Source: Syntrophomonas sp.
Lineage (GTDB): Bacteria > Bacillota > Syntrophomonadia > Syntrophomonadales > Syntrophomonadaceae
Length of the DNA stretch: 35,736 nt
Direction of reading: 5' to 3'
Assembly (NCBI GenBank): GCA_003558625.1
Contig: PWPP01000118.1
Span: 1-35,736 of the forward strand
Position 1 is the stretch's first letter. Each line of letters begins with the position of its first letter. A program made the position numbers and the translations under genes. Below, piece by piece: positions 1 through 35,736 of the stretch. The notes beneath the pieces were generated by a model. It worked only from the letters and a program-made list of their open reading frames with translations. It made no database searches and was not told the origin of the DNA.

Positions 1-651
1 AGCGGCGGAGTTGATTCGGCAGTGGCTGCAGTGATTGCCCGCAGGACATTCTCTAGAAGCATGATGACGCTTTTAATGCCTTGTGAAAGCCATATTGACG
101 ATTTAATCCATGCACAAATGCTGGTAGAAAAGTTTGATATTCCTTACCGGATCGTACCTTTGGATAATGCTTATCAACATCTTTTGATCCATTATGAGAG
201 CTATTTAAAGCTGGAAGGAACCGAGGGAGAAATGTTGCGGGCCAATATCAAACCTCGTTTAAGAATGTTAACCTTATATTATTCGGGGCAGGGCCGAAAC
301 TACCTGGTGCTGGGAACCAGCAATAAAAGCGAACGCATGCTGGGATATTCCACAAAATACGGTGATTCCGGGGTGGACCTGCAACTGCTGGGGGATTTTC
401 TGAAAAGAGAAATATATAAACTGGCACGGTATTTAGAAATTCCGGAAGCAATTATCAATAAGCCTCCCAGCGGGGGACTATGGATGGAACAAACTGATGA
501 AAAAGAGATGGGCTTCACGTATGATGCCTTAGATGACTATCTGGAAGGCAAAGGCGGAGTGCCTGAAGTAGTTGAACGGATTAACAGGTTAATAGAAATA
601 AACCAGCATAAGAATCGCATGCCACCCATCCCCATTGTGGAGAAATACTAG
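1..651 (+). CDS. nadE: NAD(+) synthase, NH3-dependent (5' truncated by the window)
   Basis: Reading frame is open from base 1 (SGGVDSAVAAVIAR..., PP-loop SGGVDS) and continues through LGTSNKSERMLGYSTKYGDSGVDLQLLGDFLKREIYKLARYL, typical of NadE; stop at 649-651. Confidence 0.9.
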   Translation, partial: SGGVDSAVAAVIARRTFSRSMMTLLMPCESHIDDLIHAQMLVEKFDIPYRIVPLDNAYQHLLIHYESYLKLEGTEGEMLRANIKPRLRMLTLYYSGQGRNYLVLGTSNKSERMLGYSTKYGDSGVDLQLLGDFLKREIYKLARYLEIPEAIINKPPSGGLWMEQTDEKEMGFTYDALDDYLEGKGGVPEVVERINRLIEINQHKNRMPPIPIVEKY

Positions 652-669
652 GAGGGAGTTGTATTATTC

Positions 670-1428
670 ATGGCGGGACATTCTAAATGGGCAAATATCA
701 AGCATAAGAAAGCCCGTTCGGATGAAAGAAGGGGTAAGGAGTTTACTAAAATTGCCAAGGAAATTATGATATCTGCCCGCAGTGGTGGTGACATTGAAAC
801 CAACCCAAAATTAAAACTAATGGTACAAAAAGCCAAGGCCGTGAATATGCCCTCGGAGAATATTAACCGGGCCATTAAAAAAGGAACCGGGGAGCTGGAA
901 AGCGAAATCCTGGAAGAATTGTCCTATGAGGGCTATGCACCCGGAGGTATAGCAGTATTGTTGGAACTTACCACGGATAATAGAAACAGGACGGCGTCAG
1001 ACATAAGACATATATTTGCCAAAAATAACGGCAATTTAGGAGAGAGTGGCTGTGTGGCCTGGATGTTTAAAAGGGTCGGCCTGATTACTCTCCGGGCCAA
1101 GAGCATAGAAAACATCGATGATTTTATGCTTCAAGCCATTGACTTAGGTGCGGAAGATGTAAGAGAAGACGAAGACCTGATAGAAGTAATTGCACCGCCC
1201 GACCGTTTTTTAGACATCAAGGAACGATTGGAACAGGAAAACTTTGCATTGGAAATTGCTGATATCGTAATGCTGCCGGAAAACACGGTAGCAGTTGAGG
1301 ATGAAACTACGGTAGAGATGATCATTCATTTGATAGAAACGTTAGAAGACCATGATGATGTACAAAATGTTTATGCCAATTTTTCGGTTTCAGCTTCCCT
1401 GCTTGAGAAATTAGCCAAAACCACCTGA
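670..1428 (+). CDS. YebC/PmpR-family DNA-binding regulatory protein
   Basis: MAGHSKWANIKHKKARSDERRGKEFTKIAKEI signature; SD ggaggg upstream. Confidence 0.96.
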   Translation: MAGHSKWANIKHKKARSDERRGKEFTKIAKEIMISARSGGDIETNPKLKLMVQKAKAVNMPSENINRAIKKGTGELESEILEELSYEGYAPGGIAVLLELTTDNRNRTASDIRHIFAKNNGNLGESGCVAWMFKRVGLITLRAKSIENIDDFMLQAIDLGAEDVREDEDLIEVIAPPDRFLDIKERLEQENFALEIADIVMLPENTVAVEDETTVEMIIHLIETLEDHDDVQNVYANFSVSASLLEKLAKTT

Positions 1429-1772
1429 TGCCAAATGCATAACCTGCCCGCGTCAAATATCATCGCTGTATAGGGCAGGAGTATGTTTATCCGGCATTTA
1501 TCCTATCTAAACCAGATTTGATCATAATTAGAGAGATGCCCCTACTTGATCCTGCCTGCAACCGGATCTCTAAATGGCCAGCCGGCACATTTTCTGACCT
1601 GCACCGGGAACGGTTTTTTAAAACATGCTTTCAGGACTGGGTGCCGGTTTTTGAGCAGAACTCTCACCGGTACCCGTTCCGATTTTGGTGTACCTGTTTT
1701 TGCTGCTGGCACTGCCGGATTATTTGCAGTAATATAATAAGCAAAGTTACATGAGGGTTAGGATTCAGGAAA

Positions 1773-2276
1773 ATGATTGTTTTAGGAATAGATCCGGGAA
1801 CAGCATCCACCGGATATGGGTTGATACAGGGCATCAGCGGCAAAAAGTCCATTTTAGATTATGGAGTTATAAAAACTCCCTCCCACGAAAAAATGCCGAA
1901 ACGCCTTTTATGTATTTATAATGAGATCACCCGTCTTGTTAACCATTATAAACCGGATGTTATAGCGGTGGAGGAGATTTTTCATCAAAAAAACTCCAAA
2001 ACAGCAATAACCGTGGCACAGGGTAGAGGAGTTGTCTTATTTTCTGCTGCCAAGGCCGGGTTGACGGTTGCCGAATATACCCCTTTACAAGTTAAACAGG
2101 CGGTAGTGGGACAGGGCAATGCAGATAAAATGCAAGTCCAGTATATGGTGAAAAAGATATTGCTTATGAAAGAAATCCCCCGTCCGGATGATGCTGCTGA
2201 TGCATTGGCCGTTGCCATATGCCATTTGCATTCATATCGTATGCTAAATCTCAATAAAGGTGGCAGTCAAAGATGA
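1773..2276 (+). CDS. ruvC: Holliday junction endodeoxyribonuclease RuvC
   Basis: MIVLGIDPGTASTGYGLI, VEEIFHQKNSKTAITVAQGRGV, RPDDAADALAVAICH; followed by ruvA and ruvB. Confidence 0.97.
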   Translation: MIVLGIDPGTASTGYGLIQGISGKKSILDYGVIKTPSHEKMPKRLLCIYNEITRLVNHYKPDVIAVEEIFHQKNSKTAITVAQGRGVVLFSAAKAGLTVAEYTPLQVKQAVVGQGNADKMQVQYMVKKILLMKEIPRPDDAADALAVAICHLHSYRMLNLNKGGSQR

Positions 2277-2869
2277 TCACACATCTTAGGGGAACCCTCT
2301 GGGACATCAATCACGATACCGTCATTATTGATGTAAACGGAGTGGGTTATGAAGTATATGTGCACCATAGGGTGAGTAAAAATTATCCTCAAAAGGGTAT
2401 GGATATCCATTTATACACCTACCAGCAGGTATTGGAAAATGACATAAGGCTTTTTGGTTTTAACAACCGTAATGAGGTTTTTTTATTTAAAAAACTGCTC
2501 AATGTAACGGGGATGGGAACTAAAAATGCAATAAATATCTTATCGAGCCTGGATCCGGCAGATTTTTATCAGGCCATTTTATATGAAGATATAAAAACCA
2601 TTACCAACATCCCCGGGATTGGGAAAAAGACCGCTGATAGGCTGATTTTTGAGTTGAAATCCAAATTTGCGGATACTATACCTGAGCGCTCCCTATTATC
2701 GGAACAACGTTTGGATACCCATGCAATATTAGAAGCCTTAGAGGCTTTGGGTTATAACCGCAGGGAAGTATATCCCCTTATGCTGGAACTGGAGCAGAAG
2801 GGGCTTTTTTCTGATAGTCTGCAGGATAATATCCGTTGCATACTACAACACAAAGGTCAACGGAGATAA
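2273..2869 (+). CDS. ruvA: Holliday junction branch migration protein RuvA
   Basis: MITHLRGTLWDINHDTVIIDVNGVGYEVYV...IPGIGKKTADRLIFELKSK; 4-nt overlap with ruvC. Confidence 0.97.
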   Translation: MITHLRGTLWDINHDTVIIDVNGVGYEVYVHHRVSKNYPQKGMDIHLYTYQQVLENDIRLFGFNNRNEVFLFKKLLNVTGMGTKNAINILSSLDPADFYQAILYEDIKTITNIPGIGKKTADRLIFELKSKFADTIPERSLLSEQRLDTHAILEALEALGYNRREVYPLMLELEQKGLFSDSLQDNIRCILQHKGQRR

Positions 2870-2881
2870 AATGAGTTAGGG

Positions 2882-3937
2882 GTGAAAGACCTGGAGGACG
2901 AACGTTTGCTTACATCACATCTTCTTGGTGAAGATCGCTATGGTGATAACTCCTTAAGACCGATTTGCCTCAGTGAGTATATTGGGCAGGAAAAGGTTAA
3001 AGAAAATATAGCCATATTTGTTTCAGCTGCCCTGGAACGAAGGGAAAGCCTGGATCATGTTCTTTTAAGCGGCCCCCCGGGGTTGGGAAAAACTACTCTG
3101 GCCGCAATTATTGCCCATGAAATGAAAACCAGCATCAAAAAGACTTCAGGGCCGGCTATTGAAAGACCGGGGGACCTGGCGGCTATTTTGACCAACCTGG
3201 AACCGGGTGAAGTTTTATTTATTGACGAAATCCATCGCTTAAACCGCAGCGTAGAAGAAATCATGTACCCGGCGATGGAAGACTATGTATTGGATATTAT
3301 TATCGGGAAAGGCCCGGCGGCCAGGACCTTAAGGATTGACCTGGAAGCATTTACCTTAATCGGTGCGACAACCAGACCGGGACTTCTGACATCTCCCCTT
3401 AGAGATCGCTTTGGTATCACCTGCCGTCTTGATTATTATACTGAAAATGAACTGGCGTCCATCATTGCCAGGACCGCGAAGATTTTGGGTATAAACATAA
3501 CTATTGCAGGAGCAGAGGAGATAGCCCGGCGCTCCCGGGGTACGCCCAGGATTGCCAACCGGCTCCTAAAAAGAGTACGGGATTATGCCCTGGTTAAGGA
3601 AACCGGCATTATAGAAGAGGATGTAGCCGCCCGGGCGCTTAAACTTTTTGAAATTGACACTTATGGTTTAGATAATGTAGACCGCATGATTCTTGAGGCG
3701 ATTATCGTGAAGTTTAACGGAGGTCCAGTAGGTTTAGAGACTCTTGCGGCCTGTGTTTCGGAGGAGCCGGATACATTAACCGATGTGTATGAACCCTATT
3801 TATTAAAAATGGGATTTATACATAAGACACCCCGGGGTAGGGTGGCTACTGAAATTGCCTACCGTCTCATGAATCTAAATCAACCCCGGACTATGGAGGT
3901 GAATACACTTTTTAAAGACGTAAGTGACCATTCCTAA
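2882..3937 (+). CDS. ruvB: Holliday junction branch migration helicase RuvB (GTG start)
   Basis: [19 protein letters not shown], Walker [40 protein letters not shown]. Confidence 0.97.
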
Positions 3938-3964
3938 AAAGAAGAGATACAAGGTGATAAGAAC

Positions 3965-4531
3965 ATGATAAGAAAAAAAATACTATTGCATATTTGTTGT
4001 GGCCCTTGCGCTACTTTTCCTGTAATCTCCTTAAGGGAGCAGGGTTTTGAGGTTAAAGGCTATTTTTTCAATCCCAATATTCATCCTTTCCTGGAATATG
4101 AAAAAAGAAAACAGGGGCTTGCAGAATATGCCGGCCAGACCGGGCTAGAAGTAATATATGCCCCGGAGTATTATCCAATAGACTATTTACGCCAGGTGAG
4201 TTACCGGGAGAACCAGCGCTGTTTAGTATGTTATCATATGAGATTAGAACAAACGGCCAGGATTGCCCGTCGGGGTAAATTTGACTATTTTACCAGTACC
4301 CTGCTGGTAAGCGTGCATCAAAACCACCGTCTTATTACGGAACTGGGTTCAGAGATCGGAAAGCAGTGGGGAGTAGATTTCTGGCATCAGGATTTTCGGG
4401 ATGGTTTTAAAGATACCATAAGAATATCAAAAGAGATGGGACTTTACCGACAGCAGTATTGTGGCTGTTTATATAGTGAGTGGGAACGGTACGGGCATTT
4501 GTCCACCAAGAAGAATAAGGATTTAAGGTAG
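3965..4531 (+). CDS. queH: Epoxyqueuosine reductase QueH family (DUF208)
   Basis: CCGPCATFPV, YFFNPNIHPFLEYEKRK, CLVCYHMRLEQTA, QYCGCLYSEWERY; adjacent to queA and tgt. Confidence 0.9.
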   Translation: MIRKKILLHICCGPCATFPVISLREQGFEVKGYFFNPNIHPFLEYEKRKQGLAEYAGQTGLEVIYAPEYYPIDYLRQVSYRENQRCLVCYHMRLEQTARIARRGKFDYFTSTLLVSVHQNHRLITELGSEIGKQWGVDFWHQDFRDGFKDTIRISKEMGLYRQQYCGCLYSEWERYGHLSTKKNKDLR

Positions 4532-4535
4532 TCTT

Positions 4536-4763
4536 ATGAGTTCAACTGATAACATAGGGCGTATATTGATAGCCGCAGGCCTATTTTTAATTTTTTCCGG
4601 GGTTGTTTTAATCCTATTATCACGCTTTGGCGTTTCCGGGTTTAAAATGCCGGGAGATATTGTCATTCATAGGGAGCGGTATACCGTTTACTTTCCTGTA
4701 GTGACCTTTCTTCTTATCAGCTTGGTGGCCACAATTATATTGAATCTGGTTTTCAGGAGATAA
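4536..4763 (+). CDS. DUF2905-family small membrane protein
   Basis: 75 aa, GRILIAAGLFLIFSGVVLILLSRFG..MPGDIVIHRERYTVYFPVVT, typical of DUF2905. Confidence 0.85.
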   Translation: MSSTDNIGRILIAAGLFLIFSGVVLILLSRFGVSGFKMPGDIVIHRERYTVYFPVVTFLLISLVATIILNLVFRR

Positions 4764-4769
4764 CATATT

Positions 4770-7012
<2,243 letters not shown>

Positions 7013-7079
7013 TTTAAAGGAATATGGTTTATGATGGCGAAAAGTTATAAAGTTATAGATAATACAAGGAGTTGATAAA

Positions 7080-7355
7080 GTGAATGGTCAAGAAGGTTGG
7101 ATCACAATAGCCCTATACTTTGCCTTTTTCATTTTGATTTTTTATCTTTTAATTATTATGCCCCGTAAAAAACAGGAGAAAAAGCACAAAGAAGTCCTGG
7201 AAAGCCTGAGGGTCAAAGACCGGGTAGTTACAATCGGGGGGATAAGAGGTGAGATTGCGAAGATTAAGGATGACGCGGTAGTTTTAAAAGTTAGCGAGAC
7301 CACAGAAATTGAGTTTATTAAAAATGCCATAGCTTATAAAGTAGGGGAGCAATAA
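7080..7355 (+). CDS. yajC: Preprotein translocase subunit YajC
   Basis: One TM helix then IIMPRKKQEKKHKEVLESLRVKDRVVTIGGIRGEI (GTG start); upstream of secDF. Confidence 0.93.
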   Translation: MNGQEGWITIALYFAFFILIFYLLIIMPRKKQEKKHKEVLESLRVKDRVVTIGGIRGEIAKIKDDAVVLKVSETTEIEFIKNAIAYKVGEQ

Positions 7356-7360
7356 TTCAA

Positions 7361-8017
7361 ATGTTAACTCTGGAAGAGATCAGAAATGATTACCTGATCA
7401 ACACTTTAATTGATAAAGGAAATCAGCATCTTGGTACCATAGGTTATACAGACCATGGCAGTGTGCATGTGAATTTGGTGGCAGATTTAAGCCGGGATAT
7501 TTTATTGAGCCTGGGTATTCATGAGCGAGCGGCTGATTTAGCCGGGATTGCAGGTTATATGCATGATATAGGTAATGTCATTAACCGCAAGGGGCATAGC
7601 CAAAGCGGAGCTTTGATGACTATGGAAATTTTGCGCAGAATGGGAATGGATATTGAAGAAGTAGCAGTTATTGCATCTGCGATAGGCAACCATGATGAAG
7701 GCAGCGGTCATCCGGTAAACCATGTTTCCGCAGCCCTGATCCTAGCCGATAAATCCCATGTGCATAGGAATCGGGTAAGAAAAAAAGATGTTGCCACTTT
7801 CGATATTCATGACCGGGTAAATTATGCTGTAGAGCATTCTTCACTAAAATACAACAGTAAACATATAATAAGCATGGACTTAACCATTGATACGGAAATA
7901 TGCCCGGTCATGGAATATTTTGAGATTTTTCTGAGCCGCATGCTATTGTGTCGCCGGGCTGCAGATTTTCTGGAATGCGAATTTGAACTTATAATCAACA
8001 AAGTAAAACTATTATAA
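7361..8017 (+). CDS. HD-domain phosphohydrolase-like protein
   Basis: HD motif GYMHDIGNVINRKGHSQSGA..., IGNHDEGSGHPVNHVSAALILADKSHVHRNRV. Confidence 0.8.
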   Translation: MLTLEEIRNDYLINTLIDKGNQHLGTIGYTDHGSVHVNLVADLSRDILLSLGIHERAADLAGIAGYMHDIGNVINRKGHSQSGALMTMEILRRMGMDIEEVAVIASAIGNHDEGSGHPVNHVSAALILADKSHVHRNRVRKKDVATFDIHDRVNYAVEHSSLKYNSKHIISMDLTIDTEICPVMEYFEIFLSRMLLCRRAADFLECEFELIINKVKLL

Positions 8018-8060
8018 AAATCAAGTAACTGGGATGAAACAGTTGGAAGGAGGACGATTG

Positions 8061-9266
8061 GTGCAAAGGAATACCGGCGTTTTATTGCTGGCTTTGGTGG
8101 TGGTTGCCTTAGGTTTCCTGACGTATTTCACGGCAGAGCCCCTCATTAAAAATATCGACCTGGGTTTGGATTTACGAGGCGGGTTACATGTAGTATTAGA
8201 AGCCCATGAAACAGAAGGGGAAGAAATCACTCCGGATACCATCGAGAAGGCAGTCAGTATATTAAGAAGTCGTGTTGATGGGATTGGTGTCCGCGAGCCG
8301 GTGATTTATCCCCGGGGTGAAAACCGCGTGGTAATCGAGCTGGCAGGGTTAGATAATCCTGAGGATGCAGTTAATTTGATTAAAGGGACTGCGCAATTGG
8401 AGTTTTGGGATCAAGACGGGAATGTTCTGGTTACGGGAAGAAACCTAACTGATGCCAGGGCCCGGATGGTTCCCGAAACCAACATGGCCGAGGTGCAAAT
8501 AGAGTTTGACCGTGAAGGTACAGAGCTTTTCGCTGCAGCAACAGAGGCCAATGTAGGTAGACCACTGGCCATCGTGCTGGATAACGAAATTATCAGCGCC
8601 CCGGTTGTCAATGAACCCATTAGAGGGGGAACAGCAGTTATTACAGGTAATTTCACGGCCATGGAAGCGGAACAATTAGCGATTTTACTGCGTTCTGGTG
8701 CCCTCCCGGTTTCATTTAGCATAATGGAACAGAGAACTATAGGGCCAACTTTGGGAAGCGATTCCCTGGAAAAAAGTATCCGGGCCGGCATCGTGGGTAT
8801 TATTGCCGTGCTTATTTTTATGTTGGGTTATTACAGGCTTCCCGGACTCATCGCGGATTTATCATTGGTACTCTATTTGTTAATTGTCTTGGGGGCAATG
8901 TATTTCATCGGAGCCGTCCTGACATTGCCTGGTATAGCAGGTATTATCCTGTCTATTGGTATGGCAGTAGACGCAAATATTATTATTTATGAACGGATAA
9001 AAGAAGAACTGCGCCATGGAAAGACCCTCAGGGCATCGATAGAAGCAGGTTACAAAAGGGCGATATCAGCTATTTTAGACGCCAATATAACAACCCTGAT
9101 TACGGCTATGGTACTAATGTATTTTGGAACGGGGCCGATCATGGGCTTTGCAGTTACCCTCTCTATTGGTATTATTTCCAGTCTCATTGTAGCGTTGACA
9201 TTCACGCGTTATTTGTTGGTAATATTCGGTTCCATTACCAAAAATAAAAAACTTTATGGGGTGTAA
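8061..9266 (+). CDS. secD: Protein translocase subunit SecD (open frame extends to 8034; GTG at 8061 has the better SD)
   Basis: NIDLGLDLRGGLHVVLEA, SILRSRVDGIGVREPVI, TIGPTLGSDSLEKSIRAGIVG, MAVDANIIIYERIKEELR; SD ggagga at 8047-8053. Confidence 0.96.
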   Translation: MQRNTGVLLLALVVVALGFLTYFTAEPLIKNIDLGLDLRGGLHVVLEAHETEGEEITPDTIEKAVSILRSRVDGIGVREPVIYPRGENRVVIELAGLDNPEDAVNLIKGTAQLEFWDQDGNVLVTGRNLTDARARMVPETNMAEVQIEFDREGTELFAAATEANVGRPLAIVLDNEIISAPVVNEPIRGGTAVITGNFTAMEAEQLAILLRSGALPVSFSIMEQRTIGPTLGSDSLEKSIRAGIVGIIAVLIFMLGYYRLPGLIADLSLVLYLLIVLGAMYFIGAVLTLPGIAGIILSIGMAVDANIIIYERIKEELRHGKTLRASIEAGYKRAISAILDANITTLITAMVLMYFGTGPIMGFAVTLSIGIISSLIVALTFTRYLLVIFGSITKNKKLYGV

Positions 9267-9278
9267 GGAGGGTAGCAA

Positions 9279-10133
9279 ATGCGAATTATTGAAAAAAGAA
9301 AAATATTTTACCTTTTATCTCTGCTGGTAATCCTCCCGGGACTAATTTCTTTAGCCTATCAGGGTTTAAATACAGGGATAGACTTTAAAGGCGGGACCAT
9401 GATCCATGTTCAACTGGGGGAAGAGGTCACGGTGGCTGAAGTTAGGGATACCATTGCAGATACCGGATTGGTAATAGAGGCCAATATTCAAAAAAGTCAA
9501 AGTGAATTCTATATCCGAACGGCCGAATTAACCTCGGAACAGAGCCAAATGGTCAGCAATGCGCTGGCAGCCAAATATGAGGGATATGTTTTCATGAGTT
9601 TAGACAGCGTAGGGGCTACCATAGGCAGTGAAATAACCCGGAGCGCAATTTTAGCGTTATTGGTCGCTGCAGTACTCATGCTCCTTTATATAAGCGTTCG
9701 CTTTCAACTTACTTTTGGAATCGCAGCCATCCTGGGGGTACTGCATAATGTGTTGATCGTCCTGGGCTTTTTCTCCATCTTCCAGTGGGAGATAAACAGT
9801 GCATTTATTGCAGCAATCCTTACAGTTATTGGATATTCCATAAATGATACCATCGTCGTTTTTGACCGGGTGCGAGAAAACATCCGCATGAAACGTAGAG
9901 AAGATGATGCCACGATGCTGAACCGCAGTATAATCCAGGTTTTAAATCGTTCCATCAATACGGTTTTAACCTCAACCCTGGCTCTATTGGCACTTTACTT
10001 CTTTGGCGGAGCAACGATCCAATTATTCGTATTGGCCATGATCATTGGGTTTGTTTCCGGGGCCTATTCCTCCATTTTTATCGCCAGCCCTATTTGGTAT
10101 GATATACGCAAGATAAAACCGATCCGGGTTTAG
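9279..10133 (+). CDS. secF: Protein translocase subunit SecF
   Basis: NTGIDFKGGTMIHVQL, SVGATIGSEITRSAILALLVAAVLMLLYI, GYSINDTIVVFDRVREN. Confidence 0.96.
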   Translation: MRIIEKRKIFYLLSLLVILPGLISLAYQGLNTGIDFKGGTMIHVQLGEEVTVAEVRDTIADTGLVIEANIQKSQSEFYIRTAELTSEQSQMVSNALAAKYEGYVFMSLDSVGATIGSEITRSAILALLVAAVLMLLYISVRFQLTFGIAAILGVLHNVLIVLGFFSIFQWEINSAFIAAILTVIGYSINDTIVVFDRVRENIRMKRREDDATMLNRSIIQVLNRSINTVLTSTLALLALYFFGGATIQLFVLAMIIGFVSGAYSSIFIASPIWYDIRKIKPIRV

Positions 10134-10153
10134 GAGGAAAAAACATCATGATG

Positions 10154-10184
10154 AGGACTTCTTTTGCTAAAGAAGTCCTTTTTC
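10154..10184 (+). terminator. Rho-independent terminator after secF
   Basis: Perfect 11-bp stem aggacttcttt-tgct-aaagaagtcct followed by ttttt. Confidence 0.93.
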
Positions 10185-10224
10185 ATATGGTCAAGACCCC
10201 GGTGCCAGAAAAATATGCAACCGG

Positions 10225-10354
10225 CATGAGAGGGTTTCGACTGGAAGCAGAACGTGGAAAGCAGATTATCGGTGATAAGCCTGATTTCTGAAAGGACTTG
10301 TGATGGGTCAGTAAAAATAAAAGCCTTCCCCTATCGGAGGAAACCCCTAGCATG
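10225..10354. other. Candidate structured non-coding element upstream of lysA (possible ncRNA, family unknown)
   Basis: Nested complementary arms: CATG 10225-10228/10351-10354, GGGTTTC 10232-10238/GAAACCC 10340-10346, GGAAG 10243-10247/CTTCC 10325-10329, apical hairpin TTATC-GGT-GATAA 10266-10278. No ORF covers it. Confidence 0.4.
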
Positions 10355-10380
10355 TATAGTGTATTTTTCCCCTTCAGACA

Positions 10381-10408
10381 TTGACGTATATCATCTTAAA
10401 ATGATAAA
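10381..10408 (+). promoter_or_regulatory. Candidate sigma-A promoter of lysA with overlapping inverted repeat
   Basis: TTGACG (10381-10386), 16-nt spacer, GATAAA (10403-10408); inverted repeat TATCAT-cttaaa-ATGATA at 10389-10406. Confidence 0.5.
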
Positions 10409-10458
10409 CTGAGCCCAATTTTAGGCCTTGATGGATGAGGCCAGAAGGAGTGGGAAAC

Positions 10459-11775
10459 TTGTATTTACGAGGTAGCATGAAGATCAATGACAAAGGCAAT
10501 CTGGAAGTGGGCGGGATTGAAGCAGGAGACCTGGCCCGGCAATTTGGTACACCCCTTTATGTTTTGGATGAAGCGGGTTTGCGTGAAAACTGCCGCGATT
10601 TTAGGGATGCTTTTGCTTCTTACGGCGATACCCTGGTCATATATGCCAGCAAAACCTTGTCCTGTTTGTCTGTATATAGGATCATCGAGGAAGAAGGCCT
10701 GGGTTTGGATATCGTATCGGGAGGGGAACTGTATACTGCACTTAAAGCAGGTTTTAACATGGAAAAGGTATATTTTCACGGCAACAACAAGAGCAGGGAT
10801 GAAATGGTGCTGGCGGTGAAGTCCGGTTTGGGCCGGATAGTGGTAGACAATCTGTATGAGTTGGATTTGCTGGAAGAGGTTTGTGCGGAATTAAATAAAA
10901 CCCAAAGCATTATGTTGAGGATTACTCCCGGGGTCGAAGCCCATACCCACGAATTTATTAAAACCGGGCAGCTTGATTCAAAATTTGGCTTTACTCTGAG
11001 TAATGGACAGGCGATGGCAGCCATTAAGGCAGCTTTGGAAAAGAAACATCTGCATGTAAAAGGATTGCATTGCCATATCGGATCCCAGATTTTTGAGATG
11101 AGTTCTTATTCGAATACCGCTGAGATCATGATGAATGTATTGGCAGAAGTAAAAGAACGTTTTCATATAGAATTTGAAGAGCTTAATGTGGGGGGGGGAT
11201 TTGGTATTTTTTATGCTGCCGGTGACGATCCCAAGGATCCCCGGGCCTGGGCCCAGGCAGTAATGGATACGGTCAAGGAAAAAGCAAGAGAGTTAAACCT
11301 CAGGCAGCCAAAGATTATTGTTGAACCGGGACGTGCCGTATCCGGTCCGGCAGGGCTGACCTTATATACGGTCGGATCGATTAAAGAGATTCCCGGCATT
11401 AGAAAATATGTGGCTGTTGATGGCGGCATGACGGATAATTTGCGCCCGGCGCTTTATAATGCCAAATACACCGCAGTATTAGCTGACAATGCCGTAAGGG
11501 AAAAAACCGAGATCGTATCTATTGCCGGAAAATGCTGTGAGTCTGGGGATATGCTGATCTGGGATATTGTTTTGCCGGTACTTGAATCGGGTGATTTGAT
11601 AGCCGTTTTTGCCACGGGTGCCTATAATTACTCTATGGCCAGCAATTATAACAAACTGCCCAGGCCGGCCATGGTTCTGGTTAATGAGGGGGCAGCCGAT
11701 GTCATTATTGAAAGAGAAACCTATGATGATTTGATCAGAAATGAAATCCTGTTAGAGCGCCTGGCATCTAAATAA
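10459..11775 (+). CDS. lysA: Diaminopimelate decarboxylase (TTG start preferred)
   Basis: TPLYVLDEAGLRENCRDF, YASKTLSCLSVYRIIEEEGLGLDIVSGGELYTAL, HCHIGSQIFEMSSY, VEPGRAVSGPAG, GKCCESGD. SD aaggag at 10445-10450 fits TTG 10459; the ORF-track ATG at 10435 lies inside a small hairpin. Confidence 0.95.
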   Translation: MYLRGSMKINDKGNLEVGGIEAGDLARQFGTPLYVLDEAGLRENCRDFRDAFASYGDTLVIYASKTLSCLSVYRIIEEEGLGLDIVSGGELYTALKAGFNMEKVYFHGNNKSRDEMVLAVKSGLGRIVVDNLYELDLLEEVCAELNKTQSIMLRITPGVEAHTHEFIKTGQLDSKFGFTLSNGQAMAAIKAALEKKHLHVKGLHCHIGSQIFEMSSYSNTAEIMMNVLAEVKERFHIEFEELNVGGGFGIFYAAGDDPKDPRAWAQAVMDTVKEKARELNLRQPKIIVEPGRAVSGPAGLTLYTVGSIKEIPGIRKYVAVDGGMTDNLRPALYNAKYTAVLADNAVREKTEIVSIAGKCCESGDMLIWDIVLPVLESGDLIAVFATGAYNYSMASNYNKLPRPAMVLVNEGAADVIIERETYDDLIRNEILLERLASK

Positions 11776-11792
11776 AACAGTTAACCATTTTG

Positions 11793-11822
11793 AAATACGG
11801 CCTTTGGGGGCTGTATTTTTTT
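11793..11822 (+). terminator. Rho-independent terminator after lysA
   Basis: aaatacggcc...ggctgtattt stem (one G-U) followed by a T run. Confidence 0.85.
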
Positions 11823-11865
11823 ACCCGCGGTTTCAGGGGATGATTAGATAAGAAACCGGTGGATA

Positions 11866-11874
11866 TGGTATAAT
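11866..11874 (+). promoter_or_regulatory. Extended -10 promoter element (TGgTATAAT)
   Basis: tggtataat about 34 nt upstream of the TTG start at 11908, after the lysA terminator. Confidence 0.5.
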
Positions 11875-11907
11875 TCTAATATCTTTTGTCTGGGGAGTAA
11901 TGAACAT

Positions 11908-14595
11908 TTGGATATTATCACCTCACATAATGCTCTAGACTTTGACGGTCTGGCTTCCATGGTTGCTGCCGGCAAACTTTATCCGGGAGCGGTGAAAGTA
12001 TTTTCCGGAACGATTGCCCGCAATGTCAAGCAATTCATGGCATTATATAAGGATTCCCTGATTATAAAAAGATCAAAAGAAATAGATCAAAGCAAAGTTA
12101 AGAGGATTATTCTGGTAGATACGGCCAATCCAAATCGCCTGGGCAATTTTCAAGCCCTGGTAAAAAACAAAGACATTGAAATACACATTTATGATCATCA
12201 CCCGCCATCACCGGATGATCTGTCTGGAGTGGTGAAAAGAATAGAGAAAACCGGTGCAGCCACCACCATTTTAGTAGAAGAAATAATGGCAAAAAACATT
12301 CATATCACACCTTTTGATGCCAGTATCTTGGCTTTGGGCATTTATGAAGATACCGGCAGCCTGCTTTTTTCATCCACCACTGCCCGTGATGCGGCGGCAG
12401 TATCATATTTACTGGCCCAGGGTGCTAATTTGGCCGTAGTAACAAATTTCATGGATCTGCCTCTGTCGGATGAACAAAGGAGAATTTTGCAAAATTTACT
12501 GAATACCTCTAAGCATTACCAGATCAAGAACCTGGATATTGCTATTGCCATAGCTGAAGAAAGTACCTTTATAGCCGGTCTAGATATTGTTACCCATCGC
12601 TTAATAGAAGTTGAAAATTGTGATGCGGTATTTGTGGTCGCAAAAATGGGAGAGAGGATCTATGTTGTTGCACGCAGCAGGACCAACCGGCTAAGGGTGA
12701 ATGAAGTATTAAAAGAGATTGGCGGTAGCGGACAAGAAAAGGCAGCATCGGCTTCTATTAAAAACAGCAACCTGGAAGAAGTTATTGAACAGATCAAGAA
12801 AGGGATCTTTGAAAAAACCTATCCGGGTAGGTTGGCGCGGGATATCATGTCTAGTCCGGTTAAAACCTTGCCCCCGGATTTGAGAATGGAGGAAGCGGGC
12901 AAGATTATGCTTAGATATGGTCATACCGGTCTGCCCGTAGTAGAAGAAGGAACAATCGTAGGGATAATTTCCCGGCGTGATATAGACATGGCTAATATCC
13001 ATGATTTAGGTCATGCTCCGGTTAAGGGTTTTATGACCACGGAAGTTTTTTCGGTAACACCACAAACCCCATTGAATGATATACAGAACATTATGGTCCA
13101 GGAAGATGTAGGACGCTTACCGGTGATTGATCATAACAAATTGGTGGGGATTGTTTCCCGCACAGATATATTAAAGACTCTTCATGGTGAAGAATATCAT
13201 GAGGATCATGAAATATTGTATTCCAATCATGAGACCGATACACGAAATTATGCCGGACTCATGCAAACCAAACTTCCTTCCCGTATTACCTTGATTCTCA
13301 TGAGTGCAGGAACCCTGGCAGACGAAATGGGTTACCAGGCCTATTGTGTGGGTGGATTCGTCCGGGATTTTTTATTGGGGGTTCCGAATTTTGATGTGGA
13401 TCTAGTGGTGGAGGGAGATGGCATGGCATTAGCGCGGATGTTGGCCCTTAAGCTTGGAGGCAAGGCGCGGCTTCATGAAAGATTTAAAACCGGGGTTGTC
13501 ATACTAAACGATGGCAATAAAATAGATATTGCCACAGCCAGAACCGAATATTACGAGTACCCCGCAGCCCTGCCCACGGTAGAGAATTCATCGATAAAGG
13601 ATGACTTGTATCGCAGGGATTTTACCATTAATACCCTGGCGATTTGTTTAAACCAGAGCCGCATGGGGGACATCGTGGACTTTTTTGGAGGAAGGAAAGA
13701 CATACAGAATCAATATATACGTATTCTTTATAACTTCAGCTTTGTTGAAGATCCTACCAGAATAATTCGCGCCATCCGCTTCGAACAACGGTATAATTTT
13801 GTTATTGAAGAAGACACTTTGCGTTTTGCCCGGGATGCTATTGAACGCAGGATGCTAGGACGACTATCGTATAACCGGATCATGCAAGAGCTTATATTAA
13901 TATTAAATGAGAGAAATCCGGTCCCGGCAATAGAAAGAATGCAGGAAATTGGTGTTTGGGAGTATATTTTGCCCGAGGTTAGGCCTGAGACGATAGATTG
14001 GAACAAATTAAAAAGAGTGCCCCTGGTAAAGGGATGGTGGGATGCCAGGTATTATAAAACCGCCGTTAAGACCTGGTTAATTTATATTTTAATCTTAATA
14101 TCCGGTTTAACCAAAAATGAACTTGAAAAAGTAAGGGAAAGATATCCATTATATAAATATACGCAAAAAAGCATACAGGAGGCCCTAAAAGTGCCGGCTA
14201 TCATCAACAAAATCCAAAAGGAGCCGGAAATGCCCCTGAGTGAACTTGATCCATTACTAGCAAAGTTTAACATCGAAAGTATGATTTATCTGCTTCTTTC
14301 CATAGGAGAGGAGAGGGTTTTTGAAACAGTGGCCTGCTACCTGGATGTAAAAGATAAAACTAAATTAGAAATCACCGGACATGATTTAATCAACATGGGG
14401 TTAACGCCGGGGCCGGATTTTAGCAAAATACTCTCCCGCATATACCAGCTCAAATTAGATCAGGTGATTAAGAGTCATATGGATGAGCTTCAATTTGCCC
14501 AGGCTTGGATTAAAGAAGGGAGGCTAATAGATGGAGTGGATTCTAAACACGATGACATGGATACCGGCGATCTTAATCGCCCTAACATTTCATGA
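11908..14595 (+). CDS. DHH phosphoesterase - tandem CBS - poly(A) polymerase/tRNA nucleotidyltransferase fusion
   Basis: DHH-type motifs (SHNALDFDGLASM, LVDTANPNRLG, YDHHPPSPDD), two CBS repeats (DIMSSPVKTLPPDLRMEEAGKIM... and GFMTTEVFSVTPQTPLNDIQNIM...), nucleotidyltransferase head (AYCVGGFVRDFLLGVPNFDVDLVVEGDG, YRRDFTINTLAI). Confidence 0.92.
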   Translation: MDIITSHNALDFDGLASMVAAGKLYPGAVKVFSGTIARNVKQFMALYKDSLIIKRSKEIDQSKVKRIILVDTANPNRLGNFQALVKNKDIEIHIYDHHPPSPDDLSGVVKRIEKTGAATTILVEEIMAKNIHITPFDASILALGIYEDTGSLLFSSTTARDAAAVSYLLAQGANLAVVTNFMDLPLSDEQRRILQNLLNTSKHYQIKNLDIAIAIAEESTFIAGLDIVTHRLIEVENCDAVFVVAKMGERIYVVARSRTNRLRVNEVLKEIGGSGQEKAASASIKNSNLEEVIEQIKKGIFEKTYPGRLARDIMSSPVKTLPPDLRMEEAGKIMLRYGHTGLPVVEEGTIVGIISRRDIDMANIHDLGHAPVKGFMTTEVFSVTPQTPLNDIQNIMVQEDVGRLPVIDHNKLVGIVSRTDILKTLHGEEYHEDHEILYSNHETDTRNYAGLMQTKLPSRITLILMSAGTLADEMGYQAYCVGGFVRDFLLGVPNFDVDLVVEGDGMALARMLALKLGGKARLHERFKTGVVILNDGNKIDIATARTEYYEYPAALPTVENSSIKDDLYRRDFTINTLAICLNQSRMGDIVDFFGGRKDIQNQYIRILYNFSFVEDPTRIIRAIRFEQRYNFVIEEDTLRFARDAIERRMLGRLSYNRIMQELILILNERNPVPAIERMQEIGVWEYILPEVRPETIDWNKLKRVPLVKGWWDARYYKTAVKTWLIYILILISGLTKNELEKVRERYPLYKYTQKSIQEALKVPAIINKIQKEPEMPLSELDPLLAKFNIESMIYLLLSIGEERVFETVACYLDVKDKTKLEITGHDLINMGLTPGPDFSKILSRIYQLKLDQVIKSHMDELQFAQAWIKEGRLIDGVDSKHDDMDTGDLNRPNIS

Positions 14596-15154
14596 ATATG
14601 CCCATGGTAAGGTGGCAGATCTTTTAGGGGATCATACTCCTTACCACCAGGGAAGACTTACGCTAAACCCGTTACCGCACATAGACTGGGTGGGTTTTCT
14701 GATGTTATTGCTATTTAAATTCGGTTGGGCTAAGCCCGTACAGGTTAATCCCATGAATTTTAAGAATGTGGGCATGAAAAGAGGGATGCTTTTAGTCTCT
14801 GCAGCGGGGCCGGCGATGAATTTTGCCCTGGCTTTTGTGGGTATGCTGTTGTATAAATATGTTTTGCTTTTTTCCGGCCAGGAATGGGCACATATCACCA
14901 TGAATCTCTTGATCCCACTTATTTGGATCAATATTTTTCTGGCAATTTTTAATCTTTTGCCCGTACCTCCCCTGGACGGATCAAAAATCTTAGCCGGGTT
15001 ATTACCCGATGCAGGGACGAAACTTTTGTATTCCCTTGAACAGTATGGTCCTTTGCTATTGCTTTTACTGATTATGACCGGGGTGGTTGGAAAAATCATA
15101 TTGCCCCTGGCTTATTCAGTTTTTGGTTTATTGGAGTTTATACTGCTGGGATAA
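14531..15154 (+). CDS. Site-2 protease (M50) family membrane metalloprotease
   Basis: HExxH motif LTFHEYAHGKVADLLGD..., second metal motif FNLLPVPPLDGSKIL; SD gggagg at 14518-14523. Confidence 0.93.
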   Translation: MEWILNTMTWIPAILIALTFHEYAHGKVADLLGDHTPYHQGRLTLNPLPHIDWVGFLMLLLFKFGWAKPVQVNPMNFKNVGMKRGMLLVSAAGPAMNFALAFVGMLLYKYVLLFSGQEWAHITMNLLIPLIWINIFLAIFNLLPVPPLDGSKILAGLLPDAGTKLLYSLEQYGPLLLLLLIMTGVVGKIILPLAYSVFGLLEFILLG

Positions 15155-15166
15155 GGAGAAAACCGA

Positions 15167-15901
15167 ATGGGTTACATGGTAGCCATAGAACATTTCCATG
15201 GTCCACTAGACTTGCTGCTTTACTTAATTGAAAAGAACGAAGTGGATATTTATCATATACCGGTGGCACTAGTGGCGGACCAGTATATACAATACCTCCA
15301 TGAGCAAAGATCAGCAGATTTGGAAAACATTTCGGATTTTTTAATCATGGCTTCCTATTTGCTATACCTAAAAGCAAAAGCCCTTTTGCCGTCGGGGCAG
15401 ATCCATGATCCGGGTCTTGAAGAGGACCCGGAAGACCCCCAAAAGGAATTAGGCCGCAAATTGCATCAATATCAAAAATATAAAAAGGCCGCTCAATTCT
15501 TAATGTTCTGCCAAAACGGCAATGTATCAAGATGTTTCTTTAAAGAAAAGCAGGGTTTGGGGATGAAGACCGAGCGGGTTATCAAAGGGCAGCGATCGGC
15601 TTTAATTGGGGCCTATCAATATATCCTGAACCGGAAAAAGGCCATCACATTTTTCCGTAACCGGGGCCGCCATGATTTCAATCTCAAAAAACAACAGGAA
15701 GAACTGCTTAAACATCTGAAAAACAACCCCCAGGGGATTGTTTTTCAATCTCATATTCAAAAACATTGCCCGGTCCCGGAGGTATCTTCATATTTTCTGG
15801 CTTTGCTGGAATTGGTCCGTTTAAAAAAAGTCAAAGTATACCAGGATCGATTATTTGGGGACATAAAAATTGTATTGGCAGGTGATGGTGCATTATGCTG
15901 A
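15167..15901 (+). CDS. scpA: Segregation and condensation protein A
   Basis: FHGPLDLLLYLIEKNEVDIYHIPVALVADQYIQYL, SDFLIMASYLLYLKAKALLP; followed by scpB. Confidence 0.95.
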   Translation: MGYMVAIEHFHGPLDLLLYLIEKNEVDIYHIPVALVADQYIQYLHEQRSADLENISDFLIMASYLLYLKAKALLPSGQIHDPGLEEDPEDPQKELGRKLHQYQKYKKAAQFLMFCQNGNVSRCFFKEKQGLGMKTERVIKGQRSALIGAYQYILNRKKAITFFRNRGRHDFNLKKQQEELLKHLKNNPQGIVFQSHIQKHCPVPEVSSYFLALLELVRLKKVKVYQDRLFGDIKIVLAGDGALC

Positions 15902-16407
15902 TTCGTGATGAGCTTAAAGCAGCAATAGAAGCCGTACTTTTTGCCCGGGGAGAAAAGGTAAGCCTGGAAGAATTAAGCCAGATTGTTGGTTTTACTCCCC
16001 GGGATATAAAAACTATAATGGAAGAAATACAAGGTGACTATAATCAAAAAAAACATGGCATTCAAGTGATAGAAGATAATAATACCTATGTTATGTGCAC
16101 CAAACCTGAATATCATAAGGTTTTATGGGGGAGGGTAAAGATCTATCATCAGCGCTTGACGGCACCTGCCCTGGAAACCTTGGCTATTATTGCATACCAG
16201 CAGCCGGTCAGCAGAGGTGAAATTGAAAGCATTAGGGGTGTTAGGTGTGATAAAACGATTCATACATTACTGGAAAAGAGGCTGATCCAGGAGGCAGAGA
16301 ATAAAACCAAGCCTTTTGGAGCAGCATGTTATAGCACTACGGAGGAATTTCTGAGAGTTTTTGGACTGGCTTCATTAAATGATTTGCCTGAGTTGGAGGA
16401 GGGTTAA
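15895..16407 (+). CDS. scpB: Segregation and condensation protein B
   Basis: LKAAIEAVLFARGEKVSLEELSQIVG, LAIIAYQQPVSRGEIESIRGVRCDKTIHTLLEKRLI. Confidence 0.95.
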   Translation: MLIRDELKAAIEAVLFARGEKVSLEELSQIVGFTPRDIKTIMEEIQGDYNQKKHGIQVIEDNNTYVMCTKPEYHKVLWGRVKIYHQRLTAPALETLAIIAYQQPVSRGEIESIRGVRCDKTIHTLLEKRLIQEAENKTKPFGAACYSTTEEFLRVFGLASLNDLPELEEG

Positions 16408-16408
16408 T

Positions 16409-16981
16409 GTGACCAAGTATTCTCTGGAGGAAGAAATAAAGATCAAAGCCCAGAAAGCGAGAAGTGTTGCACGGTATATGTATAGCACACGGGATTTGGT
16501 GGAAGATCAAATTATTAAAGCCCAGGAAAAGGGGTTTTTTGATAATCTTGAAGGAGCAGGAAAAGAGATTAAATTCGAAGAGAACCCATACGAACCTCCT
16601 GAACTCAGGATGGTATTCAAGCTGCTAAAGGATAACAATTTTGCACCATATTGGATTGAGCTGGGAAAAGAAATTGATGCTGACCTGGAAGCCTTTTGGA
16701 AAGAAGCTGATTATTTTAAACGTTACTGCGTTTCTTTTTATAAAGACAAGAATACCCAAACCAAAATCAACCGATTTGAGAAAAAGAAAGCGCATTTTTA
16801 TTATGAATGCAAGTTAAAATTGCAAAAGCTAAATGATAAAATCAACAATTTCAATTTACATTGTCCCACTTTCAGAATCACCCGGGGTAATTTAAACATA
16901 ACCGATGAAATGAACAAGGTGGTCCAACTGATTGAAGCTGCTATGGAAGAGGCCTTGCGAAAAGCCCGTAAACAATTTTAA
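16409..16981 (+). CDS. DUF1992 (DnaJ-homologue C28-like) family protein, GTG start
   Basis: RDLVEDQIIKAQEKGFFDNLEGAGKEIKFEENPYEPPELRMVFKLLKDNNFAPYWIELGKEID. Confidence 0.8.
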   Translation: MTKYSLEEEIKIKAQKARSVARYMYSTRDLVEDQIIKAQEKGFFDNLEGAGKEIKFEENPYEPPELRMVFKLLKDNNFAPYWIELGKEIDADLEAFWKEADYFKRYCVSFYKDKNTQTKINRFEKKKAHFYYECKLKLQKLNDKINNFNLHCPTFRITRGNLNITDEMNKVVQLIEAAMEEALRKARKQF

Positions 16982-17040
16982 TCATACGTCATGTATATAA
17001 CAGATCCAGGCAAAAATCACAGAGAACAAGGAGGATGTAT

Positions 17041-17670
17041 ATGTTATTGGATCTTAGGGTAAAGGATTTTGTAGACCAATTGGCCACTGAAGCTCCTACC
17101 CCCGGTGGCGGGAGTGTTGCAGCCATTGCCGGGGCTTTAGGGGCGGGGTTAATATCTATGGTATGTCGCCTGACCTTGGGTAAAAAAGGGTATGAAGCCG
17201 TGGAAGAGGATATGAAAATTATTTTGGAAAAAAGCGAAGCATTAAGAATGAGAATGTTGCAATTAATCGATGAAGACAGCCACGCTTTTGATCAGGTGAT
17301 GAGCGGTTTTAAGCTGCCCCAAAGAGATGATCAGGAAAAAGCTCATAGAGCTCGCTTTCTGCAAGAAGCCTATAAGAAAGCCTCTGATACCCCGTTTGCA
17401 ATAGCAGAATATTGTTTGCAAATCCTGCTCTTAGCAGAAAAAGCAATTACCCGGGGGAACAAAAATCTTATCAGTGATGTGGGAGTGGCAGCAAAGGTTA
17501 CAGCAGCAGCTTTAGAAAGTGCATTTATGAATATAGATATAAATCTTCCTGCGATTAAAGACCGGGACTATGTGGCTAATATGAAAACCAATATGCAGGA
17601 AATCAAATACCAGGCCGAAGCCAGCACCCAGAAGACCTATCTGGAATATGATGCAATAATGGGGTCATGA
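17041..17670 (+). CDS. fchA: Cyclodeaminase/cyclohydrolase (formiminotransferase-cyclodeaminase family), methenyl-THF metabolism
   Basis: VKDFVDQLATEAPTPGGGSVAAIAGALGAGLISMVCRLT; immediately upstream of fhs; SD aaggagg. An alternative in-frame ATG is at 17035. Confidence 0.9.
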   Translation: MLLDLRVKDFVDQLATEAPTPGGGSVAAIAGALGAGLISMVCRLTLGKKGYEAVEEDMKIILEKSEALRMRMLQLIDEDSHAFDQVMSGFKLPQRDDQEKAHRARFLQEAYKKASDTPFAIAEYCLQILLLAEKAITRGNKNLISDVGVAAKVTAAALESAFMNIDINLPAIKDRDYVANMKTNMQEIKYQAEASTQKTYLEYDAIMGS

Positions 17671-17741
17671 AGAATGTATCAAAAAAATGGTTATTGGGTG
17701 TAACTGCGCTATAGATCCAATAAATATTGAGGAGGGAAAGT

Positions 17742-19409
17742 ATGAAAAGTGATATAGAAATTGCCCAAACGACTTCCATGAAACCCATTAAGGATGTTGC
17801 CGGCACACTGGGTTTAGACGCAGATGACATTGAGCTTTACGGCCCTTATAAGGCCAAGATATCCTTAGAGGTCAGGGAAAAACTTAAAGACAAACCGGAT
17901 GGGAGATTAATTTTGGTCACGGCGATAAATCCTACCCCGGCGGGCGAAGGTAAAACAACCACAACAATTGGCCTGGGCATGGCCTTAAACCGCATGGGCA
18001 AAAAAGCGATTATTGCATTGCGGGAGCCTTCTTTAGGTCCTAGCTTTGGTCTTAAGGGGGGAGCCACGGGCGGAGGCTATTCCCAGCTGGTTCCCATGGA
18101 AGATATAAATCTACATTTTACCGGGGATATTCATGCAGTAACAACCAGCCACAATCTGTTAGCCGCAATGCTTGATAACAGCATCCACCAGGGAAATCCC
18201 CTCAATATTGATCCTCGTAGAATTGTGTTAAGAAGAGTGATGGATCTGAATGAACGAGCACTCCGCAATATCGTCATTGGCCTGGGGGGCACGGCCCATG
18301 GGGTTCCCCGTGAATCTGGCTTTGACATTACGGTTGCTTCTGAAGTAATGGCTTGTCTGTGCCTGGCTGTTGACCTGAATGATATGAAAAAACGGCTGGA
18401 ACGGATTATTGTTGCTTATACCTATGAAGGACAACCAGTCACGGCCCTGGACTTAAAAGTTACGGGTTCTATGACGTTGTTATTAAAGGATGCCATTAAA
18501 CCTAACCTGGTGCAGACAACGGAAAATACTCCTGCTTTAGTCCATGGGGGTCCCTTTGCCAATATCGCCCACGGTTGCAATAGTATCGTGGCCACCTCTT
18601 TAGGGCTGAAACTAGGCGATTACCTGGTTACCGAAGCCGGGTTTGGAGCTGATCTGGGAGCGGAGAAATTTTTTAACCTAAAATGCAGGTATGGCGGGCT
18701 TCAACCGGATGCTGCAGTAGTCGTTGCTAGTATTCGAGCTTTAAAGATTCATGGGGGAGTGGAAAAGAGTGATGTGGACGAAAAAAACCTGGAGGCAGTA
18801 AAACGTGGCATGGCCAACCTGGAAAAACACCTGGACAACATAAAAGGGTTTGGCATCCCCGTAGTGGTAGCCCTGAACGAATTCCCCACTGACAGCGAAG
18901 ATGAAATAAATCTGATAGTTGAGAGATGTAATCATGAGGGAGCAGAAGTGGCGGTTTCCAGGGTTTGGTCTTCAGGCAGCGCCGGGGGCACAGAACTGGC
19001 TCAAAAGGTTATAATGGCGGCGGATAAGCCAGGCAGCTTTCATTACACGTATGCTTTGGAGCAACCCCTCAAAACGAAAATTGCAAGCATTTGCCGCCAG
19101 ATTTATGGAGCTGATGAAGTAAAATACTCGGACAAGGCAGACAAGTCGATAAGTCAGTATGAAGCCATGGGATATGGGGATCTTCCCATATGTATGGCCA
19201 AAACCCAATATTCCTTATCTGACGACCCCAGCCTTAAAGGAAGGCCATCTCACTTTGATATTACCGTTAGGGAAGTTGGATTATCGGCCGGAGCAGGTTT
19301 TATTGTCCCCCTGGCGGGATCTATCCTGACCATGCCCGGTTTGAGTAAGCATCCCAGTGCAGAAAAAATTGATATTTTACCAGACGGCAAGATTGTGGGT
19401 CTTTTTTAA
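17742..19409 (+). CDS. fhs: Formate--tetrahydrofolate ligase
   Basis: [72 protein letters not shown] ggaggga precedes ATG 17742. Confidence 0.98.
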
Positions 19410-19482
19410 AGCGGCGTCTTCAGAGGCCAAAGTCCGTTTTTTTGGAGGGTAGACCTGGAAGAAATGGTATGATGATTGTATG

Positions 19483-19507
19483 AAGGGGGATTATGATCCC
19501 CCTTTTT
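19483..19507 (+). terminator. Rho-independent terminator between convergent fhs and folE
   Basis: aagggggat-tatg-atcccccttttt, perfect 9-bp stem with T tract. Confidence 0.92.
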
Positions 19508-19545
19508 GGATGTCATAAAAGTAAAGCCTGGAAGCTCTATTCATT

Positions 19546-20142
19546 TTAAACGGTTTTATTAATCAGGGAAAACACCTCGGCCCTGGTTTGTAATCGTGTT
19601 TCAAACAAGCCCCGGACTGCTGAAGTAACGGTCAGAGCGCCTGGCTTTTTTATACCCCTCATACTCATACACATGTGTTCAGCTTCGATAACCACCGCAA
19701 CTCCCAAGGGATTTATTTCACGGTTGAGGCAGTCCGCAATTTGGGAAGTAAGTCTTTCCTGAAGCTGGGGGCGTTTGGCAAAAGCTTCAGCGACCCGGGC
19801 GAGCTTACTGATGCCAACTATTTTCCCCCCTCGTGGAATATAGGCCACATGGCATTGACCGAAAAAAGGCAGCAAGTGATGCTCGCACATAGAATACAAC
19901 GGGATGTTTTTAACCAATACCAGTTCATCATGATGTTCTGAAAAATATACCCGTAAAAGTTCCCGGGGTTCGCTGTGAATCCCGCTAAAGATTTCTTCAT
20001 ACATTTTCGCAACCCGTTCGGGGGTATCTATAAGCCCTTCTCTTTGTGGGTCTTCTCCGATGCCTTCTAGGATCATTTTCACAGCTTTTTCTATTATCTC
20101 TTTGTTAACCTTTTTTTTCATGATATATCCCGGTTTCATCAA
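19546..20142 (-). CDS. folE: GTP cyclohydrolase I
   Basis: [80 protein letters not shown]. Confidence 0.97.
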
Positions 20143-20496
20143 ATTTAAAATCCATGAGGTTTAACACTTCATTTGTCATTGCGAAGGCAGTTCACTAATC
20201 ACAATGGAGCCACTTTTTCAGGAAGAAGATTTAAAAGGGGGAGCTGGAGCTCGTTCTTGAGAAAATCAAAAGGCCCAAACTATGTGCAACTCATGCCCTG
20301 AAAGCAGATGTTTTCTAAACTGCCTGAAACCCAGGTTATTCACCTGCCTTTCTTATACTCATTACGGTTATCGACATAAATATTTGCCGGTGCATGATTG
20401 GTCTGGCGAATAATGCCGGTTTATCATGTTTCATAAAACACACTAGGATCATTGTCATTTTAATTTATTCTACAGAAAAATGCCATGCTATTCTGA

Positions 20497-21693
20497 TTAA
20501 AGCTTAAAAGGAAAGAATTTTTCAAAGCGTGACCGGCATTTTTTTCGATAGTCATTCTGCAGGGAGCAAAGGGTTTTTTCTAATTCATATAAGGAACCGA
20601 GGCCATTAACCGGACCGGTTTTATTGATCAGTGCCTGGGCGCGGTTTGTTATGGGCAGGATATGGTAAATCTGATTCAACCAGCGGGACGGTATCTTATC
20701 CCGGCCCAGACTGGCACCGTATAAAGCTCCACTCATAGCTCCGGTGGCGGCAGGATTTTCTGCTTCTTTAACGGCATCTGACAATGCCCCGGCGAAGCCG
20801 TCACCACTTACCAGAAAACGGGAGAAGATGGGCATAAAGGACTCCAGGGCAGAAGCAGAAGCCCGAAAATTACTTGTTGGTTTCCCCGGTTCCATTCTGA
20901 TCCCGGTCTCGGGGGAAGGGCTATGGAGGAGATCGGCTAATGTGCGAATGGCTTCTGAAACTTCATGCCGGGTGGTTTCGCTCCAATATACCATGGGATG
21001 TTCGCTTATCTGTAATTCTGCTTCATATATGAACCGGTATAAGGCCTTTAAAAAGGACGTATTTCTGATTGGGGGAGCGTTAAAAACATGACAGGAAATG
21101 GTATAAGCTACTACCGCTGCTAAGGCGATGGACCTGATATCCCGGTGTGTGATAATAGTGCATTCTGTTATGGCCTTGATTAATTCCATGTCATTATGAG
21201 CATAGTAAATCCCTAAGGGAGCAATTTTTGCTGCCGCTGCCATATCAAAACCATGTACTCCAGATTCATGGGGGGGTATAAAACCTAAAAGCCTGTTTAA
21301 AAATTTTTTAAAGGCCTGGTCTTCTCCCCGGAACAGACCCAGGGGATTCCGGGTTTGGTAGCGGGCCCATTGCAGATAAATTCCGGCCATATAACCAAGG
21401 TCTATTTTCTGGTGCAATTGCAATGTTTCCATTATAATCAGTGCTTGCTGGGCATGAAGGCTATAAAGACCGGGGAGTGTTATGTGATTTATAGCTCTTT
21501 GCACCTGATTCATTTGTTTCTCAGGGCTTCCCCGGGTGATGAATGAGGCTAGAGGGTCCATTGCAGAAATGTCCTGTAGGTGGTCCATTTTCTCAGGCAT
21601 CTTGTCCGGGGGGATTGTTTTTGTCAGGGTTCCTATAACATCGCCACAGACAAGGCCTAACAAAGCTCCCAGGGCTTTATCTTCATAAGTCAA
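20497..21693 (-). CDS. ADP-ribosylglycohydrolase-fold protein, probably catalytically degenerate
   Basis: DKALGALLGLVCGDVIG, AAAKIAPLGIYYAHNDMELIKAITECTIITHRDIRSIALAAVVAY, ATGAMSGALYGASLGRDKIPSRW. Canonical TDDT and GxDxDT motifs not seen. Confidence 0.7.
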   Translation of the reverse strand: MTYEDKALGALLGLVCGDVIGTLTKTIPPDKMPEKMDHLQDISAMDPLASFITRGSPEKQMNQVQRAINHITLPGLYSLHAQQALIIMETLQLHQKIDLGYMAGIYLQWARYQTRNPLGLFRGEDQAFKKFLNRLLGFIPPHESGVHGFDMAAAAKIAPLGIYYAHNDMELIKAITECTIITHRDIRSIALAAVVAYTISCHVFNAPPIRNTSFLKALYRFIYEAELQISEHPMVYWSETTRHEVSEAIRTLADLLHSPSPETGIRMEPGKPTSNFRASASALESFMPIFSRFLVSGDGFAGALSDAVKEAENPAATGAMSGALYGASLGRDKIPSRWLNQIYHILPITNRAQALINKTGPVNGLGSLYELEKTLCSLQNDYRKKCRSRFEKFFPFKL

Positions 21694-21812
21694 CTCTGTA
21701 TACTCCTTTATCTAAACTTGGTGATAGTAATATATAATAGAAAGACAATGAAATCATGCTTACATACTAACGTATTTTCAGACCGCAGCAAAGAGAAAAA
21801 GGTAGGTGCAGA

Positions 21813-22562
21813 ATGCGCATAGCAAAATATCTGGCTCATGCCGGGGTTGCATCACGGCGTGCAGCGGAAAACCTAATTATTCAGGGTAGGGTTAAAATAA
21901 ACGGGCAAGTGGTAACTGAACTGGGAGCCAGGATCAATGAAAAGCAGGATCGTATAGAAGTAAATGGCCAGATGGTAGCCTTGGAACCCAAAATATATGT
22001 ATTGCTCTACAAGCCCGCAAATTATCTATCCTCTGTGAAAGATCCATATTACCGGTCCACGGTACTAGACTTATTAAAAAATATTTCGGTCAGAATTTAT
22101 CCGGTGGGTCGTTTAGACTATGACACAGAGGGTTTGCTATTATTGACCAATGATGGTGAGTTTACCAATTTAATGCTTCATCCGCGATATAAAATCCGCA
22201 AGAAGTATGAAGTATGGGTAAAAGGATCTTTGGAGCGGGAGAAGTTAGGGCAATTAAAAAAAGGGGTTGTACTGGAAGAGGGTTTAACCAGTGCCGACCG
22301 GGTGGATGTTATAAGGCAGGAAAAGGATCGGACGTTGGTGGAAATCACGATACACGAAGGGAGGAAGAGGCAAGTAAAACGAATGATGCAAGCCCTGGGG
22401 AAACCGGTTTTGCATCTAAAAAGAACCGGATTTGCCTTTTTGACCTTGCAGGGATTAAAAGCTGGTGAGTACCGAGAATTAGTTGATTATGAAGTTGCGG
22501 AACTAATCCGTCTGGCCCGGGGAGAAATAGAACATAACCAGGAAAGAATAAACAGAAGGTAG
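21813..22562 (+). CDS. rluB: S4-domain pseudouridine synthase (RluB/RsuA type)
   Basis: MRIAKYLAHAGVASRRAAENLIIQGRVKINGQVV, YPVGRLDYDTEGLLLLTNDG, EGRKRQVKRMMQALGKPVLHLKR. Confidence 0.92.
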   Translation: MRIAKYLAHAGVASRRAAENLIIQGRVKINGQVVTELGARINEKQDRIEVNGQMVALEPKIYVLLYKPANYLSSVKDPYYRSTVLDLLKNISVRIYPVGRLDYDTEGLLLLTNDGEFTNLMLHPRYKIRKKYEVWVKGSLEREKLGQLKKGVVLEEGLTSADRVDVIRQEKDRTLVEITIHEGRKRQVKRMMQALGKPVLHLKRTGFAFLTLQGLKAGEYRELVDYEVAELIRLARGEIEHNQERINRR

Positions 22563-22654
22563 GGAACGGTACATTTTTTGATATATTTCCTCTTATTGTC
22601 TAAATGACCTTATTTTTTGGACAAATTTAAGGTAATATAAGGAAAATGATATGA

Positions 22655-23140
22655 ATGGTATTCAAGAACCCAAAGGTTATATTTTTGCGGGAAGGGGTTG
22701 AAGTTTTGGCCCGGTTAAGGATTAAAGTTCGATTGGATTATATGAGCCATGGCAAGACGGGAAAGTTTGGTTTTGGGGGTAAACATGTTGAACAGGCAGC
22801 TGATGAGATCAGACAGCAAAAAGTCACCATGCTTCGAAATGTGCCTTTACAGGCTATACATATTGAGGATATAGATATGAGCCAGGAGATCTATACCGTT
22901 TTTGATGACATAAAAAACAAGCCCGTTGCATATGCACCGGTCATGATAACGTTTCTATCCGATAGCATTGAAGAGACGTTGAAATTTTTTATGCAGGAAG
23001 AGTTTAGGACGGTAGAAATCCTGGAGCCGGAGGAATTTACCTTAAAAAAAGTAGAAATGGAGAAGCTGTTTTTTAAGATTGGCGAAGAGCTGAAAAATTA
23101 TAAAGAATATCTTGAGAAAAAAAACGAGAACTGGAAATAG
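22655..23140 (+). CDS. Hypothetical protein, 161 aa
   Basis: Open frame with plausible composition, followed by a terminator; no family recognised. Confidence 0.6.
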   Translation: MVFKNPKVIFLREGVEVLARLRIKVRLDYMSHGKTGKFGFGGKHVEQAADEIRQQKVTMLRNVPLQAIHIEDIDMSQEIYTVFDDIKNKPVAYAPVMITFLSDSIEETLKFFMQEEFRTVEILEPEEFTLKKVEMEKLFFKIGEELKNYKEYLEKKNENWK

Positions 23141-23218
23141 TAAGCTTGCCAGCAATCGGGTTGCATTGGAAGGGCCTAGAGATACGTCCATGGCTTCAAC
23201 TATGTATTATTTAATGGG

Positions 23219-23243
23219 AAGGGAGGGAAATCCTCCCTTTTTT
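23219..23243 (+). terminator. Rho-independent terminator after the 161-aa hypothetical gene
   Basis: aagggagg-gaaat-cctcccttttttat. Confidence 0.88.
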
Positions 23244-23317
23244 ATGCCCCAAAAACCATATTTGCTGCGAAATAAAGGGAATTTAAGCGCTTTATTCATA
23301 AAAATGCATTTTTATTA

Positions 23318-23369
23318 TTGCTTTTCCCTTTATTCTGGTCTATCTTATTACTCAGTGAATAATAAGATA
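23318..23369 (+). promoter_or_regulatory. Candidate promoter/operator for the ATPase-korDABC operon
   Basis: TTGCTT (23318-23323), 17-nt spacer, TATCTT (23341-23346); perfect 10-bp inverted repeat TATCTTATTA-ctcagtgaa-TAATAAGATA at 23341-23369 overlaps the -10/start region. Confidence 0.5.
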
Positions 23370-23385
23370 TGAAAGGGTAAAGAAA

Positions 23386-24045
23386 TTGGGTAAAATTACA
23401 ATATTTTCTGGTGGTTTTGGCAGTGGCAAATCGGAAATAGCTCTAAATTATGCATTAGCAAAGCATACTCATGATCATCAGGTAATTTTAGCTGATTTGG
23501 ATTTTGTTAACCCTTTTTTTGTATCCCGGGATCTTAAAGACAGCCTGTTGCAAAAGGGGATAAAACTTCTATCACCAGAAGGTGATCTTTTTTTTGGCGA
23601 TGTTCCTCAGATCCCCCCCCACATGATTTCCTATTTAAAACAGGATATGAACATGGTCCTTGATATTGCCGGTGATGAAGTGGGCGCTTTAGTTTTAGGC
23701 TATCTAAGCCAGGATGTAAAGAACCGGGATTATGAATTCCTGCTGGTTTTAAATCCCTACAGGCCCTTTGCCCGGGAACTAAACGATGTTCTAAACCTAA
23801 AAAACAAGCTGGAAAAAGCCAGCCGGCTTCATTTTACGGGTATAGTCAGCAATCCCAATTTGGTTGAGGAAACCACGGAAGAAATTATTGCAAAGGGGCA
23901 CCGGAGAGTGGTGGATTACGCCACTGCTTTGGATTTACCCCTGCGTTTTTTAACGGTAGAAGAAAAGTTTTTCGCAGCATTCTCCCCCGAATATAAAAGC
24001 ATATTAAAAAAAATCACGTTATATTTGCGGCCTCATTGGCTTTAG
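23386..24045 (+). CDS. P-loop nucleotide-binding protein linked to the 2-oxoacid:ferredoxin oxidoreductase operon (TTG start)
   Basis: Walker A-like GGFGSGKSEIALNYA, VILADLDFVNPFFVSRDL, LDIAGDEVGALVLG (SIMIBI-like). Confidence 0.75.
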   Translation: MGKITIFSGGFGSGKSEIALNYALAKHTHDHQVILADLDFVNPFFVSRDLKDSLLQKGIKLLSPEGDLFFGDVPQIPPHMISYLKQDMNMVLDIAGDEVGALVLGYLSQDVKNRDYEFLLVLNPYRPFARELNDVLNLKNKLEKASRLHFTGIVSNPNLVEETTEEIIAKGHRRVVDYATALDLPLRFLTVEEKFFAAFSPEYKSILKKITLYLRPHWL

Positions 24046-24069
24046 CAATTTGACAAGGGAGGAACAAAA

Positions 24070-24285
24070 ATGGCCCAAGGGTATCTAGAATTTGATGTTG
24101 CAAGATGCAAAGCCTGTGAGCTGTGTGTTTATTTTTGTCCCCGTGAAGCACTGGGCATGGATAAACATCGCCTAAATATTTTGGGGTTTAATCCCGTAAC
24201 CCTTATTAAGGCTGAAATGTGCAATGGATGCGGGATATGTGCCATGATGTGTCCAGATTCAGTGATAACAGTATTAAAGGAGTAA
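24070..24285 (+). CDS. korD: 2-oxoacid:ferredoxin oxidoreductase, 4Fe-4S delta subunit
   Basis: Two CxxCxxCxxxC-type clusters: CKACELCVYFCP and CNGCGICAMMCP. Confidence 0.9.
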   Translation: MAQGYLEFDVARCKACELCVYFCPREALGMDKHRLNILGFNPVTLIKAEMCNGCGICAMMCPDSVITVLKE

Positions 24286-24289
24286 TGGT

Positions 24290-25345
24290 ATGAAGAAGGT
24301 ACTTATGAAAGGAAACGAGGCTTTAGCCCAAGGGGCCATAGATGGCGGATGTCGGTCATATTTTGGTTATCCCATCACACCTTCAAGTGAAATAGCCGAA
24401 TACATGGCACGCAAATTACCACTGCTTGGAGGGGTGTTTTTACAGGCTGAAAGCGAACTGGCAGCTATAAATATGGTGTATGGGGCAGCTGCAACCGGAG
24501 CCAGGGTTATGACTGCAACATCTGGACCCGGCATGAGTCTCAAACAAGAAGGAATTTCTTTTCTGGCCGAAGCGGAACTGCCTTGTCTGTTAGTGAACAT
24601 ATCCCGGGGGGGACCCGGATTGGGGGGGATTCAGCCGGCTCAGTCTGATTACTTCCAGGCAACCCGGGGCGGGGGACATGGAGACTATCATATTATGGTT
24701 CTCGCTCCCAATAATGTCCAGGAAATGATGGATTTTGCCATTGAAGGGTTTGCCCTGGCCGATCACTACCGCATTCCTGTTATGATAATGGCTGAAGGAA
24801 CGCTGGGGCAGATGATGGAACCCGTCATCCAGAGGGAAAGTGTGCCTCTGTTAACCGATAAACCCTGGGCAACCGATGGTTGCAAAAACAGGAAACCCAA
24901 TATAATTAACACATTGCACCTCTCACCCGATGTCTTGGAGCAAAGAAATATGATCTTATCTGATAAATATCAGGAAATAAAAAGAAGCGAAAAAAAAGCG
25001 GAAACCTTTATGATTGAAGATGCGGATTACATTGTTGTCGCCTTTGGCCTGCTTTCCCGGGTGGCCAAAAAAGCGATAATGGAGTTGCGCCAGCAAGGAA
25101 TGAAAATGGGCCTGATCAGACCGATTACTTTATGGCCCTTTCCTGATGAGGTTATTCATCAAGCGGCCCCGCAGGTGAAAAAATTTATTTCTATTGAGAT
25201 TAGCATGGGACAAATGATAGAAGATGTCCGTTTAGCTGTTAATGGCATGGCACCCGTAGAATTCATGGGACGAATCGGGTCTGTACCCAGTCCCCAGGAA
25301 ATTACCCGCCGGCTGGCCCAGATGGTGGAAGGAGAGATAAAATAA
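24290..25345 (+). CDS. korA: 2-oxoacid:ferredoxin oxidoreductase alpha subunit
   Basis: [94 protein letters not shown]. Confidence 0.93.
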
Positions 25346-25349
25346 TATT

Positions 25350-26093
25350 ATGAAAGTCGTTGCGAAAAAGCCAGAAAGCCTGACGGAGGCCAAATACCAT
25401 TACTGTCCCGGATGTACCCACGGCATCATCCACCGCTTAATTGCCGAGGTTATGGATGAATTGCAGATCAGAGAAGAAACTATCGGTATTTGTCCTGTGG
25501 GTTGTGCTGTTTTAGCATACAATTATTTTAATTGCGATATGCTGGAAGCGGCTCATGGTAGGGCGCCGGCGGTGGCTACCGGTATAAAAAGGTTATTGCC
25601 CCAGAACACGGTTTTTACTTACCAGGGAGATGGAGATCTGGCTTCCATTGGATTAGGTGAAATTATGCATGCATCCATCCGGGGCGAATTAATCACGGTG
25701 TTTTTTGTGAATAATGCCATATATGGCATGACCGGTGGACAGATGGCTCCTACTACATTATTGGGTCAGGTAACGACTACTTCTCCTTACGGCCGCAAAA
25801 AAGAGGATTCGGGGTACCCTGTCAAAATGGCTGAAATATTGGCTTTGAATCAAGGTTCAGCCTATATTAGCCGGGTTTCCCTGCATAATCCGGCTAATGT
25901 CATAAAAGCAAAAAAAGCGATTAAAAAAGCTCTTGAAACGCAAAAGAACAGGGAAGGTTTTTCGATGGTTGAGATTTTATCAACTTGTCCCACCAACTGG
26001 GGCATGAATCCTTTAGAAGCGCTAAAATGGTTGGAGCAAGAAATGATTCCCTATTATCCTCTGGGTGATTTCGTGAGCAAGAAGGAGGCGTAA
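25350..26093 (+). CDS. korB: 2-oxoacid:ferredoxin oxidoreductase beta subunit (TPP-binding)
   Basis: [66 protein letters not shown]. Confidence 0.93.
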
Positions 26094-26101
26094 AAGCGAC
26101 G

Positions 26102-26647
26102 GTGGAAAAACAGGTATTATTTGCTGGCTTTGGCGGCCAGGGTGTTTTATCAATGGGGAATTTTTTAACCCACGTGGCTTTGAATTCAGGCAAGGAAGTA
26201 GCTTTTGTTCCATCCTATGGAGCAGAAATGCGTGGAGGAACTGCCAATTGTCTGGTTACCATTTCAGACGAAGAAATAAGCTCCCCATTAACCGATAGTC
26301 CTGCCATGGCAGTGATCATGAATCGTCCCTCGCTGGATAAATTCGAAGGAAAAATAATGTCCCGGGGTACATTGGTGATCAACTCCTCTCTGGTAGACCG
26401 GAAACCGGCCAGAGAGGATTTGTTGATCTATGAACTAGAAGTAAACAAGTTGTTGGAAGGTTTAGACAATGAGCGCTCGGGCAACATGGTATTGCTGGGG
26501 GCTTATATAGAAAAAACAGGTATCGTAGATATTGATAAAGCCCTGGAGAACTTCTCCCAGATATTTCATGGTAAATCAGACGAATTTATTAAGTCAAATC
26601 GCAAAGCTTTTTTAGCGGGTATAGAATATGCAAGGCGGCACTGGTAG
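26102..26647 (+). CDS. korC: 2-oxoacid:ferredoxin oxidoreductase gamma subunit (GTG start)
   Basis: VLFAGFGGQGVLSMGNFLTHVALNSGKEVAFVPSYGAEMRGGTANCLVTIS. Confidence 0.92.
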   Translation: MEKQVLFAGFGGQGVLSMGNFLTHVALNSGKEVAFVPSYGAEMRGGTANCLVTISDEEISSPLTDSPAMAVIMNRPSLDKFEGKIMSRGTLVINSSLVDRKPAREDLLIYELEVNKLLEGLDNERSGNMVLLGAYIEKTGIVDIDKALENFSQIFHGKSDEFIKSNRKAFLAGIEYARRHW

Positions 26648-26853
26648 TTAATCGGGTGAGGTAATCTTGCCCCCAGATGCCGGAGAGGGTCTGGCCCTGC
26701 CTGCACCCCTGGAATTCTTTAATGAACAAAGGGCGTACTATTTTCAGCGTAGCTGTTGGCCCAGAAAATCTGCAAGCTGAAAGGCAATATTTGCCTGGGA
26801 GAACATAGCCACTACCGAAAACACCAACAAGTCTTATATGAAAGATAAGGGAA

Positions 26854-27615
26854 GTGAGTGCCATGGACCAGGAACGGATCCGAACCATTCTCCGGGAGGT
26901 AAAAAACCAGGACCTGGATGTCGAAGCAGCTTACGTTAAATTGAAGAATCTGCCCTTTGAAAATTTGGGCTTTGCCTGTTTAGACCATCACCGGGAAATG
27001 AGAAAAAACATGCCTGAAGTTGTATATTGTCCCGGTAAAGAACTGGAGCAACTGGTGGCAATATTTCAGGCCATGATGCATAGCAGCCAGACGGTTATTG
27101 GAACCAAAGCAGATATCATGGTTTTCAGACAGCTCCGGGATAAAATCCCTGAGCTCCGATACCATGACCGGGCTCGTATCATTTACTGGCAGGAAAAAAA
27201 ACCGGCAACCCTGGGCCAGGTAGCCTTGTTGACTGCCGGCACTTCCGATATTCCCATCGCTGAAGAAGCGGCTGTGTGCCTGGAATTGATGGGCGTTCAG
27301 GTACAGAGGGTTTTTGATGTTGGTGTTGCCGGGATCCACCGCTTATTCGATAAAATCGGGGTTATTAACGAAGCCCAGGTTGTGATTGTGGTAGCAGGAA
27401 TGGAGGGAGCTCTACCCAGTGTTGTAGCGGGGTTAACCCGCCGCCCGGTGATTGCCGTTCCCACCAGTGTTGGCTACGGGGCCAGTTTCCATGGGATGGC
27501 AGCCTTACTGGCAATGCTTAATTCCTGTGCCGGAGGTATAGGGGTAGTGAATATAGATAACGGTTATGGCGCTGCTGCGCTGTCATTTGCCATTCTTAAC
27601 AGCATCAAGGCCTAA
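26854..27615 (+). CDS. larB: Nickel-pincer cofactor biosynthesis protein LarB (GTG 26854 or ATG 26863)
   Basis: HREMRKNMPEVVYCPGKELEQLVAIF, LLTAGTSDIPIAEEAAVCLELMG, FDVGVAGIHRL, VVAGMEGALPSVVAGLTRRPVIAVPTSVGYGASFHGMAALLAMLNSCAGGIGVVNIDNGYGAA. Confidence 0.93.
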   Translation: MSAMDQERIRTILREVKNQDLDVEAAYVKLKNLPFENLGFACLDHHREMRKNMPEVVYCPGKELEQLVAIFQAMMHSSQTVIGTKADIMVFRQLRDKIPELRYHDRARIIYWQEKKPATLGQVALLTAGTSDIPIAEEAAVCLELMGVQVQRVFDVGVAGIHRLFDKIGVINEAQVVIVVAGMEGALPSVVAGLTRRPVIAVPTSVGYGASFHGMAALLAMLNSCAGGIGVVNIDNGYGAAALSFAILNSIKA

Positions 27616-27778
27616 ATTCTCATTTGAAGGCAGAACCATTCCTAAAACAATGATGTCAACAAAGAAAAAGTGAATAGAAACATGAAGCTGCGAATTTGCC
27701 CTCCAGTTACCAGGTTATGGTTTTCAATGACCAATATGTAGTAAAATGAATAAAAAAGCAGAAGGCGGTAAGAAAAAC

Positions 27779-28195
27779 ATGGAAGTGGGGAGCAAATTAG
27801 TAGCGACGGCTGCCATCCAGGTAGCCCTGACTACAAGCAGGCAGGAAGAAAATCAACTCAAGAAAGATAAATATGATAAGTATAAAATAAAAGTCGTAGC
27901 TGTAGACTATGGCGGGGAATTTATTAATTCCGTTGCTAAAATTGTAGAGCGGGCGGTGGTGGCTTCAAAAAGAGAGGGTGTTATTAAAGATACACATTCT
28001 GATGAAGGAGCCGTGGCTGGAGCAGCCAGGGAAGCTGTTACCCAAATAATGCCAAAAGCATTAGGTTTGAATGTAGGCGGAAAAATTGGGATTGCCCGTT
28101 ATAAGGATCATATCAGTGTAGCTATTTTTATGGGAATAGGCCTGCTGCATTTAGATGAGGTAGCAATCGGACTGGGGCATCGGGCGGTAACTTAA
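27779..28195 (+). CDS. HutP-family protein (open frame extends to 27746)
   Basis: ASKREGVIKDTHSDEGAVAGAAREAVTQI...KDHISVAIFMGIGLLHLDEVAIGLGHRAV resembles the HutP fold. Confidence 0.72.
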   Translation: MEVGSKLVATAAIQVALTTSRQEENQLKKDKYDKYKIKVVAVDYGGEFINSVAKIVERAVVASKREGVIKDTHSDEGAVAGAAREAVTQIMPKALGLNVGGKIGIARYKDHISVAIFMGIGLLHLDEVAIGLGHRAVT

Positions 28196-28228
28196 GCAAA
28201 ATGCTACAAAGAAAGGCTGGATTGCAGG

Positions 28229-28597
28229 ATGGTAGTTAGGGGAATTAGAGGAGCCACAACGGTAGTTGAAGATAAAGCCGATGAAGTTTTGATCGCAACC
28301 CGTGAATTGTTGTTGGCAATGCAAAAAGAGAATAATTTTGCCCGGCAAGATATTGCCAGCATACTCTTTACCGTAACCAAGGACATAAGGTCGGTATTTC
28401 CGGCGGAAGCTGCCCGTGCTATGGGATGGGACCTGGTGCCTTTACTATGTTTTCAGGAAATAGAAGTGCCGGGCGCCCTGCCCCTTTGTATTCGGGTGAT
28501 GTTGCATGTAAATACGGACAAGTCTCAGGAAGAGATTACGCATATTTATTTAAAAAAGGCCCAGGCTTTACGACAGGACTTAATCCATAAGAAGTGA
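28229..28597 (+). CDS. aroH: Chorismate mutase, AroH class
   Basis: VRGIRGATTVVEDKADEVLIATRELLLAMQKEN, SILFTVTKDIRSVFPAEAARAMGWDLVPLLCFQEIEVPGALPLCIRVMLHVNT. Confidence 0.95.
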   Translation: MVVRGIRGATTVVEDKADEVLIATRELLLAMQKENNFARQDIASILFTVTKDIRSVFPAEAARAMGWDLVPLLCFQEIEVPGALPLCIRVMLHVNTDKSQEEITHIYLKKAQALRQDLIHKK

Positions 28598-28606
28598 TAG
28601 GATTTT

Positions 28607-29020
28607 CTACTCTCCCATTATTTTTATAACCAGCCGTTTTCTCCTGCGTCCGTCAAATTCGGCATAAAATATTTCCTGCCAGGGACCCAGATCTAAATCC
28701 CCGTTGGTAACAGGGATCACAACCTGGTGGTGGACCAAGATGTTTTTTAAATGGGCATCCCCGTTATCTTCTCCGGTTTGATGATGTTTGTATTCTGCTC
28801 CCAGGGGAGCCAACCTCTCCAACAGCTGGTCTAGATCCGACATAAAGCCTGATTCATGATCATTTACAAATACTCCTGCTGTAATATGCATGGCGCTGAC
28901 CAGAACCATACCATCCCGGATTTTAGTCTTATGCAATTCGGTTCTCACTTGATCGGTAATACGAATATATTCCCGTCTCTTGGTGGTGTTAAACCACAGG
29001 TATTCCGTGTGAAACTTCAT
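28607..29020 (-). CDS. YjbQ/UPF0047 family (secondary thiamine-phosphate synthase-like)
   Basis: [36 protein letters not shown]...[50 protein letters not shown]. Confidence 0.92.
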
Positions 29021-29892
29021 TTTAATCCCTCCTGGCAGCTGATTTGATATAAATCTGTTCTTCTGTGTTTCAGCAGGGGGAGTTCCTGCCGAATTTTTTC
29101 CAAATAACCCAAATCGATTTCGGTTTCTATCAGGGCTTCACTTTCCCCGGCTTCAGCCAGAATTCTACCCCAGGGATCTATAACCAGAGAATGTCCCCAG
29201 GCCTGGTAACTGGCTTCGGTGTTTCTGGCGGCTGATGCTGCCATGATATAACACTGGTTGTCTACTGCCCGGCAGCGCATCAAAAGTTCCCAATGCAAGG
29301 GACCGGTGGTAAGATTAAAAGAAGCAGGGATTATTAACACCTGGGCGCCCTTTAAGGTTGCCAAACGGATAAGCTCAGGAAATCGGATATCATAACAGAT
29401 CACGGTGGCCAGGGAAACACCTGCCAGGGTAAAAACATTTATCTGGTTACCGGCGCTTAATGTATCTGACTCTTTGAAGGTAATTTGACCGGGAATATCG
29501 ATATCGAAGAGATGAATTTTCCGGTAATGATTGATCAGCTGACCCTTATTATTAAAGGTGTAGCTGGTGTTATAAATATTGCCGGCAGCATCTTTTTCCG
29601 GAATAGAACCGCCCACGATGGCCAGATTTAATTCCCGGGCCATGGCAGCTAAAAATTCAGTGGTTTTACCGGGATAGGGCTCTGCATAATCCGGGAAATG
29701 TCTGGCCTCATAAGGACAATTAAACATTTCCGGCAGTATGGCCAGTGAGGCCTTCCGGGATGCCGCTTCCTGCAGCATCTCTTGCGCCCGGGTGAGATTT
29801 GTATCCTTTTTAGCCCCTACCTTCATCTGACATAATACTATTTTTAGGGGATGCATGATTGGTGCCAACTCCTTTACCTTTTTTTTGATCAA
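29017..29892 (-). CDS. Carbon-nitrogen hydrolase (nitrilase superfamily, Nit2/omega-amidase-like); start may be 29856
   Basis: Catalytic triad context: LPEMFNCPY (E), [11 protein letters not shown] (K), [13 protein letters not shown] (C). 4-nt overlap with yjbQ. Confidence 0.93.
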
Positions 29893-30095
29893 AAAAATCA
29901 GAGAGTAGATGTGAAATGATTATGTAAAATATAACACAAAAAAAGCAACGGGGCACATGGCCGGATTTTTTTAAAATATGTCATAATACGTTTATGCACA
30001 GTGACAGAAAGATGCCATAGCAGTCAGCTTTTGGTCAGGCTTTAAGCATAGTCAAGCTGAAGATACAAGTGACGGGATTTTTTCTGCTTCACGAA

Positions 30096-30540
30096 GATGT
30101 TCTGCAGGCAGGCAGCAGGAATATGCAGAATTATCCACTGCTGGAAGCGTTGGAAAAACAGGACAAGCCGGTTCTTCTTAAAAGAGGACTCAGCGACTAT
30201 AGAAGAATGGCTGCTGGCTGCTGAATATATCATGTATGGAGGCAGCAAAAAGATTATCTTGTGCGAGAGGGGTATCAGGACCTTTGAACCCTATACCCGG
30301 GATACATTTGACATCAGCGCGATACCGCTTATCAAGGAGTTATCCCACCTGCCTGTGATCGCAGACACCAGCTATGCCACCGGAAAATCACCATTGGTCC
30401 CTCCGGTGGCCCGGGCTGCCATAGCTGCAGGAGCAGATGGTCTCATAGTAAAAGTACATCCGAATCCTTCCCGGGCCCTTTCGGATGGCCCGCAATCATT
30501 AACCCCGGACAGATTTTACCGGTTGTACCGTGAGATTTAG
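30096..30540 (+). pseudogene. Decayed 3-deoxy-7-phosphoheptulonate synthase (aroF-like), N-terminal half missing, frameshifted
   Basis: [33 protein letters not shown] in the 30096 frame; frame break at about 30195; then [39 protein letters not shown]...ALSDGPQSL in the 30097 frame. Parallels the intact aroF at 34731. Confidence 0.85.
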
Positions 30541-30619
30541 GACCTGTCCCGCCTTTACCAAAAACAGATCAAGTAAGGGCAACATTCTGATCATGCCTTT
30601 AGCAATTGAGGATCATATC

Positions 30620-30964
30620 TTATTCCTGTGGCAATGCACATAACAAGTGGGCGATCCCTACCACTTTATCTATACCGATAACGAAACAAATACCGGTAGC
30701 CGGTTTATTCATGTCGCATTGATTGACGATGCTGTCTATAACCAGATCGGTTATTTCTTTGGGCACAATGGTCAACACGATTTCCTTTTCCGGTTCTATG
30801 GCGATACCCAATAGTTTTTTCTGTTCATGGATGCCTGTTCCCCGGCCATGAAGGATGGTTGCACCCTCAGCTCCGGCTTTTTTGGTCGTTTTTACAATCT
30901 TATCCGCCCATCCTTTCTTAACCACGGTAATAATCAGATCATGCGAATCCTTTAGGACCATCAT
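30620..30964 (-). CDS. PII-like (P-II family nitrogen regulator-like) signalling protein
   Basis: LIITVVKKGWADKIVKTTKKAGAEGATILHGRGTG ... PATGICFVIGIDKVVGI; 4-nt overlap with the upstream DUF1538 gene. Confidence 0.85.
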   Translation of the reverse strand: MMVLKDSHDLIITVVKKGWADKIVKTTKKAGAEGATILHGRGTGIHEQKKLLGIAIEPEKEIVLTIVPKEITDLVIDSIVNQCDMNKPATGICFVIGIDKVVGIAHLLCALPQE

Positions 30965-31692
30965 TGATCCTCCTCCTTTTCACGGTATAGTAAACCCAAT
31001 GCCATTACTGAAAGAATCGGGGCCAGGGCTACCAGGGCCACCAGTCCGAACCCGTCTATAACAGCATCTCGCTCCTCCATTACTGTGGCCACGCCTATAG
31101 CCACAGCCATAATAAAAGTAACGGTCATAGGTCCAGTTGCTACGGCCCCTGAATCAAACGCAATGGCAATAAATGCGGTATCGGAAAATTTAAGCATGAT
31201 CAAAGCCAAAATATATCCCGGAATAATAATATATTGCAGGGGAATCCCATATATGATTTTTGCCATGGCTAAAGCGGTAAATGCTGCTACACCAAGAGCC
31301 AGGGTCATTAACATGATTTTATCTTTGACATACCCGCTGGATACTTCTTCTACCTGGGAGCAAAGAATGCGGACAGCGGGTTCAGCCAGGGTGGCCACCA
31401 GGCCCAGAACAAAGCCGATGGGGATCAGGATCCACTTATTGGGTAGACTGCCCAGGTTTTCTCCCAGGGCTGTACCTACCGGGAAAAAGCCTATATATAC
31501 TCCCTGCAGAAACAGGGCCAGGCCTATAAATGTCATGACGATGCCGACTAATAACTTCTTCACATAAGTCCATTCAAATTTTAGAAAGAATACCTGGAAA
31601 AAGAAAAAAAACAGCAATAGGGGGGTTAAAGCCACCAGCACCTCCAGCAGGACATGTTCAAATCCTTGGAAAATCACCAGTTTATTATTCAA
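30961..31692 (-). CDS. DUF1538-family membrane protein (second of pair)
   Basis: ATLAEPAVRILCSQVEEVSSGYV, IAFDSGAVATGPMTVTFIMAVAIG; multi-TM. Confidence 0.88.
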   Translation of the reverse strand: MNNKLVIFQGFEHVLLEVLVALTPLLLFFFFFQVFFLKFEWTYVKKLLVGIVMTFIGLALFLQGVYIGFFPVGTALGENLGSLPNKWILIPIGFVLGLVATLAEPAVRILCSQVEEVSSGYVKDKIMLMTLALGVAAFTALAMAKIIYGIPLQYIIIPGYILALIMLKFSDTAFIAIAFDSGAVATGPMTVTFIMAVAIGVATVMEERDAVIDGFGLVALVALAPILSVMALGLLYREKEEDQ

Positions 31693-32384
31693 GCAAAAAT
31701 CACCCCTAAAAGAAGTACTGCCAGGACCGGACCGATGGAGGCCAGGCCAATAAGACCAAAGCTATTGGATAAATTTGATTTTCCGGAAAGCACCGAAGTT
31801 AAACCAATACCCAATGCCAAAATAAAAGGTACGGTCATAGGTCCGGTAGTTACTCCCCCGGCATCAAAAGCCACCGGAACAAACTGGGGAGGAGTAAAGA
31901 AAGATAGGACCATAATGGCCGAATATCCCGCAATTAAAATATAAGCCATAGGAATTCCCAGGATAATCCTCAACATGGCCAAAGCCACAAAAATAGCTAT
32001 ACCTAATGCTACTACGGAAACAAGGAGATTTCGACCGATATATCCTTCAGAAACCATGTCTACCTGAAAGGCCAGAACCCGGACATCGGGTTCTGCAACC
32101 GTAACCGCAAAGCCCAAAACGAAGGCAACACTCACGACCACCAGGGCGGAACCCCAGTTGGGCAATTGAGAACCGATTGCTTCCCCCATAGGCAGGAGGC
32201 CGATTCTGATGCCATACAAAAAAAGAGCCAAACCCAGCATGATAAAACCTGCTCCTATTAAGAGCTGAAATAAGGATTTTAAGGGCATACTTAACAAGGC
32301 AAACTGTAAAACCAATACGGTTACAGTGACGGGGAGAATGGCCTGAACCACCTCGGACAGGATGTCTTTAAATTCTCTTAACAT
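31689..32384 (-). CDS. DUF1538-family membrane protein (first of pair; open frame extends to 32456)
   Basis: VTVAEPDVRVLAFQVDMVSEGYIG, VAFDAGGVTTGPMTVPFILALGIG; SD ggaggg upstream of ATG 32384. Confidence 0.88.
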   Translation of the reverse strand: MLREFKDILSEVVQAILPVTVTVLVLQFALLSMPLKSLFQLLIGAGFIMLGLALFLYGIRIGLLPMGEAIGSQLPNWGSALVVVSVAFVLGFAVTVAEPDVRVLAFQVDMVSEGYIGRNLLVSVVALGIAIFVALAMLRIILGIPMAYILIAGYSAIMVLSFFTPPQFVPVAFDAGGVTTGPMTVPFILALGIGLTSVLSGKSNLSNSFGLIGLASIGPVLAVLLLGVIFA

Positions 32385-32522
32385 ATTCGTGCCACCCTCC
32401 AGGAGAACGGTTATAAATAAAAAGACAGCATAAATGCAAGCTCTTAGGGTCATCATAGCATATAAAAGAGTGCAATTGGGTTATAATAAATGAGGTAAAC
32501 CATTCATGAGAAAGGTACTATT

Positions 32523-34499
32523 ATGGACATGGATTTTTCATTACTGAATGATATCGTTACCATCTTTGCCCTGGCAGTGGTGGTAGTTTATATTTGCCAC
32601 CGCATCAAACTTCCCTCCATCGTTGGATTTTTGCTAACAGGGATTATCGCCGGACCCCATGGAATAGGGGTTATCGATACCATTCACCAGGTGGAGTTAT
32701 TGGCAGAGATCGGGATTATCTTCTTATTATTCAGCATCGGCATCGAGTTTTCTTTTAAAAACCTGATGAGCATTAAAAAATCGGTGGTCATGGGGGGCAG
32801 CATACAGGTTGGATTGTCCGTTCTAATGGCTTTTTTAATTGCTCGGGGCCTGGGATTGCCCTTTAACCAGGCACTATTTCTTGGCTTCATGGTTTCATTG
32901 AGCAGTACCGCCATCGTATTGAAGCAGCTGGGAGAGCGGTCAGAATTGGCTACCCCCCATGGTAAAATGAAGGTGGGTATCCTTATATACCAGGATATTA
33001 TTGTCGTCCCCATGATGCTCCTTGCTCCAATTCTGGCTGCCTCCTCTGTTACCCCGGAGCCCCTGGGGGGGATGTTTTTAAAAGGAATCGGGGTCATGCT
33101 TTTATTGCTGTTTATGGGAGTATATATATTACCCCGTGTCCTCTACCGGATCGCCTGTACCCAGAGCCGGGAACTGTTTTTACTTAGTATTATTGTAATT
33201 TGTTTTGCTACCGCCTGGTTAACCAACAGCATTGGGTTATCTTTGGCATTGGGTGCTTTTCTGGCAGGCTTGATTATATCTGAATCAGAATACAGCCAAC
33301 AGGCTTTATCCAATATTTTGCCCTTTATTGATACCTTTACCAGCCTGTTTTTTGTATCCATTGGAATGCTCTTAAATGTCGGTGTGGTCTTGGAGCATGC
33401 TGGAACTGTGCTGGTCATGGTAGTTGCCCTGTTGGTGGGAAAAGCCATTATTGCCGCCCTGGCGGGAATACTTATGGGCTATCCTCTGCGGACAGCAATT
33501 CTAGTCGGATTTGGTCTTTGTCAGGTGGGGGAATTTTCATTTATTCTATCTCAAAGCGGGCTGCAATATAATCTTATTAATTTAGAACTTTACCAGGGTT
33601 TTTTAGCAGCGGCCATATTTACCATGATGTTAACCCCGTTTTTAATGAATATAGCCCCGAGGGTTGCCTATGCTGTTTCAAAAGCAAAAATACCTCCCCG
33701 TCTGGCCCAGGGAACAATGCAAACCAATAACGACGGAGAAGGGGCCTTAGATAACGAAGAGCATTTAATTATTGTGGGGTATGGCTTAAATGGGAGAAAT
33801 TTATCCCGGGCAGCAACCGCTGCCAACATCCCCTACATCATTTTGGAAATCAACCCGGATGTGGTGATTGCGGAAAAGATTAAAGGGGAGCCGATTTTTT
33901 TCGGGGATGCCACCCAGGAAATGGTCCTGAAACATGCAGGGATCGGTAACGCCAAAATTATGGTGGTTGCCATCCATGATGCTGTAGCCTGTCGTAGAAT
34001 AACGGCCATCGCGAGGCATCTTAACCCTAGTCTCCACATTATCGTAAGAACCAGGTTTGTGGCTGATATGGAGGACCTGCACCTGATCGGCGCCGATGAA
34101 GTCATACCGGAAGAGTATGAAACCTCGGTAGAAATCTTTTCCCGGGTCCTGGCCCGCTATATGGTTCCCCAGAATGATATCGAGAAATTTATCCATGAAA
34201 TTCGCAGTGCCGACTACGATATGTTTCGCAGTATCAACAAAAAGGATATACAATTTCAGGTCTTGACGCGATATATTGATGAACTGGATTTTAACAGTTA
34301 CAGAATAGATCATAACTCCCCGGTAATCGGAAAAACGATAGCTGAGTTGGACCTGCGCAATATATATGGGATCACCGTCGTAGCTATCAGGCGTAAAGGC
34401 CAAGTCATTTTAAACCCCGGTGGGGAAGAAATTCTGATGGACGGGGATTATCTGGTTCTTTTAGGTGGATCCTGTGACATAAAAAGTGCTTTGCAATAA
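32523..34499 (+). CDS. CPA2-family cation:proton antiporter (Kef type) with TrkA-N and TrkA-C domains
   Basis: LLTGIIAGPHGIGVI, FLLFSIGIEFSF, LSSTAIVLKQLGER, LSLALGAFLAGLIISES; RCK domain HLIIVGYGLNGRNLSRAATAANIPYIILEINPDVV; C-terminal TrkA-C. Confidence 0.94.
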   Translation: MDMDFSLLNDIVTIFALAVVVVYICHRIKLPSIVGFLLTGIIAGPHGIGVIDTIHQVELLAEIGIIFLLFSIGIEFSFKNLMSIKKSVVMGGSIQVGLSVLMAFLIARGLGLPFNQALFLGFMVSLSSTAIVLKQLGERSELATPHGKMKVGILIYQDIIVVPMMLLAPILAASSVTPEPLGGMFLKGIGVMLLLLFMGVYILPRVLYRIACTQSRELFLLSIIVICFATAWLTNSIGLSLALGAFLAGLIISESEYSQQALSNILPFIDTFTSLFFVSIGMLLNVGVVLEHAGTVLVMVVALLVGKAIIAALAGILMGYPLRTAILVGFGLCQVGEFSFILSQSGLQYNLINLELYQGFLAAAIFTMMLTPFLMNIAPRVAYAVSKAKIPPRLAQGTMQTNNDGEGALDNEEHLIIVGYGLNGRNLSRAATAANIPYIILEINPDVVIAEKIKGEPIFFGDATQEMVLKHAGIGNAKIMVVAIHDAVACRRITAIARHLNPSLHIIVRTRFVADMEDLHLIGADEVIPEEYETSVEIFSRVLARYMVPQNDIEKFIHEIRSADYDMFRSINKKDIQFQVLTRYIDELDFNSYRIDHNSPVIGKTIAELDLRNIYGITVVAIRRKGQVILNPGGEEILMDGDYLVLLGGSCDIKSALQ

Positions 34500-34609
34500 T
34501 CTATGCTGCTCAATAATTGATCCCACCAGCAGCTATCATAATTATGTGTTAAATATACTTGCTCCCCCGGCAGATAATTTGTTATCATCAAAACTGTAGG
34601 AAGGTAGGA

Positions 34610-34637
34610 TTGTATTGAATATGTAGTATGGTAGAAT
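34610..34637 (+). promoter_or_regulatory. Candidate aroF promoter
   Basis: TTGTAT (34610-34615), 16-nt spacer, TAGAAT (34632-34637) with TG at the extended -10 position. Confidence 0.4.
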
Positions 34638-34665
34638 GGTGGGAATCAGATACGGACGATATCCG

Positions 34666-34695
34666 GCCATTGGTGTTTTTCGCTGATGGCTTTTT
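34666..34695 (+). terminator. Terminator-like hairpin in the aroF leader (candidate attenuator)
   Basis: GCCATTGGTG-ttttt-CGCTGATGGC, 10 bp continuous (three G-U), followed directly by TTTTT, about 36 nt before the aroF ATG. Confidence 0.6.
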
Positions 34696-34730
34696 AGCTG
34701 TTTCTCACCTCCAGCAAAGGAGGAATGGAC

Positions 34731-35736
34731 ATGATTATTGTAATGAAAAGAAGAGCGGACGAAAAAGAAATCGAAGCGGTCATTCAGAGGTTGAAAGATG
34801 AAGGATTTCAGGCCCATCCTTCCCGGGGAGTAGAAAGAACCATTATTGGAGGTATTGGGGAACGCAATGAATTGGTTATGGAGCTTTTAGCCACCCTGGC
34901 CGGAGTGGAAAAAGTCGTCCCCATTCTAAATCCCTTCAAACTGACATCCCGGGAATTTAAAGACCAACCTACGATCATTAATGTGGGTCAAAAGGCCTTT
35001 GGTGATGGGAGTCTACAGATTATTGCCGGGCCATGTGCCGTGGAAAGCCGGGAAAAATTTTTAGAGATTGCCCGGATCTTAAAGGATTTGGGTGCTGATA
35101 TGCTAAGAGGTGGAGCATTTAAGCCCCGCACTTCACCGTATTCCTTCCAGGGATTAGAAGAAGAAGGCCTGAAAATCCTGGCAGAAGCCAGAGAGATAAC
35201 AGGGTTGCCGATCGTCACTGAAGTTATGGATACCCGCATGGTTAAAATGGTTGCGGATTATGCCGATATATTGCAAGTGGGAGCCAGAAACATGCAAAAT
35301 TTCTTTTTGCTGCGGGAACTGGGGACGATCGATAAGCCCATCCTGCTAAAGCGGGGACCCTCTGCCAGTATTGAAGAATGGATTATGGCAGCAGAATATA
35401 TTATCTCCAGCTGCAACGACCAGGTTATTATGTGTGAGCGGGGGATACGAACATTTGAAAATTACACCAGAAATACCCTGGATTTAAGTGCCGTCCCCAT
35501 TATCAAACAACTGACTCATTTGCCTATTGTCGTGGATCCTAGTCACGGAACAGGAAAAAGCAATCTGGTGATACCTATGTCCCTGGCCGCGGTGGGAGCT
35601 GGCTGTGACGGATTAATTGTTGAGGTGCATCAAAATCCTAGTGAGGCACTATCTGATGGACCCCAGTCTTTAGACCCCCATCAGTTTAAGGAATTTATGC
35701 AGAAGACAACCAATATAAAAGCCAGCTTAAAGGCAG
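34731..35736 (+). CDS. aroF: 3-deoxy-7-phosphoheptulonate synthase, AroF/type I beta (3' truncated by the window)
   Basis: MIIVMKRRADEKEIEAVIQRLKDEGFQAH..., IIAGPCAVESREK, GGAFKPRTSPYSFQGLEEEGLKIL, QVGARNMQNFFLLRELG, DPSHGTGKSNLV; open to the window end. Confidence 0.95.
   Translation, partial: MIIVMKRRADEKEIEAVIQRLKDEGFQAHPSRGVERTIIGGIGERNELVMELLATLAGVEKVVPILNPFKLTSREFKDQPTIINVGQKAFGDGSLQIIAGPCAVESREKFLEIARILKDLGADMLRGGAFKPRTSPYSFQGLEEEGLKILAEAREITGLPIVTEVMDTRMVKMVADYADILQVGARNMQNFFLLRELGTIDKPILLKRGPSASIEEWIMAAEYIISSCNDQVIMCERGIRTFENYTRNTLDLSAVPIIKQLTHLPIVVDPSHGTGKSNLVIPMSLAAVGAGCDGLIVEVHQNPSEALSDGPQSLDPHQFKEFMQKTTNIKASLKA

Follow-up and report, generated by a model that had tools for sequence, protein, structure and literature searches.

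Control of membrane transport by PII proteins is established for AmtB, SbtA, NrtBCD and others, and the roles that canonical residues of GlnB and GlnK play in the binding of ATP and 2-oxoglutarate are well defined. Among the DUF1538 membrane proteins, the closest described system is UmpAB of Halomonas zhaodongensis. UmpA and UmpB, with seven predicted transmembrane segments each and encoded by overlapping genes, form a heterodimer according to co-immunoprecipitation, and expression of A and B alone in E. coli, with no PII protein, gave pH-dependent Na+(Li+,K+)/H+ antiport (PMC5484666). The preliminary description of the locus studied here had referred to DUF1538 pairs as cation/proton antiporters, and this is borne out for UmpAB (PMC5484666). 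The published clone carries a 4.2-kb insert in which umpB is the last ORF listed, and a PII-like third gene was not reported (PMC5484666); a PII gene further downstream, if any, would therefore have been missed. As UmpAB is active without PII, such a protein is not required for basal activity, which fits the role of a gate or tuner. In our literature search, which had subscription journals and preprints outside its scope, no account of a DUF1538-PII trio was found, and the main DUF1538 paper is silent on PII; the one paper that turned up for UmpAB and PII together deals, by its abstract, with a different family of antiporters. The trio is thus not described in the literature found, while PII-regulated transporters and the DUF1538 antiporter are each already known, and existing genome annotation already places DUF1538 and PII gene names side by side.

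Organisation of the locus

The window, by which we mean the whole stretch of 35,736 nucleotides that was analysed, contains two DUF1538 genes and a PII-like gene on the minus strand, with a Kef-type antiporter gene facing away from them (Table 1). The three frames and their two 4-nt overlaps proved to be exactly as the preliminary description had claimed. Both DUF1538 frames match the Pfam family with very low E-values (7e-75 and 9e-73). The open frame of DUF1538-A reaches 32456, which would give a long form of 255 aa, but the likely start is the ATG listed in Table 1, which carries an RBS-like GGAGGG 10 nt upstream and agrees in position with the N-termini of homologues. The Kef gene is divergent and begins 66 nt from the long frame, as had been noted, and 138 nt lie between the two likely ATG codons. 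An exact NTGA overlap at the A-B junction recurs in 60 of 78 split-gene loci and is a conserved trait; at the B-PII junction the overlap is exact in 19 of 89 loci.

Table 1. Features of the DUF1538-PII locus and its divergent neighbour in the window
Feature	Positions	Strand	Description
PII-like gene	30620-30964	-	114 aa, ATG start, single domain; Pfam P-II 36 bits, 9e-9 (cut-off 25)
DUF1538-B, second-position subunit	30961-31692	-	243 aa, TTG start; Pfam DUF1538 251 bits
DUF1538-A, first-position subunit	31689-32384	-	about 231 aa from likely ATG at 32384; Pfam DUF1538 245 bits
TTGA overlap, A stop/B start	31689-31692	-	4 nt, read from the sequence
ATGA overlap, B stop/PII start	30961-30964	-	4 nt, read from the sequence
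Kef/CPA2-type antiporter gene	32523-34499	+	Pfam Na_H_Exchanger, TrkA_N and TrkA_C; neighbour outside the conserved module

Conservation and distribution of the trio

Three hundred genomes of the window's phylum were scanned for DUF1538 and for the PII subtype found in the window. DUF1538 was detected in 101 and the PII subtype in 104 of them, with 100 genomes carrying both; put differently, the subtype is present in 100 of 101 DUF1538-positive genomes compared with 4 of 199 DUF1538-negative ones (Fisher p = 1e-73 over the 300 genomes, a value that ignores their kinship). The sole DUF1538-positive genome without PII (G056) contains only a DUF1538 pseudogene, which is interrupted by six stops (C1:2161174-2161630), and in the four genomes with PII only, the strongest hit is a PII fragment of 49 residues, the other three matches being weak. 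The association extends to gene order: PII lies directly downstream on the same strand in at least 91 of the 95 DUF1538 clusters listed, and the remaining four include contig-edge cases as well as G141, whose PII gene was seen when the locus was read (L018). At the individually named loci, PII was found in 61 of 65; the contig stops at DUF1538-B in three, and only at L087 (5998-6683) is the PII gene missing, where DUF1538-B is frame-broken. In both G056 and L087 the DUF1538 gene has decayed where PII is absent, so that loss of PII goes together with decay of the transporter, consistent with co-decay.

The module is also present in other phyla. DUF1538 was detected in 8 of 198 genomes of Desulfobacterota, the phylum of Desulfurivibrio, with PII at all seven readable loci (the eighth ends at a contig edge), and in 7 of 148 genomes of the phylum of the Balneolales genome, with PII in 7 of 7. 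The same gene order occurs on plasmids of Chelativorans, Methylocystis, Peptoclostridium and Vescimonas, alphaproteobacterial plasmids included. The trio is therefore a real and widely conserved three-gene module, in agreement with the earlier proposal that a PII-like protein joins the two DUF1538 proteins as a third component; the frequency of the PII-DUF1538-DUF1538 neighbourhood, the check suggested at that stage, showed linkage conserved across genomes and phyla.

The hosts are largely Alkalicoccus, Salipaludibacillus, Heliorestis and Desulfurivibrio together with sediment MAGs, a query-biased set since it was retrieved with the window protein as query. Judging by their names we take these genera to be haloalkaliphilic, and the isolate codes of the sediment MAGs presumably denote soda-lake samples. 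Gut Bacillota also carry the DUF1538-PII module, so that it is not confined to haloalkaliphiles.

The DUF1538 subunits and their relation to UmpAB

Phylogenetic analysis separates A and B as distinct paralogues, with 94 first-position and 94 second-position sequences in two clades; the order is never reversed, and the window proteins fall in the clades expected from their positions. In three separate clades of the tree A and B form a single chain, and PII is retained wherever the contig permits. The two halves were fused independently three times, which supports a 1:1 complex of A and B.

Like UmpAB, the window encodes two homologous DUF1538 membrane proteins in adjacent, overlapping genes. 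The window pair nevertheless scores well below the cut-offs of the UmpAB models NCBIfam NF041627/NF041628 (116-129 bits for UmpA and 107-121 bits for UmpB, against 490 and 500), and it belongs to a 188-sequence clade apart from a 12-sequence UmpAB-like clade (support 0.999, in a tree built without the Halomonas sequence). The earlier assignment to the UmpAB type therefore holds for the paired DUF1538 architecture but not for orthology to UmpA and UmpB. The UmpAB-like clade (clade II) has the AEP and Asp-Gly-Gly motifs in common with the window clade, whereas the second motif reads YDxGGVTTSTVTV in UmpAB-like pairs and FDxGGVxTGPMTV in the window clade. Clade-II pairs from Desulfobacterota, which score 332-360 bits against the UmpA model, are accompanied by PII; a search of viral contigs for clade-II UmpA relatives found none.

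Of the membrane subunits, structure prediction covered DUF1538-B; for a fused pair, single subunits seemed in the alignment to fall on one half. The AlphaFold2 model of DUF1538-B (pLDDT 92) has no fold match in the PDB at E <= 0.001, and a comparison with PDB sequences gave no credible relative (best E 0.8). The model shows two helix breaks, one at the invariant AEP motif (residues 100-102) and the other at the second invariant motif, the stretch that follows Asp177 and its Gly-Gly. Broken helices bearing acidic residues are typical of the ion-binding sites of some antiporters. In some Syntrophomonadaceae MAGs DUF1538-B has a C-terminal extension, for which we had considered a fused PII domain; this was rejected, as the extension is an acidic low-complexity tail of about 60-90 residues. 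The tail was seen at L037, L039, L040, L057 and L061, which belong to Syntrophomonadaceae and other Bacillota MAGs, and the window protein is without it.

Given the changed motif and the separate clade, the substrate may differ from that of UmpAB. The trio might then be a regulated transporter of an anion, bicarbonate or an organic ion, gated by the PII-like protein in a role closer to that of SbtB towards SbtA. The single DUF1538 pair characterised so far is a distant one, and the DUF1538-B fold has no counterpart among the known antiporters of the PDB, both of which leave room for such a substrate. On the other hand, the AEP and Asp motifs are invariant and common to UmpAB-like proteins, many hosts in the query-biased set are haloalkaliphiles, and in a published model DUF1538 ranks within the 20 Pfam families that tell most about growth pH (PMC13255231). 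We therefore regard another substrate as rather unlikely and favour cation/proton exchange, to which the clade difference and the occurrence of the module in gut Bacillota are nonetheless objections.

The PII-like protein

The AlphaFold2 model of the PII-like protein (pLDDT 84) finds its best PDB matches in archaeal GlnK1 (2j9c, 2j9d and 2j9e; TM up to 0.78, Foldseek E 1e-7), and the P-II profile together with the ferredoxin-like fold of the model assigns the product to the PII superfamily. Its residues were compared by alignment with the canonical PII of the same genome (gene at G000 C113). The T-loop is five residues shorter and is devoid of the tyrosine pair, Ile or Leu replaces the GDGK lysine, and GIxH replaces RIR, the C-loop arginine pair, while the LLEK lysine is retained. 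As the canonical nucleotide and 2-oxoglutarate residues are not conserved, gating in the canonical ATP/ADP mode is unlikely; gating by another small ligand, also suggested in the preliminary description, is the reading we prefer. Family-wide conservation of the PII-like protein sits instead in GRGTGIHE, EPEKE and GIxH, motifs whose positions correspond to the inter-subunit cleft of canonical PII and which thus point to a ligand site that is probably kept but altered. Cyclic di-AMP was considered as a ligand through the presence of a DAC domain, which was found in 24 of 24 genomes tested yet also in 11 of 14 controls, and is hence uninformative.

Beside DUF1538 genes, PII occurs as a single gene (as in the window), as two genes, as a two-domain protein and as a three-domain protein. 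In two-PII operons the first copy is less conserved, and most single PIIs, that of the window included, group in the tree with the second copy (support 0.955). The three-domain chains (L139, L140 and L168; three genomes of two phyla) are about 370-381 aa long. Three PII domains in a row are what a covalently joined PII trimer would look like, and these chains may represent single-chain pseudo-trimers. At L139 and L140, both from Desulfobacterota, and at L162/L168 of the phylum of the Balneolales genome, three consecutive PII-like domains adjoin DUF1538-DUF1538 fusions of 626-713 aa, longer than is usual.

These data also bear on another possibility, in which the DUF1538 complex depends on the PII-like protein for its structure or assembly and this protein has no sensing function. 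The near-perfect linkage and co-decay, the lost canonical ligand residues and the less conserved first copy in two-PII operons would all suit such a subunit; yet UmpAB is active without PII (PMC5484666), and conservation of GRGTGIHE, EPEKE and GIxH in the cleft suggests that a ligand site was kept. A purely structural role is accordingly improbable in our view, and we prefer a regulatory one, although the PII-free activity of UmpAB in E. coli weighs against a dedicated gating subunit too.

Comparison with other PII systems is consistent with a regulator. As in GlnK-AmtB, a PII-fold protein is genetically linked to a single membrane transporter, but the window protein departs from GlnK in the shorter T-loop and in the absent modifiable tyrosine, GDGK lysine and C-loop arginine pair, and its partner is not an ammonium channel. 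SbtB, dedicated to the sodium/bicarbonate symporter SbtA, is likewise a non-canonical PII-like protein serving an ion-coupled transporter; unlike in that system, no solved transporter is a significant match for the DUF1538 fold, and no R-loop is seen in the window protein. PstA and PotN are also non-canonical, and PotN is a fold match (7o4x), but their genomic partner differs from that of the window. We take PotN to be linked to a transporter as well; to our knowledge, the sequence motifs of PstA and PotN are not common to the window protein.

The Kef-type neighbour and flanking genes

The product of the divergent gene scores 312 bits against the KefC equivalog (cut-off 752) and is predicted to be a Kef-like CPA2 protein with RCK domains rather than KefC proper. 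The layout, with a short gap between the likely starts, had led to the proposal that the two units share a regulatory region, and the DUF1538 pair, the PII-like gene and the Kef-type antiporter might on these grounds constitute one co-regulated ion-homeostasis locus. Three Salipaludibacillus loci do have a CPA2-type gene close to the module; however, among 78 loci with neighbours these and the window are the only ones with a PF00999-type exchanger nearby, and the Salipaludibacillus genes stand in another arrangement. A fourth clustered locus (L154) encodes a TrkA-domain potassium channel, not an exchanger. In the two same-family genomes examined the module is present without a Kef neighbour, flanked by GerAC and MgtE in one and by Usp and CarD in the other. 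Promoter-like matches in the region number 10, no more than the 10.6 expected by chance. Shared regulation was consequently rejected, and we consider a single co-regulated locus highly improbable.

UvrD, EF-G, ChlI, RecG and PGM were dismissed as functional partners, being lineage-specific housekeeping neighbours with no common theme. A truncated, frame-shifted remnant of DAHP synthase (30070-30540, plus strand) flanks the module as a decayed paralogue and has 60% amino acid identity to the intact copy at 34725-35735. The idea that this aroF fragment is a scar of module insertion found no support, as DNA similarity to the intact aroF is absent. Further away, 27746-29892 encodes a HutP-like protein and an AroH-type chorismate mutase, followed on the minus strand by YjbQ-family and nitrilase-family genes with a 4-nt overlap. 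Two plus-strand frames without Pfam match, of 161 aa (22655-23140) and 219 aa (23386-24045), sit between a pseudouridine synthase and a 2-oxoacid:ferredoxin oxidoreductase operon.

Proposed mechanism and significance

We consider it probable that the three genes encode one machine, a cation/H+ antiporter resembling UmpAB whose gate is a dedicated PII-like subunit in which the ligand site is altered. DUF1538-A and DUF1538-B would form a heteromeric membrane transporter that most likely exchanges a monovalent cation for H+, as UmpAB does. The PII-like protein would be its dedicated cytoplasmic regulatory subunit, assembled as a PII-type trimer that binds a small ligand in the rewired inter-subunit cleft. 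It may dock on and leave the cytoplasmic face of A/B and thereby set antiport activity, in the manner of GlnK-AmtB and SbtB-SbtA. For the window, we infer antiport, docking, gating and ligand binding. More tentatively, and with some doubt, this could be extended to all intact DUF1538 antiporters, the UmpAB type included: each would comprise three components, with a transporter fold that has no solved relative and a PII-like subunit that senses a non-canonical ligand (not ATP or 2-oxoglutarate) and gates cation/proton exchange.

Because the predicted DUF1538 fold matches no solved structure, an experimental structure would be new. If our reading is true, the assays on UmpAB, the only DUF1538 antiporter whose function has been studied, were done in the absence of its regulator, and PII-transporter control would gain a new partner class, in which the natural three-domain PII chains would make trimer symmetry and stoichiometry testable. 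A widespread antiporter family would then have a built-in metabolic or ionic sensor.
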